Positions 1-59,085 of a stretch of 59,085 bases of DNA are shown here, one piece after another. Position 1 is the first letter of the stretch. Each line of letters begins with the position of its first letter. Source of the DNA: Bdellovibrionales bacterium (GTDB taxonomy: Bacteria; Bdellovibrionota; Bdellovibrionia; Bdellovibrionales; UBA1609). Made by a program: the position numbers and the translations under genes. The notes under the pieces are model-generated. The model had not been told where the DNA came from and ran no database searches. It saw only the letters and a list, made by a program, of their open reading frames with translations. Location: NCBI GenBank assembly GCA_020628165.1, contig JAHDFM010000002.1, positions 59,633 to 118,717 of the forward strand. The letters are read 5' to 3'.

Positions 1-6
1 CAAGTC

Positions 7-1170
7 TTGAGTTTATTGCGTTTGCAGTTGAAGCTTTTGTTGGCTGATAAAAAGGCTTTGGTGCTTTTGTTTTTGATGCCAGCCTTACTCATTGTGTTTT
101 TGTCTTTGGCTCTTACAGATGTTTACCATCAAAAAGTGGGTAAGAAGTTAAAGGTGACGTTTTTAACCCAAAAATCCTATTTGTCAGATCAGTTACTGTC
201 GCAAGTGGATCAGACACAGTTCAATGTGCAAGTGGTGAACGAGTTTGCTTCTTTTGAAGATTATGTGGATAAGCACAAGCAAACGGATGCCATTGTTTTT
301 TTTCCAGAGGATCTTGGCCAGAGCATTCGCGGGTCAGAGAGCTCCAGTCAGATATTAATTCACTTCAATCCGCTTTTAGATTTTTCTTACAAAGAGCTAT
401 TGCGCCAGCATATATTTATAGGTTTGCAGAGCTTGGTGCTTAAGCAGGTCAACGAACAGTTGAGTCGCAGTGAAGAAGCTAAGCAGTCTGGAGTGAGTGT
501 GATCAACTTGTCACAAGACATTTTGCAAGAAAAAAATGAACAGATGCTATTGCCAAACCCAGTTCAGCAAACTGTTCCTGCTTGGGCTTTGTTTGCGATG
601 TTTTTTATAGCTCTTCCCATGTCGGCTAGTTTTATTCACGATCGCAAAGAGGGGATCTTGAGGCGTCTTATGGGTTATAAGGTGAGTAAGTTGCAGATTC
701 TTTTAGGGAAGATGTCTGCTTTTTTTATTATCAACGTTCTACAGTTTTTTGTGATGTTGGTGTTAGGGCTTTTTGTTGTGCCAATGTTTACGGACATGTC
801 TTTTGCTCTGAACATTGCTTGGCCAGGTCTGATACTCGCAGTTCTTGTTTCAGCTTTAGCGGCGACAAGTTATGGTTTGTTGGTTTCGTCTTTATTCACC
901 TCTAGCGAGCAAGCTTCAAGCTTTGGTGCTATTGCTGTGGTGTTGATGGCTTTGTTTGGTGGGGTGATGATTCCTCACTTTGTATTGCCGGCGTTTATGC
1001 AAAAGCTTGCCTTTTTATCGCCACTTTACTGGGGGCTGGAGTCTTTTTTAGATATATTTATGCGTCAATTGAGTGTTTCTAGTGTTTTACCTAAGTTGAC
1101 TGTTTTGCTTGTTTTTTCTATTTTGTTTTTATTGATTGCCTTGGCAAAGTTTAAGTGGAGGAAGGACTGA
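7..1170 (+). CDS. ABC-2 type transporter permease (5' end possibly outside window)
   Basis: Membrane subunit of an ABC exporter. One hydrophobic helix sits at residues 17-36. A long extracytoplasmic domain of about 150 residues follows, then five or six hydrophobic segments from about residue 190 to the end. This is the layout of the ABC2_membrane_3 (YhgE/DrrB-like) family. The reading frame is open to the window edge; a TTG at base 7 gives a normal N-terminus for the family (basic and amphipathic, then the first helix), but the ribosome site would lie outside the window. The stop TGA overlaps the ATG of the acyl-carrier-protein gene, so the two are translationally coupled. The partner ATPase is presumably upstream. 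The substrate cannot be told from sequence; the carrier-protein neighbour suggests a lipid or polyketide-like product. Confidence 0.8.
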   Translation: MSLLRLQLKLLLADKKALVLLFLMPALLIVFLSLALTDVYHQKVGKKLKVTFLTQKSYLSDQLLSQVDQTQFNVQVVNEFASFEDYVDKHKQTDAIVFFPEDLGQSIRGSESSSQILIHFNPLLDFSYKELLRQHIFIGLQSLVLKQVNEQLSRSEEAKQSGVSVINLSQDILQEKNEQMLLPNPVQQTVPAWALFAMFFIALPMSASFIHDRKEGILRRLMGYKVSKLQILLGKMSAFFIINVLQFFVMLVLGLFVVPMFTDMSFALNIAWPGLILAVLVSALAATSYGLLVSSLFTSSEQASSFGAIAVVLMALFGGVMIPHFVLPAFMQKLAFLSPLYWGLESFLDIFMRQLSVSSVLPKLTVLLVFSILFLLIALAKFKWRKD

Positions 1171-1469
1171 TGGAACAAAAAGCCTTAATGCTAGAAAAGC
1201 TCAAAGGAGAGTTGATTGAAGCCACTGGTTTACAGAATGTAAATATAGATAACATTCATAACCACGAACCCATCTTCGGCCCAGAAGGCAACATCAACCT
1301 CGACAGTCTAGATGCACTAGAACTTGTTATGCTCCTAGAAAAAAACTTCGACATAAAATTAAAGGGCAAATCATCAGCAACAGTTCTTTTCAAAAACTTC
1401 GACGTCCTAGGTGATTACATCATCAAAGAAACCCCAGAAGAAACTCTTAATAAATATCTTTCACAATAA
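1170..1469 (+). CDS. acyl carrier protein-like protein
   Basis: A 99-residue carrier protein. The segment INLDSLDALELVMLLEKNF carries the DSL motif whose serine receives 4'-phosphopantetheine, followed by the typical acidic helix II. The start is set at the ATG that overlaps the upstream stop (TGATG) and is preceded by a strong GGAGG ribosome site; a GTG 15 bases upstream is less likely. It is slightly longer than FabI-pathway AcpP and diverges from it, so it is probably a dedicated carrier of a specialised lipid or aryl-polyene-like pathway rather than the housekeeping ACP. The gene ends 2 bases before the convergent gene at 1472. Co-transcription with the ABC permease is inferred from the overlap. 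Confidence 0.82.
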   Translation: MEQKALMLEKLKGELIEATGLQNVNIDNIHNHEPIFGPEGNINLDSLDALELVMLLEKNFDIKLKGKSSATVLFKNFDVLGDYIIKETPEETLNKYLSQ

Positions 1470-1471
1470 AA

Positions 1472-3658
1472 TTATTTACTCGCCGGCATGCGGTTGGATG
1501 ATTTTTGTTGAGCTGGATTGAGCGACTTGTTTGTTTGTGCGTTCACCCAGCTTTTCATGGCGTTGACCTTTTGAAGTTCAGCCGGATTTGAGCTCATTCT
1601 TGCTGGGCTTTGACTGTTGTAGTTAAAAGGAAGTGAAGAGATCTTATGTTTGTTCATGTACTGAAGCTGATAGTATGTCTTTCTGGCGTTTTTGTTGTTT
1701 TCACTTTTGAGTGGCTTCACTTTAACGCCCGCTTGGTTGGCTCTTTGATGATTGAGCTCTTTCGGTAAAAATAACTGGGCACGGTAAACGCTGTTCACAT
1801 CTCGGAGCGACGCTTTTTTGCCGAGCTGCTTTATATTTTTAGGTTCACAGCCTCTGATCGCCTTATTGTTAAGACAAGCACTTTTGTAGGACTGGTGATG
1901 AATTTTAAAAATATCAAAAGACTGTGGAGCCATCAGTTTGCCACTTGGCAAACGATGATAGTTTTTAAACTTTCCTTTTTGTATGCGTTTACTTTTAGGT
2001 AAAAACTTTTTTAAATTAAAACTAGGAAGTCCTGCACCTTTCGTTGAAGCTGGTGTGCGTCCACGACTAACACTGTTACGGTAACTACCACCGCCTCCAC
2101 CGCGAAACCTGGAAACAAAACCACTCCCAGATGATGTGCCTTTGATGATACTGCGGCCGCTGCCACTTCCGGCACTACCGCTGCTGCCACCTCCACTAGA
2201 AGAAGCACTGCTGACGCTGCCACTTCCAGGGATGGCACCGCCACCAGGAGCACCACCATCAGATCCACCGCCACCAGCTGAAGGAGCACCTAAGCCGGCT
2301 GAACCTTCGTATTCTGTGTCGTCACAGCCTTCTAAACTTTGTGAACAGTCGTCGAGATTCCCAAGGCCACCGTCTCCTAAGTTAGGATCGGCATTATCAA
2401 CGTTAGTAGCTAAAGATACAGAGCCAGTGTCATCATCAAGGTTGGGTAAGTTTTCGCAACTCGGGTGACCAGCATACTCTGGCTTGCTACATACTGAGCG
2501 CACATCACATTCCAGAGGATTGCTAATAGCATACTCATCATCATTACATTGTTGGTTAGCTGCAACTTGTTTGCGGCACTCTTCAGCGGCCTTTTCAAGC
2601 TCACGCATGCCGTAGAGTTGAGCGACACTGGCCATTGTTATTGAACCACCAGTTGCCATGCATGAGATTTTGTTGGACCTCATTTCTTTTTGCCAAGTTT
2701 CACAGTTTGTTCTATCTCTGGATTCTTCTGGAAGAGCTGTACAATCACCTGTAAAGCTACAGGCAGAATAACAATCTTTGGCCTGATTTCCACACATAGC
2801 TGTACTTGCTGCAATGAGTGCTTGTTGAATTCTTGTGGCTTCACTTTGGTCAGCACAAGTTCCAGCAATGGATGAACTTTTGACTTGTGCAACCATTGCA
2901 GAGAGTTGATTCCCCATTTGCATAATTGCACTGACCTCAGGCTTGCCACAACCAGAAGCACCAGGATCAGGGCTGCAGCACCTTCCTGTTTCTTCTGCTT
3001 GTTTAGCACAAGCTGTGCGCTGGTCTGCCATTTTATTCATTTCCGGAGCTGGTTTTTGATCTGGAGTAACTGTAGTTTGATCATTATTATTTGATCGTTC
3101 CCTACACTCTGCTTCTAAACCAGGGTCACCAGGAAAATTACAATTTGAAGAAGTTTGATTTGATTTATTATTACTTGTGTTTTCATTTAACTTTGCTTCA
3201 CATTCTGCTTGTAGACCAGGGTCACCTGCTAAATCACAATTTGAAGGAGTAGAATCTTCTGAAGTTACTGTCTCTTCGTTATTTTTATCTCTGAGTTCTT
3301 GCTCTGTTAATGGTACGCAGTAGGTACCAAAAGAAGACGTAACCAGTCTCTCAGTTTTTTCGCATTTTGTTACGTTAGATCGTATATCTTCAGGAGTAGC
3401 CGTATTAGATGCGGGTTCAACGATACTTGGCACGCATCCGGTTCCATCAGCATTAGGTGTTGTTCCATCTGGGCAATACAAACCTTCTTCTTCAGTATTA
3501 GGGTTGATACCGTCAAGTGACGTAACACCAGTTTCTTCTAACTCATTTTTTTCAGCATCTGTGGGTAATAGTTCTTCCGAATACGAAATATTTGTAGTTA
3601 AAGAGTGAGTTGATATTGATAAAGAAAGTACAATTAGACCTTTTAAGAATTTCCCCAT
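1472..3658 (-). CDS. large secreted Cys-rich and Gly/Ser-rich protein, unknown function
   Basis: I do not recognise a family. The 728-residue product starts with a plausible Sec signal (MGKFLKGLIVLSLSIS). An acidic, Asn/Thr-rich region follows, with many cysteines and a tandem duplication of the pattern C-x3-GDPGL-x-AEC near residues 140-185. A middle Cys-rich helical part spans about 215-410. A Gly/Ser-rich low-complexity linker covers about 450-530, and a basic C-terminal part of about 190 residues is rich in Lys, Asn and Gln. The architecture resembles the secreted protein at 57235, though no homology is claimed. It is probably exported to the periplasm or cell surface with disulfides. The opposite-strand Pro-rich open frame over the Gly/Ser linker is a compositional shadow. 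Confidence 0.7.
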   Translation of the reverse strand: MGKFLKGLIVLSLSISTHSLTTNISYSEELLPTDAEKNELEETGVTSLDGINPNTEEEGLYCPDGTTPNADGTGCVPSIVEPASNTATPEDIRSNVTKCEKTERLVTSSFGTYCVPLTEQELRDKNNEETVTSEDSTPSNCDLAGDPGLQAECEAKLNENTSNNKSNQTSSNCNFPGDPGLEAECRERSNNNDQTTVTPDQKPAPEMNKMADQRTACAKQAEETGRCCSPDPGASGCGKPEVSAIMQMGNQLSAMVAQVKSSSIAGTCADQSEATRIQQALIAASTAMCGNQAKDCYSACSFTGDCTALPEESRDRTNCETWQKEMRSNKISCMATGGSITMASVAQLYGMRELEKAAEECRKQVAANQQCNDDEYAISNPLECDVRSVCSKPEYAGHPSCENLPNLDDDTGSVSLATNVDNADPNLGDGGLGNLDDCSQSLEGCDDTEYEGSAGLGAPSAGGGGSDGGAPGGGAIPGSGSVSSASSSGGGSSGSAGSGSGRSIIKGTSSGSGFVSRFRGGGGGSYRNSVSRGRTPASTKGAGLPSFNLKKFLPKSKRIQKGKFKNYHRLPSGKLMAPQSFDIFKIHHQSYKSACLNNKAIRGCEPKNIKQLGKKASLRDVNSVYRAQLFLPKELNHQRANQAGVKVKPLKSENNKNARKTYYQLQYMNKHKISSLPFNYNSQSPARMSSNPAELQKVNAMKSWVNAQTNKSLNPAQQKSSNRMPASK

Positions 3659-3761
3659 AACTAGATTATATATCGGTACATATTGAGAATTCTAAAAAAA
3701 ATCCTTGAGTGTTTCATGATGAGACAGTGTTTTTGAGAAAGTGTAAATTTAGTGGATTATT

Positions 3762-3839
3762 GTCATCTTGAGAGGAGCAAAGGACCTAAACTCATAATTC
3801 AAAATTTTGCGATAGGCCCTTCACTTCCGTCAGGATGAC
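3762..3839. repeat. palindromic intergenic repeat, copy A
   Basis: Two arms in inverted orientation. The left arm reads GTCATCTTGAGAGGAGCAAA and the right arm reads (reverse complement) GTCATCCTGACGGAAGTGAA; both continue into a GGACCTA-like end. The element lies between the convergently read 3' end of pfkA and the start of the gene at 3658. Related copies are at 8059, 25455 and 30603. Confidence 0.75.
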
Positions 3840-3868
3840 GGTGTTTTACTCACTAAGGAGTCTATTAA

Positions 3869-4894
3869 TTATATAAAAATCCCTAACTGTTCGGCGAAGG
3901 AGATCCAGTGGTGGTTGGGGTTGATGAGGCGGGCGGGTTGCATGAGCTCTGACAAATCTGTTTTAGTCACTACTCCGTTTTTGTAGACGGCGGCCTTGTG
4001 CCAATCGTTTTCGTTAACCATCTTGGCAACTTGCACACCCATTGCCAACGTTAAAAAGCGATCCGTCGTTGTTGGTGGCTTACTTCTTTGCAAGTGCCCT
4101 AAAACAACATGACGACTTTCCCATTTCGCTTCTCGCATCACCCATTGTGATAAACGCTCTGCCATACCACCGAAGCGTTCTTTTTGTGGGGAGCCTTCAA
4201 CCGTGAAGGCCACCTCAGGTTGACCACCAACCGGAAAAGCTCCTTCCGACACCACGCAAATCATTCCGCGCTGTTGTTGTTTTTTGTCGTTGATAAATTT
4301 TAACAAAAGCTCTTTTGAAAAAGGGCGTTCTGGAATGAGTATCACATCGCTGTAAGCCGCTAGCCCACCACCTAGGGCAATCCAACCGGCAGTGCGCCCC
4401 ATCACTTCCACAAAAATAACACGTTTGTGCGCGTTGGCTGTAGCTCTCAGTGCGTCTACGGCCTCTGAAACAACCGAGCAAGCGGTGTCATAACCAAAGG
4501 TGATATCAGTGCCGTTCAAATCGTTATCAATGGTTTTGGGCACACCAATGATGGGAATCTGCTGCTTAAAAGGAGTCAAAGCTGAAAATGTTCCATCACC
4601 ACCAGCGACAACTAAGCCATCGAGGCTTAGTTTTTTATAGCCTGCTAAAAACTCCTCTTCACGTCCTTTGGTTCCTGTTTTGTTTGAGGTCCCAATGTAA
4701 GTTCCCGCTAAGGCATGCAGGCCGTGCAAGTCATTCAATGTCAGTGGTTTGATGTTTTGATTGAAAATTCCTTCAAAGCCGTCAATCACTCCGATCACTT
4801 CATGGCCATCTTTGATTAAACTTTTACCAACAGACTCTATGATGCCATTCAAGCCCGGGGCGTCGCCACCACCAGTCAATAAGCCAATTCTCAT
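3869..4894 (-). CDS. pfkA: 6-phosphofructokinase, probably ATP-dependent, mixed-type active site
   Basis: Phosphorylates fructose 6-phosphate to the 1,6-bisphosphate, the committed step of glycolysis. The 341-residue protein begins with the phosphate-binding GGGDAPGLNG and carries GGDGT at 98-102 and PKTIDND at 119-125. It also has the MGRTAGWIAL substrate segment and a GHLQR-type late motif. The Gly in GGDGT is the ATP-type residue, whereas the Lys in PKTIDND is the residue usual in pyrophosphate enzymes. In characterised PFKs the Gly at the first site favours ATP, so this is the mixed (group III-like) class and probably uses ATP. The protein is of typical length. The gene stands alone on the minus strand with its own upstream region of about 200 bases. 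Confidence 0.9.
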   Translation of the reverse strand: MRIGLLTGGGDAPGLNGIIESVGKSLIKDGHEVIGVIDGFEGIFNQNIKPLTLNDLHGLHALAGTYIGTSNKTGTKGREEEFLAGYKKLSLDGLVVAGGDGTFSALTPFKQQIPIIGVPKTIDNDLNGTDITFGYDTACSVVSEAVDALRATANAHKRVIFVEVMGRTAGWIALGGGLAAYSDVILIPERPFSKELLLKFINDKKQQQRGMICVVSEGAFPVGGQPEVAFTVEGSPQKERFGGMAERLSQWVMREAKWESRHVVLGHLQRSKPPTTTDRFLTLAMGVQVAKMVNENDWHKAAVYKNGVVTKTDLSELMQPARLINPNHHWISFAEQLGIFI

Positions 4895-5096
4895 ACCTTT
4901 GCTCCTTAATGGGTGTTCACATCCAGAGGTTCACCAATGATGACTTGAATAAAAGCAGTTAAACTTTTAGTGCATACACCAATAATAATTATAATGATTA
5001 ATAATTAAACTGTCAGGTCTGAATGTAACAAACCTGCAGAGCCCCTATTTAAAAGGTCAAAGGCTTATAAATGGATTAAAGGGCCAAGTTGCTTGA

Positions 5097-6083
5097 TTAC
5101 TTGATACACTCATAAGTGACAGTCACAGATGAGTCTTCAGGAATGCCAGGAGTGAGATAAAGTCGTCCGTCGCGAATCTCACTGCTATAATTGATGTTAT
5201 TGCTGGACGTGATTTCAAGAGTTCCATCGACGGGGTCACACTTTAACACCACTGAATCGAGAGTGTTTTGTATTTGTGAATAGATATCGTCAAGTTGAGT
5301 GGTGTAGTCATCAGAACATACATCACCCACGGCTCCACCAGTTAATTGTGATAACTCATAGTGAGTATCAGCTTTGATATTGTTGGTGGTGGCGTAACAA
5401 AAGAAATTTGTGTAAGCGATGATCGAGTGAACTGAAAAAGGAACCGCGCCAAAAACATTACGAGCTGTATTGATCAAAGTGTTTGGCATATTTTGAGTTT
5501 GTAAGTTAGTGCCGTCGCCATTTTCATCTTCATCAGTTAAGAAGACTACATTGATGGCCGTGTCCGAACGGAAACAATCTCTGTTTCTAGAGTCATTAAA
5601 AATTTTGTTTGAAGCGGCAATGGGCTGCTCGTTGGCCGTTTGAGCTGTGTTGTTATTGATCATATCAACGGTGTCTAGAAAAACACTGGTCAAATTAGGT
5701 GTGCTTTTGTTAATGACTCTTGCATTGTTAGACCAAGGCTGAATGCGGCCGCTGTTAAAAGTGGCGCTATCGCTTAAGGTGTAGCACAAGTTGTAGTCTA
5801 CTTGATTATTATTCAAGGCTTGAATAAATCCGCTCATGCGATTTGCCAGTTCATTGTTTTCTTCAATCATGGAATTGGAGTTATCAAAGATAAATAAAAT
5901 ATCTGCTTTTTTATTTACGATGGGGTTGTAGGCATTTTCTGTGACTTTAAAGCGATTGCAATTTTCATCAAGACATTCAAGGTTTTTAACGGAATCACCA
6001 GTTTGTTGAAATTCATTACTAGAACAATTTGTGTAACCAATTAAAAGGACGCCCGTTAATAATAAAACAACATATTTAGCCAT
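5097..6083 (-). CDS. von Willebrand factor A-domain lipoprotein-like secreted protein
   Basis: A 328-residue exported protein. The N-terminus MAKYVVLLLTGVLLIGYTNC is a signal peptide ending in a cysteine. The lipobox (Y-T-N-C) is not canonical, so lipid attachment is likely but not certain. A von Willebrand A fold follows: strand ADILFIFDNSNSM gives the metal-ion site DxSxS (D-N-S-N-S), and VVFLTDEDENGD provides the later acidic metal ligand after a Rossmann-like strand. A small C-terminal beta domain with a Cys pair follows. Such proteins usually mediate protein-protein contacts at the envelope; the partner is unknown. The gene is monocistronic on the minus strand. Confidence 0.75.
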   Translation of the reverse strand: MAKYVVLLLTGVLLIGYTNCSSNEFQQTGDSVKNLECLDENCNRFKVTENAYNPIVNKKADILFIFDNSNSMIEENNELANRMSGFIQALNNNQVDYNLCYTLSDSATFNSGRIQPWSNNARVINKSTPNLTSVFLDTVDMINNNTAQTANEQPIAASNKIFNDSRNRDCFRSDTAINVVFLTDEDENGDGTNLQTQNMPNTLINTARNVFGAVPFSVHSIIAYTNFFCYATTNNIKADTHYELSQLTGGAVGDVCSDDYTTQLDDIYSQIQNTLDSVVLKCDPVDGTLEITSSNNINYSSEIRDGRLYLTPGIPEDSSVTVTYECIK

Positions 6084-6284
6084 TGATTTCCCCTCTCAAC
6101 ATTTTGACTCTATGGTAGCAAACAAAGTTTGAGCTTGCTGATAAAAATCCACCCCTAAAAGTAAAGTTCAGGTTTTTTGTATAAATTTTTTTCATTAAAT
6201 TTAACTACTTATACTCTATAATGATACAAGCCCAAAAAATGAGTGTCATCTCATAGTTAGACGTTTCCTCCTCTTTCAACTCTT

Positions 6285-6337
6285 GGTCTAGCTGGAATAT
6301 CCACTAATTTTGTGGAGCTTTAAATTCTAGCTAGACC
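6285..6337 (+). other. long imperfect inverted repeat in the motA leader
   Basis: Left arm GGTCTAGCTGGAATATCCAC pairs with a right arm that begins GTGGAGC and ends TTCTAGCTAGACC. GGTCTAGCT pairs perfectly at the base and TCCAC with GTGGA at the tip around a short TAATTTT loop. It starts about 60 bases after a TATAAT hexamer and is followed by a T-rich tract, so it may be a leader structure or the end of a small RNA. Confidence 0.45.
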
Positions 6338-6372
6338 TTGGTTTTGATTGTGTTTTTAAAAGGGCAAAGTCT

Positions 6373-6399
6373 TTAATTTAAAACCCTGATTGTCGATAG
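6373..6399 (+). promoter_or_regulatory. putative sigma-28 (FliA) promoter of motAB
   Basis: A -35-like TTAATTTA, exactly 11 bases, then GTCGATAG (consensus TAAAGTTT-N11-GCCGATAA). The -10 part matches 6 of 8 and the -35 part 5 of 8. motAB is a classical FliA-dependent late operon, and fliA itself lies in this window at 51233. Confidence 0.4.
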
Positions 6400-6438
6400 A
6401 TACTTTGTAGATAGAATAACTCAAGTTAGGAATAGATT

Positions 6439-7218
6439 ATGGATTTAGCAACCCTGATAGGGATGATAGGTGGATTTGCTGTTGTTATCATGGCCATTAC
6501 CATAGGTGGCGGGGCTGGAATTTTTATAAACGTGCCTTCCATATTAATTGTGGTCATCGGTTCCATGTTTGTTGTGTCGATCAAGTTTAGTTTGTCGAAG
6601 TTAAAGACAGCTTTTAGCGTTGCATTCAAAGCTTTCTTATGGAAAGCAACACCGCCACAACAACTCATTGCCGAGGCTTTATCTCTAGCTAAAATTGCTA
6701 GGAAAGATGGTTTGCTAAAGTTAGAAGAAGTCGAAATTGAAAATGCATTTTTTGCTCGAGCTATACAACTCGTTGTTGATGGAACAGATGTCAATGTTGC
6801 CAAGCAAATGTTAAATCACGAACGTGACACTACCATTATACGCCACGAAGAAGGTAAAAATATCTTTATGGCCATCAATGATGTGGCTCCAGCAATGGGT
6901 ATGATTGGAACACTCATTGGTTTAGTTAAGATGTTATCAAATATGTCAGATGTATCGACCATTGGTCCTGCGATGGCAGTGGCCTTGTTAACTACACTTT
7001 ATGGTGCTGTGCTTGCCAACATGGTCGCAAAGCCAATAGCAGATAAATTAAATATGCGTTCTGAAGAAGAAGACATGGCGATGTCCATTGTTGTTGATGC
7101 TGTTGTTGGTATAGCAAACGGACAGTCATCATATGTTTTAGAGCAGACATTAATGAGTTACTTGCCATCTAAGAGTCGTGGAAATGTTGAAGCTGTCGAT
7201 ATCAAAGAAGCAGCATAA
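6439..7218 (+). CDS. motA: flagellar motor stator protein MotA
   Basis: Proton-channel subunit of the flagellar stator in the inner membrane. The 259-residue protein has the four-helix MotA layout. Helices 1 and 2 lie at about residues 1-23 and 30-53. A large cytoplasmic loop carries the charged torque-generating region (KIARKDGLLKLEEVEIENAF). Helices 3 and 4 follow, with APAMGMIGTLIGLVKML and MAVALLTTLYGAVLANM; the conserved prolines that couple proton flow to movement fall in or beside these helices. The AGGA-type ribosome site is upstream of the ATG. motB follows 18 bases later. The upstream sequence suggests FliA control. Confidence 0.95.
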   Translation: MDLATLIGMIGGFAVVIMAITIGGGAGIFINVPSILIVVIGSMFVVSIKFSLSKLKTAFSVAFKAFLWKATPPQQLIAEALSLAKIARKDGLLKLEEVEIENAFFARAIQLVVDGTDVNVAKQMLNHERDTTIIRHEEGKNIFMAINDVAPAMGMIGTLIGLVKMLSNMSDVSTIGPAMAVALLTTLYGAVLANMVAKPIADKLNMRSEEEDMAMSIVVDAVVGIANGQSSYVLEQTLMSYLPSKSRGNVEAVDIKEAA

Positions 7219-7236
7219 GTTTAAGGAGTATTAGAA

Positions 7237-8025
7237 GTGGCACGCAGACAAAAAAAAAGTAGTAATGACGGCGGGGGAGCACCGGGTTGGATTGTCACCT
7301 TTGCCGATTTGATGTCTTTATTACTGACATTTTTTGTTCTTATTTTATCGTTTGCAGAGATCGACGCTTCAAAATTTAAGCGAGTGATGGGGTCCATTAA
7401 AATGGCCTTTGGTGTTCAAAAACAACAAGTGCACGAATTTGTCGAAACAACGAGCAACCCGTTTGAAGACAAAGCCAACGGCAAAGATTCCAAAAAAATC
7501 ATAAATACTAAAATGAACGATCATGTTTTGAACGTGAATGCTAACGAACTGTGCGGAATCGAGGAAAAAAACAAACTCATCGCAGAAGAGCGAGCTGAGT
7601 CTGAGCGTTATGACCTACATAAAAGACTGACTAGTGAAGCACGATTAACTAAGTACTTTAGTATTCTTTTAGATACTGACAATAAAAGATTGCGTGTGGG
7701 TTTAAAACCCAATGCTTTCTTCTATAAAGATTCTACTAAAATTAAAAAAGAAAGAATTGAAGATTTGAGCTATTTATTCTCAAAACTTGGCGACGAAAAG
7801 CTCAAAATAGCGATCACCAATCATGCTGACAGTTTGAAGTCGTCAAAAAACTTTAACAATTGGAAGCTAAGTTCTGGACGCTCATTAGTTCTTGCTTATA
7901 TCAGTCAAAGATTTCCACAATCAAAAAAGCACAAGATCACAGTGAACAGTGAAATGATTAAGCTTGATGCTAGTCTCGAAGAAATTGAATTCAACATTCA
8001 ATTCGACAAAGAATTCCTCGAATAA
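7237..8025 (+). CDS. motB: flagellar motor stator protein MotB
   Basis: Peptidoglycan-anchored stator subunit. The start is GTG after AAGGAG. After a basic N-terminus comes APGWIVTFADLMSLLLTFFV, the single transmembrane helix with the proton-binding aspartate (Asp24) at its start. A plug and linker follow, then a C-terminal OmpA-like domain at about residues 150-262. That domain is rather degenerate: the usual GHTD reads NHAD, but the helix NWKLSSGRSLVLAYISQRFP is clear. The degenerate GHTD leaves the strength of peptidoglycan binding open. It forms an operon with motA. Confidence 0.92.
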   Translation: MARRQKKSSNDGGGAPGWIVTFADLMSLLLTFFVLILSFAEIDASKFKRVMGSIKMAFGVQKQQVHEFVETTSNPFEDKANGKDSKKIINTKMNDHVLNVNANELCGIEEKNKLIAEERAESERYDLHKRLTSEARLTKYFSILLDTDNKRLRVGLKPNAFFYKDSTKIKKERIEDLSYLFSKLGDEKLKIAITNHADSLKSSKNFNNWKLSSGRSLVLAYISQRFPQSKKHKITVNSEMIKLDASLEEIEFNIQFDKEFLE

Positions 8026-8058
8026 AAGAACTAGGAAAATCGCTCTAATATAGAAAAC

Positions 8059-8135
8059 GTTATCCTGAGCGTAGCGAAGGGGCTATCGCAAATTAAGTGC
8101 TTTGCGTTTAGGTCCTTCGCTTAGCTTAGGATGAC
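8059..8135. repeat. palindromic intergenic repeat, copy B
   Basis: Left arm GTTATCCTGAGCGTAGCGAA, right arm (reverse complement) GTCATCCTAAGCTAAGCGAA, with GG(G)CTA-type inner ends. It lies between the convergent motB and lgt genes, where a strong stem could end transcription from both sides. Confidence 0.8.
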
Positions 8136-8147
8136 AGTTTTTTTGTA

Positions 8148-8915
8148 TTAGCTCTCCGTTTTTATCGAAGTTCTATTGAGCTTGAAGAGCATAAATACAC
8201 TAAAAGCCATCAAACACAAGCTAATCCAAGTGGAAATAGATAGGCTTAATATAAAATCCCCACGAGGGTCTTCACGTAAGTGCTCCATGAATAAGCGACC
8301 TATAGAACTCAAGAACAACCAAATAAAAAGTAAACTACCGACACTGAGCTTTTTAACCTTATGCATATTTAAAAGAAGTAAAAGTAAAATTACTTCCCAT
8401 AAAACAATGTAAAGTTGAGTCGGGTGACGGCTTACACCCATAGGCAAAAGGTTTGGGAACTCAACCGCCCAAGGCAAAGAGCAGGCTTTGCCATAACAAC
8501 AGCCATTTAAAAAACAAGCCACTCGGCCAATGGCATAACCGAGGGGGGCAAAAGGAGCGTAAAAATCAGCCCACTCAAAAAAATTGAGCTTCTTTTTTTG
8601 AATGTAAACATAACAACAGGTAAGAACGGCTAACAAACCGCCAAGAAATACAAAGCCCCCATTCCAAAATTTGAAAGCTTCAATTGGGTGCTCAAGATAA
8701 AACTTTGGTTCTTCGTAAAAAATATGCAGTAAACGGGCGCCCACAAAGCCCGAAACCATGATGATCAAAGCCAAATCAAGGGCGATGTTTAAGTTCATCT
8801 TCAGTTTTTTAGCGCGTGGAACTAATAAGTATAAACACAAACAATAGGCAAAGCTGATCAGTACTAAATAGGTGGGAATTCTAAGATCAGTGCCAAAAGT
8901 TATAAATGGAAACAT
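8148..8915 (-). CDS. lgt: prolipoprotein diacylglyceryl transferase Lgt
   Basis: Transfers diacylglyceryl from phosphatidylglycerol to the lipobox cysteine of prolipoproteins in the inner membrane, the first step of lipoprotein maturation. The 255-residue polytopic protein has the Lgt signature region GRVACFLNGCCYGKACSLPW. This is a variant in which the usual R-x-GNF-x-N reads R-x-ACF-L-N. It also has HPTQLY and a late GRLFMEHLREDP. The gene starts directly after the lspA stop (TAA then ATG), so the first two lipoprotein-processing enzymes are coupled. Length is typical. A paralogue elsewhere is possible. Confidence 0.9.
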   Translation of the reverse strand: MFPFITFGTDLRIPTYLVLISFAYCLCLYLLVPRAKKLKMNLNIALDLALIIMVSGFVGARLLHIFYEEPKFYLEHPIEAFKFWNGGFVFLGGLLAVLTCCYVYIQKKKLNFFEWADFYAPFAPLGYAIGRVACFLNGCCYGKACSLPWAVEFPNLLPMGVSRHPTQLYIVLWEVILLLLLLNMHKVKKLSVGSLLFIWLFLSSIGRLFMEHLREDPRGDFILSLSISTWISLCLMAFSVFMLFKLNRTSIKTES

Positions 8916-9440
8916 TTATCCGGGCTGTGATGAGGCGCTCTTTTTCTTTTTTTCCTCTTTCCCCTCTAGAACAATGAGCACAAGCAGAACTCCGACGCCG
9001 CAAACAATGGCCATATCAGCCACATTAAAGGCCGGAAAGGTGTAGACGGACTTCCAGTGAAAGTCTAAAAAGTCGACCACAAAACCCAACTTTAAACGAT
9101 CAATGTAGTTGCCAAGAGCACCGCCAAAAATACTGGATAAAGCTAAAATCTGCACTTTGTCTCTTTCGGGAACTCCGTACAGCATAAAAATAATCAGAAG
9201 CATTGCTAAAACGGGAATGATCATAAAAAACACTTGGCGAAAACTAGCTTGGCTGAGAAAGCCAAAAGCAGCGCCTTCATTGCGAACATAAGTGATGCTA
9301 AAAAAGTTTTTAATCACATCGACACTTTCACCCAACATGAAAGAGGTGTGAATGTATGTTTTGGTCACCTGATCAAGAGCAACAATGAATAAGGCCACCG
9401 AAACTAAAATTAAGTATTTTTTGTTTTTGAAAAAAAACAT
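8916..9440 (-). CDS. lspA: lipoprotein signal peptidase LspA
   Basis: Aspartic peptidase that removes the signal peptide from diacylglyceryl-modified lipoproteins. The 174-residue product has four membrane helices, VRNEGAAFGF, GNYIDRL (catalytic Asp114) and PAFNVADM (catalytic Asp142). The start is set at the ATG that overlaps the ileS stop (TAATG) and follows GGAGG by ten bases; an in-frame ATG 30 bases upstream, inside ileS, would only add a non-conserved MSKMRGGFNL. The neighbours ileS and lgt form a clear operon; ileS-lspA linkage is common in bacteria. The C-terminus is Lys/Glu-rich. Confidence 0.94.
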   Translation of the reverse strand: MFFFKNKKYLILVSVALFIVALDQVTKTYIHTSFMLGESVDVIKNFFSITYVRNEGAAFGFLSQASFRQVFFMIIPVLAMLLIIFMLYGVPERDKVQILALSSIFGGALGNYIDRLKLGFVVDFLDFHWKSVYTFPAFNVADMAIVCGVGVLLVLIVLEGKEEKKKKSASSQPG

Positions 9441-12226
9441 TAAGTTAAAGCCTCCACGCATTTTGGACAAACACCAACGTAATTACCTACTTTAACGAGT
9501 TTTTCGCTATAATGCCAGCAGCGAGGACATTTTTCACCCTCTGATTTGTGCGCCTCAATAGTTAATTCCTTATTTTCAGCGGTTTTCAAAGTGACATCTG
9601 ACACAATAAAGAGCTCTTTCAAATGGTCTAAAGTCTGACTCTTTTGATATTTTTTCAGCACATCGATAGTTGTGGCATCAGCACTTATAACGACTTCAGC
9701 ATCTAAGCTCGAACCAATGTCTTTATTTTTACGCATAGGCTCTAACACTTTAGAGATTTCAGATCTCACCTCTAAAAGTGTCGTGAAAATTTTTTCGATC
9801 TCAGCATTGTTCCACTTGTCGTTAGGATTAGGAAAGCTTTCTAAAAAGACACTGTCTTTTCTACCCTCTTCAGGGAAGTATTTATAAAGCTCTTCTCCTA
9901 GAAAACTAAGAATCGGTGACATCATTTTTGTGAGGCTTGTGAAAACCTCAAAGAACACAGTTTGCGATGAGCGACGCTCATTTCCCTCTTTTTTCCAAGT
10001 ATAGAGACGGTCTTTGAGCACATCTAAGTATGTCGCAGATAAAGTCACTGTGAAAAAGTTATTGAGGGCGTGATAGGCTTTGTAGAAATCATAGGTTTCA
10101 TAAGCGGTAGTCACTTTAGTGATGAGCTCATTGAGTTTTAACAAGGCCCATTTATCAAGGTCCGTGAGATTTTCATAATCGACCTTGTCTTTTTGAGGGT
10201 CAAAGTCTTGAAGGTTACCGATAAGAAAGCGCATCGTGTTGCGGATACGACGGTAAGTTTCACTAATGCGGGCAAACATCTCTTCACTGATGTTCACATC
10301 GTTGCCGTAATCCTCATAGGCGACCCACAAACGCAAGATCTCAGCTCCATGTTTTTTGATTACCTCTTGCGGAGCAATGACATTGCCCTTACTTTTACTC
10401 ATTTTGTTGCCTTTGCTATCATTCACAAAACCATGTGTGATGAGTGACTTAAACGGAGCTTCACCGTAAGCCGCCAAAGACGAGTTGAGGCTTGTTTGGA
10501 ACCAGCCTCTATGTTGATCACTTCCTTCTAAGTAGATATCAGCAGGAAACTTCAAGCCGTGACGTCTTTTTTGAACAGAGGTATGACAAACACCACTGTC
10601 AAACCACACATCTAAAATGTCTTGCCCTTTCGTGAGGTCATCGCTGCCACAGTTTTTGCAGTTCTGCCCCTGAGTGAGTTCTTCGATGGGTGCATCGTGA
10701 TAGGCTTCAATGCCTTTGCCCGTGGACTCCATAAGATCGGCAATGTGATTCATGATTTTTGGTTCGGCCAAGGCCTCACCACAGGAATTGCAATAGAAAA
10801 CTGGAATTGGAACACCCCAGATACGTTGTCGACTGACACACCAGTCGGGGCTGTTGGAAACCATGGCTTCTAAGCGTTTCTTTCCCCAGCTTGGAAAAAA
10901 CTGAATGTCATTCTCAACAGACTTCAAGGCTTTGTTTTTAAGTGGATACTCATCATTGTCCATTTTGATAAACCACTGAGGAGTGGCACGGAAAATCAAA
11001 GGTGTTTTAGTTCTTGGGTTGTGAGGGTAGCTGTGTGCCATCTGGTTTTGTGCAACTAGGTGTCCAGACTTTTCAAGGCGTTCTGTGATCAGTGGGTTGC
11101 ATTCCCAAATGGTTTTGCCACTGTACTCAGGCAGTTCATCTGTGTACTTACCGGCTTTATCTACCGGGCTATAAACGGGCAGGTCATACTTCATACCGAC
11201 ATAGTAATCGTCCATGCCGTGACCGGGAGCTGTATGAACACAGCCAGTACCAGCCTCTAAAGTCACATGCGCACCTAACACAACTAAAGACTCACGGTCC
11301 ATGAACGGGTGAGTGGCACTTGTGTTTTCAAGTTCAGAACCTTTAAACGTTTTGACTAAATTTAAACTGATCTCACAGGTCTCTTGCACTTTCTCTGCAA
11401 GCCCTGTGGCTATGATGATGAGTTCGTCTTTAAATTCATAAACGCCATAATCTAAATCAGCATTGAGACAAATCCCGTAGTTAGCAGGAAGTGTCCAAGG
11501 AGTTGTGGTCCAGATGACGTAAGACAATGGTTTTGTAAATTCTGAAAACTGGTCAAACTTTTTAGTGACGTTGAATTTGACATAAACACTAGTGCTGGTG
11601 TGATCGTGATATTCAATCTCTGCAGCAGCTAAAGCTGTTTGTAGTTTTGGGCACCAGTACACGGGTTTTTCACCGCGGTATAAAATACCGTTTTCTAAAA
11701 TTTTTGCCAACACACGAATTTCGTCGGCTTCGTACTCAGGTTGTAAAGTTAAGTATGGGTTGTCCCAATCAGCTAAGATTCCCATACGGATGAATTGTTT
11801 TTTTTGTGTTTCCACCCATTTCATGGCTTCTTGTTTACAGATGTCACGCACCTTTTGGTCGCTCAGTTCTTTTCTTTTAGCACCAAGTTTTTTTGTGACG
11901 TTGAGCTCAATAGGCAAACCATGACAGTCCCAACCAGGAATGAAAGTGGCCTGTTTCTGTGACATGTTTTTATATTTAATTACAATGTCTTTAAGGATTT
12001 TATTCAAAGCATGACCAATGTGGAGATTGCCGTTGGCATAAGGGGGGCCATCGGGCATGACGAAAAGAGTTTTGTTTTCGTTATTGGCAATGATTTTTTC
12101 GTATGTGTTTTCTTGTTTCCAAAAATCAATGTACTTAGGTTCATTTTGACCTAAGTTTGCCTTCATTGGAAAACTTGTTTTAGGTAGATTGAGAGTGGAT
12201 TTAAAATCACTAGTTGCTTCAGACAT
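9440..12226 (-). CDS. ileS: isoleucyl-tRNA synthetase
   Basis: Class I aminoacyl-tRNA synthetase that charges tRNA-Ile. The 928-residue protein carries HIGH in GNLHIGHALN (69-72) and the editing-domain segments VIWTTTPWTLPANYGI and GTGCVHTAPGHGMDDY. KMSKS lies in GNKMSKSKGN near residue 610, followed by the anticodon-binding helical domain. A C-terminal zinc ribbon has the form CPRC...CPKC. The zinc ribbon and the length mark the standard bacterial (type 1) form. It overlaps lspA by one base and is preceded by an unknown gene 15 bases upstream in the same operon. Confidence 0.97.
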   Translation of the reverse strand: MSEATSDFKSTLNLPKTSFPMKANLGQNEPKYIDFWKQENTYEKIIANNENKTLFVMPDGPPYANGNLHIGHALNKILKDIVIKYKNMSQKQATFIPGWDCHGLPIELNVTKKLGAKRKELSDQKVRDICKQEAMKWVETQKKQFIRMGILADWDNPYLTLQPEYEADEIRVLAKILENGILYRGEKPVYWCPKLQTALAAAEIEYHDHTSTSVYVKFNVTKKFDQFSEFTKPLSYVIWTTTPWTLPANYGICLNADLDYGVYEFKDELIIIATGLAEKVQETCEISLNLVKTFKGSELENTSATHPFMDRESLVVLGAHVTLEAGTGCVHTAPGHGMDDYYVGMKYDLPVYSPVDKAGKYTDELPEYSGKTIWECNPLITERLEKSGHLVAQNQMAHSYPHNPRTKTPLIFRATPQWFIKMDNDEYPLKNKALKSVENDIQFFPSWGKKRLEAMVSNSPDWCVSRQRIWGVPIPVFYCNSCGEALAEPKIMNHIADLMESTGKGIEAYHDAPIEELTQGQNCKNCGSDDLTKGQDILDVWFDSGVCHTSVQKRRHGLKFPADIYLEGSDQHRGWFQTSLNSSLAAYGEAPFKSLITHGFVNDSKGNKMSKSKGNVIAPQEVIKKHGAEILRLWVAYEDYGNDVNISEEMFARISETYRRIRNTMRFLIGNLQDFDPQKDKVDYENLTDLDKWALLKLNELITKVTTAYETYDFYKAYHALNNFFTVTLSATYLDVLKDRLYTWKKEGNERRSSQTVFFEVFTSLTKMMSPILSFLGEELYKYFPEEGRKDSVFLESFPNPNDKWNNAEIEKIFTTLLEVRSEISKVLEPMRKNKDIGSSLDAEVVISADATTIDVLKKYQKSQTLDHLKELFIVSDVTLKTAENKELTIEAHKSEGEKCPRCWHYSEKLVKVGNYVGVCPKCVEALT

Positions 12227-12241
12227 AACTCACCTTATTTT

Positions 12242-12787
12242 TTATGAATTAAAAATTTTTTTAATTTGTTCATAACCTAAAGAAACAAGAGCACTCAGTG
12301 CTTCTTGTTCGTTGCTTAAGTTTAACTTGTTTTGGGTGTCAAGTAACATACTTTTTACTTTCGTTGAATTAGCATTCATGGAGTACTGCTGCAATGGGTT
12401 TGAGTTTCGTTCGCGATGTTCTTGTAAATATTTTTGCGGATCAATGAAGCCACTGCGGTAGGTGTTCGTAGAAAAAGAGGATTTAGTTTTATTAGTTTCA
12501 GAGTCTTGGGTTTTGGCTGACGATGCTTGTGGTTTTTTATCACTTTGATCGTTAAAAGACTCCACGCTTTCTGCCAGGCTTTTCAGTTCTTTTTGGAACT
12601 CTGCTGAATCGTCGTGTTTTTTTTTACGTCGTTCTTTCAATTTTTGGTCTTGCAAATAAAGTGTGACCAATGTCTCCATATCTTTAGCAAGCTCACGAGT
12701 CGCAGGCGTTTGCTGACTGAGCCATTCGTAAGCCTTATTTAAAGTCTCACGCGGGTAAGCTTGAGGAGGTCGATTGTTGTTATTCAT
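12242..12787 (-). CDS. hydrophilic helical protein of unknown function, first gene before ileS
   Basis: I do not recognise a family. The 181-residue protein is charged and has no signal peptide or membrane helix. Residues 10-60 (RETLNKAYEWLSQQT...DMETLVTLYLQDQKLKERRKKKH) look helical. A Ser/Lys/Thr-rich low-complexity middle and a C-terminal helical pair (about 145-181) follow. It is probably cytoplasmic. It is 15 bases upstream of ileS, so it is likely co-transcribed with the ileS-lspA-lgt operon. Codon use looks like that of its neighbours. Confidence 0.7.
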   Translation of the reverse strand: MNNNNRPPQAYPRETLNKAYEWLSQQTPATRELAKDMETLVTLYLQDQKLKERRKKKHDDSAEFQKELKSLAESVESFNDQSDKKPQASSAKTQDSETNKTKSSFSTNTYRSGFIDPQKYLQEHRERNSNPLQQYSMNANSTKVKSMLLDTQNKLNLSNEQEALSALVSLGYEQIKKIFNS

Positions 12788-12828
12788 GAAGGCTGTAAGT
12801 TAACTATTTCTACAGTATTCTGCAAGCC

Positions 12829-12863
12829 AAAGCCCGGAAGTTTGTAATAAAAGGTCGGGCTTT
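12829..12863. terminator. possible hairpin terminator between the MAPEG gene and the ileS operon
   Basis: AAAGCCCG and CGGGCTTT form a perfect 8-bp stem around a 19-base loop. There is no proper U-run on either strand, so the stem is sure but the terminator role is weak. Confidence 0.4.
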
Positions 12864-12900
12864 AAGGATAGGTGTATAAAGTTCTCAAATATAAGTTATA

Positions 12901-13317
12901 TCAGCCACTTATAGAAGAGATAAAACATTGCATAAGCATGGCAGCCACACAAATTAAACCAATGAGGTATGAAAAGGCACGACGTATGAGGTGGTTGGAT
13001 CCAAGGTGGACAAAGCTATGCACAAGGCGGCTAGCTACAAACACACAAGCAAAGGTGACTGTAACAGCATTGGTTGTGCCTTGTTGGATTGAAAACAAGC
13101 AAGCGATGAAGAAAATAATAGGAATTTGAAATTGATTTTCAATGTGATTTTTAATGGCTTGCAATTGTTCAGTGGTTTCGCCTTGGTAAGTCTTGAAGCG
13201 ACTGAAGTGAACCTCTTTATTGCGGATGGCCGCTTTTCGTTTGTTGAACATATAGACCAACAAAAAAATAATGTACAAAAAGTAAAAGTTGACTAAGCCG
13301 ATTAAAATAATTTCCAT
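12901..13317 (-). CDS. MAPEG-family membrane protein
   Basis: A 138-residue inner-membrane protein with four predicted helices. The motif KNHIENQFQIPIIFF after helix 1, then FVASRLVHSFVHLGSNHLIRR, matches the MAPEG family (membrane-associated proteins in eicosanoid and glutathione metabolism; bacterial members are mostly uncharacterised). The ATG is chosen because GGGAGAG precedes it at a good distance; the TTG five codons upstream contains that ribosome site. It stands alone on the minus strand. Glutathione-dependent activity is a family-level possibility, not shown here. Confidence 0.82.
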   Translation of the reverse strand: MEIILIGLVNFYFLYIIFLLVYMFNKRKAAIRNKEVHFSRFKTYQGETTEQLQAIKNHIENQFQIPIIFFIACLFSIQQGTTNAVTVTFACVFVASRLVHSFVHLGSNHLIRRAFSYLIGLICVAAMLMQCFISSISG

Positions 13318-13462
13318 GTGAAACTCTCCCAAGTGATGTAGTAAAAATTAATTACAAATGAAGAACGCACACCAAAAGGGTGATTAAATATTCGATGTTG
13401 ATACTACAACTTGAGTTAAAATGTCTCAGTCAAAAAAGTCAATACATGCTGGCACAGCCAAA

Positions 13463-14938
13463 TTATTTATTGGCGTAATCTTTAGCAACGATTCCGTATT
13501 TTTCAATTTTGCGCAACAGTGTCTTTTTTGGAATGTTGGCGTGCAAAGCTGTTTGATTGATTCTGCCGTTGAACTTTTTGAGTGCACTGATGATAAACTC
13601 TTTTTCAAACGTTTCTTTTTGGCTGCTAAAATCAAGCTTTTCAGTTGAAAATGAAAACGTCGTTTTGCGATCAATGGTCGTCACCGTATCGACATTGTCC
13701 GTCTTTTGGCTCACCACAGAGCCCATGTCATTATCACTCATGATTGGGTCAGACAGTTCAATGCCACTTTTGATTAAAAAGCTCTCAGGAAGAGATCTAA
13801 TTTGAATGGTTCCAGTGTCCTCTAAAATAAAAGCGTGCTCGATGATATTTTCAAGCTCACGAATATTGCCGGGCCAATCGTAGTTTTCAAAAAGCTTACG
13901 AACTTGTGACGACACACCAGTGATCTTCATATCTTGTTTTTTGTTAAATCGACGAATAAATGTATTAGTGAGATTGAGAATGTCTCCTTTTCTCTCATCG
14001 AGTGACGGTAAGAAAATAGGCATGACATTTAAACGATAGTAGAGGTCTTCTCTAAAACTTCCGTCAGTGATCATTTTTTCAAGAGGGCGATTGGTCGCTG
14101 CAACCACGCGTACATTGGTTTGAATTTCACGGTTTGAACCAACGGGGACAAACACCTTTTCTTGCAAAACACGCAATAGCTTCACTTGCATGAGCTGAGG
14201 CATATCGCCCACTTCATCTAAAAATAAAGTTCCGCCTTCAGCGTATTGAAATTTACCAATCTTTCTTTGGTCAGCACCTGTGAAGGCGCCTTTTTCGTGT
14301 CCGAACAATTCACTTTCAAATAAGTTTTCAGGAATGGCAGAGCAGTTGATGGCAACAAACTTTCCATCTTTAAAACTAGAGTTGGCATGAATGGCTCTTG
14401 CCACAAGTTCTTTCCCTGTTCCCGAAGCACCGCGAACAAGCACAGGCGTGTTCACCTTGGAAAGGCGATCAATGATATTGAACACTTTTTTCATTTGTGA
14501 GGTATTGCCGATGATTTTTTTACCCTCATCCATATTGAGAATGGGGGCAGAGGCAGCCACATCGGCCACCATTTTGTGGGCACTTAGAGCGTTGTCAACA
14601 ATCTCGACTAAGTCTTCTTGTTTGATGGGTTTTGAGATGTAGTTGTAAGCTCCGTTTTTAACAGCTTCAATGGCATCATTGACGTTTGAGTAAGCCGTAA
14701 GAATAAGAACAATGATTGATGGGTCATGTTGTTTTATTTTTTTCAGAGCCTCAAGACCAGACATGCGAGGCATATCTACGTCAAGAATAACAATGTTGTA
14801 TTGATTCGCTTGTACTTTTTCGAGGGCATTAACGCCGTCAAAGGCCTCATCAATGTCAAAGTAATCGATGGTGGACAATGTGTTCTTAACGGTCATTCTT
14901 AAACCGGCATCATCATCAACAACTAAAACTTTTAGCAT
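13463..14938 (-). CDS. sigma-54-dependent response regulator, NtrC family
   Basis: Transcription activator of 491 residues. The receiver has phospho-acceptor Asp53 in VILDVDMPRMSG and the conserved Lys in YISKPIK. The AAA+ domain has Walker A GASGTGKE (170-177), the sigma-54 contact loop GAFTGA (217-222), Walker B GGTLFLDEVGDM and the arginine-finger segment FREDLYYRLN. A Fis-type helix-turn-helix forms the last 40 residues (NQTALHANIPKKTLLRKIEK). The start is the ATG eight bases after AAGGAG, not the GTG/ATG further upstream. It lies about 150 bases downstream of the CHASE2 kinase on the same strand, so the two probably form one phosphorelay pair. Targets plausibly include the two sigma-54-like promoters at 16965-17184. 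Confidence 0.93.
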   Translation of the reverse strand: MLKVLVVDDDAGLRMTVKNTLSTIDYFDIDEAFDGVNALEKVQANQYNIVILDVDMPRMSGLEALKKIKQHDPSIIVLILTAYSNVNDAIEAVKNGAYNYISKPIKQEDLVEIVDNALSAHKMVADVAASAPILNMDEGKKIIGNTSQMKKVFNIIDRLSKVNTPVLVRGASGTGKELVARAIHANSSFKDGKFVAINCSAIPENLFESELFGHEKGAFTGADQRKIGKFQYAEGGTLFLDEVGDMPQLMQVKLLRVLQEKVFVPVGSNREIQTNVRVVAATNRPLEKMITDGSFREDLYYRLNVMPIFLPSLDERKGDILNLTNTFIRRFNKKQDMKITGVSSQVRKLFENYDWPGNIRELENIIEHAFILEDTGTIQIRSLPESFLIKSGIELSDPIMSDNDMGSVVSQKTDNVDTVTTIDRKTTFSFSTEKLDFSSQKETFEKEFIISALKKFNGRINQTALHANIPKKTLLRKIEKYGIVAKDYANK

Positions 14939-15088
14939 TTTATACTCCTTTAAATCAGTCCCCGTAGTCATAAAATATTTTAACGGCGAAATTAACTTCT
15001 CATTTTTTTATGAGCACTTTAATGAGTGCTTGCTTTATTTTTTGGTTCTCTTTTAAGAGACCAATGGGCTTTTTTAAATAACAACCCG

Positions 15089-16921
15089 TCAATTCATATC
15101 AATGGGTAGCGACAAGGTGAACGTTGACCCTTCATTGGGTTGACTTTCCACAGAAATATCGCCGTTGTGCAGTCCTACAAAATATTGTGATAAATACAGC
15201 CCCAGACCTGACCCTTTAATGTCCTTGTTGGTCACGTCTTTACTTCTATAAAATTTTTCGAAGACATGTTCAAGTTCATCTTTGCCAATTCCAATGCCCT
15301 GGTCAGAGACCTGCACTTGGATCTCATTATCTACTTCTTCACTAGTTATCAAGACCTTAGAGTTTTCTGGGCTGTACTTAATGGCATTTTCAATCAAGTT
15401 GGTGAGCGCTTGTTTAATCAGGTGTTCATCTATTTTCAAGCTAAATAGAGGATCAAGTTCTGTGATCAAAGTGATGTTCTTTTTTTGAGCTAAGTAATCG
15501 AGTTTGCTTACTAATTTATTGATGATGGAATTGATGTCACGGCTTTGTAAGTGCAGTTTAACCCCTTGGTTTTCAACCCGGCCTAAATCTAGGATTGAGG
15601 TGATCAGTTCCGAAAGCTCTTGTGATGAGTCCTTTATACTTAAAACAGCATTTTTTTGTCGTTCACTCAGTCCGCCAGCATCAGTTAAGGTGATGTCTGA
15701 CATACCTTGAATACGTGCAAGAGGGGTTTTTAAGTCATGGCTCATCATGCGCATGAAATTATTTTTCATCTCTTCAACTTGCATAAGGAGTTTGTTTTTC
15801 TTTTGGAACTCCCACTTTTCTCGCGACTCAATGATTAGGCGGTAGGGTATGAAAAAGTAATAACAAGCAAACATGGTGATAAGTGGTTGTACCATGTGAA
15901 GGCTGTAATTGAAAAAAGCGAACGCCAAGTAGGCAATGAGACCAAGACTCATTGTGAGAGCAATGATTGTTGCGAGCCCTTTGATGGGGCGTACTCGTAA
16001 GATAACAAATAAAATGATCAATGAAAAAGTACAGGTCACTAAGAAGTTCACCCATTTGGGAGCTTTGGTTATTCCACTGTTCAGAATCAAAGTGTCCAAC
16101 ATGTTGGCTTGCATTTCACTGATGGGCATTGCAAACATGGATTTAGAGAAAGGGGTTTTTATATAATGACTTGTGCTGTTTCTCTCGTTCAGGCCCACGA
16201 TCACAATTTTATCTTGGAGAAACAGTTTATTTTTTGATTCTAAAACATCATAAAAAGAAAACTCTGGGTAAGTTCCTGTTGGTTTAAAATCAATAAAGGT
16301 CTGTTGCGAACCCTCGAACTCATAGAGTCCTTTAATAGGTTCATTTTTATTGCGGTACTTTTGTGACAACACTTTGTGTAAGCTAGGGCGACCAAAAGCT
16401 GACACCACCATTCGGCGAGTGATCAAATCTTTGGCAAAGATAAACTCTTCACGCGTTTTTGGCCCTGGCATTGAGTTCCATTTTTTATAGGGGTAAGGAA
16501 GCTCTAGCTCTTTATCTAAGCCTTTTTTTGGGAAGTTATTAGCGGCATAGATAATATTTAAGCTTTCTCCTAGGCGAGCCAATTGCTCTCTTTCTTTGTT
16601 TGTGCCGTCGAGTTTTGATGGGTCAATAGTGTAGATTAAATATCTGGGGTTATAACTTTTTAAGCGTTTTAAAAACTGAATGTGATCACTTACTACAGGT
16701 TTACGGTCGAGGGCCCCTAAAGTTTTCTCGTCAACATTGACGGTCACAATTAAGTTAGATGTAGGTGAAGTTGGCTTTAGGCGAAAACGAATGTCGTATA
16801 AAAAAGCTTCAGCTGCATAAAATTCATATTGAGTTAAAATAAAACTTATAGAAATGGCGCAACAAATCCTCATCGCCATTTTTAACCCTTGATAAAAGCT
16901 TGTCGTCTTAAATATTTTCAT
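15089..16921 (-). CDS. CHASE2-domain sensor histidine kinase
   Basis: Membrane sensor of 610 residues. An N-terminal helix at 15-31 leads into a periplasmic CHASE2 sensor of about 35-275 (start FLYDIRFRLKP, end SEMQANMLDTLI). Three membrane helices follow at about 292-309, 316-336 and 342-360. A HisKA domain has the phospho-acceptor His395 in MSHDLKTPLARI. A HATPase domain has NAIKYSPENS, DQGIGIG and GSGLGLYLSQYFV. The CHASE2 ligand is unknown; this domain usually sits in kinases and cyclases that watch the periplasm. Its likely partner is the NtrC-type regulator just downstream. A sigma-54-like promoter lies 44-59 bases upstream of the start codon, which suggests autoregulation. Confidence 0.93.
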   Translation of the reverse strand: MKIFKTTSFYQGLKMAMRICCAISISFILTQYEFYAAEAFLYDIRFRLKPTSPTSNLIVTVNVDEKTLGALDRKPVVSDHIQFLKRLKSYNPRYLIYTIDPSKLDGTNKEREQLARLGESLNIIYAANNFPKKGLDKELELPYPYKKWNSMPGPKTREEFIFAKDLITRRMVVSAFGRPSLHKVLSQKYRNKNEPIKGLYEFEGSQQTFIDFKPTGTYPEFSFYDVLESKNKLFLQDKIVIVGLNERNSTSHYIKTPFSKSMFAMPISEMQANMLDTLILNSGITKAPKWVNFLVTCTFSLIILFVILRVRPIKGLATIIALTMSLGLIAYLAFAFFNYSLHMVQPLITMFACYYFFIPYRLIIESREKWEFQKKNKLLMQVEEMKNNFMRMMSHDLKTPLARIQGMSDITLTDAGGLSERQKNAVLSIKDSSQELSELITSILDLGRVENQGVKLHLQSRDINSIINKLVSKLDYLAQKKNITLITELDPLFSLKIDEHLIKQALTNLIENAIKYSPENSKVLITSEEVDNEIQVQVSDQGIGIGKDELEHVFEKFYRSKDVTNKDIKGSGLGLYLSQYFVGLHNGDISVESQPNEGSTFTLSLPIDMN

Positions 16922-16964
16922 TCTTTTTACTTAAATGGTTGTTGGTTTAACTCATAAATCATTA

Positions 16965-16980
16965 AGCAAATTTGTTGCCA
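16965..16980 (-). promoter_or_regulatory. putative sigma-54 promoter of the CHASE2 kinase/NtrC operon
   Basis: On the minus strand the sequence is TGGCAACAAATTTGCT. This matches TGGCAC-N5-TTGCW with the GG and GC elements at the required spacing and one mismatch in the first block. The predicted start of transcription is about 30 bases before the ATG of the kinase. Confidence 0.65.
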
Positions 16981-17168
16981 TTTATGAAATAAATAAAAGC
17001 TTACTATTTCAATAACTTATGAGTAGTGATTTATCATTAGTAGGTATGTGTTTGAAAAAACTTGAATAAGAGTTGAACGTTTTTGGTAAGACTTTCATGG
17101 TTTTGTATTGCTAAGCATTAGAAATTAGACGATAATTTTAAAATAGTGTCAAAATGGCTTTGATTTTT

Positions 17169-17184
17169 TGGCTTCCTATTTGCT
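17169..17184 (+). promoter_or_regulatory. putative sigma-54 promoter of the small secreted protein
   Basis: TGGCTTCCTATTTGCT carries TGGC and TTGCT at exact -24/-12 spacing, with two mismatches in the AC of the first block. It would start transcription about 25 bases before the ATG at 17219, leaving room for the GAGGGG ribosome site. Confidence 0.55.
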
Positions 17185-17218
17185 ATTACACTTATACAGC
17201 AATAACGAGGGGTTCTTT

Positions 17219-17617
17219 ATGAAACTACTAGCATTAATATTAACAATGATCTTAAGTTCAGTTGTACATGCCAATGATTTCAATCTTGGAAATAGCATTG
17301 CGCCAATTCAAGTCGACTATGCTAAAGGTAAAATTACCGATCGCCTTGGTCATTTAGTTTCTGAAGCTATTGAAAGAGACATCATAGTTTACGCTGATGG
17401 TTTAGATGATCACGTCAATGATGTTGAGTTATTAGATATTTACAAAAAAGTGCAATCTCTAAATAATGGACATCAAGCAGCTCAGCTAATTCGCAATTAC
17501 AACAGTCAAAACAACAACCCTGAAGTCGTTAACCAAGCTTTGAACGGAGTCTTTGGAGGTCCTATTTTCTTTTTGAATGGAAAATGTTGTGTTTGTGGAA
17601 CATCTTGTGGTGATTAA
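17219..17617 (+). CDS. small secreted protein with a C-terminal cysteine cluster, unknown function
   Basis: A 132-residue protein with a clear Sec signal (MKLLALILTMILSSVVHA) and a mature part of about 114 residues. It ends in GGPIFFLNGKCCVCGTSCGD, where four cysteines lie within eight residues (C-C-x-C-x3-C). I know no family for it. The cluster could bind metal or form disulfides. The start is the ATG after GAGGGG; the frame is open further upstream but without a ribosome site. It is monocistronic, with a strong terminator right after it, and is divergent from the CHASE2 kinase/NtrC pair. The candidate sigma-54 promoter makes it a likely target of that pair. Confidence 0.8.
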   Translation: MKLLALILTMILSSVVHANDFNLGNSIAPIQVDYAKGKITDRLGHLVSEAIERDIIVYADGLDDHVNDVELLDIYKKVQSLNNGHQAAQLIRNYNSQNNNPEVVNQALNGVFGGPIFFLNGKCCVCGTSCGD

Positions 17618-17652
17618 GGATTAATTTCAAAAATGGGGTCAACTTGACACTA

Positions 17653-17682
17653 AAAAAAGCCAGCTCAGAGCTGGTTTTTTTG
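17653..17682 (+). terminator. rho-independent terminator after the small secreted protein
   Basis: CCAGCT-CAG-AGCTGG stem-loop followed by seven T and preceded by seven A, so it may also act for the opposite strand. Confidence 0.88.
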
Positions 17683-17723
17683 TGCTCAGAGCAGCTTTGC
17701 CACCATGCATAATTAGCATTCGC

Positions 17724-18074
17724 TTAGAAAACAGCGCTGAAGTTGCTTTGCAGATCTCGTTTCATAGTGAAGATATGTTCAACAGCCTCAGTTGAAAAAT
17801 CACCGTAAATATGTGGAAAGAGATCGTCACCTCCTTCAAGGTTTTCATAAATAATATTTGCACTGACTTTTTCCGTGTTGATTTTAAGTAAAAGTAAATT
17901 TTGCTTTTCTTTAAATTTTGGATTGTTGTTGGCAACTTTAAGATATTGATCTTGAGTGGAGGCGTGTATAAAGCCGGAAGTTTTTAAAGTGCAAAAGTTA
18001 TAGACCCCTTGTTGCTGAGCTAAGTTCCAAGTTTCACTGTCGGTGATGTGATAAATGTATTGTGGTTTTGTCAT
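17724..18074 (-). CDS. DUF952-family protein
   Basis: A 116-residue protein of the DUF952 family (small cytoplasmic proteins, function unknown). Diagnostic segments are QYIYHITDSETWNLAQQQGVY near the N-terminus and SGFIHASTQDQ, followed by the strand FKEKQNLLLLKI and the ending FPHIYGDFSTEAVEHIF. No signal peptide is present. It begins 2 bases after the stop of the penicillin-binding protein gene, so the two are co-transcribed; a functional link is not established. The length is normal for the family. Confidence 0.85.
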   Translation of the reverse strand: MTKPQYIYHITDSETWNLAQQQGVYNFCTLKTSGFIHASTQDQYLKVANNNPKFKEKQNLLLLKINTEKVSANIIYENLEGGDDLFPHIYGDFSTEAVEHIFTMKRDLQSNFSAVF

Positions 18075-18076
18075 GT

Positions 18077-20374
18077 TTAAAATGTAAATTCATAATTTTT
18101 AGGAAGCAATAATTTTATCTCAGTGAATTCATGGTCTTTTGCATTAGGTATGAGTTTTTCAATATCAGTTGGATTGAGGTTAACCTCTTCAAGTGATTGC
18201 TCAGAGGGAAAGTTGTTTTCAACAGGGAAGAGCTTTAATGTTTTTTTCATATACTCAGACCAAATGGGCAGGGCACCACTTGATCCTGTGAGGCCAGTGC
18301 TTTTGTTTTGGTCATTACCAACCCAAACAAGAGTGAGTGTGTCTGGAGTGTAGCCAATAAACCAAGAGTCTTTAGTGTTGTTTGTGGTTCCTGTTTTACC
18401 GGCAATGGGGTGGGAAAATTTGCGCCATGTTTTTAAACTGCGAGCGGTGCCACTAAGAGCAGTTTGTTGTAAGATGCTGTTGATCTGTGAACTAATAGCC
18501 CGGGCTATCAGTTGTTGAGGTGAGGAGTCAGGCTTGTGTTCATATAACACGTTATCAAACTGGTCGGTGACCTTTTGGATGAACGTGTTTTGTGTGCGCA
18601 CACCAAAGTTGGCGATATTGGTATAGGCTTGGAGAAGCTCTGTTTGTGACAGCTCAAGAGCTCCTAAAAAAAGCGACGGAAATGGTTTTAGTTCTGTAGT
18701 GATTCCTAAGCGTTTGGAAAGCTCAATGACCGACTTCACTCCAAGACTCATTCCAAGGTCTGCAGTTGGTGCGTTGAGAGAATTTTTAAGAGCGTAATAA
18801 AAAGGAACCCTGTCTTGATAACTGCGCGAATAATTTTTAGGACTCCATGTTTGTCCTTCGTACTTAAAAGTTTGCAGCTGATCGGTCAAAGTGCTCAGGG
18901 CGTTGTAAGCTTTGCCTTGTTCATCTTTGTTTTCAAGAGCTGTGATGTAAACAAAGGGCTTCATCAAAGAACCCACTTGTCTTTTGGAGTTTAAGGTGCG
19001 ATTGAATTGAGTCTGTCTAAAATCTCGCCCGCCGATGAGTGATTTGATATGGCCTGTCTTTATATCGACATTGATGAGGCTTGCTTGCAGGGTGATGTTT
19101 TTTTCATCTAGTTTTTTTTGACTTTCAATTTGTTTTAAAACTTTAGTCACGGTTTGTTGAGCGTGTCGTTGGCGTAAGGGGCTGATGCTTGTGTATATCT
19201 TTAATCCGTTTTCAGGTGATAAATTGAGTCGCTGACTTTCTTTTTTGATCGCATCTAAATAATAAAAAGATGATTTAGTGGCTGAATACTTGGCGGATTT
19301 AGGCAGGGGGCTTGCATTCGCTTGCTTAAATTCGTTTTCATTGATGATTTTGTCAGTAAGTAGATGGTTAAGCACTTTTTCTCTGCGGGCAATTGCATTT
19401 TCAGGCTTCTTGAATGGATTGAAACGGCCCGGACTATTGACAATAGCTGCGAGGAGAGCACACTCTTGCAAGTTGAGGTCTGAGATGTTTTTTTGAAAAT
19501 AAAACTCACTAGCAGAGCCATAACCAATGATTTGGTTGCTGTCAGACTGCCCTAGGTAAATGACATTGAGATAGTTTTCTAAAATTTCATCTTTGCTGAC
19601 GATAGTCTCAAGTAATATTGAAATGAAGATTTCTTTGGCCTTACGTTCATAGGTGCGTCTATGACTTAAGAAATAATTTTTCACTAACTGTTGTGTGATG
19701 GTGCTAGCCCCTTCAGTTTTGCGACCGGCCTGGATATTTTTTAAAATAGCTCGTAAGATTCCTTTGGGGCTGATCCCTCGATGAGTTAAAAAGTTTTTAT
19801 CTTCAACAGCTGTTAAGGCTTGTAAACATTGAAGTGGCACTTCTGGCAGTTGTACTTTATTGTGCAGGAAGGCTCGGCCTTTGCTGTCAAAGTGAGCGAT
19901 GGAGTAACTAGGAAGAGTGATTTGATCAGTGAGTTGTTCGTTGTCTAATAAAAATAAAATATGTCCTGAAATACTAATGCCGATGAGCTTTTTGTCGTCA
20001 TCTTTTAATTTTAAAATGTAACAGGTTTGTAACAAATCAACATCAAAAAGAGGGGCGTTGTCGTTGATAGATTGCGTGTTAAAAAGACATTCGTTGCGTG
20101 CGATTTCTGAAAAACTGAAATTGATTTTTAACTCTTTGTCAGCTCTAAAGTTAGAGCTCATTAAAATTTCATTCAGTTCACTTTGGTTGAGAAAAGCACC
20201 TCTGTGAAGAGTCTCACCTAGGGCAAAAACCTCTGTGGCTGGGGGGAACCAACCGTTTTCACTGATGTCTTTAATTTGTTGTGTGAGTTTCAGTCCCCAA
20301 AAAACTAGGAGAGTGATGATAATGATTCCTATACATACAAAGGCTTTTAAGAGAAGTTTTAAATAGATATTCAT
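18077..20374 (-). CDS. bifunctional penicillin-binding protein, PBP1B type (glycosyltransferase/transpeptidase)
   Basis: Builds peptidoglycan at the outer face of the inner membrane by polymerising lipid II and cross-linking stems. The 765 residues comprise a short basic N-terminus, one membrane helix (about 8-28) and a UB2H-like region up to about 165. The GT51 domain follows (VEDKNFLTHRGI with the catalytic Glu, then EGASTITQQLVKNYFL and RKAKEIFISILLE). The transpeptidase has SLMKPF (active serine), SLNAPT and GKTGTTNNTKDSWFIGYTP. The UB2H-like start places it nearer PBP1B than PBP1A. The ribosome site is weak. The DUF952 gene follows in the same operon. Confidence 0.92.
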   Translation of the reverse strand: MNIYLKLLLKAFVCIGIIIITLLVFWGLKLTQQIKDISENGWFPPATEVFALGETLHRGAFLNQSELNEILMSSNFRADKELKINFSFSEIARNECLFNTQSINDNAPLFDVDLLQTCYILKLKDDDKKLIGISISGHILFLLDNEQLTDQITLPSYSIAHFDSKGRAFLHNKVQLPEVPLQCLQALTAVEDKNFLTHRGISPKGILRAILKNIQAGRKTEGASTITQQLVKNYFLSHRRTYERKAKEIFISILLETIVSKDEILENYLNVIYLGQSDSNQIIGYGSASEFYFQKNISDLNLQECALLAAIVNSPGRFNPFKKPENAIARREKVLNHLLTDKIINENEFKQANASPLPKSAKYSATKSSFYYLDAIKKESQRLNLSPENGLKIYTSISPLRQRHAQQTVTKVLKQIESQKKLDEKNITLQASLINVDIKTGHIKSLIGGRDFRQTQFNRTLNSKRQVGSLMKPFVYITALENKDEQGKAYNALSTLTDQLQTFKYEGQTWSPKNYSRSYQDRVPFYYALKNSLNAPTADLGMSLGVKSVIELSKRLGITTELKPFPSLFLGALELSQTELLQAYTNIANFGVRTQNTFIQKVTDQFDNVLYEHKPDSSPQQLIARAISSQINSILQQTALSGTARSLKTWRKFSHPIAGKTGTTNNTKDSWFIGYTPDTLTLVWVGNDQNKSTGLTGSSGALPIWSEYMKKTLKLFPVENNFPSEQSLEEVNLNPTDIEKLIPNAKDHEFTEIKLLLPKNYEFTF

Positions 20375-20435
20375 GGGGCTCGTCTAAGGTTAGTTATGCA
20401 TTGACTTTGTTATTAAATGTACGTTTTATATAAAT

Positions 20436-20714
20436 ATGAAAATGACTGAAAAACAAATGAAAAGAATGGTGAAGCTAGTAATTGACGAGTTGAAAGAGCA
20501 CGACGTCATCACGTTTAAAGACAAAGAAGAAGCTGTTTTTAATCGAGCCGTGGAGTTAGTGAAATCAGACTTTTTAAAAGAGCAGCAACTCGATGAAGAG
20601 GTCAATCAGATGATGGATGACCTAGAGCGCCAAAACCCTGGATCTTTTCAGAGGTACAAAATGTTTCCACTCTTGAAAAAAAGATTGGCGAAAGAAAAAG
20701 GAATTGTTTTATGA
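20436..20714 (+). CDS. DUF507-family protein, first copy
   Basis: A 92-residue charged, helical cytoplasmic protein of the DUF507 family. The pattern is MTEKQMKRMVKLVIDELKEHDVITFKDKEEA, a middle FLKEQQLDEEVNQMMDDLERQ, and a C-terminal YKMFPLLKKRLAKEKGIVL. DUF507 genes are known mainly from delta-proteobacteria-like lineages and Aquificales, often as neighbouring pairs; no function is established. The stop overlaps the ATG of the second copy (ATGA). It is first in an operon that ends with the H1-like/GroES fusion. Confidence 0.85.
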   Translation: MKMTEKQMKRMVKLVIDELKEHDVITFKDKEEAVFNRAVELVKSDFLKEQQLDEEVNQMMDDLERQNPGSFQRYKMFPLLKKRLAKEKGIVL

Positions 20715-20986
20715 AGTTATCAGAAGATAGACAAAGTCATTTGGCTCATGTGATCGTAGAGGGGTTGTGGAAGGATGATGTCGTTGATTACAGCGATGAT
20801 GACTTTGCTTTACGTTTAGGGAAAAAAGCTGTAGTTAAGTATGCACAAGAGGTTGAACAGGTCGACGCTAAGGCTCGCCAAATGGTTCAGTCTCTTAAAC
20901 GAGGAGTTCCTGAAGGTTCGCCGGAATGGGAAGTTCTTTATAAGAAATACTACGAACAGGAGTTAGATAAGCGTGGCATCAGCTAA
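20711..20986 (+). CDS. DUF507-family protein, second copy
   Basis: A 91-residue paralogue of the preceding gene with the same layout: MKLSEDRQSHLAHVIVEGLWKDDVVDYSDDDFA, a helix with VEQVDAKARQMVQSLKR, and a tail VLYKKYYEQELDKRGIS. The two are clearly related but well diverged, so the duplication is old. It overlaps the first copy by 4 bases and the fusion gene downstream by 14 bases. Translation of all three is thus tightly linked and near-equal amounts are likely. Role unknown. Confidence 0.83.
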   Translation: MKLSEDRQSHLAHVIVEGLWKDDVVDYSDDDFALRLGKKAVVKYAQEVEQVDAKARQMVQSLKRGVPEGSPEWEVLYKKYYEQELDKRGIS

Positions 20987-21803
20987 AAAGAAAAAAGCAA
21001 AAAAGAAAGCAACTCGAAAAAAAACAACCAAGAAGAAAGTCACTAAAAAAAAGGCTGCCAAAAAAGTAAAAAAAAAGAAAGCCACTAAGAAAAAAGCTGT
21101 CAAAAAGAAAGTGACCAAGAAAAAAGCGACGAAAAAGAAGGTCAAAAAGAAAGCTACTAAGAAGAAGGCTGTCAAAAAGAAAACCAAAAAAAAAGTGACT
21201 AAGAAAAAAGCGACGAAAAAGAAGGCTAAAAAGAAAGTCACTAAGAAGAAAACTAAAAAGAAAGTGTCCAAAAAAAAGGTGACAAAAAAGAAAGCAATTA
21301 AGAAAAAAGCGTCTAAAAAGAAGGTCAAAAAGAAAACACCTCAGAAAAAAGCCGCTAAGAAAAAGCCAACCAAGAAAGCTGCAAAGAAAAAAACCACTTC
21401 GGCGAAAGTCACAAAGAAAAAAGCTGCAGCTGCTAAGACTAAAAAATCGACCCCAACTAAACTTAAGACATTAAAAATTGAAGGCCGCGATAAAAAGATC
21501 ATTGATTGGGATAAGTTTTTAACTCCACTCGATGATAGAGTGTTGATTGCAAGAGATGGCAAAAGTGAGACAACATCTGGCGGAATAATCATTCCTGGTT
21601 CAGTAAGTATGACAGCACCTAACAAAGGCAAAGTGCTCAGCGTAGGCCGAGGCGCTCGCAATAAAAAAGGCACAATCAAGCATATGGATGTGGCTGTTGG
21701 TGATAATATTCTTTTTTCAGACTATGCAGGAACTAAGATCAGCTTAGAAGATGAAGATCTACTCATATTGCGTGAGTCAGATATCTTAGGTGTCATATCT
21801 TAA
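20973..21803 (+). CDS. histone-H1-like lysine-rich tail fused to a GroES (Cpn10) domain
   Basis: A 276-residue fusion. Residues 4-160 are almost only Lys with Ala, Thr and Val in KKKATKKKA-type repeats, the composition of bacterial H1-like DNA-binding tails. A short linker (LKTLKIEGRDKKIIDWDKF) leads to a complete GroES domain at 183-276: LTPLDDRVLI, the mobile-loop segment SETTSGGIIIP, GKVLSVGRGARN, DVAVGDNILFSDYAGTKI and the ending LLILRESDILGVIS. The mobile loop that binds GroEL is intact. The start is a GTG overlapping the upstream DUF507 gene by 14 bases, with the reading frame continuous through to GroES. No groEL follows. The tail predicts nucleic-acid or membrane-acid binding, and the head predicts a heptameric co-chaperonin ring. 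A combined role is inference. A strong terminator follows. Confidence 0.88.
   Translation: MASAKKKKAKKKATRKKTTKKKVTKKKAAKKVKKKKATKKKAVKKKVTKKKATKKKVKKKATKKKAVKKKTKKKVTKKKATKKKAKKKVTKKKTKKKVSKKKVTKKKAIKKKASKKKVKKKTPQKKAAKKKPTKKAAKKKTTSAKVTKKKAAAAKTKKSTPTKLKTLKIEGRDKKIIDWDKFLTPLDDRVLIARDGKSETTSGGIIIPGSVSMTAPNKGKVLSVGRGARNKKGTIKHMDVAVGDNILFSDYAGTKISLEDEDLLILRESDILGVIS
21117..21260 (+). repeat. 84-base imperfect direct repeat inside the lysine-rich tail
   Basis: The segment beginning AAGAAAAAAGCGACGAAAAA at 21117 recurs at 21201, exactly 84 bases (28 codons) later, with few differences over about 60 bases. This points to growth of the tail by in-frame duplication. Confidence 0.7.
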
Positions 21804-22117
21804 AAATTTTTTGATCCGTATTTAAAAGCTGTACATATACGTGTGCAGCTTTTTTATTTTGAGCTTTGTTGGTGGAATTTATTATTGTTTTAATGAAATT
21901 TGTGAATGACTGATTCTTCAAAACCATTCATTTATGCCTTTTATGGTGCTCTTTTTTGCGCAGTGGCAATTTGTCAATTAATTGAAAGCAAATGCAGCTA
22001 AACCCCTGTAATTTCGATTTAATATATGTACTTAGTTCCTTTTCATTGAATTATTGAGCAATGTAGGTAAAAGATATTCACTTTGAGGAGTTGTTAATCA
22101 ATTTTAGAGGAGCTGAA
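21804..22117. other. intergenic region between the GroES fusion and the porin-like gene
   Basis: 314 bases without a gene. It opens with the terminator at 21824-21860. The rest is AT-rich, with promoter-like TATATG near 22023 and the GAGGAG ribosome site of the next gene at its end. No further structure was seen. Confidence 0.5.
21824..21860 (+). terminator. rho-independent terminator after the GroES fusion
   Basis: AAAAGCTGTACA and TGTGCAGCTTTT form a stem with one G-T wobble and a TATACG loop, followed by TTTTTATTTT. Confidence 0.85.
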
Positions 22118-23551
22118 ATGCTACAATGGTCGTTTATATTAATAGTCATGGCAATGTTTCAATGGGGAGCTTACGCGGACGTTCAGTGGTCAGGTGTTTA
22201 TCGCTTCGAAGGTGTGTTGTTAGATAACCCGAGTTTAATTAAAGATGGTGGCGATTCAAAAGATTACTTTGTTCATCATATGGTTTTAAAACCTAAAGTG
22301 GCTGTTGCCGATGGCTTTGAACTCAATGCCCGTTTTGATGCGTTCAATGGAGCCACCGATCAAAACGTTCACCCAAATAATCAGTTGGGGAGTGCCTTTG
22401 GCTCAAGTTCAAGTAACAATGATCAGTATTACACCTCGTCGGCAGGCAATGCGGGTGCAGACATTGTCGAGATCACACAGGCCTATTTAACTTACTCGTA
22501 CAATTTTGGTGCCTTTATTGTTGGGCGAGCACCTATTCATTTTGGTTTGGGTATGAGCTATGATGCTGGTGATGATATGTTTGATCATTGGTATGATACT
22601 CGTGACTTAGTGGGTTTTAAAATTCACTTTGGTAACGTGTACGTGTTTCCGATGTACGCTAAAATCAATGAAGGTCCGGTTGGACAAAAGTCATCAGATG
22701 CAGAAGATTTAAGGGTGCAAGCCGAGTATGACAACAAAGACACTGATATTAAATTAGGCTTTTTGTTTTCAGAAAAAAAGGCTAAAAAAGATAACCACGA
22801 TTTTTCAGATCAATTCAATGAGTTTCCATCAACACTCACTCGCGGTGATGATTTAAAAATTAGGTCATTAAACTTTTATTTAAAAAAGCAGCTTGAAAAC
22901 TTTTATTATGGCTTTGAGTTTTCTTATGTCAGTGGAGACACCGGCCTAGTTACCGACACAGGAGAGAACGTTGAGCTCGAAGCCTTTGGTGCGGCTGCCG
23001 AGCTAGAGTACAAGATGCCAAAAAATTCTTTAACCTTTGGTTTAAAAGCAGGTTATGCATCAGGAGACGATAAAACGACCGAAGACAAAGTTGAGTCATT
23101 CATTTTTAATCGCAACTACGATGTTGGTATGCTCTTGTTTAACCATCCTTTGGGGCAACAAGATTTACTTGGAGTGCAGTCATTTCTGCGCCGAGGGTAT
23201 CATGTTAATAACCCAGCGACACCCAACTCAAGTCGTTTAGAAGACTTTGATGTTGAAGCAATAAGCAATTTAATCTACATCGCACCTTCATTAAAGTATG
23301 ACTTTAACGACAAGTGGAACATCAAGACCACATTCATCACTGGTTTTTTAGTAGAAGATGCACAAAACTTCACCGACATGGATAAAACAGTTGGTTATGA
23401 ATTAGACATTGAGTTTTCTTATCAACCCATTCAAAGAGTTCACTTAATGTTGGGAGGAGCAGCTTTGCTTCCAGGTTCAGCATTTAAAGAGGGCAACGTT
23501 GACAGTAAATTTACATATGGTTTAATGGGTAAAGCAGCAGTTAACTTTTAA
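22118..23551 (+). CDS. outer-membrane beta-barrel, porin-like
   Basis: A 477-residue exported protein. A signal peptide (MLQWSFILIVMAMFQWGAYA) is followed by alternating polar/hydrophobic strands and many Asp/Gly/Asn turns throughout. The final strand is LMGKAAVNF, ending in Phe as outer-membrane barrels do. No plug or OmpA domain is present. It resembles alginate-export or OprB-like porins in length and style, but I cannot assign a substrate. The start is the ATG five bases after GAGGAG; an in-frame TTG nine codons upstream is too close to its own ribosome-site-like sequence. It is monocistronic with a strong terminator. Confidence 0.8.
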   Translation: MLQWSFILIVMAMFQWGAYADVQWSGVYRFEGVLLDNPSLIKDGGDSKDYFVHHMVLKPKVAVADGFELNARFDAFNGATDQNVHPNNQLGSAFGSSSSNNDQYYTSSAGNAGADIVEITQAYLTYSYNFGAFIVGRAPIHFGLGMSYDAGDDMFDHWYDTRDLVGFKIHFGNVYVFPMYAKINEGPVGQKSSDAEDLRVQAEYDNKDTDIKLGFLFSEKKAKKDNHDFSDQFNEFPSTLTRGDDLKIRSLNFYLKKQLENFYYGFEFSYVSGDTGLVTDTGENVELEAFGAAAELEYKMPKNSLTFGLKAGYASGDDKTTEDKVESFIFNRNYDVGMLLFNHPLGQQDLLGVQSFLRRGYHVNNPATPNSSRLEDFDVEAISNLIYIAPSLKYDFNDKWNIKTTFITGFLVEDAQNFTDMDKTVGYELDIEFSYQPIQRVHLMLGGAALLPGSAFKEGNVDSKFTYGLMGKAAVNF

Positions 23552-23612
23552 AATTATACAACAATGAAACGCAGCTAAGACTCAACAACTTGCAAACACT
23601 GTTCGCTACAAA

Positions 23613-23638
23613 CCCGGAAGCTCGCTTCCGGGTTTTTT
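23613..23638 (+). terminator. rho-independent terminator after the porin-like gene
   Basis: CCCGGAAG-CTCG-CTTCCGGG stem-loop followed by six T. Confidence 0.93.
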
Positions 23639-23680
23639 ATTTTATGCACAATATGAAAGTGTTGTACTTCCAATGAGAAT

Positions 23681-23721
23681 AAAAAAAAGCCCACGGCTAA
23701 GACGGGAGCGCCGCGGGCTTT
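23681..23721 (-). terminator. rho-independent terminator of the minus-strand gene at 23747
   Basis: On the minus strand AAAGCCCGCGGC pairs with GCCGTGGGCTTT (one mismatch) around a 12-base loop, followed by a run of eight T. Confidence 0.9.
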
Positions 23722-23746
23722 GTTGGGTTTAATAATTTATTTGTGA

Positions 23747-25225
23747 TTAGTTTCTTCTTTGTGGCGGTTGTACACTGCCATTTAGACTTTGATAGACTAA
23801 GTTAAAATCAGTCCTTGGTGCTGTATTTGCAAAGTTAAGACCCGTAGAAACGTCGACACCTGGCATGCTGATGTTTTCTCTCGCTGCATAGTTTTGATGT
23901 GTCTCAGAAGGGTTTTGGTTCACATTCGGGTTGTAATCATTGATGTCATAGTAGGGCTCATTACCAATACCATAGATATAGTGAATTTGTTCTAAGTGTC
24001 GGTGGAACTCTTGCTCAAGGCGTGAAATATAAGGTGTGGCAGTGCTGTCGGCGATATCACTGTTGTAAAACTGTTGGTAATAACCATTAATATCATTGCT
24101 TTTTAAATAGCTGACGTAGTCCATTTCTCGGTTGTACTGCATATTTAATTGATTGAGTGCAAGCTCATACTGAAGGTCATTAAGGCAGTAGTGTTGTCTG
24201 TTTTGATAGCTGTCTTTGCATTTTTTATTAAATAAACTTTTTCTTCGATCATTGAACTCTTCATAGGCTTCTTTGATGTTGTTATAGTTATGTATATAGA
24301 GTTTTTTACTTTGAACAGAGCTAGTGACTTCGACAGGTAAATTTGTACTTCTACCTGAGCTTGGAACCAAATTATTCATAATTTTAAGAGCCATCTTGCG
24401 ATCAGAAGGCGTTCCGGTCACAGCTAAACTATGAAGAGTGTCTTCCATTCTTTCTTCATAGAATCGAATGATTTCATCTCGATCTTTTAATTTTTTAATT
24501 CGTTTAGACAAACATGTTAGGCGGTCTTTTTCGCCACTTAGGTTATTTGGATATGGGTTGAGAAAATAAGTGACATACTCTTCACCATTAGCATATTCAA
24601 AATTTTGTCCTAGAGTGCCCTCACAATCGCGCACTTGTTTTTTTAACTCTTTTAAATAACTAGTTAAATCAATCTGGTGCTCAAAGTCAGATGCAAAATC
24701 TTCATTATCTAAGATAGCATGCATAATGTCCTCAAGATCATCAGTGCTTCTTAAAGTGATATCTTCTGTAAGTCCCAAACAATGATCACACTCTAAGTTT
24801 GTGCCAGCTTCGATTTTGAAGTCGTCTTTTTTGATAACGATATTACCAGTTTGATTACCATCTTTATCTATTTCGTTACATTTCATAAAAGAAAATTTAT
24901 AAAGATCGTTTTTGCGATGATCTCTTCTTGGGTCACGCCTCGATCGACGTCTCGTTGTGAATGAATCTGAATCGTAATCATCTTCGAAGTCAAAGATGTC
25001 ATCCATATAATTACCAAACTGCAAACGGCGTTGAATGATTTCATCATTACTGTATTTAACGTTTGTACAACTCGATTCATCAATTTTAGTGCCTTCACTG
25101 CTCATGGTAAGAGAGCCACTGTCATTGCCATTGGTTTGCTGGCTGATTTGACTATTAAAGCCTAAGCATACTAACAGCAACGCTGTCAGTATTCTTTTGT
25201 CCATAAATTTGATTTTTCCCGTCAT
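23747..25225 (-). CDS. secreted protein of unknown function, Tyr/Asn-rich C-terminus
   Basis: A 492-residue protein with an N-terminal signal (basic TGKIKFMDKR, then ILTALLLVCLGF). The mature part is acidic and hydrophilic, with a C-x2-C pair in LECDHCLGL (about residue 145) and further single cysteines. A long helical middle (about 195-330) ends in a Tyr-, Asn- and Gln-rich tail. The start is the ATG just after GGGAGG; an ATG seven codons inside has no ribosome site. No family is recognised. It is probably periplasmic or surface-exposed. It is monocistronic, with its own terminator at 23681-23721. Confidence 0.72.
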   Translation of the reverse strand: MTGKIKFMDKRILTALLLVCLGFNSQISQQTNGNDSGSLTMSSEGTKIDESSCTNVKYSNDEIIQRRLQFGNYMDDIFDFEDDYDSDSFTTRRRSRRDPRRDHRKNDLYKFSFMKCNEIDKDGNQTGNIVIKKDDFKIEAGTNLECDHCLGLTEDITLRSTDDLEDIMHAILDNEDFASDFEHQIDLTSYLKELKKQVRDCEGTLGQNFEYANGEEYVTYFLNPYPNNLSGEKDRLTCLSKRIKKLKDRDEIIRFYEERMEDTLHSLAVTGTPSDRKMALKIMNNLVPSSGRSTNLPVEVTSSVQSKKLYIHNYNNIKEAYEEFNDRRKSLFNKKCKDSYQNRQHYCLNDLQYELALNQLNMQYNREMDYVSYLKSNDINGYYQQFYNSDIADSTATPYISRLEQEFHRHLEQIHYIYGIGNEPYYDINDYNPNVNQNPSETHQNYAARENISMPGVDVSTGLNFANTAPRTDFNLVYQSLNGSVQPPQRRN

Positions 25226-25454
25226 AACACCCTCCCCAGGGTTCTGTTGCCAAACTAAGTTACAAAAATAAGGCCAACAACGACTTATAGGTAAGTGGAT
25301 GTTTTTCGTAGAGAAATTTAAAATCTAAAAATGAGACACAGGCTCAAATTTGTAGAAATTTTTTTATAAGAGAACGACTTTGAACAGTCGTCTCTAATTG
25401 AAACACGACTTCTTTAGTTTTAGCTTTATAAGAAATATTGCTAGAGGTTTGAAG

Positions 25455-25481
25455 TAGGCCCTTTGCTTCGCTCAGGATGAC
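25455..25481. repeat. palindromic intergenic repeat, half copy C
   Basis: Only the right arm is present: TAGGCCCTTTGCTTCGCTCAG then GATGAC. A weaker echo (TTCAGGGTGATG) follows at about 25491. Confidence 0.7.
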
Positions 25482-25702
25482 AGCGCTTTGTTCAGGGTGA
25501 TGTTATTTTTAAATATTAAATAAAATTAAATTTTAAACTTCGTTGTACAAATATTTTTTTTCTATAAAAAATAAATAAAAACATGTGTTTAGATTTCTTA
25601 AATAACCTGTAATCAATGAGTTTGATGACTGCAATTATTAATATTTATCGTTTAATTACAAATTCATAATTAATTTTGTCTGAATTAATTTCTTAGTTAT
25701 TA

Positions 25703-25718
25703 TTACATGTGCATGTAA
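25703..25718. promoter_or_regulatory. inverted repeat upstream of the gene at 25764, possible operator
   Basis: TTACATG and CATGTAA arms separated by TG, 46 bases before the start codon, in the place expected for a core promoter or repressor site. The bound factor is unknown. Confidence 0.35.
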
Positions 25719-25763
25719 AAGTTCTCCTGATTAGTCTCTTTACAAACGTAAGGGGGCACGTCT

Positions 25764-26558
25764 ATGAAAAATCTTTTATTAGCTATATTAATGGTCACTG
25801 CACAGTGGGCTCATGCCAAAGTGAGTTACAACGAGGCCAATTGTCACAAAGAAACAGCGGATGAAGCTAAAATCAAAATGGAAGACATGGGTTGGGGGCA
25901 AACGCTTTCACAGATGAAAGAAAAATACACAGCTGTTTATGAGGCTGGTAAAAGATTAGAGCTTCGCGCTTACGTAGAAAACGGTGAATTTATCTTGCCA
26001 GCTGATAATGGGCAAAAGATTGTTCTCAGTGAGAACTTTATTAACAGTGTTCGCTCTCACATAGAAATGGCCTTAACAAGAAAATATGTTGATCATATCT
26101 TTTTCTCAGACATGGGACATGCGCATTTGTTTCTAGAAAAGAATTTGTACGAAGAAAAAGTGAAAGGGTCTGATAGCAAGGACAGAAAATTTTTATATGA
26201 AACCATGCTCAACGATAAAACGACCAAGTTTCTTTATCATACGGCAGAGCAGTTAAAAATGCTTGGTGAAGATAAAAAGCCAGTTAAAGATAGGAAAACT
26301 CAGTGGAGATTTTACACCAGAAACTTAGTAGGAACGAATAAACCATTTGTTCCTTTAGAGGTTGTCTATAATGAAACTCATTCTCACAACACAGCTAGAG
26401 GGGAGAGCTATGAGAAAGACACCTATAGGTATTGGGGGGCTGGGTTTGATATTTCAGCTTCTAAAGACAGCTGTTTTGAGTTCAAACATCAAGGCAATAC
26501 CTATTACTTTGATATATCTCTTTATCACGTCAAATACAGAGACTTATCCGGCTACTAA
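25764..26558 (+). CDS. secreted protein of unknown function
   Basis: A 264-residue protein with a Sec signal (MKNLLLAILMVTAQWAHA). The mature part has three cysteine-poor alpha/beta stretches and several His-rich segments: YVDHIFFSDMGHAHLFLEKNLYE around residue 115 and VVYNETHSHNTARGESYEKD around 210. These could bind a metal, but no known motif is matched. No family is recognised. A ribosome site AAGGGGG precedes the ATG, and a near-palindrome 46 bases upstream may be an operator. It appears monocistronic. Confidence 0.75.
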   Translation: MKNLLLAILMVTAQWAHAKVSYNEANCHKETADEAKIKMEDMGWGQTLSQMKEKYTAVYEAGKRLELRAYVENGEFILPADNGQKIVLSENFINSVRSHIEMALTRKYVDHIFFSDMGHAHLFLEKNLYEEKVKGSDSKDRKFLYETMLNDKTTKFLYHTAEQLKMLGEDKKPVKDRKTQWRFYTRNLVGTNKPFVPLEVVYNETHSHNTARGESYEKDTYRYWGAGFDISASKDSCFEFKHQGNTYYFDISLYHVKYRDLSGY

Positions 26559-26655
26559 GCCCAATGGTTCGTATATTCAAAAAATAAATAACTCTTCAAT
26601 AGACCACTTTTCCTGAGGTGGTCTTAAAAAAACAAATTAATTATATTTAGAAACT

Positions 26656-27834
26656 TCAGATTTTAAATTCACTCTGATAGAGCTCACTGACGTGAGGCAG
26701 GATCACTGAATCTTGCGATGGGCTGATGTACTTTTCAGAGACTCCATCCCAGCCTGTGAACTGATACTCGTTGCCAACCACTCTGTCTAAGAAGTTGGGT
26801 GTGAAACCCACTTTGCCACCCCCAGATGGAATATCAAGTGAGAGGTTTGGTAAACTGAGGCCAGAGGCTCTGCCCCATAATTTTTTTTGAATTTGCAATG
26901 ATTGTTCGACTGGCGTGCGGAAGTGGTCACTTCCTCTTGAAGGGTCACACTGAAACATGTAGTAAGGCTTTACTCGCAAATGCAGAAGGCGTCTTGAAAG
27001 AGCATAAATAAGAGCGGGGTCGTTGTTGACTCCGTTGAGTAAAACCATTTGGTTAAACACGGGCACGCCGTTATCAACCAACATTTCAAGTCGTTCGGCG
27101 GCATCATAAGTGACTTCATTGGGGTGATTAAAGTGAGTCATTAAATAGATAGGCTTGTACTTTTTAAAAATGCCAATGAGCTGTTGATCGATACGCATGG
27201 GGAGAGTTGCAGGAATACGGCTACCAATACGTATGAGCTCTATATGAGGAATGGCGTAGAGATCTTTAAGAATAGTTTCGATTCGTTCATTGGAAAGGGT
27301 GAGTGGGTCTCCGCCAGATATTAACACTTCTTTTATTTGAGAATGTCTTTTAAAGTAGTCAATACTTTGTTCGTATTCACTTTTTTTAACATAAGCTTGG
27401 TCTTTCCCAGTAAAGTGCTTCCTGGTGCAGTAGCGACAGTAAAGGCTGCATAAATCAGTCACTAAAAAAAGGGCACGGTCCGGGTAGCGGTGAAGAACAC
27501 GCGCAGTGGGGGAGTTATTTTTTTCTCCGAGTGGGTCTAATTGCTCTTGCAAGCCAGTCTGCCCTTCTAACGAGTTGGGCATGAAGGTTTGCCTGACAGG
27601 GTCATTGAAGTGTCCTTTTTCAACAAGGCTTGCGTAGTAAGGGGAGACTTCAATTTTAAATTTATTTTTAGAGATTTGAAAACCCTCTTTTTCATTGGTG
27701 CTCAAATCAAAATGCTTTTCAAAGTCTTCCAAAGTTTTTAAGCTATTGCGCAACTGCCACTTCCAATCGTACCAGTTTTCTGGCGTGGTCTTTATAATGG
27801 GCTCATAGCTTTTGAGTTGTACTTTCGTTTTCAT
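26656..27834 (-). CDS. radical SAM aminomutase of the lysine 2,3-aminomutase (KamA) family
   Basis: A 392-residue radical SAM enzyme. The iron-sulfur site C129-x3-C133-x2-C136 lies in DLCSLYCRYCTRKHF. KEVLISGGDPLTLS contacts SAM, and the late SGGGKVGF segment supplies the pyridoxal-phosphate lysine (about residue 341). The N-terminal WYDWKWQLRN and the overall length fit KamA more than the shorter EpmB, so L-lysine to beta-lysine conversion is the best guess. Modification of elongation factor P is the alternative. The gene starts 7 bases after the helicase stop, so it is co-transcribed with the upstream uvrD-like gene. Confidence 0.87.
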   Translation of the reverse strand: MKTKVQLKSYEPIIKTTPENWYDWKWQLRNSLKTLEDFEKHFDLSTNEKEGFQISKNKFKIEVSPYYASLVEKGHFNDPVRQTFMPNSLEGQTGLQEQLDPLGEKNNSPTARVLHRYPDRALFLVTDLCSLYCRYCTRKHFTGKDQAYVKKSEYEQSIDYFKRHSQIKEVLISGGDPLTLSNERIETILKDLYAIPHIELIRIGSRIPATLPMRIDQQLIGIFKKYKPIYLMTHFNHPNEVTYDAAERLEMLVDNGVPVFNQMVLLNGVNNDPALIYALSRRLLHLRVKPYYMFQCDPSRGSDHFRTPVEQSLQIQKKLWGRASGLSLPNLSLDIPSGGGKVGFTPNFLDRVVGNEYQFTGWDGVSEKYISPSQDSVILPHVSELYQSEFKI

Positions 27835-27841
27835 AAATCGT

Positions 27842-30079
27842 TTAAATAATTTCTAAGCGGGCATACTTAACAACAAACTTACGTGTATTTTTGTCGTTAA
27901 ACATCACACTGACTTTTTGTGTGTCGCCGGAGCCTTCCACTTTGAAAATAGCGCCTACACCAAACGTTGGATGCTTCACGCGCATGCCTTTTCTGAAGCC
28001 GTCATCAGCATCGGGGTCGTAAACTTGTTCTTCGTCATAGCTGGGAACAGCATCAAACTCGATACTGTCGTTAGAGTATGAGCGTTTGCTTGAGGCGTAC
28101 TTGTCAAAAAAGCTAGGTCTACGGAAACTGGCTTTAAAGTCGATGTACTGATCTGGGATCTCTTTGATAAATGGGCTTGGTAAAAATTGTTTTTCCTGAC
28201 CCCATATTTTGCGTCGTTTCGCGTAGGTTAAATAAAGGTTTTCTTCAGCACGAGTCATGCCGACATAAGCAAGGCGCCTTTCTTCTTCCATTTTTTCTGG
28301 GTCAGCAGCATCAAGGCTTTGAAAGCTAGGAAACAAACCTTCCTCAAGTCCCACAATAAAGACATTGGGAAACTCAAGACCCTTAGAAATGTGTAAGGTC
28401 ATCAAGGTAACGGCATCGGCAAATTGATCAACTTTATCGAGGTCAGAGACCAAAGACATTTCTTCTAAGTAGTTTTGTAGGGTGGCATCTTCTCCGCGTT
28501 CATTTTCAAATTGCACAAGAGCGTTGTTGAGTTCTTCTAAGTTATCAATTCTGTTTTGGGCTTCACTGGTGTTCTCTAACTTTAATTTAACTACATACTG
28601 AGTTTTATCTAAAATGCTTTTGTATAAATCAGACAAAGTCAGCACGTGACTTTCAGAGATCACTCCTTGAATTAAGTTGTAAAAGTTAACAAGCTTTTTT
28701 CCTGTGCCAGAGTTAACCACTTTGTTTTCTGTGGCGCGCATGCAAGCTTCAAGTAAAGAGATGTTTTCTCTTTGGGTGAGGTCTTCTAGTTTTGTGACGG
28801 TGGTTTTGCCAATCCCTCTGGCAGGAGTATTTATAATTCGTTTGATGGCATTGTCGTCTTTTGGGTTTAATACAACTTTTAAATAGCTAATGATGTCTTT
28901 GATTTCCAAGCGATCATAAAAGCGCATACCGCCGACGAGTTTATAAGGAATAGATTTTGTTCGTAATTGTTCTTCAAGCACTCGTGATTGAGCATTGGTT
29001 CTGTAAAAAATGGCACAATCTTTATAGTTGTAACCCTTTTGGTCATGCAAGTTTTCAATTTCTTTGATGGCGTACTTAGCTTCTTCGTACTCATCCATTT
29101 CTTCTTTGACGGTGATCAGCGAGCCGTCGTTGTTTTCTGAAAACAGCACCTTGTCTTTGCGTTGCGTATTATTTTGAATGATCGCAGATGCTGCCGAGAC
29201 AATATTTTTAGTCGATCGATAATTTTGTTCGAGCTTAAAGGTTTGTGCTTTTAAAAAATCTTTTTCAAAATTTAAAATGTTGCTGATATCAGCTCCACGC
29301 CAACTGTAAATAGACTGATCTTCATCTCCGACAACGCAAAGGTTTTTATGTTGTTGGCTGAGCATCTTAACAATTAAGTACTGTATTTTATTGGTGTCTT
29401 GATACTCATCGACCATGATGTATTTAAATTGGTCTTGATAGTGTTTGAGCACTTGAGGGCTCGAAACAAAAAGTTGATAGGTTTTTAACAAAAGATCGTT
29501 GAAGTCGAGTGCGTTCGATTTTTTCATCTCTTGTTCATAGGTGGAATACACAAGTAGACTTTGTTCATCCATGAGTGATGAAAAATTTTGGCTCACTTCT
29601 TCCGGTGTGAGCCCTAACATTTTAGCCTGATTGATTTTGCTTTTGAAACTTTTAGCCGGATAAATTTTGTCGTTGATGTTCATAAAGCGCAGAATTTTTT
29701 TGATGGTGGCGAGTTGATCGCTATCATCATAGATTGTGAATTGTGGATTATAGCCGATGTATTCAATATGGCTTCTTAAAATCTTCACACAAATTGAGTG
29801 AAAGGTGCTGATCCACAAGTCATTAAACAAAGGAATATCAAAGGAAGAGAGCAGCTGAATCACTCGATCTTTCATCTCTCTGGCAGCTTTATTGGTGAAG
29901 GTCACCGCCAAGATTTCATGGGGTGAGGCTAGGCCTTGAGTGATCATATGGGCCATGCGGTAGGTGAGAACTCGAGTTTTTCCAGAGCCTGCTCCAGCTA
30001 AAATAAGGACGGGCCCTTCTGTTGTCGTTGCAGCCTGAACCTGCACAGGGTTAAGAGAGTTTTCAATAAAATCAGTCAT
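27842..30079 (-). CDS. UvrD/PcrA-type superfamily 1 DNA helicase
   Basis: A 3'-5' DNA helicase for repair and replication restart. The 745-residue protein has NPVQVQAATTTEGPVLILAG and Walker A AGAGSGKTR (about 29-37). VTFTNKAAREMKDR (Ia), VDEYQDTNKIQY (II), GDEDQSIYSWRGA (III), LEQNYRST (IV), VTLMTLHISKGLEFPNVFI (V) and RRLAYVGMTRAEENLYL (VI) follow. The C-terminal 50 residues (GMRVKHPTFGVGAIFKVEG) form the Tudor-like tail of PcrA/UvrD that binds RNA polymerase. It is the first gene of a two-gene operon with the KamA-family gene. Confidence 0.95.
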   Translation of the reverse strand: MTDFIENSLNPVQVQAATTTEGPVLILAGAGSGKTRVLTYRMAHMITQGLASPHEILAVTFTNKAAREMKDRVIQLLSSFDIPLFNDLWISTFHSICVKILRSHIEYIGYNPQFTIYDDSDQLATIKKILRFMNINDKIYPAKSFKSKINQAKMLGLTPEEVSQNFSSLMDEQSLLVYSTYEQEMKKSNALDFNDLLLKTYQLFVSSPQVLKHYQDQFKYIMVDEYQDTNKIQYLIVKMLSQQHKNLCVVGDEDQSIYSWRGADISNILNFEKDFLKAQTFKLEQNYRSTKNIVSAASAIIQNNTQRKDKVLFSENNDGSLITVKEEMDEYEEAKYAIKEIENLHDQKGYNYKDCAIFYRTNAQSRVLEEQLRTKSIPYKLVGGMRFYDRLEIKDIISYLKVVLNPKDDNAIKRIINTPARGIGKTTVTKLEDLTQRENISLLEACMRATENKVVNSGTGKKLVNFYNLIQGVISESHVLTLSDLYKSILDKTQYVVKLKLENTSEAQNRIDNLEELNNALVQFENERGEDATLQNYLEEMSLVSDLDKVDQFADAVTLMTLHISKGLEFPNVFIVGLEEGLFPSFQSLDAADPEKMEEERRLAYVGMTRAEENLYLTYAKRRKIWGQEKQFLPSPFIKEIPDQYIDFKASFRRPSFFDKYASSKRSYSNDSIEFDAVPSYDEEQVYDPDADDGFRKGMRVKHPTFGVGAIFKVEGSGDTQKVSVMFNDKNTRKFVVKYARLEII

Positions 30080-30205
30080 TTACGTGTTTCCTGGTGGTCT
30101 ACTTGGTTTTGTTAATGCTCGGCAAAATATTTTGCTTGAGCCCAAGGTGAATATAGAGTAGTTTGCCATTTTAAAGCAATATTATACATATAAAGGGTAT
30201 AGAGC

Positions 30206-30511
30206 ATGGCCAAGAAAAGTGCAATTAACAAAAACTTACGCCGATTAGAGATGTCAAAAAAGCAGGGTCCAAAACGTGCTGAATTAAGAAAAGCGGCTGT
30301 AAACATGAATCTTTCAGAAGAAGAAAGATGGGAAGCCAGAGTTCAATTGCAAAAGATGAAAAGAAATGGCTCACCTTCACGTGTTGTGAACAGATGTCAG
30401 GTGACTGGTCGTCCAAGAGGCGTTTACAGAAAGTTTGGTTTGTCTCGTATTGCTTTCCGTGAACTTGCTTCTTCAGGTCAGCTACCAGGAGTGACAAAAG
30501 CATCTTGGTAA
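30206..30511 (+). CDS. rpsN: 30S ribosomal protein S14, zinc-independent type
   Basis: A 101-residue S14. It starts AKKSAINKN and carries [21 protein letters not shown]-type core (here [12 protein letters not shown]), ending LPGVTKASW. The Cys pairs of the zinc-binding form are absent, so this is the long C-minus type. It stands alone between a helicase and an unknown gene instead of within a ribosomal operon, so it may be a relocated or additional copy. A terminator follows directly. Confidence 0.97.
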
Positions 30512-30544
30512 TCACCAAAATTTAAAAATATTAATTTGATCAAA

Positions 30545-30573
30545 GCCACTCAAAAACAGAGTGGTTTTTTTTG
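30545..30573 (+). terminator. rho-independent terminator after rpsN
   Basis: GCCACTC and GAGTGG(T) stem around AAAAACA, followed by eight T. Confidence 0.9.
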
Positions 30574-30602
30574 TACTCTAAATCAAAACCTTAAGCATAA
30601 CA

Positions 30603-30647
30603 GTTATTCTGAGTGCAACCGTCATCCTGAGCGGAGCGAAGGACCTA
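30603..30647. repeat. palindromic intergenic repeat, copy D (left arm, partly doubled)
   Basis: GTCATCCTGAGCGGAGCGAA then GGACCTA at 30621-30647, preceded by a shortened echo GTTATTCTGAGTGCAACC at 30603. No right arm is seen within 100 bases. Confidence 0.75.
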
Positions 30648-30818
30648 ACTCATACTTCGAAAGAAAACCTCTAATACAAATTTAAATAAGCCTATGAAAT
30701 AACTTTAGAGTCCTAAAAATAGTCCACTTGTATTATCTATAAACTACGATCTCCCTTATTTAACGCTACGAATGTCATTTATCTTTTAATGGAACATACA
30801 AAACTTAATGGGAGACTT

Positions 30819-31367
30819 ATGAAACCAATTATCTTATCAATACTTATTTTATTTTCAGCAAGCTTATTTGCTAATGAAAAAAACGTACAATTGTCTGAAG
30901 TCATATGCGTGGGAGAAGGCATTCGTGAAAACGAGCAAGGCAAAGTTTATGGCACCAATGCAAATTTATTTTTAAAAATAGATCATATGCAAAGTGGGCG
31001 TATAAAGTTGCGTGAAATGTATGGTCACATTCTTTTGGCTGACAAATACACCCTGGAAGCAGAGGCCACTGACAGTGCAATGTATAGTGTATGGTCTCAT
31101 TATGGGGTCTTTAACCACAAGAACTTATGGAATAACGAAAAGTATGACCCTAGGAAATACAAAGGTTACACTCAAATCCCTGACGTTCAAACAACTATGT
31201 CTAAAAACAGTGAAGGTGGAATGTGGGGTGATTTCGTCTTAGACTTACAAGAAACATTAACAAAAGATATGAACTTTGATGCTCATTATATTTTTCAAGA
31301 TGGTGGACATAGAGGTGGAACTGTCGACTTCACTTGCACTGTTAACTATGTTTATCAAGCAGGGTAA
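30819..31367 (+). CDS. small secreted protein of unknown function
   Basis: A 182-residue protein with a Sec signal (MKPIILSILILFSASLFA) and a mature beta-rich domain of about 160 residues. Two cysteines, one near the start (EVICVGEG) and one at the end (DFTCTVNYVYQAG), could form a disulfide closing a beta sandwich. No family is recognised. The start is the ATG after GGGAGA; the in-frame ATG ten codons upstream has no ribosome site. It appears monocistronic, with a terminator that overlaps the 3' end of the convergent cyclophilin gene. Confidence 0.77.
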   Translation: MKPIILSILILFSASLFANEKNVQLSEVICVGEGIRENEQGKVYGTNANLFLKIDHMQSGRIKLREMYGHILLADKYTLEAEATDSAMYSVWSHYGVFNHKNLWNNEKYDPRKYKGYTQIPDVQTTMSKNSEGGMWGDFVLDLQETLTKDMNFDAHYIFQDGGHRGGTVDFTCTVNYVYQAG

Positions 31368-31427
31368 GGTTCATCAAAAAAGGCTGATTGAATTAGCAAC
31401 CAGCCTTTAAATAAAAGTTAGAAAGGA

Positions 31428-31456
31428 GCCACTTATTTAAGTGGCTTTTTATTTTT
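31428..31456 (+). terminator. terminator overlapping the 3' end of the convergent cyclophilin gene
   Basis: GCCACTT and AAGTGGC stem around ATTT, then TTTTTATTTTT. The stem contains the last codons and stop of the minus-strand gene, so both genes share it. Confidence 0.8.
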
Positions 31457-32116
31457 ATCAGAATTTAAAAAAGATATCTTTTTAATGATAACAGGTTTTA
31501 GTGGCTTTTCATTTTGAGTTTTAGTGGTGGCAATTTTCTCTAAGGTTGCGTTGCTTTCTTTCAAAAGCTTATCATCATTTTGAATGAAGCCACCAAAAAC
31601 AGTGTAACCCCAATTCATGTCTTTTTTGAATTTACTTTTATTTTTTGGGTCTTTGAGTTCGCTTTTATTGTAGTAATCTAAAAAAGCATTGTCTTTATGA
31701 TTTATAAAAAACTGTGATGTAGCAGAGTGGGGATCGTTGGTTCTCGCCATAGAAATAGTGCCTTTTTTATTGATGACGTCGGTGTCTGCTTTTTTAAACT
31801 CAAAGTTAGCTTTACCTTCATTCTTTATGGGAGCTTTAGTGCTTTTTTTAACATGCTGGCCTTTCTTTCCAAGCTCAAAACCACCACCCTGTATCATGAA
31901 GTTATTGATCACTCTATGGAAAATAGTTCCATTGTAGTAACCTTCGTTCATATAATTTACAAAATTGCCGACTGTGTTTTTGGCTTGTTTGTCATTGAGT
32001 TCTAAATACATATTTCCTAAGTTAGTTTCGATTTTAATTTGTTTATTAGGTGATGCATAACCTGTTGTTGCAAATAAAAATATAAAGATAGAAATAAGAA
32101 CTTGAGACTTAAGCAT
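31433..32116 (-). CDS. exported cyclophilin-type peptidyl-prolyl isomerase
   Basis: Catalyses proline isomerisation in the periplasm. The 227-residue product has a signal peptide (MLKSQVLISIFIFLFATTGYA) and a cyclophilin fold. Key segments are NFVNYMNEGYYNGTIFHRVINNFMIQGGG (catalytic Arg in FHRV), KKGTISMARTNDPHSATSQFFINHKDNAFLD and WGYTVFGGFIQ. An insertion of about 20 charged residues (KSELKDPKNKSKFKKDMN) precedes the last motif, as in PpiA-like bacterial forms. It is 15 bases downstream of the FMN reductase gene, so co-transcribed. Confidence 0.92.
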   Translation of the reverse strand: MLKSQVLISIFIFLFATTGYASPNKQIKIETNLGNMYLELNDKQAKNTVGNFVNYMNEGYYNGTIFHRVINNFMIQGGGFELGKKGQHVKKSTKAPIKNEGKANFEFKKADTDVINKKGTISMARTNDPHSATSQFFINHKDNAFLDYYNKSELKDPKNKSKFKKDMNWGYTVFGGFIQNDDKLLKESNATLEKIATTKTQNEKPLKPVIIKKISFLNSDKNKKPLK

Positions 32117-32130
32117 GTTCGCTCCTGGTG

Positions 32131-32700
32131 TTAGTTGTTAAAAAAGTTTGCAGATAATTTGTTGTCGTTAAGGCCTTTAATGAACTTGGCAAAATTGTTT
32201 GCTTGGACTGTCAGTAGTTCGTTGACAGTGTCGTCATGAATTTTTCCGTCTTTAAGAACATTCCATACATTGATTAGGAACACACGATTTGGAAAGATAA
32301 AAGCATTTCGGTAACCAAAGACCTGCTGTAAGTGCTCAACGGGCCTTAGTCCACCAAACTGCCCACCAAGGCCAATAAAGGCGACCGGTCGATATTCAAA
32401 TGTTTTTGGGTAACTCCAAAAATCAATAAAGTATTTAAGAGCACCTGGCATTGAGCCATTGTACTCAGGGCAAATGACAAGGACGCCTTCAGCTGAGTTT
32501 AACTTTTCAATGGCTTCTGTCACGGCGGCTGGTTTTGTACCATCTCCATAACTTTGTCCGCTGAGTTCTTGCAAAGGAAGAGCTTCTAAATTTATGATTT
32601 CAACCTGTGCAAAGTTTTTCTCGTAAAGTGGTTTAACAAGTTTTGCAACTTCGTGAGAGCGCGAACCCGGGCGGTTCGTGCCACTGATGATATAAAACAT
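32131..32700 (-). CDS. NAD(P)H-dependent FMN reductase family protein
   Basis: A flavodoxin-like reductase of 189 residues. SGTNRPGSRSHEVAKLV is the FMN phosphate loop and ICPEYNGSMPGALKYFIDF the family signature; FIGLGGQFGGLRPVEHLQQVF contacts the flavin. It belongs to the broad SsuE/ChrR/ArsH-like family (PF03358), which reduces FMN, quinones or chromate. The substrate cannot be told. The neighbours are the exported M48-type lipoprotein upstream and cyclophilin downstream, with short gaps on the same strand. Confidence 0.9.
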   Translation of the reverse strand: MFYIISGTNRPGSRSHEVAKLVKPLYEKNFAQVEIINLEALPLQELSGQSYGDGTKPAAVTEAIEKLNSAEGVLVICPEYNGSMPGALKYFIDFWSYPKTFEYRPVAFIGLGGQFGGLRPVEHLQQVFGYRNAFIFPNRVFLINVWNVLKDGKIHDDTVNELLTVQANNFAKFIKGLNDNKLSANFFNN

Positions 32701-32716
32701 AATGTGTGATCCTTAG

Positions 32717-33751
32717 TTAAGACTGTTGACTGCGAGCTTCAGCACGAGCTTTGGCTTTAGCAGCTACTTGTTTAGCATAGGCTCGGTACTGTTCAAATGT
32801 TTTTGAAGAAATTTGACCATTTGCATTTCGTGCTTCGCCAGCCATCATCATCATTTGATTGACGCGCTCTTGGCTTGGAGGGTGCGTACTCATGGCATCA
32901 GCAATGCCACTTAACATACCGCCACCTTGTTTGCGTTTTTTCTCCATATCTAAAAGTTTATTGTAAAAGCGTCCAACATGATCCTTGTGGTAACCTGCTT
33001 TTACAGATGTTCTAAATCCGATACGGTCGGCTTCCATTTCATCTTCTCGAGAGTTGGCCATGAAGCCATATTTAGTGACCAAAAGGCCGCCAGCCACTCC
33101 GAGCATAGCTCCAGTTTTCGTTGCTTTTGTTAAACACTCTTTGTCACGGCTGTCGCACATAAGGCGTCCAACACCGACACCAAGTAATCCACCTAAGGCG
33201 ACTCCACCAAGCGTCCATAACAAACTTTTCTTTTGTGATTTTTGTTGGAGGTACATTCTTTCAGCTGTGTGCCTTGCTTGTATGTGGCCAACTTCATGTC
33301 CAATCACGCCGGCAAGCTCGGCTTCTGAATCGGCCATAGCTATAAGTGGGGCTGTGACATAAACAGTGCCAGCAGGCAAGGCGAAAGCATTGATGCCAGC
33401 AGAGTCAACGACAGTAAAGTTGTAAGAGTAAGGGTTGCCCACTAAGCCGTTTGCTTGAACTATTTTCTGACCAACACGAGTTATATAATTTTGAAAGCCA
33501 GAGTGTTGAATTGGCGGGTAGTCTTTAGCCATCTTAGGAATGTACTCAGCCGTCATTTGTTTTTCTTCGGCTGGAGTGATGCCCACTTGTTGACCGCTAT
33601 TGTCTCCTTCGCGGTGACGATCACTGGTGGACGTGGTGGCACAACCTGCAAGTAAAATTGGAGAAGCCTGTAAAAAAGCTCTTCGTCCAGCACGTGTTGA
33701 AATTATGCGTTTTAAATCTTTTTCAAGTTCATTTAAATTTAATTTATCCAT
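32717..33751 (-). CDS. M48-family zinc metallopeptidase lipoprotein
   Basis: A 344-residue peptidase of the BepA/LoiP-like M48 group. The N-terminus is unusual: about 22 cytoplasmic-looking residues, then RRAFLQASPILLAGC. This combines a twin-arginine-like pair (Arg23-Arg24) with a perfect lipobox at Cys37. The zinc site HEVGH is at 152-156, and the third ligand is in SREDEMEADRIGF. Between them are two Gly-rich hydrophobic segments (LGGVALGGLLGVGVG and GAMLGVAGGLLV). It is probably membrane-anchored in the envelope and active in outer-membrane protein quality control. It is first of three minus-strand genes with short gaps. Confidence 0.92.
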   Translation of the reverse strand: MDKLNLNELEKDLKRIISTRAGRRAFLQASPILLAGCATTSTSDRHREGDNSGQQVGITPAEEKQMTAEYIPKMAKDYPPIQHSGFQNYITRVGQKIVQANGLVGNPYSYNFTVVDSAGINAFALPAGTVYVTAPLIAMADSEAELAGVIGHEVGHIQARHTAERMYLQQKSQKKSLLWTLGGVALGGLLGVGVGRLMCDSRDKECLTKATKTGAMLGVAGGLLVTKYGFMANSREDEMEADRIGFRTSVKAGYHKDHVGRFYNKLLDMEKKRKQGGGMLSGIADAMSTHPPSQERVNQMMMMAGEARNANGQISSKTFEQYRAYAKQVAAKAKARAEARSQQS

Positions 33752-33782
33752 ATTAAAAAAGTAAATGAACTTAATATGAAAG

Positions 33783-35063
33783 TCACTTGATTATTTGTTG
33801 GTGTTGGTAAAAGGTCTCTTGATTTAGACCTAAAGCCTTAATGTTAATTTTAGTAGAGTTATTTGTTTGTTGTGTGTGAATGATGGCGTAATTCAAAGCG
33901 TTAGCTTTGCCGTATAATTGTCGAGGGTTGGGTGCCTGGTCCCATGAGCTCGGGAAAACTTTGGCGTGAATGGCACTTGTTGTGAGTTCAAGAGTTTCAT
34001 AGCCAATATCAGCTTTACTGATTTTCATAAGCTCCGTTAAATGACGATCACCAGATATAAAGGCAACTTTTGTTTTTAGCTTTTTTAATTGATTGATAAC
34101 ATCAACAAAGTTTGTTGGGTGGTTCTTTTCAAAGGATTCAAAACGTTGATATCCACCAAAAAATTGATTGCCATTGATGAGCCATGAAAATTTTTGCTGA
34201 CTTTGCAGTTGTTCAAATAGCCAGTCTTGTTGCTGCTGTCCCCAATGATAATCTGGAGTCACTTTATCTGCTGTTCTAAAAAAACGATTGTCCATAAAGA
34301 AAAAGTTTTGTCCACCGGCGGTGAGACGAAAAGAAAGTCCAGGCCCTTTACTGTAATGCTTATGTTTTATTGGGTCTTGAGCAAAAAAAGAATAAAAAGT
34401 TCGCAAGCTTTCATTTTTGTATTGGTACTTTTGATTACCGCCGTTGTTGCCGTAATCGTGGTCGTCCCAAACGGCCAGGGTTGGAGTTAAAATTTTACTT
34501 TTATAAAGTTGAAGGGTTTGCCTTGCTTCGACGTACTTTTCCCAAAGCTCGATAGGACTCGCTAAGCTTGGAATTTTAGTTTCAACGTCCCCATAAACAT
34601 TATCACCAATCAAAAATTGTAGGTTTGAATTGTGACTTGAAAAATCAGTCCAAATAGAAGCATTGTGCCTGCGTTGATCCATGCACGAAGCAATTGCTAT
34701 TTTGAGATCTCTTGCAGTGAGGTCTAGGTTTTTAAATTGGCGAGAATCAATCACTTGATAATCTTGGTTAATAACATCTAGGTCGTAAACGGTGCCAGAG
34801 TTGAGCTCATTAAAGTACAGGTGGTCCACCACCCACAGGCTTTTTGGCAAACTCTTAGTTTCGATGCGGAATGGTTCTTCAGGAGAAACTTTATAACTTA
34901 GCTTTTGGTTTTTATGCCTGAGAATTGCAATTTGAGTGGCTGTTTCTGTAGTTAAACCTTGCAGGATAGATGGGCTGTAAGAGGGTTCGGTTAAGAGCGT
35001 TTTGTTTTGGCAACCGAAAGAGCTAACAAAAATTAAGATGGAGACGATTAAGAATTGGTTCAT
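33783..35063 (-). CDS. PhoD-like metallophosphatase lipoprotein
   Basis: A 426-residue exported protein. The signal ends in SSFGC (lipobox). An N-terminal beta domain (about 25-125) precedes the metallophosphatase core: KIAIASCMDQRRH, FLIGDNVYGD, TLAVWDDHDYGNNGG and later INGNQFFGG and FISGDRHLTEL. These are the metal-binding motifs of the PhoD alkaline phosphatase/phosphodiesterase family, with the second motif altered from the usual GDQIYAD. It could release phosphate from phosphodiesters in the envelope. The gene is separated from the M48 gene by 31 bases on the same strand. Confidence 0.87.
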   Translation of the reverse strand: MNQFLIVSILIFVSSFGCQNKTLLTEPSYSPSILQGLTTETATQIAILRHKNQKLSYKVSPEEPFRIETKSLPKSLWVVDHLYFNELNSGTVYDLDVINQDYQVIDSRQFKNLDLTARDLKIAIASCMDQRRHNASIWTDFSSHNSNLQFLIGDNVYGDVETKIPSLASPIELWEKYVEARQTLQLYKSKILTPTLAVWDDHDYGNNGGNQKYQYKNESLRTFYSFFAQDPIKHKHYSKGPGLSFRLTAGGQNFFFMDNRFFRTADKVTPDYHWGQQQQDWLFEQLQSQQKFSWLINGNQFFGGYQRFESFEKNHPTNFVDVINQLKKLKTKVAFISGDRHLTELMKISKADIGYETLELTTSAIHAKVFPSSWDQAPNPRQLYGKANALNYAIIHTQQTNNSTKINIKALGLNQETFYQHQQIIK

Positions 35064-35332
35064 AATAATAGCCCTGTTGTGCTGGTATGATAATTTAAAG
35101 AGAATTAATTAGGATGGTATAGCATTAGGGGTGATAAGATCTCAACACTGAGTGATCCATTAGTGTTAGTTTGTAAGATGAACCCCTCATCTGTGAATTG
35201 ACCTTATTTGTTCGTTGAATATTCAGTAAAATTAGATATTTAGATTGGGATTGAGGTAGGTGTGACAGTGAAAGTTTTTTATAAACATCCAATATTATTG
35301 ACATAATGCGCCGCAGTGACTAGTTTTTCTGC

Positions 35333-36703
35333 ATGGTTAGCCGAACGTTTATTGTTCTCATTTTACTATGTTTAATTGGTTGTTCTGACAAAGATGATAA
35401 AAACAAGAATGGCATCAATACTTATGTCATTGTTTACGACTTTGAGAGTAACAGCTATCGTCTCGAAAAACGCATCATTCCCTCATTAAAAAAACCTACC
35501 GATTTAAGTACCTATGTTGCAAAGTTTTATTATAAAAAGCCTCACAAGAATCATCATAAATACGAAGATCCAGTTAAGCTCAACTTAGCGCGTGGCAGTT
35601 CGAACTTATACATCCCTGAAGATATACAAACTTTAAATGTTGTTTCTGCATATTATCAATACGACCGCCTTTACAATCACCACAAAAAGTTGGGTTTACT
35701 AAGTTATGCCGATTGGCCAAAACAAGTAAATATAGAGGCAACTAAGAGTCGATTTAAAGACAATGCATCTCATAACCCCATTGATAACTATACGAACTAT
35801 TATCCATTTAATAAGGATCGTCTTCCACCTCATTTAAACCCTGGAATCATTGCTCATGAAGAAGTGCATAATGTTTTTTTCAAGCAGGTCTATGAAATGG
35901 GCGGAGACGAGTCAACCTACAATTGTCTGCATGCTTTGGTAGACTTCACTAAAAATTTTAAATGCCAAAATGATTACCAGGCAGCAAGTATCAAGCCAGC
36001 GGTGGTCGCTCATAACTACACAGTTTACAGAGCATTTGAAGAAGGTTTGGCGGACTTTTCTGGTTATTTGTTTTCTGGCAATCCAGATTTTTTCTTTGCA
36101 AGTCGAGGGAACTATATGCTGACTCGTTTATACAACCGCCAGGTAAAGAATTATTTAGTGATGGGTCGCTTACCAAGCCAAGATGAATTAGAAAAAGTTG
36201 TGAATGATAGAGTTGGTATAACTAGAAAGAATCAAAATCGTTTGAATAACACATCAAGTGTAAGTAGCTTTCCAAAAGACAAGCTCGACATACTTATGCA
36301 GCAGGTCAGCAACACAGATCTCTTGGGAGTGAGTTATACACTGGCTGGTGAAATTTCTTCGGCAATGAATATGTTGGCTGAGCATGTTGTCGTTCCAAAT
36401 AGCCATAAGCACTTGGATCAACATGAGTATTTGTTTGTTTATTTAGTGAGTCGCTTAAAAAAATTACGTTCTTCTTACAATGTGACTGTTCAAGCATCAA
36501 AAAATGAATCTCTAGGATCAGAGGGCTATTCCACACCCAACATAGAGGCACAACGAGTTGAGTACGGTTCTTTTTTTAGGATTCGAGTTGGTTTTGCTCA
36601 CCTTTTTAATCTATTGATTGGTTCTGACTTACTGAATCCATCAATGTGTTTTGAGTTAAGAAAAATGTTTGTTGTTTCAGAAGTACATAGGGAGTGTTTG
36701 TAA
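35333..36703 (+). CDS. lipoprotein with a putative zinc metalloprotease core
   Basis: A 456-residue protein with a signal and lipobox (LLCLIGC). In the middle, IIAHEEVHNVFF (about residue 174) has an HExxH zinc motif. About 60 residues later FEEGLADFSGYLF supplies a Glu in the arrangement typical of gluzincin-like proteases. No family name can be given. A Cys pair (YNCLHAL, FKCQND) lies between these two motifs. No clear ribosome site precedes the ATG. The barrel gene at 36704 starts right after the stop (TAA-ATG), so the two are coupled, possibly as a surface protease with its own outer-membrane partner. Confidence 0.78.
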   Translation: MVSRTFIVLILLCLIGCSDKDDKNKNGINTYVIVYDFESNSYRLEKRIIPSLKKPTDLSTYVAKFYYKKPHKNHHKYEDPVKLNLARGSSNLYIPEDIQTLNVVSAYYQYDRLYNHHKKLGLLSYADWPKQVNIEATKSRFKDNASHNPIDNYTNYYPFNKDRLPPHLNPGIIAHEEVHNVFFKQVYEMGGDESTYNCLHALVDFTKNFKCQNDYQAASIKPAVVAHNYTVYRAFEEGLADFSGYLFSGNPDFFFASRGNYMLTRLYNRQVKNYLVMGRLPSQDELEKVVNDRVGITRKNQNRLNNTSSVSSFPKDKLDILMQQVSNTDLLGVSYTLAGEISSAMNMLAEHVVVPNSHKHLDQHEYLFVYLVSRLKKLRSSYNVTVQASKNESLGSEGYSTPNIEAQRVEYGSFFRIRVGFAHLFNLLIGSDLLNPSMCFELRKMFVVSEVHRECL

Positions 36704-37234
36704 ATGTTGAGAGCTTTGTTGTTCATTACTTGTTTTTTACTTTTTAATCATATGGCACTAGCAAATTTGAGTGTTGGTTATGGTCACAATATTTCGACAT
36801 CTAATAATTTAGAGAAGAGCTTAGATCTTGTGAGCTCAAATGGTTTGCATGCTTTTTATGATTGGTATGACTTATCGTTTGGAGTTGAGTTTAATTACTT
36901 TTATACCTCTCAGCGCAATCACGAGTTGATCACCATGTCTAAAAATTATTACGATGCTTTAGCTTGGGCAAGATACAATTTTATCAATAAAGACACTTTC
37001 AAACTTCATTTCGCCCTTGGTGCTGGTGGCTTTCAGGAAGAAGTAAAATTTTATGTTGCTGATGAAAAGCTCAATGACACTTCCGAGCCACATTGGTTAG
37101 TGCCAGTTGCCTTTGGTGGTAGCTATAAAATATTTAGAAAGTTCCTGCTAGGAGCCGAATATCGACTCACTCGAAGAGTTGAGTCTGAACTTAATCTTTA
37201 CAGTGTAAGAGCTAGTCTCAGTTATTTGTTTTGA
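36704..37234 (+). CDS. small outer-membrane beta-barrel protein
   Basis: A 176-residue protein with a signal (MLRALLFITCFLLFNHMALA) and about eight alternating beta strands (for example LSVGYGHNIS, DLSFGVEFNYFYT, FKLHFALGAGG, FLLGAEYRLTRR). It ends in VRASLSYLF with the C-terminal Phe of outer-membrane proteins. The size fits an eight-stranded OmpW/OmpX-like barrel. It directly follows, and is translationally coupled to, the metalloprotease-like lipoprotein gene. Function unknown. Confidence 0.8.
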   Translation: MLRALLFITCFLLFNHMALANLSVGYGHNISTSNNLEKSLDLVSSNGLHAFYDWYDLSFGVEFNYFYTSQRNHELITMSKNYYDALAWARYNFINKDTFKLHFALGAGGFQEEVKFYVADEKLNDTSEPHWLVPVAFGGSYKIFRKFLLGAEYRLTRRVESELNLYSVRASLSYLF

Positions 37235-37265
37235 TTTTTAAAGCGATTAGCTATTGCTTTAAAAG

Positions 37266-37292
37266 TAAAAAAGGCCTCTAAGTAGAGGTCTT
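37266..37292 (-). terminator. rho-independent terminator of the SPOR gene
   Basis: On the minus strand AGACCTCT-ACTT-AGAGGCCT is followed by a T-run. The arms pair with one G-T. Confidence 0.75.
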
Positions 37293-37314
37293 ACGGTAGA
37301 TCTGTAATTTATAA

Positions 37315-38025
37315 TTATTTAGTGATTTTTTGTACGATGGCTGCTTCAAGTTTTGTTTTCTTTACAAAGCTTTTTCTAAACGTATTGGCTTTTTTGCTAT
37401 CATCAAAGAGCCCAACACTTACACGGTACCAATCTTTGCCACGAACCTTTGCTGAAATATAAAAGGCAGAGTAGCCTTTGCCCTTTAACTTTTCGGCATG
37501 TTCTTGAGCTTCTTTTTCATCAGTGTAAGAGGCTAGCTGCACTGTGTACTTACCAAGCGAAGCACCTAAGTTAGGTAAAACAGAGGAAGGTTTACGAACT
37601 TTTTTAAGCTCCTCAGTGGCTGACTCGTCTTGAGCAATGCGGTTAGCTGTTTCTTCGATAGGGTTATCGCCGTCTGTGTTATTCGTCTCAGCAACTTTTT
37701 CGTCTTCAATGATGGCATCTAAGTTTTGAGTTTCTTCCTCAATGTTGGTGTTTTCAAACTCATTGGCAAGTGCATCAATCTCTTCTTTAGTTAAAGTTTC
37801 TTCATCGTTGACAGCTTCATCAGCTACGGCATCAAAGACTTCATCTTCTACAGCTGCAACATCGCGATCGTTGATATTGTTAAATACCTCAGCTTGGTTT
37901 TTCTTCATTTCTGATTCAGTCACACTTTTGCCTACAAATGTTCCAACAGAGAAAGAGAGTAAGCATAAAAAGAATATGAGTACCATAAAAATGTAAACAT
38001 GAATTTTTGAAGATTTTGTTGCCAT
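37315..38025 (-). CDS. SPOR-domain membrane protein
   Basis: A 236-residue single-span inner-membrane protein. It has a short basic cytoplasmic N-terminus, a helix at about 9-31, a long acidic linker (Glu/Asp-rich, about 40-150), then a C-terminal SPOR domain at about 160-236 (GKYTVQLASYTDEKEAQEHAEKL, KDWYRVSVGLFDDSKKANTF). SPOR domains bind septal, denuded peptidoglycan, so a role at the division site (FtsN-like) is likely but not proven. It is monocistronic with a terminator at 37266-37292. Confidence 0.9.
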   Translation of the reverse strand: MATKSSKIHVYIFMVLIFFLCLLSFSVGTFVGKSVTESEMKKNQAEVFNNINDRDVAAVEDEVFDAVADEAVNDEETLTKEEIDALANEFENTNIEEETQNLDAIIEDEKVAETNNTDGDNPIEETANRIAQDESATEELKKVRKPSSVLPNLGASLGKYTVQLASYTDEKEAQEHAEKLKGKGYSAFYISAKVRGKDWYRVSVGLFDDSKKANTFRKSFVKKTKLEAAIVQKITK

Positions 38026-38117
38026 TCATTCCCCCTAGCAATTCGACTTAATGCCAAACCTTATTGTATTGAATTCTTTTATGATGTCTAGACTTTAATG
38101 TGGTTTGGTCACAATCT

Positions 38118-38142
38118 TTTTCAGGTCACTATGTCCTGAAAA
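38118..38142. other. perfect 8-bp inverted repeat upstream of the SPOR and IMPase genes
   Basis: TTTTCAGG and CCTGAAAA arms around TCACTATGT, in the 270-base gap between the divergent SPOR gene and the inositol monophosphatase gene. It may be a regulator site or the hairpin of a leader RNA. Confidence 0.35.
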
Positions 38143-38296
38143 GCTGATATGTCCTGTGTTCTAGTCTATTGTTAGCAAAACAAGGGGTCAATATATAGTG
38201 ATGTAAATTTAGGCAATTCTCGACCATGCTCATAGCCGTTAAAACAGCTAAGCTAGACTATTTTAGTGGGTTCAATCTGGGCAAAGAGCTCTGAAT

Positions 38297-39127
38297 ATGA
38301 TTTACCCTCAGGCTGTCTTGTATTACCTTGTGGGTATGAATTTAAAAGAAGCCATGCAATTTGCACAGAAAGCCAAGTCACAGTCCCGAAAAATTCTTAC
38401 TGATTACTTTGGTCAACTCAAACACATTGAAAAAAAAGAAATGGCAGGACTTGTTTCTGAAGCGGACAAAGAAAGTGAACTAGCAATCATTCAAGAATTA
38501 AAACCTTTTGGAGTAGAGGTAGTTGGAGAAGAAGGATCTTTTGCTGATAAGTATGAAAAGCTTTACGAAACAGGTCGAACGCGTTGGCTAATTGACCCAC
38601 TTGATGGGACCACTAATTACATTCATGGATTTCCCATTTTTTGTACGAGCATCGCTTTGCAAGTGGATGGGGAGGTTCAATTGGCTTTGATTGATGTGCC
38701 TATGCTGAACAAGACATATACTTCGATTCAAGGTGAAGGTGCCTTCTGTAATGGTGCTCAAATGCAAGTGAGAAGCACGGTAAATATTGAAGACTCACTA
38801 GCTGCCACAGGTTTTTTTGCTGAAAATGAACAGGCGCTGAACAAACAATTGGAGATCTTTTCTAACTTAGTAAAACAATGTCGTGGCATCCGACGTGCGG
38901 GAGCAGCCGCATTTGATCTTTGTATGGTGGCTGAAGGCGTGTTTGATTTTTTTTGGGAAGAGAACTTGCAACCCTGGGATACAGCCGCAGGCTCTTTGTT
39001 AGTCAAAGAAGCTGGCGGGCAAGTCACTACTTACTCCGGTGAGCAGTTCTACCCAGAGGCTAAAAACATCATGGCCTCAAATGGTCAAGTTCATGCGAGT
39101 GTTTTACATGAGCTGACTTATCGCTAA
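38297..39127 (+). CDS. inositol monophosphatase family protein
   Basis: A 276-residue Mg-dependent, Li-sensitive-type phosphatase fold. VVGEEG supplies the first metal Glu, WLIDPLDGTTNYIHGFPIF is the family signature, and PWDTAAGSLLVKEAGG is the second signature near the C-terminus. It is like SuhB/CysQ relatives; the substrate (inositol phosphate or PAP) cannot be told. The ATG at 38336 (MNLKEAMQF) matches the family N-terminus better but has no ribosome site; the upstream ATG is kept because AAAGAG precedes it. It appears monocistronic. Confidence 0.9.
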   Translation: MIYPQAVLYYLVGMNLKEAMQFAQKAKSQSRKILTDYFGQLKHIEKKEMAGLVSEADKESELAIIQELKPFGVEVVGEEGSFADKYEKLYETGRTRWLIDPLDGTTNYIHGFPIFCTSIALQVDGEVQLALIDVPMLNKTYTSIQGEGAFCNGAQMQVRSTVNIEDSLAATGFFAENEQALNKQLEIFSNLVKQCRGIRRAGAAAFDLCMVAEGVFDFFWEENLQPWDTAAGSLLVKEAGGQVTTYSGEQFYPEAKNIMASNGQVHASVLHELTYR

Positions 39128-39157
39128 TATAAATAGATCATAATGATTTACTTAACT

Positions 39158-39261
39158 AGAGGCCATCTCAAAAACCCAAACTCTTCGTTGTTTCGTCGTC
39201 GCAGTACGCTTGGTACAACTTCCTCCTCACGCCTCGATTTTGGATTTATGAGATAGCCTCT
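39158..39261. repeat. 104-base imperfect palindrome
   Basis: Left arm AGAGGCCATCTCAAAAACCC pairs with the right-end arm AGAGGCTATCTCATAAATCC (reverse complement), with 3-4 mismatches. A GC-richer middle contains GTACGCTTGGTAC. It lies in the 170-base gap between the convergent IMPase and S41 genes. Confidence 0.75.
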
Positions 39262-39296
39262 AACCTATGATAGGGATCATGCTAAAATTAAGGAAC

Positions 39297-40469
39297 CTAA
39301 AGTTGATTTCTTAAATGGTTGTATACTTCAATCCAATCGGCATTGTTATCAGTTGAACTTGGAGAGTTTGTTATGTTCAATGGGACATCAGGTTTAATTC
39401 CTTCCTTATTAGGTGATCGCCCTGAGGGAAGTAGGTAGACTCCGGTTGTTTTGATCATTACCAAATCAGACTGATCATAATGAATGGTATCTTCACTTTT
39501 TAGATGCGCATTTAATATTTGCTGTGTGCCTTTTCCAAAGGATTTTTCACCTATTACCAATCCTCTTTGCATGTCTTTAATTGCGCCGGCAAAAATTTCT
39601 GAAGCGCTGGCTGAGTCTTTATTAATTAAAACGACTATGGGTTTATCGTAACGTTTTTTATGGGGAGAGAAGTATGAGCCAAAATATATATATTCTGTAT
39701 TGTCATTTAACAATTGGCCATCAACAATAGGTACTGTACCAAACATCATTTGTTCACTAGAAATAACAGCATCAAGCATACAGAGCACTTGATCAATACT
39801 TCCGCCGGGATTTCCTCTAAGATCAATTATCAGCCCAACACTCTCTGGCTTTTTCATATCTTTACGAATCAGCATTCTAAATTGAGTGCAAATTGGTAGT
39901 GCTGGCATGCCAGGGTTGAATGCTGAGGTTGGGAAAAGGTGAATTGGTACATAGAGAGCTTGATTGTTGTCTTGATGAGAAAAGTTTATATAATAACTGT
40001 TGTTAGCTAGGCTGTTGGGTTCCATTCCTTTGCGATCTTTAGAAAACACAAGACTGTATGGTGTTATTCGTGTGAACTGGTCGTAAGCTTCTTTTAAATA
40101 AGTGTTATAAGTCTCTCCTGCAATGTATGAGCTATCAACTTTTATATTTTGAGCGAGTTTAGATAGCTGCTCAAAATAATTTTCTAAATCTTTAAAACTT
40201 ACTTCTGTCAGATTAATATCGGTTTCTATATCTAAGGGAAGGTCAATTTGAAGGCGAGTTGGTAGTTGGTTGTTTAAGTAATTTAGAGCTAATAAACAAG
40301 ATTGCAAACGTTTTGAAGAGCCTATGCAGACACTTGGGTTAAAGTCTTTTTCATTGAATAGAAGTTGAAAGCTATAGCCTGTTTTTGACCACTCAGAGCG
40401 CTTATCAAGTGCCAGTCCAAAATGTTGGTGCAATCCTATTGTGATTAGAATTATATTTAATAACTTAAT
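39297..40469 (-). CDS. S41-family peptidase (C-terminal-processing-protease type), probable ATT start
   Basis: A serine protease with a Ser-Lys dyad. SVGLIIDLRGNPGGSIDQVL is the substrate-carboxylate region. The nucleophile Ser is in NKDSASASEIFAGAIKDMQ, and the general-base Lys in IGEKSFGKGTQQ. The end is GRSPNKEGIKPDVPL. No PDZ domain is seen between the N-terminus and the core. The longest frame from a standard start (TTG, 40433) begins mid-signal. Reading upstream in frame, KLLNIILITIGLHQHFGLA forms a signal peptide, and ATT at 40469 follows GAGAGG at good spacing. I therefore propose an ATT start (390 residues). The enzyme is exported. The same core is found whichever start is used. Confidence 0.85.
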   Translation of the reverse strand: MKLLNIILITIGLHQHFGLALDKRSEWSKTGYSFQLLFNEKDFNPSVCIGSSKRLQSCLLALNYLNNQLPTRLQIDLPLDIETDINLTEVSFKDLENYFEQLSKLAQNIKVDSSYIAGETYNTYLKEAYDQFTRITPYSLVFSKDRKGMEPNSLANNSYYINFSHQDNNQALYVPIHLFPTSAFNPGMPALPICTQFRMLIRKDMKKPESVGLIIDLRGNPGGSIDQVLCMLDAVISSEQMMFGTVPIVDGQLLNDNTEYIYFGSYFSPHKKRYDKPIVVLINKDSASASEIFAGAIKDMQRGLVIGEKSFGKGTQQILNAHLKSEDTIHYDQSDLVMIKTTGVYLLPSGRSPNKEGIKPDVPLNITNSPSSTDNNADWIEVYNHLRNQL

Positions 40470-40932
40470 AACAGGCCTCTCTTTTTATTCTCTGTAGTTT
40501 ACTTTAAGACATAAAATGCGAATAGAGCTTGTGAAAAAACGAAAGTAAAAATGTAATTTTTATGTTCTCAAAGTCATTGTGTTTGAAATCAGTAATGAGG
40601 CTTGGGTTTAAGAAAAACTTACTTTGGTCTTATATTGATGAGACAAGCATTTATCATAAAGTAACAAAAATTTAACGCTGCTTAAATTTGGGATGTAAAT
40701 ACTTTCCTAGTTAGACTTTACTCCAGGTAAATTCTATCGTTTGGACCGACAGTCCTGTCAAAAAAAATTGTTGAGGTTGTTTTTTTGATCGCAACCATGG
40801 TCGGTAAAACTAGATTCTCTTATGACAATCATCTGTTTTTTATCCACTTAAGTCCGTGAGAAAAAGTTGGCACCATCATTGCTTTAACAGTTTGTAGATA
40901 AAAATTTTGACACACACTCCATGGAGGGAACA
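40470..40932. other. control region upstream of the flagellar operon
   Basis: 463 bases without a gene, between the divergent S41 gene and fliL. The sigma-54 promoter at 40868-40883 is the clearest element. The AT-rich part from 40560 to 40860 would hold the activator sites; an IHF-like bend site or enhancer was not recognised by eye. Confidence 0.6.
40868..40883 (+). promoter_or_regulatory. sigma-54 promoter of the fliL-fliA operon
   Basis: TGGCACCATCATTGCT matches both conserved blocks of TGGCAC-N5-TTGCW exactly. It lies 50-65 bases before the GTG start of fliL. A 12-gene flagellar operon follows, which fits class-II sigma-54 control of flagellar genes. Confidence 0.85.
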
Positions 40933-41475
40933 GTGGCTCGAAATAATGCGGCAAAAAAAGAAGCTGCCAATGATAGTAATGAAAACGTAGTGGTCGATAA
41001 GCCCAAAAAGCCGATTTTACTTATCCTGTTAGTGATTGTGAATATGTTGGCTGTGATTGGTGTTGGCGCCATCGTTTATCTAGGGCAACAAAAGAAAGAG
41101 GCCAAAGAAAGTCCATTAGGCGAAAGTGAAAACTTAAAGCTCAAAGAAATTGTTTCCAAAGAAAAAGCAAAAGCGAAGGTTATTTCATTAGATACCTTCT
41201 TAATTAACCTCATTGGTGATCGAGGGCGAAAGCTTGTTAAAGTCAATATGGAGCTAGAGCTGAGTGGTGATGGAATTCTTGATGAAGTCACAAAACTAAA
41301 ACCTCGAGTGCGTGACATGATTATCACCATCATATCGAGTAAAGTTTATAAAGACATTAGTACCAAAGACGGCAAAGAAAATCTGCGTAACGAAATCAAA
41401 GATCAAATCAATTTGTTTTTAACCAAAGGAAAAATAGACAAAGTGTTTTTCACACAATTTGTCTATGGTGGGTGA
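40933..41475 (+). CDS. fliL: flagellar basal-body-associated protein FliL
   Basis: Inner-membrane protein that surrounds the stator and stabilises torque. The product has 180 residues. A basic N-terminus (ARNNAAKKEAAND) is followed by one membrane helix at about 24-46 (PILLILLVIVNMLAVIGVGA). A periplasmic FliL domain contains LDTFLINLIGDRGRKLVKVNMELEL and ends FLTKGKIDKVFFTQFVYGG. The start is GTG, preceded by GGAGGGAACA; the upstream ATG has no ribosome site. First gene of the flagellar operon, 4 bases upstream of fliM. Confidence 0.93.
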   Translation: MARNNAAKKEAANDSNENVVVDKPKKPILLILLVIVNMLAVIGVGAIVYLGQQKKEAKESPLGESENLKLKEIVSKEKAKAKVISLDTFLINLIGDRGRKLVKVNMELELSGDGILDEVTKLKPRVRDMIITIISSKVYKDISTKDGKENLRNEIKDQINLFLTKGKIDKVFFTQFVYGG

Positions 41476-41479
41476 TGAT

Positions 41480-42508
41480 ATGAATAAGGTTTTATCGCAA
41501 AACGAAGTTGATGCTCTTCTTTCTGCAGTTTCTAACAATGCAGAAGAGGTAAGTGAAGAGGCTCTTTCTAAGACAACCTCTGGAAATATTAAAAAAGAAT
41601 CTGAGGTCGAAGAGGATTCCATATTTGTCTACGATCTGACGAGTCAAGATCGAATCATTCGTGCCCGCTTCCCTCAGTTAGATATCATTTATGAAAAATT
41701 CATGCGTTCATTCCGAGTTTCGGTGTCATCGGCACTTAGAAAAATTGTAACCATCAATCATGCAAGCACTGACTTTTTAAAGTTTGGAGAATTTGTCAAT
41801 GCTTTACCAATTCCAACTTGCATGAGTGTGTTGCGTTTCAATGCATTGGGTGGATCTGCCTTATTTGTTATTGAGAGCAAACTTGCTTACACAATGGTGG
41901 ATTGTTTTTTAGGAGGCAATGACCGTCCTTGCAATGTTGATGGTAAAGACTTCACTCACATTGAATTATCTATTTTAAAAAAGGTCACTCAGTTTGCCAT
42001 CAATGACCTTGAGTCTGCATGGGCGTCTGTTGAACCAATTAAGTGCAGCTTTGTGCGTACAGAAGTGAACCCACAGTTTGTAGGGATAGTTCCTCCAACA
42101 GATGTGGTGATTGCGTCCACTTTTGATGTGGAACTAGAAAGCGCAGCTGGTTTAGTGTCAGTGATTATCCCTTACTCTACTTTAGAACCAATTAAGCAAA
42201 AACTCTCTTCGGGTTTTCAGATTGAAAACGAGCAAATCGATGATTCTTCTTGGGTGGAAACCATCAAAGAACAATTGCTCGAAACAGAAGTTGAGATCAA
42301 AGTGCCGTTAGGGAAATCAGAAATCACCATGGCGGAAGTCATGAAGCTTAAAGAAGGAGATGTGATCATGCTTGATCAAGAGTCTGACGGAGAGCTCAAC
42401 GTTATGGTTGAAGATAATAAAAAATTTAAAGCTTATCATGGGGTTCACCATGGTTCATTAGCTGTGCAAATAACAGAAACAATTAACAAGAGAGGAAAAG
42501 ATGTCTAG
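41480..42508 (+). CDS. fliM: flagellar motor switch protein FliM
   Basis: C-ring subunit that binds CheY-P and changes rotation direction. The 342-residue protein starts MNKVLSQNEVDALLSAV, the conserved N-terminal CheY-binding segment, which sets the start at this ATG rather than at the ATG/GTG codons just upstream. The middle CheC-like domain (SQDRIIRARFPQLDIIYEKF...) and the C-terminal SpoA domain (VEIKVPLGKSEITMAEVMKLKEGDVI) are complete. It overlaps fliN by 8 bases. Confidence 0.96.
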   Translation: MNKVLSQNEVDALLSAVSNNAEEVSEEALSKTTSGNIKKESEVEEDSIFVYDLTSQDRIIRARFPQLDIIYEKFMRSFRVSVSSALRKIVTINHASTDFLKFGEFVNALPIPTCMSVLRFNALGGSALFVIESKLAYTMVDCFLGGNDRPCNVDGKDFTHIELSILKKVTQFAINDLESAWASVEPIKCSFVRTEVNPQFVGIVPPTDVVIASTFDVELESAAGLVSVIIPYSTLEPIKQKLSSGFQIENEQIDDSSWVETIKEQLLETEVEIKVPLGKSEITMAEVMKLKEGDVIMLDQESDGELNVMVEDNKKFKAYHGVHHGSLAVQITETINKRGKDV

Positions 42509-42878
42509 TGATGCAAAAAAAATAGACTTCGAAGATGAAGGCGCAAAACTTGAGGCAGTTTCAGATGAACTGACTGAAATGGGAAATGAAAATTTATCGG
42601 CTTCAGAGAGCAATCATGGCAATAACCTTGATTTGATTTTAGACATTCCTCTGAAAGTCAGTGTTGAGTTGGGTCGTACAAGAATGCTGGTCAGTGATTT
42701 ACTCAATTTAGGGCAAGGAAGTGTGATTGAGCTCAATAAACTTGCCGGTGAGGCCATGGAAGTTTTGGTCAATGACCGCATAGTTGCTAAAGGTGAGGCT
42801 GTTGTTGTGAATGAAAAATTTGGAATTCGTTTGACCGACATCGTGTCACAAAAAGAGCGTGTGGAGAAACTTAAATGA
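42501..42878 (+). CDS. fliN: flagellar motor switch protein FliN
   Basis: C-ring subunit, 125 residues. An acidic N-terminal part of about 45 residues precedes the SpoA domain. This is NNLDLILDIPLKVSVELGRTRMLVSDLLNLGQGSVIELNKLAGEAMEVLVNDRIVAKGEAVVVNEKFGIRLTDIVS in overall order, here shown by its conserved stretches VSVELGRTRM, GSVIELNKLAGE and NDRIVAKGEAV. It overlaps fliM by 8 bases and fliO by 4. Confidence 0.96.
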   Translation: MSSDAKKIDFEDEGAKLEAVSDELTEMGNENLSASESNHGNNLDLILDIPLKVSVELGRTRMLVSDLLNLGQGSVIELNKLAGEAMEVLVNDRIVAKGEAVVVNEKFGIRLTDIVSQKERVEKLK

Positions 42879-43867
42879 AGCAAATCGTTGTTTTAGTGTT
42901 AACAGTTTTATTTTCGGCACAAGTATTAGCTAAAGCATCACTAGGTAATATAAGGGCGTACGTTGATCACGACTATGAAGAGTTTGTTACAGAACTCAGT
43001 TTTGATGGGAAGATCGATTTAAGTAAAATAAAAATCAAGCATCTTGACGATAAAGTGGTTATCACTTTGCCGGAGATTAAAACAGAAAAAGAAAAAGCTA
43101 ATTTAAAAATCAAAGACTCAGAAGTGAGCTCTATTGGTGTCGTAAAAAATAAAAAAGATGTCAATATTCAGGTGAATTTTGTTGGCGGCATTGATGCCAA
43201 AAACTTCAAAGGCTATTCGCGAGTTGAAAAAGATGGCAAGCTTGTCAGACTCAGTTTAAAAAGGCATAGCTACATTGCTCAACAAAACAAAATGCGCAAA
43301 GAGCTTTTGCAGCCAGTATCACTAGGGGCTGACAATGAAAGCAAGCAGCCTGCTGAAGAAGTGAAGCCACAAAAAATCGTAGATCTTGATGAAGCTCCTG
43401 AAGAAGAAATTCCAGTGCTCACTCAAGCTGAAGTGAAAACTAAAAAGGCGGAGGGTGATAGTTTATTATCACGTTTAGCGATGAGCTTAGGCTTGATTGT
43501 CAGCTTTGCCATTGGTTTGTTCTTCTTTGTGAGATGGTGGTCTAAGAACTACAAAACTCAAGACATGCAAAGCAAAATTAGAGTTTTAACTCAACATCAC
43601 ATTGGTCCGAAGAAAACCTTAGCTATCATTAGAGTGGCAGGGGAAGCCATTCTCATAGGAATTACAGACCATAGCATCAATCACATCAAAACGCTAAGCC
43701 TTCTTGATGGCGATGTGCCAGAAGATGTTCCGGTGAATTTTAAAAATGAACTCAACGCCAACTTTCAAGATGAAGAGAGTGAACAGGAAGAAGTTGTTGA
43801 TACATTTTCTTACGGCGAAAACATCAAAAAGACAATCACAAGTCGATTGAAGGGAATGAGACGTTGA
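42875..43867 (+). CDS. fliO: FliO family flagellar export protein with an extended periplasmic N-terminus
   Basis: Assists assembly of FliP in the export gate. The 330 residues are about three times the usual FliO. A signal (MKQIVVLVLTVLFSAQVLA) and an extracytoplasmic beta domain of about 20-130 resemble an AMIN-type domain (LGNIRAYVDHDYEEFVTELSF and later VNIQVNFVGGI). A linker follows, then a membrane helix (about 200-220) and the cytoplasmic FliO domain (SKIRVLTQHHIGPKKTLAII). Assignment rests on the FliO domain and on position between fliN and fliP. The AMIN-like reading is by eye. Confidence 0.85.
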   Translation: MKQIVVLVLTVLFSAQVLAKASLGNIRAYVDHDYEEFVTELSFDGKIDLSKIKIKHLDDKVVITLPEIKTEKEKANLKIKDSEVSSIGVVKNKKDVNIQVNFVGGIDAKNFKGYSRVEKDGKLVRLSLKRHSYIAQQNKMRKELLQPVSLGADNESKQPAEEVKPQKIVDLDEAPEEEIPVLTQAEVKTKKAEGDSLLSRLAMSLGLIVSFAIGLFFFVRWWSKNYKTQDMQSKIRVLTQHHIGPKKTLAIIRVAGEAILIGITDHSINHIKTLSLLDGDVPEDVPVNFKNELNANFQDEESEQEEVVDTFSYGENIKKTITSRLKGMRR

Positions 43868-44616
43868 ATTTAAAACTGGTGAAATATGTTATTTATTTTG
43901 TTGCTTTTTTATTTGTAGGTGAGGTGTTTGCACAGTCTCTCACTTTGCCAGAAATCAAATTGGGCATGCAGGGTACAGACAACCCAAAACAAGTTGTAGG
44001 AATGTTAAAGATCTTAGGAATTTTAACAGTCTTGACCTTGGCTCCAGCAATACTCATCATGATGACATCATTCACTCGTGTAGTGATTGTTTTGTCTTTT
44101 GTAAGGCAAGCTTTAGGAACACAGCAAATGCCACCGAATCAACTGATCGTGGGCCTTGCTTTATTCATTACATTTTTTGTGATGTCACCGGTGTTAACCA
44201 AGGTGAATAAAGAGGCCGTTCAGCCTTACTTAAAAAATGAAATCACTCAAGAAGTAGCTTTTAACAAAGCTCTTTATCCTTTCAGAAAATTTATGTTCAA
44301 TCAAACAAGAGAGTCAGATCTTGCCTTGTTTGTAAAGATGTCAAAAACAGAGAAGCCAAAAACACGCGCCGATGTTTCAACGGCAGTCTTGATTCCGGCT
44401 TTTATCACAAGTGAGTTAAAAACGGCTTTTCAAATTGGCTTTATCATTTACTTACCATTTTTAGTGATCGACATGATCACGGCCAGTGTATTAATGGCCA
44501 TGGGAATGATGATGTTACCGCCGGTGATCATATCGTTGCCTTTTAAAATCATGCTTTTTGTATTTGTCGATGGTTGGAGCTTACTTGTTGGCTCTTTAGT
44601 GAAGAGTTTTGGGTGA
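43864..44616 (+). CDS. fliP: flagellar export gate protein FliP
   Basis: Core of the export gate. The 250-residue protein has a cleavable signal (LVKYVIYFVAFLFVGEVFA) followed by LTLAPAILIMMTSFTRVVIVLSFVR and RQALGTQQMPPNQLIVGLALFIT. The late helices are VLIPAFITSELKTAFQIGF and MGMMMLPPVIISLPFKIMLF. The start is TTG, which overlaps the fliO stop (TTGA). It is co-translated with fliO and fliQ. Confidence 0.97.
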   Translation: MNLKLVKYVIYFVAFLFVGEVFAQSLTLPEIKLGMQGTDNPKQVVGMLKILGILTVLTLAPAILIMMTSFTRVVIVLSFVRQALGTQQMPPNQLIVGLALFITFFVMSPVLTKVNKEAVQPYLKNEITQEVAFNKALYPFRKFMFNQTRESDLALFVKMSKTEKPKTRADVSTAVLIPAFITSELKTAFQIGFIIYLPFLVIDMITASVLMAMGMMMLPPVIISLPFKIMLFVFVDGWSLLVGSLVKSFG

Positions 44617-44620
44617 AGAG

Positions 44621-44893
44621 ATGGATGAGAATTTAATATTATTTTTAGGTCAAGAGGCTTTAAAGACCACCGCGTTAGTGGCCAGTCCCATGTTGATTGG
44701 AGCTCTTGTGATCGGTTTAGTCATTAGTGTTTTACAAGCGGTCACTCAAATTAATGAGTCGACCTTAACATTCATTCCTAAGATGGCTGTGGTCGCCGTT
44801 GTTATTGTAGTGGCAGCGCCTTGGATGATTGATGTCATGAGTACATATACACTAGAGCTTTTTGAAAACATAACAACATACGTAAGGGAGTAG
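44621..44893 (+). CDS. fliQ: flagellar export gate protein FliQ
   Basis: A 90-residue, two-helix component of the export gate: FLGQEALKTTALVASPMLIGAL, VISVLQAVTQINESTLTFIPKM. The start at MDENLILFLGQEAL fits the family; an upstream in-frame TTG lies inside fliP. It follows the fliP stop by 4 bases and precedes fliR by 1 base. Confidence 0.97.
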   Translation: MDENLILFLGQEALKTTALVASPMLIGALVIGLVISVLQAVTQINESTLTFIPKMAVVAVVIVVAAPWMIDVMSTYTLELFENITTYVRE

Positions 44894-44894
44894 C

Positions 44895-45671
44895 GTGCCA
44901 GTTTATAATTGGTCTGAACCACAATTCATAGCCTTTATACTTCTCTTGTTTAGATTAAGTGCTTTCTTTGTTGTGTGGCCAGTGTTTTTTGTGACGGCAA
45001 TCCCGTATCAAGTGAAGGTGCTTTTGTCCGTAACTGTGGCGATGATTTTATTTCCACTTGTAGATCTCTCTGGTTATGAAGTCTCTCTTTCAAACACCCT
45101 ATTGATTTGGTATGTGATCAAAGAGATTTTTATAGGCTTGGTCATGGGCTACTTGGCTCGTTTTTTCTTCTATATTTTTAATATTGCAGGAGACATCATT
45201 AGCACGAGCATGGGCTTGTCTGGCGTGCAGTTATTAAATCCAAACTTCGGTGGTCGCTCGAGTGCAATTGAACAGTTCTTAATGATCATTGCCACTTTAT
45301 TTTTTATTTCTATCAATGGACATCATTTATTAATCATGGGCATTGCTGACAGCTTTCGTTTAGCTCCTATTTTTAATGAAAGTGTCAGTTTGTCAGGCTT
45401 TGAGGATTCGATTTATTTATTAAAACAAATCACTGAAATGGGCGTGAAAATCTGTGCTCCAGCTATGGTGAGTATCTTTTTTATGAACATGGCTTTGGCC
45501 ATTGTGGGTAAGGCCGTACCTCAGTTCAATGTATTGATTACGAGTTTACCGGTAAATATATTATTGGGTTTTGTGGTTTTATTAGTCTGTATGCCAGTTT
45601 TGCTGTGGCAAATGGACAACTTTTTAGAAATCACAATTGGCAATGTGTTTAGGTTTGTTAAATCATTTTAA
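44895..45671 (+). CDS. fliR: flagellar export gate protein FliR
   Basis: Polytopic 258-residue export-gate protein. Its conserved order is FIAFILLLFRLSAFFVVWPV, GLVMGYLARFFFYIFNIAGD, GLSGVQLLNPNFGGRSSAIEQF, MVSIFFMNMALAIVGKAVPQ and NILLGFVVLLVCM. The start codon is GTG, one base after the fliQ stop. Seven or so helices are predicted. It forms the export-gate core with FliP and FliQ. Confidence 0.96.
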   Translation: MPVYNWSEPQFIAFILLLFRLSAFFVVWPVFFVTAIPYQVKVLLSVTVAMILFPLVDLSGYEVSLSNTLLIWYVIKEIFIGLVMGYLARFFFYIFNIAGDIISTSMGLSGVQLLNPNFGGRSSAIEQFLMIIATLFFISINGHHLLIMGIADSFRLAPIFNESVSLSGFEDSIYLLKQITEMGVKICAPAMVSIFFMNMALAIVGKAVPQFNVLITSLPVNILLGFVVLLVCMPVLLWQMDNFLEITIGNVFRFVKSF

Positions 45672-45685
45672 GTTAAGGAAGTAAG

Positions 45686-46753
45686 TTGGCATCAGAAGAC
45701 GATAACGAAAAAACTGAAGACGCGACACCACAAAAGCGTGCAGATTTTCGCAAAAGAGGACAGGTCGCTCAGTCAAAAGAGTTGGGCACAGCTATGATCC
45801 TGGTTTTTTCTATCATTGCCATCTGGTTTTTGGGACAATTTTTCTTGAATCAACTTGTGGACCTTTTTAACGTCGTTATGGGCAATCACATTGCCATGAG
45901 TGTGCGTGACGGTGGAGTTAATGCCTCAATTATGTATTCTGTGAAGAAAACATTCTTATTAATTTTTCCACTTGGTGTGTTTTTATGGTTTGTTTCAATT
46001 TCATCTTCAATCATGCAAATTGGTTTTCTACACAATGAAGAGGCCTTAAAGTTTAACTTAAAAAAATTAGATCCTGTTTCTGGGTTTAAAAGAATCTTTA
46101 GTTTGAAATCACTGTTTGAAGGAGCCAAAACCATGTTAAAGGTTTTGGCTGTATCATTGATTGTTTATTTACTCATCCGAGTTGAAATCGACATGATTCC
46201 AAAATTGATGACTTTAAGCATTTCTCAGTTAATGAGCTACATTGCTTCCGTGACTTTTAAGCTCGTTGGTGGTGTGGGGCTGTTTATGTTTATTGTGGCT
46301 GCTATTGACTACGCCTATCAACGATGGGACCTCGAGCAAAAAATGAAGATGTCGGTTCAAGAGGTGAAAGAAGAGCATAAGACGCGTGAAGGTGATCCAC
46401 TCATTCGCGCTCGCATTCGCAAAGCCCAGCGGGAAATGGCGCAAAAAAGAATGATGGCAGATGTTCCTACTGCAGATGTGATCGTGACGAACCCCACTCA
46501 TATTGCGGTGGCATTAAAATATTCCAAGGATATGATTGCTCCTACCATCGTTGCTAAAGGGGCAGATTTCATCGCGGGTAAAATTAAAGAGATCGCCAAA
46601 GAAAACAACATTCCAATTATTGAAAACAAGCCTCTGGCTCGAGCTATGTACAAGACTCTTGAAATAGGGCAGATGATCCCAAAAGAATTGTACTCAGCTG
46701 TTGCAGAGATATTAAGTTATGTCTTTAAGTTAAAAAGAAAAGGTGCGAGTTAG
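45686..46753 (+). CDS. flhB: flagellar export switch protein FlhB
   Basis: Substrate-specificity switch of the export apparatus, 355 residues. The N-terminus has EKTEDATPQKRADFRKRGQV, then four membrane helices. The cytoplasmic domain contains the self-cleavage site NPTH in VTNPTHIAVALKY and the late KARA-like ENKPLARAMYK segment. The start codon is TTG after AAGGAAG. The stop overlaps the GTG of flhA (TAGTG). Complete and of typical length. Confidence 0.97.
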   Translation: MASEDDNEKTEDATPQKRADFRKRGQVAQSKELGTAMILVFSIIAIWFLGQFFLNQLVDLFNVVMGNHIAMSVRDGGVNASIMYSVKKTFLLIFPLGVFLWFVSISSSIMQIGFLHNEEALKFNLKKLDPVSGFKRIFSLKSLFEGAKTMLKVLAVSLIVYLLIRVEIDMIPKLMTLSISQLMSYIASVTFKLVGGVGLFMFIVAAIDYAYQRWDLEQKMKMSVQEVKEEHKTREGDPLIRARIRKAQREMAQKRMMADVPTADVIVTNPTHIAVALKYSKDMIAPTIVAKGADFIAGKIKEIAKENNIPIIENKPLARAMYKTLEIGQMIPKELYSAVAEILSYVFKLKRKGAS

Positions 46754-48849
46754 TGGAAAAGTTAATCAGACAACTTAAAAAATTCGATATCCTTACTAAA
46801 AATCTCGATCTATTGATGGCCGTAGCTTTGATGTCCATTTTGGCGGTGATGTTAATTCCACTTCCAGCTTTCATGCTGGATATGGCTTTGTCGATTTCAC
46901 TCAGTATTAGTTTATTGGTTTTATTGGTTTCCATTTATACAGATAAGTCATTAGATTTTAGCTCTTTCCCAAGTTTATTGTTATTGACCACTCTCTTTCG
47001 TTTATCTCTGAACGTTGCTTCCACTCGTAAAATTTTGTCTGACGGTCATGAGGGCGGCCAAGCAGCAGGGCAAGTGATCTCTGCTTTTGGTGAAGTGATG
47101 GTGGGCAATAACTATGTCATAGGTTTGATTGTCTTCACAATTTTAGTGGTCATTAACTTTATAGTGATCACTAAGGGTTCGGGGCGCGTTGCTGAAGTCG
47201 CAGCGAGATTCACCTTGGATGCCATGCCTGGAAAGCAAATGTCCATTGATGCCGATTTGAACGCTGGTCTAATGAGCGAAGAAGAGGCTCGCAAGAAAAG
47301 AAAAGAAATTGAAAAAGAAGCTGATTTTTACGGGGCCATGGATGGTGCCAGTAAATTCGTCAGAGGGGATGCCATTGCTGGTATTATTATAACTTTCATT
47401 AACATCGTTGGTGGATTGTTGGTGGGTCTTTTGCAAAAAGACTTAGACCTTGCAACAGCTGCTAAAAACTACACCATGCTCACTGTGGGTGATGGTCTGG
47501 TCAGTCAAATACCTGCTCTTATTATTTCAACAGCTGCTGGTATCGTTGTGACAAGAGAGTCGTCCAATGAAAGCATGGGCTCTATTGTAGCAAGACAACT
47601 TTTTGTAAAACCTAAAGCCATTGCAGCTGTCGCTGGAATTATTGGTATTTTAGGGATGGTTCCAGGTTTGCCAAAAACACCGTTCTTTTTAATTGCTGTC
47701 ACTTTGGGTGTGATTGCCTACGTCATGCATCAATTGAACTTACAAGAAATTGAAGATCAAAAAAAGAGCGAGTTGAACCAAGATGTTCTCACCGAGAAAG
47801 AAACCATAGAAAACTTATTACCACTAGATTTGATTGAAGTGGAAGTGGGCTATGGTTTGATAAGTGTGGTGGAGTCACAAAACTCTGGTGACTTGCTGGA
47901 AAGAATCGTGAGCATTCGCAAACAGTTTGCCCTAGATCTTGGAATCATCATTCCAAGTGTGCACTTGCGCGATAATTTAGAATTAGCTCCTGGTGAGTAC
48001 CGGGTACTTATCAAAGGCAATAAAGTCGCTGGCGGAGAGTTACGCCCTGACAGTTTTATGGCCATGGATCCAGGGGATACGTCAGAGGTCATTGATGGTG
48101 TGGCTACCAAAGAGCCTGCATTTGGTTTAGACGCTATGTGGATTTCTAAAGCCCAAAAAGAACAAGCGGAAATCGCTGGGTACACTGTGGTTGATTTGCC
48201 AACAGTGATGGCGACACATTTGACTGAGATTATTAAAATTCACACCCATGAGCTTTTCGGTCGCCAAGAAGCTGACAGCTTGATCAGTAATTTCAAAAAA
48301 CAATATCCAAAAGTGGTCGAAGATTTAATACCAGATACGTTACCATTAGGCACAGTTGTTAAAGTTTTACAGAACTTGCTCAAAGAGCAAGTGTCGATCA
48401 GAGACCTCCTCACTATCTTTGAGACTTTGGCGGATGAAGGTGTAAAAACTAAAGATGCTGAAGTGCTCACAGAAGAAGTGCGCAAAGCGCTAGCAAGAAA
48501 TATTACGATCAAATACTCAGAGGGCAGAAATGAAATTTCGATCATCAGTTTAGGTGCCAACTATGAAGAAATTATTTCTAACTCTTTATTGCAAACGGAA
48601 AAAGGTGTGCAATTAGTGCTTGAGCCACAAATTGCTCAGAAACTGATTGTTGATGTGTCAGAGGCCATTGAAAAGCACCCTGACATTGCGGCACAACCCA
48701 TCTTAATGACAAGCCCAACACTCAGACGCCATGTATACGGCTTACTCAGTCGTTTTATTCCACAGATTATTGTTTTAGCACACAGTGAAATTTCATCAAA
48801 TGTAACAATTGATAACCAAGAAACTTTGGAGATGAACCATGCCGGTTAA
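46753..48849 (+). CDS. flhA: flagellar export gate protein FlhA
   Basis: The proton-driven export motor of the flagellum, 698 residues. Eight membrane helices in the first 330 residues include LLLTTLFRLSLNVASTRKIL and the FHIPEP-like region, then ARFTLDAMPGKQMSIDADLNAG. The cytoplasmic C-terminal domain follows, with EYRVLIKGNKVA and HLTEIIKIHTHELFGRQE. The start codon is GTG, overlapping flhB by one base, and the gene overlaps flhF by 11 bases. Confidence 0.97.
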   Translation: MEKLIRQLKKFDILTKNLDLLMAVALMSILAVMLIPLPAFMLDMALSISLSISLLVLLVSIYTDKSLDFSSFPSLLLLTTLFRLSLNVASTRKILSDGHEGGQAAGQVISAFGEVMVGNNYVIGLIVFTILVVINFIVITKGSGRVAEVAARFTLDAMPGKQMSIDADLNAGLMSEEEARKKRKEIEKEADFYGAMDGASKFVRGDAIAGIIITFINIVGGLLVGLLQKDLDLATAAKNYTMLTVGDGLVSQIPALIISTAAGIVVTRESSNESMGSIVARQLFVKPKAIAAVAGIIGILGMVPGLPKTPFFLIAVTLGVIAYVMHQLNLQEIEDQKKSELNQDVLTEKETIENLLPLDLIEVEVGYGLISVVESQNSGDLLERIVSIRKQFALDLGIIIPSVHLRDNLELAPGEYRVLIKGNKVAGGELRPDSFMAMDPGDTSEVIDGVATKEPAFGLDAMWISKAQKEQAEIAGYTVVDLPTVMATHLTEIIKIHTHELFGRQEADSLISNFKKQYPKVVEDLIPDTLPLGTVVKVLQNLLKEQVSIRDLLTIFETLADEGVKTKDAEVLTEEVRKALARNITIKYSEGRNEISIISLGANYEEIISNSLLQTEKGVQLVLEPQIAQKLIVDVSEAIEKHPDIAAQPILMTSPTLRRHVYGLLSRFIPQIIVLAHSEISSNVTIDNQETLEMNHAG

Positions 48850-50332
48850 AAAGTTTGAGGCAAAAACCATAAAAGAAGCTCTCGCTCTGGTAAAGAATGA
48901 GTTTGGACCTGATGCAGTCATTTTGTCAGCAAAGGACTTGAGTAAGTCCCATGGCTTGGCCGGTGAAAAGAGTGTGCAAGTCACCGCTGCCATTTCAGAT
49001 GGGCAGCTCCAGAAAAAGCGTTTGGCTGAACAAGCATTAGCTGCCAATATGAAAGAGTCTTTTCGGTCTTCGTCGGCATCTCAGCAAAAACAATTTATTA
49101 ACTCTGTCAATAATTATGAAGTGAACGAGCAAGCGAGCAACAATCCATCGGTCTCCGAGGTGCAAAGCAAAATACAACAAATGTACAGTAGAAAGTCAGC
49201 TCCAAAAAAAGTAAGAACAAGTAGTGATAGAGGGCTAACTAAAACTCATTACATGGATATTAAGGACGATCCTGTTGAGGCGCCAGCTCAACAAGCTCCT
49301 GTGATCACTCGCTCGCAGGCTGTGCCAGCGCGACCAGCAGCTGCAAAACAAAAAGCATCTATTGAAGTTGACGGGTTATTAAGACAATCACTTAAAAAAA
49401 ATGAAAGTTTAAATGAACAAAACTTAGCTGAAGTGAACGCTTTGAAAAAGCAAATCGATCAGTTGCAAAAACTAGTGAGTCAGTTTCAAAATGTTCCGCA
49501 AAACTTTGTATCTTTACATCCTGGTGCTAACGAAGGTTTGCCGTATGAAACCAGTGACATTTATTCAAAGCTCATCAACTTTGGTTTTGAAGAGCATTTA
49601 GTTATTAAAATGTTGAAAGAGGCTTGTGAAAAACTCAATAGCCATCAAATTAAAAACAGATCTTTATTAGAAGCCTGGGTGGCGCAGTACCTGATGAGCA
49701 ACCTATATCTCACTGAGAATTTATTTTCTAAAAAGTACAATGTGTTTATTGGGGGAAGTGGGCAAGGAAAGACAACAACCTTACTTAAAACGGCAACACT
49801 TTTGAATTTGAATTACCGTAAGTCCATTGCCATTGTGTCTCTAGACAATTCGCGTGTCGGTGTTGTTGAGCAACTTAGAACTTATGCTCAAATATTAAAT
49901 GTCCCTTTTGTTGTGATCAATCATGCAAGTGATTGGGAGCTGGTTCATCAAGAGCTTGCAGGCATTGAGTATGTGTTAGTGGACACTCCAAGTTGTAATA
50001 AAAATGACTATAACTCTATCAATGACCTTAAAGAAAAAATTCCGAAGTTTCAGTCAAATGTGAATATCCACTATGTGCAGTCTTTGTTGTCAAGACGACA
50101 AGACTGTTTTGATCAAGCTCAGTCTTATTTGAGTGTTGGTTTTAGTGATGTCATATTCACTCATTTAGATGATTCTAGTCAGTACGGACTCATCTATAAC
50201 TTTCAAAAACGTTTTGATGTGCCGGTGCACTCATTTGGAATTGGGCCAAAGGTTCCAGAAGATTACGAGCCAGCAACTAAAGAAAAATTTGTAGATCTAA
50301 TATTCAACTTATCAGGGTGGAGGAAAAATTGA
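48839..50332 (+). CDS. flhF: flagellar placement GTPase FlhF
   Basis: SRP-type GTPase that places the polar flagellum, 497 residues. The conserved start is MPVKKFEAKTIKEALALVKNE. A long poorly conserved linker (about 80-220) follows. The NG domain has P-loop GGSGQGKTTTLLKTA, and later VDTPSC and THLDDSSQYG, the positions of the G3 and G4 elements; both depart somewhat from consensus (no DTAGR). It overlaps flhA at the start and flhG at the end. Polar flagellation of the host is inferred from flhF plus flhG. Confidence 0.94.
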   Translation: MPVKKFEAKTIKEALALVKNEFGPDAVILSAKDLSKSHGLAGEKSVQVTAAISDGQLQKKRLAEQALAANMKESFRSSSASQQKQFINSVNNYEVNEQASNNPSVSEVQSKIQQMYSRKSAPKKVRTSSDRGLTKTHYMDIKDDPVEAPAQQAPVITRSQAVPARPAAAKQKASIEVDGLLRQSLKKNESLNEQNLAEVNALKKQIDQLQKLVSQFQNVPQNFVSLHPGANEGLPYETSDIYSKLINFGFEEHLVIKMLKEACEKLNSHQIKNRSLLEAWVAQYLMSNLYLTENLFSKKYNVFIGGSGQGKTTTLLKTATLLNLNYRKSIAIVSLDNSRVGVVEQLRTYAQILNVPFVVINHASDWELVHQELAGIEYVLVDTPSCNKNDYNSINDLKEKIPKFQSNVNIHYVQSLLSRRQDCFDQAQSYLSVGFSDVIFTHLDDSSQYGLIYNFQKRFDVPVHSFGIGPKVPEDYEPATKEKFVDLIFNLSGWRKN

Positions 50333-51156
50333 GTAGCTACCAAGACACTAGAAAACTAACAAGAACCATTAGCATAACCTCTGGTAAAGGGGGGGTTGGC
50401 AAATCAACCATAGCTGCCAATTTAGCACTGCAAATTGCCCAAACAGGTAAGAGAGTGCTTTTGTTAGATGGTGATTTCACCATGGCAAATTTAGACATCA
50501 TGTTTTCTGTAAGAACGAACGATTCCGTTGAAAGTGTTTTATTAGGAGCAAAAGAGTTAAAAGATATTATAATGAACGTACACCCAGGAGTTGATTTGAT
50601 TCCTGGAGGGAGCGGCATCTATTCGATGAGTCGCATGAGTGTCTTTCAAAAAAGATTTTTAATGGATCAGATCGCCAAGCTTGAAGGAGTTTATGATTAC
50701 TTAATCATCGACACAGCTCCTGGCATTGATGAAGATGTGTTGTATTTAAATTCTTCAGCTGATGAAGTGTCTATTGTTTTGACACCAGACCCTGCTAGCG
50801 TTCTCGATGCCTATGCTCTTATAAAAGTTTTAAACAGTCATTACAAAGAGGTGCGTTTTTCTATTCTTACGAACTTAGTTAAAGATGAAAAAGAGTCCAT
50901 TCGTTTGTTTAAAGCAGTGAGTGATATGGCAGAAGAAAACTTATTAATTCATATGAAGTATCTTGGTTTTATACCTTATGACTTAAGTTTAAGACATGCC
51001 GTAAAACAACGAAAGTTGATCAGTTTAGCAAGCCCAAAGTCTGCTTCTAGTCTTGCACTTGCACGACTGTCAAAAAACATGACAGCAGTGAATGAAACTG
51101 TTCAATCAACAGGTGGTTTAAAAGTCTTTTGGCAGCAAATTTTGAATGTGGCATGA
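50329..51156 (+). CDS. flhG: flagellar number regulator FlhG (MinD/ParA-like ATPase)
   Basis: MinD-like ATPase that limits flagellar number together with FlhF. The 275-residue product has the deviant Walker A SGKGGVGKSTIAANLA. DGDFTMANLDIMF, IDTAPGIDEDVL and TPDPASVLDAYALIKVL follow. The start is a TTG after GGAGG, and it overlaps the flhF stop (TTGA). It is followed by a 76-base gap with a small hairpin before fliA, where a second promoter could act. Confidence 0.94.
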   Translation: MSSYQDTRKLTRTISITSGKGGVGKSTIAANLALQIAQTGKRVLLLDGDFTMANLDIMFSVRTNDSVESVLLGAKELKDIIMNVHPGVDLIPGGSGIYSMSRMSVFQKRFLMDQIAKLEGVYDYLIIDTAPGIDEDVLYLNSSADEVSIVLTPDPASVLDAYALIKVLNSHYKEVRFSILTNLVKDEKESIRLFKAVSDMAEENLLIHMKYLGFIPYDLSLRHAVKQRKLISLASPKSASSLALARLSKNMTAVNETVQSTGGLKVFWQQILNVA

Positions 51157-51232
51157 ATTTTATGGACTTTTAGTCCACAAATATTTTTGCTAGAATATTT
51201 TATAAGGGTCGGAAATCGAGGGGAAAGAGTAT

Positions 51233-52024
51233 ATGTCGTCGAATACTAAAAGCAGTAATTTATTAAAAAAATATAAAGAAGATCCTTCTACGCTGACATC
51301 CCAACAAAAAGATCAACTCATTATGGAGTACGCTCCACTCATTAAATTTATAGCTCAAAAAATTGCCATGCGTTTACCATCTAACATTGAACTTGATGAT
51401 TTAATCTCAAGTGGTGTGATTGGTTTGATGGATGCTATGGATAAGTACGACCCTTCAAGAGATAACAAATTTAAAACCTATGCTGAGTTTAGAATTCGTG
51501 GATCTATTCTTGATGAATTGAGAGCGCAAGACTGGGTGCCAAGATCTATTCGCGATAAAGCCAAATACTTAGACCGCACCATCGTTAAATTAGAAACAGA
51601 ACTCGGTCGCAGCCCAACTGATGAAGAGGTTGCAGAGAAAATGGGACTCACGCTTGATGGTTTTTATTCGTTAGTGAGTGAAGTGAAGCCAGTGAGTGTT
51701 TTGTCAATTGATGAACAATCGACTTACAGTTCCGTTGATAAAAAATCATTGCTCGATTTATTAGATAGCTGTAAATTAAACAACCCTCTTAGCCAATTGA
51801 ATTTAAAGTCTGTGAAGTCGATAGTGACTACTTCTATTGAAGAGTTGCCAGAAAGACAACGACTGGTTTTATCACTGTATTATTATGAAGATCTCAACCT
51901 TAAAGAGATCGGTCAGATTTTGCGTGTGACAGAAAGTCGCGTGTCTCAGCTACACGCACAAGCAATCACAAGGTTGCGCGCTAAGCTGCAAAGTCAAGTG
52001 GGTGACAGCAAGTCAGCCGCTTAA
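51233..52024 (+). CDS. fliA: flagellar sigma factor FliA (sigma-28)
   Basis: Sigma factor for late flagellar and chemotaxis genes, 263 residues. Region 2 has LDDLISSGVIGLMDAMDKYDPSRDNKFKTYAEFRIRGSILDELR and WVPRSIRDK. Region 4 has LPERQRLVLSLYYYEDLNLKEIGQILRVTESRVSQLHAQAITRLR in overall order (shown here by LPERQRLV and VTESRVSQLH). A GAGGGG ribosome site precedes the ATG. It is tail-to-tail with the rpoH-like gene with a 4-base overlap of the two stops. Candidate targets in this window are motAB and the gene at 55565. Confidence 0.95.
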   Translation: MSSNTKSSNLLKKYKEDPSTLTSQQKDQLIMEYAPLIKFIAQKIAMRLPSNIELDDLISSGVIGLMDAMDKYDPSRDNKFKTYAEFRIRGSILDELRAQDWVPRSIRDKAKYLDRTIVKLETELGRSPTDEEVAEKMGLTLDGFYSLVSEVKPVSVLSIDEQSTYSSVDKKSLLDLLDSCKLNNPLSQLNLKSVKSIVTTSIEELPERQRLVLSLYYYEDLNLKEIGQILRVTESRVSQLHAQAITRLRAKLQSQVGDSKSAA

Positions 52025-52968
52025 TTTAAATCACTTAACTCCGGTTTATCCATTTGTTCTAATATGTACTTCTGAATTTTTTTAAACAATCTGACTTCTG
52101 CTTGTCTGACAGCTTCACGTGTTGTCCCGTACTTGCCTCCAATGTCTTTCAATGTCATTGGTTTTTCTGCAAGCATGCGCTTTTCAAGAATAAAGCGTTC
52201 TTTTTCATTGAGCTGTTTTTTGAGTTGATCAATGTGATGGCTGAGTTGGTTGAGAAGATCTAATTTTTCTAACTGTGATTCTGGGCTACTTTCATAGGGA
52301 GAGGTTTGTAGGTCAAGCAATGTGGTTTGATCATCGTCGTTGAGTTTTTGATCGAGGCTCACATCTTTGCCAGACATTCGTTTAGTCATGTCTTCGACTT
52401 CTTTTTCCGGGATATCTAGTCGACTGCTGATCATTTTGATTTGTTCACCAAAACCGAGTTTTTCAAGCTCTTTTTGTTGCTTCTTTAATTGATAAAAAAG
52501 TTTGCGCTGGTTTTGAGTGGTGCCAATTTTGACCAGTGAAAATTGTTTCATCAGATATTCTTGGATGTAACCGCGGATCCACCAAACAGCGTAGGAGATC
52601 AGGCGCACGCCCTTTTCTGGATTATAGTCCTTAACAGCGTGCATAAGACCCAAGTTGCCTTCTTGGATGAGGTCGATGAGTTTAGAACCAAACTTAGCGT
52701 ACTCCATGGCCACTTTAACGACAAAGCGCAAATTGGAGGTGACCAATATCTCAGCTAATTGAGGGTCTTTGGTGTCGTAGTACTCTTTAGCAATGCGTAG
52801 CTCTTCATCTTTATCAAGCACGGGAAAGCTTCTCACGTGAGCAAGGTACTGTGTGAGAGGGTCTGTGGGCGTAAGAGTGTTATTGGTTTTTTTGACCGGG
52901 ACATTGCCAGTGACAATTTCAGGTTCTATGACCTTTTTTTTAGTTTTTTTTGAGGGTTTTTTAGTCAT
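52021..52968 (-). CDS. rpoH: RpoH-like (sigma-32) sigma factor
   Basis: Heat-shock-type sigma factor of 315 residues. Region 2 reads LVTSNLRFVVKVAMEYAKFG, LIDLIQEGNLGLMHAVKDYNPEKG and SYAVWWIRGYIQEYLMKQ. The segment QRKLFYQLKKQQKELEKLG corresponds to the RpoH box, which argues for RpoH rather than RpoD. Region 4 has LAEKPMTLKDIGGKYGTTREAVRQAEVR. The first 35 residues are a Lys-rich extension not usual in RpoH. It is convergent with and overlaps fliA by 4 bases. Its upstream neighbour on the same strand is the small gene at 53287. Confidence 0.88.
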   Translation of the reverse strand: MTKKPSKKTKKKVIEPEIVTGNVPVKKTNNTLTPTDPLTQYLAHVRSFPVLDKDEELRIAKEYYDTKDPQLAEILVTSNLRFVVKVAMEYAKFGSKLIDLIQEGNLGLMHAVKDYNPEKGVRLISYAVWWIRGYIQEYLMKQFSLVKIGTTQNQRKLFYQLKKQQKELEKLGFGEQIKMISSRLDIPEKEVEDMTKRMSGKDVSLDQKLNDDDQTTLLDLQTSPYESSPESQLEKLDLLNQLSHHIDQLKKQLNEKERFILEKRMLAEKPMTLKDIGGKYGTTREAVRQAEVRLFKKIQKYILEQMDKPELSDLN

Positions 52969-52981
52969 ATAATCATTGGAA

Positions 52982-53287
52982 CTAGCCGACGTATTTGTCT
53001 AATTTTTTTGTCAGCATCGTCTTAACCATACCCTTAGCAAGGGATAAGTGTAATGGCAAGTCAATGATCAGTTCCACTTCAGAGCCGTCCGCATGGTCGT
53101 GAACCTGCATATTAGCTTTAAATTGCTTACTTTTAGCGTTACCACACATGTTATCCTCGTCAAAATCGCATGTAAAATTTCCATCGAGTTTTCTGAGATC
53201 TTTGTCTGATTCAAAGAGCTTTTGAATTTTGTTAAAACAGTCTTGTGGTGAAAGGCTACTTACGTGGTTTACTTTAACTTTTGGCAT
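52982..53287 (-). CDS. PHA-granule-region family protein
   Basis: A 101-residue protein that matches the family of polyhydroxyalkanoic-acid-system proteins (PF09650 type). It has a beta-rich start (KVKVNHVSSLSPQDCFNKIQKLF), a middle CDFDEDNMCGNAKSKQFKANM and an ending SLAKGMVKTMLTKKLDKYVG. Members bind or regulate polymer granules in some bacteria, but most are uncharacterised. It is 13 bases upstream of the rpoH-like gene on the same strand and probably co-transcribed with it. The assignment is moderate. Confidence 0.68.
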   Translation of the reverse strand: MPKVKVNHVSSLSPQDCFNKIQKLFESDKDLRKLDGNFTCDFDEDNMCGNAKSKQFKANMQVHDHADGSEVELIIDLPLHLSLAKGMVKTMLTKKLDKYVG

Positions 53288-53525
53288 GTATTAAATTTAT
53301 TACTAATTGCTATCAATGACAATGCTAAACCCAAAATAATAGTTAGAAATGGTTGGGCTTAAGTCTCTTGTTGTATCTGACACGTTTATAAGGCTACTTT
53401 TACTAAGGCCTTGTGTGTTTTTAGCTCCATCGAGCAGGCCTTGTTCTGCGATCTTTTATTTGTTTTGACAGCAGATTGTTTTATAATTAGAGATTCAATT
53501 TTAAACATGAAGCGAGAAGGGCAAA

Positions 53526-55325
53526 ATGGCTTTTGTAACATCGAAAAAAAGAACTCATTACTGTGGACACATTAACAAGGAGCACGAAGGGCAGACGATT
53601 GTTCTTATGGGCTGGGTGGATACGCGACGTGATCATGGTGGGCTCGTTTTTATTGATTTGCGCGACCGTTACGGTTTAGTGCAAGTGGTTTTCGATCCGA
53701 ACAAAAAGGAGCTAGCTAAAGCCAAAGACTTTCGCGGAGAGTACGTGGTAGCTGTTGAGGGCAAGGTCATTGCCCGTCCGGATGGTATGGTGAATGATAA
53801 AATTCCAACAGGTGAAATTGAGATAGAAGCTCTTGAGTGTGAGATTTTATCAGAGGCCGAAACTCCACCCATTCAAATTGGTGATGAGAAAGTGTCTGAA
53901 CTGATGCGTTTAAAGTATCGTTACTTAGATATTCGTTCCAAAAAAATTCAAGACAATCTAATCACCAGACACAAAACCATGCAACTTGTACGTCAGTTTT
54001 TAGATAATGAAAACTTCATAGAAGTAGAGACTCCGATCCTTTATAAAAGCACACCTGAAGGGGCGAGAGATTACTTAGTGCCTTCGCGAGTGAATCAAGG
54101 GCACTTCTATGCTTTGCCACAAAGCCCGCAAACGTTGAAGCAGCTGTTAATGATTGGCAATATGGATCGCTACTTTCAAATCGTGAAGTGCTTTCGCGAT
54201 GAAGACTTGCGCGCTGACCGTCAACCGGAGTTCACTCAAGTGGATTTAGAAATGAGTTTTGTTGATACCGACGATGTTCTGGAAATGAACGAGCGCTTGT
54301 TGCGATTTTTATGGAAAGAGATGAAAGGTGCCGAGGTCAAAGACATTCCAAGAATGACTTACGACGACGCTATGAATGACTACGGTTGTGACAAGCCGGA
54401 TTTAAGAATTCCATGGAAGCTAAAAGAGCTCACAGAAGTTCTCAGTCAAACTGGTTTCAAAGTTTTTGATGATGTTGCGGCCAGAGGTGGAAGCATAAAG
54501 GCCATAGCCGTACCAGGTTATGAAAACGTTTCGCGCAGTAAAATGGACAAGCTCACAAAGCTAGTTAAGCAGATGGGTGCCAAAGGTTTGGTATGGGTCA
54601 AGAAAACAGCTGACGGTTACCAATCACCTGTTAGCAAATTTATTGATGATGAGCTTTTTGGCAAAATCTATTCGGCTTGTTCAGCGGGTGACTCTGACTG
54701 TATTTTTATAGTGGCTGATGATTTCAACATCACTTGTGCAGCACTCTCTATGTTAAGAATCACTTTAGCAAAAGAGTTAGACGCCATCGATAAGACCGAG
54801 GACAAGTTCTTATGGGTGACAGACTTTCCAATGTTAGATTTCGATCCTGAAGAAAAAAGATGGGTGGCCGTGCATCATCCATTCACGCAGCCATCGGATG
54901 AGCACATGCCAATCATTGCCAATAAAAACGAAAAAGAGTACGCCAAGGTCAAAGCCAAAGCCTACGATTTAGTGTGTAACGGATACGAGTTGGCCGGAGG
55001 AAGTGTCAGGATACACAATCAAGATGTACAAAACACAGTGTTCGATGCCTTAGCCATAGGTCCAGAAGAGCGCGAACAAAAGTTCGGGTTTTTCCTAGAA
55101 GCCTTAAAGTACGGAACTCCACCTCACGGTGGGGTTGCATGGGGCTTTGATCGTTTGTGCATGATCATGTGCGGAACTGATGCCATCAGAGACGTCATCG
55201 CGTTTCCAAAGACAGCAAAAGCCACCTGTCTCATGTCCGACGCCCCGGGCACGGTCGAGTTAGATCAGCTTTTAGAGCTAGGAATAAGACTCAGCGAATC
55301 CGCCAAAGAAAACCTAAAAAAATAA
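53526..55325 (+). CDS. aspS: aspartyl-tRNA synthetase, probably non-discriminating
   Basis: Class II synthetase that charges tRNA-Asp, 599 residues. The N-terminal OB fold has GWVDTRRDHGGLVFIDLRDR. The class II motifs are GARDYLVPSR plus LPQSPQTLKQLLMI, CFRDEDLRADRQPEFTQVDLE, and the motif 3 segment GVAWGFDRLCMIM. The bacterial GAD insertion (about 285-420) is present. A His stands in RRDHGG where discriminating enzymes such as that of E. coli have a different residue (RRDLG), so mischarging of tRNA-Asn with later amidation is plausible. The gene has its own upstream region of about 240 bases. Confidence 0.96.
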   Translation: MAFVTSKKRTHYCGHINKEHEGQTIVLMGWVDTRRDHGGLVFIDLRDRYGLVQVVFDPNKKELAKAKDFRGEYVVAVEGKVIARPDGMVNDKIPTGEIEIEALECEILSEAETPPIQIGDEKVSELMRLKYRYLDIRSKKIQDNLITRHKTMQLVRQFLDNENFIEVETPILYKSTPEGARDYLVPSRVNQGHFYALPQSPQTLKQLLMIGNMDRYFQIVKCFRDEDLRADRQPEFTQVDLEMSFVDTDDVLEMNERLLRFLWKEMKGAEVKDIPRMTYDDAMNDYGCDKPDLRIPWKLKELTEVLSQTGFKVFDDVAARGGSIKAIAVPGYENVSRSKMDKLTKLVKQMGAKGLVWVKKTADGYQSPVSKFIDDELFGKIYSACSAGDSDCIFIVADDFNITCAALSMLRITLAKELDAIDKTEDKFLWVTDFPMLDFDPEEKRWVAVHHPFTQPSDEHMPIIANKNEKEYAKVKAKAYDLVCNGYELAGGSVRIHNQDVQNTVFDALAIGPEEREQKFGFFLEALKYGTPPHGGVAWGFDRLCMIMCGTDAIRDVIAFPKTAKATCLMSDAPGTVELDQLLELGIRLSESAKENLKK

Positions 55326-55326
55326 C

Positions 55327-55397
55327 CCTCCGCAAAAAGGTGGTCCGCACTTTTCTGCGAAACACCGCATAAAGGTGGTCCGTACTTTTTTGCGAAA
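55327..55397 (+). repeat. double-hairpin repeat, left copy
   Basis: Two tandem units separated by ACCGCAT. Each unit reads AAAGGTGGTCCGTACTTTTT then TGCGAAAC. Each forms a stem CGCA-(T/A)AAAG with CTTTT-TTGCG around a GTGGTCCGTA loop. It lies directly after the aspS stop and could also act as its terminator. The same array is repeated in inverted orientation at 55889-55961. Confidence 0.85.
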
Positions 55398-55497
55398 CGA
55401 GGTGTCATATCCTTGGCAAACCTCTTTCTTGAAATCCTTTCTGGGACAAGGAAATATGACGATTTGTTTTAAAATGAGTTAAAAATTTTTGAAATTT

Positions 55498-55524
55498 TAA
55501 AGAATTTGTTGATTTACCCGACAC
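55498..55524 (+). promoter_or_regulatory. putative sigma-28 (FliA) promoter of the gene at 55565
   Basis: TAAAGAAT, exactly 11 bases, then CCCGACAC (consensus TAAAGTTT-N11-GCCGATAA): 6 of 8 and 5 of 8 matches at the right spacing. It lies about 40 bases before the ATG. Confidence 0.45.
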
Positions 55525-55564
55525 GACTATAGGACAGGTTTATCCATGGAGAGGTAAGAACCAT

Positions 55565-55810
55565 ATGGGCTTTAATAGTTTAATACCAGCAGCATATGCG
55601 AACTCGCATTTGTATTCGGCCAGTCGGTCGGAGGCATTAAAGTCTTATTCGAATAGCAGTCAAAGTCAGGCTCGTTCACAACGATTAGAGCAATCAAATA
55701 ATTTAAAAATGGACAAAGTAACTATTAGTGAAGAAGCCAAACAGTTACAAAAACAACCACGGCCAACACTCGGCCAACTTTATAACCGATTAGAAAAATA
55801 CAGATTCTGA
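55565..55810 (+). CDS. small protein of unknown function inside the inverted repeats
   Basis: An 81-residue protein without signal or membrane helix. It has a Ser/Asn/Gln-rich first half (YSASRSEALKSYSNSSQSQ), then KMDKVTISEEAKQLQKQPRP. The short VTISEEAKQL-type motif also occurs in several small flagellar-associated proteins such as FlgM relatives, but this is too short to name a family. It has a GAGAGG-like ribosome site some 10 bases upstream and a FliA-type promoter candidate at 55498. The gene is bracketed by the two inverted double-hairpin repeats. Its existence as a gene is likely, its function unknown. Confidence 0.68.
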   Translation: MGFNSLIPAAYANSHLYSASRSEALKSYSNSSQSQARSQRLEQSNNLKMDKVTISEEAKQLQKQPRPTLGQLYNRLEKYRF

Positions 55811-55888
55811 ATTAAGTATTCGGTTAATTTTAAATATAGAAACAAAATTCGAAATAAAAATTGAAATTATAAATGCAGGTAACGCAGA

Positions 55889-55961
55889 GTTTCGCAAAAA
55901 AGTACGGACCACCTTTATGCGGTGTTTCGCAAAAAAGTACGGACCACCTTTCTTGGGGAGG
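55889..55961 (-). repeat. double-hairpin repeat, right copy (inverted)
   Basis: Reverse complement of the left copy at 55327-55397: two units GTTTCGCAAAAAAGTACGGA followed by CCACCTTT, separated by ATGCGGT. Only a few bases differ between left and right copies. The right copy sits next to the stop of the receiver-histidine kinase gene. Confidence 0.85.
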
Positions 55962-55991
55962 GGGAGATTGGGCTATTTTTTTTCGTTGTTT

Positions 55992-57089
55992 TTATAGTTG
56001 GAAGGTGGCTTTGAAGAGTTTGTTTTCGCAGGTGATGTTGAGTTCGCTGCCGAGGCATTTTAGGTAGGAGCGGGTGAGACTAAGGCCCATTCCTAAACCT
56101 TTACTATGATTCATCATCTCTTCGTCTAAGTTAAATGGCTGCAAGATCTTTGCGATGGTTTCTGGCTTGACCTCTTTACCTGTATTGGACACAGAGGCTT
56201 CTTTTTTTACGCCCTCCTGTTTGAAGTCGATATGTATTTTTGTTTCGGCATCGGCAAACTTTATGGCGTTGTCGATCAAGCGAGATAAAATGTCTTTTAA
56301 CAAATTTTTATCAGTTATGACCTCTAGGCTTTCTTCCACTTGGATATTAAAGGTAAGCTTTTTGTCTTTTAGCTTGGGTTCGAATTCTTTAGTGACCTCG
56401 GTGACGACCTTGTCGACCACCACACTATTTTTTGAAACTTCGAGCTGGTTGGTTTCTGCTTTTAATAGGTTTAAAGATTCGTCAATAATAAGGGTGAGCT
56501 TGTCGTTGCTTTTTTGAACTTTGCCAATGTACATTTTTTGCTCATCATCTAGCTTAGTTTCACTTAATAGATCTGTGTAACTGGTTAAAACGGTCAGTGG
56601 TGTTTTTAATTCATGGTTGATTAAAAACATAAATTGAGTTTTGACTTGGTCTAAAGTTTTTAATTCATCAAATGCTTGTTTAAGTTGTCTATTTTTTTCT
56701 TTGAGTTCTGATTTAATTTCGTACTTTTCAACGGACTTATTCACAGTGTTGACTAAGTCGATAGGGTCCCAAGGTTTGGTGATATACCTGTAGACTTCAC
56801 CGGAGTTAATGGATTCAATGACCGATTCAATATCAGTGTAGCCCGTTAATAGTATTCGAACACAGTCGGGATCAATTGCAATTGATTTTTTTAAGGTTTC
56901 AACGCCGCTCATTTCTGGCATTTTTTGATCGCTGATAATCACTGAGATTTTATTTTCTTTGAGCAACTGCAAGCCTTCAGAGCCAGAGGTGGCTGTGAAA
57001 ACTTCATAGTCTTTGCGAAAGAGTCGGTACAAAGCATCGACAATGTCTTGTTCGTCATCGATGCATAAAATTTTGTGCTTATCAGACAT
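55992..57089 (-). CDS. receiver-histidine kinase hybrid, soluble
   Basis: A 365-residue cytoplasmic protein with receiver first and kinase second. The receiver has Asp54 in IISDQKMPEMSG, LLTGYTD and Lys105 in YITKPWDP. A coiled linker (about 115-150) follows. HisKA has the phospho-acceptor His159 in LINHELKTPLTVLTS, and the ATPase domain has LSRLIDNAIKFADAET and GLGMGLSLTRSYLKCLG. No membrane helix or output domain is present. The reversed order suggests that a partner protein phosphorylates the receiver to modulate the kinase. It is monocistronic on the minus strand. Confidence 0.93.
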   Translation of the reverse strand: MSDKHKILCIDDEQDIVDALYRLFRKDYEVFTATSGSEGLQLLKENKISVIISDQKMPEMSGVETLKKSIAIDPDCVRILLTGYTDIESVIESINSGEVYRYITKPWDPIDLVNTVNKSVEKYEIKSELKEKNRQLKQAFDELKTLDQVKTQFMFLINHELKTPLTVLTSYTDLLSETKLDDEQKMYIGKVQKSNDKLTLIIDESLNLLKAETNQLEVSKNSVVVDKVVTEVTKEFEPKLKDKKLTFNIQVEESLEVITDKNLLKDILSRLIDNAIKFADAETKIHIDFKQEGVKKEASVSNTGKEVKPETIAKILQPFNLDEEMMNHSKGLGMGLSLTRSYLKCLGSELNITCENKLFKATFQL

Positions 57090-57234
57090 AGTTTTATTTT
57101 AGTTCTATTTTGAGCCGTCGTCTATTGCGACCTAAGGCTCTATTTACCAACCTTGGTCGGGCTTTTTGCCAATTCATTTAAGTTCATATAGGCATATGTC
57201 GAACAGGCATAGAGACCAAGAGGAGATATATTAT

Positions 57235-59058
57235 ATGAGGTATCTTGCAACATTACTGATGACTCTCATGAGCTTGCCTAATTTGGCGCAAGCATACTCC
57301 TCGTTGTATGGCTCCGGTGCTCATATGGGGACGCAACCATGTTCTTACCCAATGTCGCGCTATGAAAAATTTGTTCGCAAAGCCTCTGGTAAATTACAAA
57401 AACTTGAATATAAACTTGAAAGCGAAGAGGCTCGTGTAGAATCCATTAAAGAGAGCATTGAAGAGCTTGAAGAGTATATTGAAGGCGGTATGCGCTATGA
57501 AGTGTCTGAATATGTTAAGCGATATGGTGAAGAGCTTAATTATGGTCTAAATTACTGTAATCCAGCCTGTGGATCTGTACAAAATATTTATTTCAAAAAG
57601 CCAAAACTTGAATCAATTTGTGAGAAAAGAAAACCGACTCTACAAGAGGGAGAAGAGTGTGGGAATCCTTATGACGGTGATGGGTACTGTTTTGAATGCG
57701 AAGTAATTATCAACCAAACTAAAGGTGCCCGTGATAAGTTCAATGCCGTTGGCTTATGTAAACAGAATTATATTACAAAATCAGATGAACTTGAAACCGT
57801 CGGTGACTGCAAAGACTACATGGAGGAACTTGCTGAACTTCACGAAGACTTAAAAGAGGCTGAAAAAGAGCAGAAAGAAACTAAGAAAAACCTTAGAGCA
57901 CTTAAACGCGATATTTCTAAAGAAGAGCGTAAAAATGCTCGCGGCGATACAGAGGCCGGTTATTGTAAAGACTGTGCTTACTACGAGAGTGAAAACAAAG
58001 CTTACAGTTGGATACGAGACATCGGTATGCCAATCTTAGGTGGCCTAGTGATGTACAAAGGGGTGAAGGAAGTTAGCGAGATCAATGCCGATGTTCTTGC
58101 CTACACGACATCACCGTCATGGGCCGCAGGTGCCATTGGCGCTGGCTTTGCTTTGAATGGAATTTATGGAGCTGGAATGTCTGGTCTAGGTGCTGGAGCT
58201 TACGGTTGCAGTCAAATGTATGGCAATGGCTACGGGTTGTCTGGAACCATCGCTGGTGCTGCGGCTTTAGCTGGAGGGGCCCAATACCCAGGAAGCTACC
58301 ATGGAGCTTTTGGGTACCCACAAAGTATGTATTCCACACCATATGGTGGAGGGTTGTTTAACGCTGGAATTTTAGCAAGTGGTGGTCATGCCGGTTATAA
58401 CTTTGGAGCCGGTGCAAGTGCTGGGTTTGGAGTGCCAGGTGGTTATCCAGGCGTTGGAATCCCTGGTGTTGGTGGCGGTTACGGTTATCCGAACATTTAC
58501 GGGGGTGCTGGAGTAGGAGCTGGAGCTCAGTTCGGCATTGGTGCTCAATATGGCTTAGGACTCGGTGGACAAGGCTTCGGACTAGGAGGCATTCCTGGAA
58601 CTTTTCCTGGGTCAATTCCAGGTGGTTATCCTGGAATCATGTGTATTCAACCACCATGTCCAGGGGGAACTTCAGGAATCCCAGGTTACCCAGGTCAGGG
58701 CTCAATAGGTGGCGGTTACAACTCACAATACTATGCACAACAGATGCAGTTACAACAACAGCAAATGCAACTTCAAATGCAAATTCAACAAGAGCAAGCA
58801 GCTAAAGCCCAGCAGTGGTATGAGCTATCAGCGCAGATGCAAGCACTCTATCAGCAGATGCAGTACTTACAGTCATCAAGTTATGGCGGTTATGGTGCTG
58901 GCTATGGTTTAGGTGTGAGTGGTGGTATTTCAATAGGAATTGGTGCTGGAGTTGGCGTTGGTGTGGGCACAAGTGTTCCTGGAGGCACACCGAATGCTGT
59001 GCCTGGCGGAACGAATACAACTCCAACAACTCCTATTCGTGGTCGTAGCGGTCAGTAA
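57235..59058 (+). CDS. secreted coiled-coil, Cys-rich and Gly/Gln-rich protein of unknown function
   Basis: A 607-residue exported protein. The signal is MRYLATLLMTLMSLPNLAQA. A coiled coil at about 40-85 (KLQKLEYKLESEEARVESI) precedes a Cys-rich part at about 100-190 and a second coiled coil at about 195-240. One hydrophobic segment lies near 270. A long Gly-rich domain with GYG/GAG/GG repeats (about 290-470) follows, then a Gln/Met-rich stretch (QQMQLQQQQ, about 500-530) and a Gly/Pro/Thr tail. No family is recognised. The low-complexity domain suggests a fibre, matrix or surface protein. The start is the ATG after AGGAG; the in-frame codons upstream have no such site. It resembles the protein at 1472 only in style. 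Confidence 0.75.
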   Translation: MRYLATLLMTLMSLPNLAQAYSSLYGSGAHMGTQPCSYPMSRYEKFVRKASGKLQKLEYKLESEEARVESIKESIEELEEYIEGGMRYEVSEYVKRYGEELNYGLNYCNPACGSVQNIYFKKPKLESICEKRKPTLQEGEECGNPYDGDGYCFECEVIINQTKGARDKFNAVGLCKQNYITKSDELETVGDCKDYMEELAELHEDLKEAEKEQKETKKNLRALKRDISKEERKNARGDTEAGYCKDCAYYESENKAYSWIRDIGMPILGGLVMYKGVKEVSEINADVLAYTTSPSWAAGAIGAGFALNGIYGAGMSGLGAGAYGCSQMYGNGYGLSGTIAGAAALAGGAQYPGSYHGAFGYPQSMYSTPYGGGLFNAGILASGGHAGYNFGAGASAGFGVPGGYPGVGIPGVGGGYGYPNIYGGAGVGAGAQFGIGAQYGLGLGGQGFGLGGIPGTFPGSIPGGYPGIMCIQPPCPGGTSGIPGYPGQGSIGGGYNSQYYAQQMQLQQQQMQLQMQIQQEQAAKAQQWYELSAQMQALYQQMQYLQSSSYGGYGAGYGLGVSGGISIGIGAGVGVGVGTSVPGGTPNAVPGGTNTTPTTPIRGRSGQ

Positions 59059-59085
59059 ATTACATACAAAAACACTGGCCCTCTC

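Follow-up and report, generated by a model that had tools for sequence, protein, structure and literature searches.

Conserved divergent sigma-54 sites between a CHASE2 kinase operon and the gene for a small cysteine-tailed protein in Bdellovibrionales

A CHASE2 sensor kinase and an NtrC-type regulator, encoded as one operon in a Bdellovibrionales genome, lie divergent from the gene of a small, putatively exported protein with a cysteine-rich tail, and comparison confirms two divergent sigma-54 sites in the 297-base gap between them, both judged real because they are conserved in all four genomes of the genus. The locus lies in a stretch of 59,085 nucleotides that was analysed as a whole and is here called the window. 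We regard it as probable that the locus encodes a locally acting, self-regulating envelope-sensing circuit made up of the kinase, the regulator, their own operon and the small gene. The kinase would, judging by its CHASE2 domain, sense an extracytoplasmic signal and, judging by adjacency, phosphorylate the regulator. The regulator would in turn bind copies of a palindrome and drive its own operon and the small gene from their sigma-54 promoters, and the product of the small gene would pass through Sec and work in the periplasm. Comparative support is strong for a regulator that would drive its own operon and moderate for one that would also drive the small gene, the latter being graded moderate because of the unusual spacing of one candidate site (site 1 below). 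For the self-contained sensing unit of the original prediction, sigma-54 sites on both sides and regulation of the own operon are borne out by comparison, and direct activation of the small gene is a step that we infer. The genes and promoters are as follows.

13463..14971 (-): NtrC-type sigma-54 activator response regulator, 502 aa; Response_reg 9.5e-31, Sigma54_activat 1.9e-71, HTH_8 6.5e-6
15089..16921 (-): CHASE2 sensor histidine kinase, 610 aa; Pfam CHASE2 8.3e-24, HisKA 3.3e-15, HATPase_c 1.3e-27
16965..16981 (-): sigma-54 -24/-12 promoter of the kinase operon, ATGGCAACAAATTTGCT; score 13.8; kept in 4/4 genus genomes and at many loci of the order
17168..17184 (+): sigma-54 -24/-12 promoter of the small gene, TTGGCTTCCTATTTGCT; score 12.6; kept in 4/4 genus genomes, before the same small gene
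17219..17617 (+): small, predicted exported protein, 132 aa; open reading frame with an N-terminal Sec-type signal peptide (by eye) and the C-terminal sequence CCVCGTSCGD

The Pfam matches agree with the earlier assignment of the left-hand operon to a CHASE2 kinase and an NtrC-type activator. The kinase has CHASE2 followed by HisKA and HATPase_c, as fits CHASE2 sensor kinases, and the regulator joins a receiver to an AAA+ domain with GAFTGA and a Fis-type helix-turn-helix (HTH), as fits sigma-54 activator response regulators, although at 430.8 bits it falls below the cut-off of 558.6 for the NtrC equivalog TIGR01818. RpoN is encoded in the same genome. Elsewhere in the window, at 20973-21803 (+), a long lysine-rich, histone-like N-terminus is fused to a GroES domain (Cpn10 1.9e-27), and the same fusion occurs in the related genome G002 (L079:13364-14335).

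Both -24/-12 motifs have the exact GG-N10-GC spacing that had been read from the two sides of the gap, and both recur in 4/4 genus genomes; the predicted transcription starts at approximately 16953 (-) and 17196 (+) leave short leaders to both start codons. Taken from the window alone, the two-sided evidence is suggestive and weakly above chance. Sites were scored with an approximate matrix; the window has eight with a score of at least 12.6, and by our own arithmetic two correctly oriented sites, each no more than 100 nt from its start, would arise by chance at approximately 5e-5 per divergent pair. The strongest sigma-54-like site of the whole window is not one of these two but TTGGCACCATCATTGCT at 40867-40883 (+), with a score of 17.6. 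A search of the whole window with the plain -24/-12 consensus gave 42 matches against 35.5 expected, which is not significant and would suit a reading in which the two motifs are chance matches and ordinary promoters transcribe the genes. Conservation argues strongly against that reading, which we consider extremely improbable. Scores across the four genus genomes are 13.8, 15.2, 15.2 and 17.3 on the kinase side and 12.6, 12.9, 12.1 and 12.5 on the small-gene side, shuffled upstream DNA reaches 12 or more in 0.3% of 300-nt regions, and the genus alignment shows conserved -24 and -12 blocks amid otherwise diverged DNA. The enrichment extends over the order: a score of at least 13 is found in 17 of the 55 scorable named loci (0.25 expected by shuffling) and in 10 of 405 other upstream regions taken from those loci as a control.

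Of 59 genomes, 45 encode a relative of the kinase at E<=1e-60, and 80 named loci were collected, nearly all labelled Bdellovibrionales, Bdellovibrionota or Oligoflexia. Their typical order is PBP1C, a radical-SAM gene (in 38/80 loci), kinase, regulator, a conserved gene, ileS, lspA and lgt, with the lspA and lgt labels taken from the window's own genes. On this comparison the kinase/regulator circuit is old and local. Many Bdellovibrionales, Bdellovibrio bacteriovorus among them, have an operon that starts with the gene of a radical-SAM/SPASM enzyme (for example L071:7058-8428, L072:8579-10075 and L149:2314-3639), often behind a sigma-54 promoter and often with the palindrome. The enzyme is nearest to PapB and nif11-like peptide maturases, with all scores below the curated cut-offs. 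The window genome (G000) and its genus relatives (G001-G003) gave no match to the locus-type maturase of the order at E<=1e-30.

The recognition helix region of the regulator's HTH, GRINQTALHANIPKKTLLRKIEKY, is nearly constant over the order, so its DNA site is expected to be constant too. A search upstream of the kinases yielded the palindrome GGTGTCA-N3-TGACACC as the candidate site: upstream of 30 kinases there are five exact copies of TGTCA-N3-TGACA against 0.03 expected. With up to two mismatches, the palindrome precedes the operon's first gene in 17/55 scorable named loci (0 expected) and is present in 0/405 of the control regions. As the loci share relationships, such order-wide counts are not independent events, although they span many genera. 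Across 141 genomes we counted 25 exact copies of GTGTCA-N3-TGACAC, 18 of them at the kinase locus. The other seven are at chance level (the reversed control pattern gave eight), which is why the palindrome appears to mark a regulator that is close to single-target.

The window genome carries two candidate copies of the palindrome and a further conserved element.

17086..17098 (+): second genus-conserved element, GGTAAGACTTTCA; exact as GGTAAGACTTACA in two relatives, with one mismatch in this genome and three in G002
17145..17161 (+): candidate regulator site 1, a degenerate palindrome copy, AGTGTCAAAATGGCTTT; 5 mismatches here; same position in 4/4 genus genomes
17635..17651 (+): candidate regulator site 2, directly behind the small gene, GGGGTCAACTTGACACT; 2 mismatches

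The small gene is thus bracketed by two copies in 4/4 genus genomes. Site 1, with two to three mismatches in the other three genomes, is the weaker copy in G000 and on its own is not significant there (P 0.089). Site 2 is the better copy in G000; its counterparts lie 17-39 nt past the stop codon in 4/4 genomes, with 2, 4, 3 and 2 mismatches and a shuffle P of at most 0.0215 in each.

Two other elements were considered as the regulator site and set aside. The original prediction had singled out a ACTCATAA/TTATGAGT pair, which is present at 16950-16957 and 17017-17024 but is absent from the intergenic regions of the three genus relatives; conservation supports the palindrome GGTGTCA-N3-TGACACC instead, and ACTCATAA is also not rare in the window (four found, 2.3 expected). 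The element GGTAAGACTTACA is conserved in the genus, but in other genera nothing upstream of the kinase matches it well.

Over the order, loci that have both usually show the palindrome at 35-46 or 99-137 bp before a sigma-54 element facing the kinase or maturase-kinase operon, distances that are typical of enhancer sites. Site 1 is approximately 137 bp from the kinase's element in the two genus relatives measured, a normal enhancer distance, and approximately 15 bp from the -24/-12 element of the small gene, which is unusually close for an enhancer-binding protein; in the window genome it could repress, or serve the kinase promoter only. This pair of distances favours a reading in which the regulator activates its own operon only, site 1 serves the kinase operon or repression of the small gene, and another enhancer-binding protein, to which the upstream element GGTAAGACTTACA could belong, serves the small gene's sigma-54 promoter. 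We think this unlikely, given that the small gene has site 2 beside it as well in 4/4 genomes, an arrangement difficult to account for unless that gene is a target, and that spacings of 11-15 bp occur at the kinase or maturase promoter in a few distant loci (L193, L201, L208 and L220), mostly with weak matches. Less likely again is a palindrome bound by a different local regulator, whether a repressor or another factor, as a second input beside real sigma-54 promoters. Several loci do have the palindrome but no recognizable sigma-54 site (L006, L009, L021 and L030), and in Bdellovibrio-like loci the sigma-54 site is kept but the palindrome is reduced to a weak variant; in Bdellovibrio it is degenerate although the HTH has hardly changed. 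However, across the order the palindrome goes with the kinase/regulator pair whether or not the maturase is there, exact copies at other places do not exceed chance, and the spacings are those of enhancer sites. The reading that we prefer remains a regulator that would act through the palindrome on its own operon and, with moderate support, on the small gene.

Some exact palindromes away from the kinase locus have neighbours of their own. In G014 one lies 143 bp before the gene of an exported protein of 116 aa that ends in CGNGGGNCTTC, and a methyltransferase gene comes next (L105:1501-1994, G014:C26); no sigma-54 site was seen there and, with off-locus palindromes at chance level, we keep this protein as a lead only and not as a second cysteine-tailed target. 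Another copy in G014 lies just before the gene of a sigma-54 activator without a receiver domain (L108:1501-2630, G014:C52) and may mark a cascade or be due to chance. At L106:1446-1515 (G036:C21) the palindrome occurs with a sigma-54 site of score 16.8 at approximately 46 bp, facing a gene for a 290-aa protein with a signal-peptide-like start, which is a possible second target of the regulator.

The small protein ends in CCxC-x3-C as originally predicted. Open reading frames of 118-122 codons stand in the same place in G001, G002 and G003, with start codons chosen mechanically, a signal-peptide-like start and tails reading CCECGDC, CCGCGNC or CCGCGEC. Identity to these counterparts is 21-29%, compared with 64-67% for the kinases in the genus, and what stays invariant is mainly the start, a P-x-F ahead of the tail and CCxCG. 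With the same place, promoter and tail in 4/4 genus genomes, this is by comparison a real gene, but a fast-changing one, and its product is predicted to be exported through Sec. The fast divergence explains why searches with a single sequence find nothing. There is also no Pfam or NCBIfam match at E<=0.1, the family of ZraP-type metal-resistance proteins included. A profile built from all four small proteins gave convincing matches in the genus only, and protein, profile and genome scans gave no convincing homologue outside it. The structure model (pLDDT 46) is too poor for a fold search, and a remote relationship to ZraP at the level of fold may exist. A DNA-pattern search for other CCxCG tails in the genus gave few further matches, which look like chance. 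Small exported proteins that are invisible to homology search can hence be found by position and promoter.

By analogy with ZraP and CpxP, we tentatively suggest, at somewhat less than even confidence, that the small protein is an accessory that damps the kinase, uses its cluster of cysteines to bind metal or thiol-reactive stress, or does both. A more doubtful idea is that the circuit kept its sensor, regulator and enhancer site and swapped its output between a radical-SAM maturase in many genera, a fast-evolving CCxCG-tailed protein in this one and maybe other exported proteins elsewhere. In that case the cysteine-tailed protein would be a functional substitute, more than a simple feedback accessory; it might, for instance, be secreted as a signal, act against competitors or handle metals or thiols. 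The comparison supplies a defined regulator together with a candidate site on the DNA and a short list of targets, and the operon and its sigma-54 promoter also occur in cultured Bdellovibrio, which makes the proposal directly testable. A search of the open-access literature turned up no work on a two-component system that combines CHASE2 with sigma-54 activation in Bdellovibrio or related bacteria.

Among known systems, the PapB and nif11-like radical-SAM/SPASM maturases resemble an enzyme that is first in the same operon elsewhere in the order and absent from this genus; a RiPP-type maturase encoded in the same genome as the cysteine-tailed protein was not found in G000-G003 (E<=1e-30). In CpxP-CpxAR, the gene of a small periplasmic accessory protein is likewise divergent from its two-component system, but CpxR is an OmpR-type regulator that works without sigma-54. 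The accessory protein of GlrKGR (QseEGF), QseG, is a lipoprotein, and we know of no CHASE2 sensor in that system. GlrKGR is described as a two-component system with a sigma-54 activator and a kinase controlled by an envelope protein (PMC4987338; PMC6075780). The GlrR site, TGTC-N10-GACA (PMC4987338), has half-sites similar to those of the present palindrome (TGTC-N5-GACA), in which the spacing is 5 instead of 10.

ZraPSR (HydHG) of Escherichia coli and Salmonella has the same plan as the present locus: divergent sigma-54 promoters, a kinase with an NtrC-type regulator, and one small periplasmic protein (PMC4987338, PMC8249747). In vitro, ZraR binds almost solely the zraP/zraSR gap (PMC4987338, PMC8249747), and ChIP-seq has reported 25 further targets (PMC8249747). 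Divergent sigma-54 promoters and a small exported protein gene are found here too, with export judged by the signal-peptide-like N-terminus only. The differences are the CHASE2 sensor, a small protein outside the ZraP family and a regulator that, at 375.5 bits against a cut-off of 760 for the ZraR model NF007689, is by this model no ZraR orthologue. As far as sequence comparison goes, the locus would work like ZraPSR but is not a member of the ZraPSR family.
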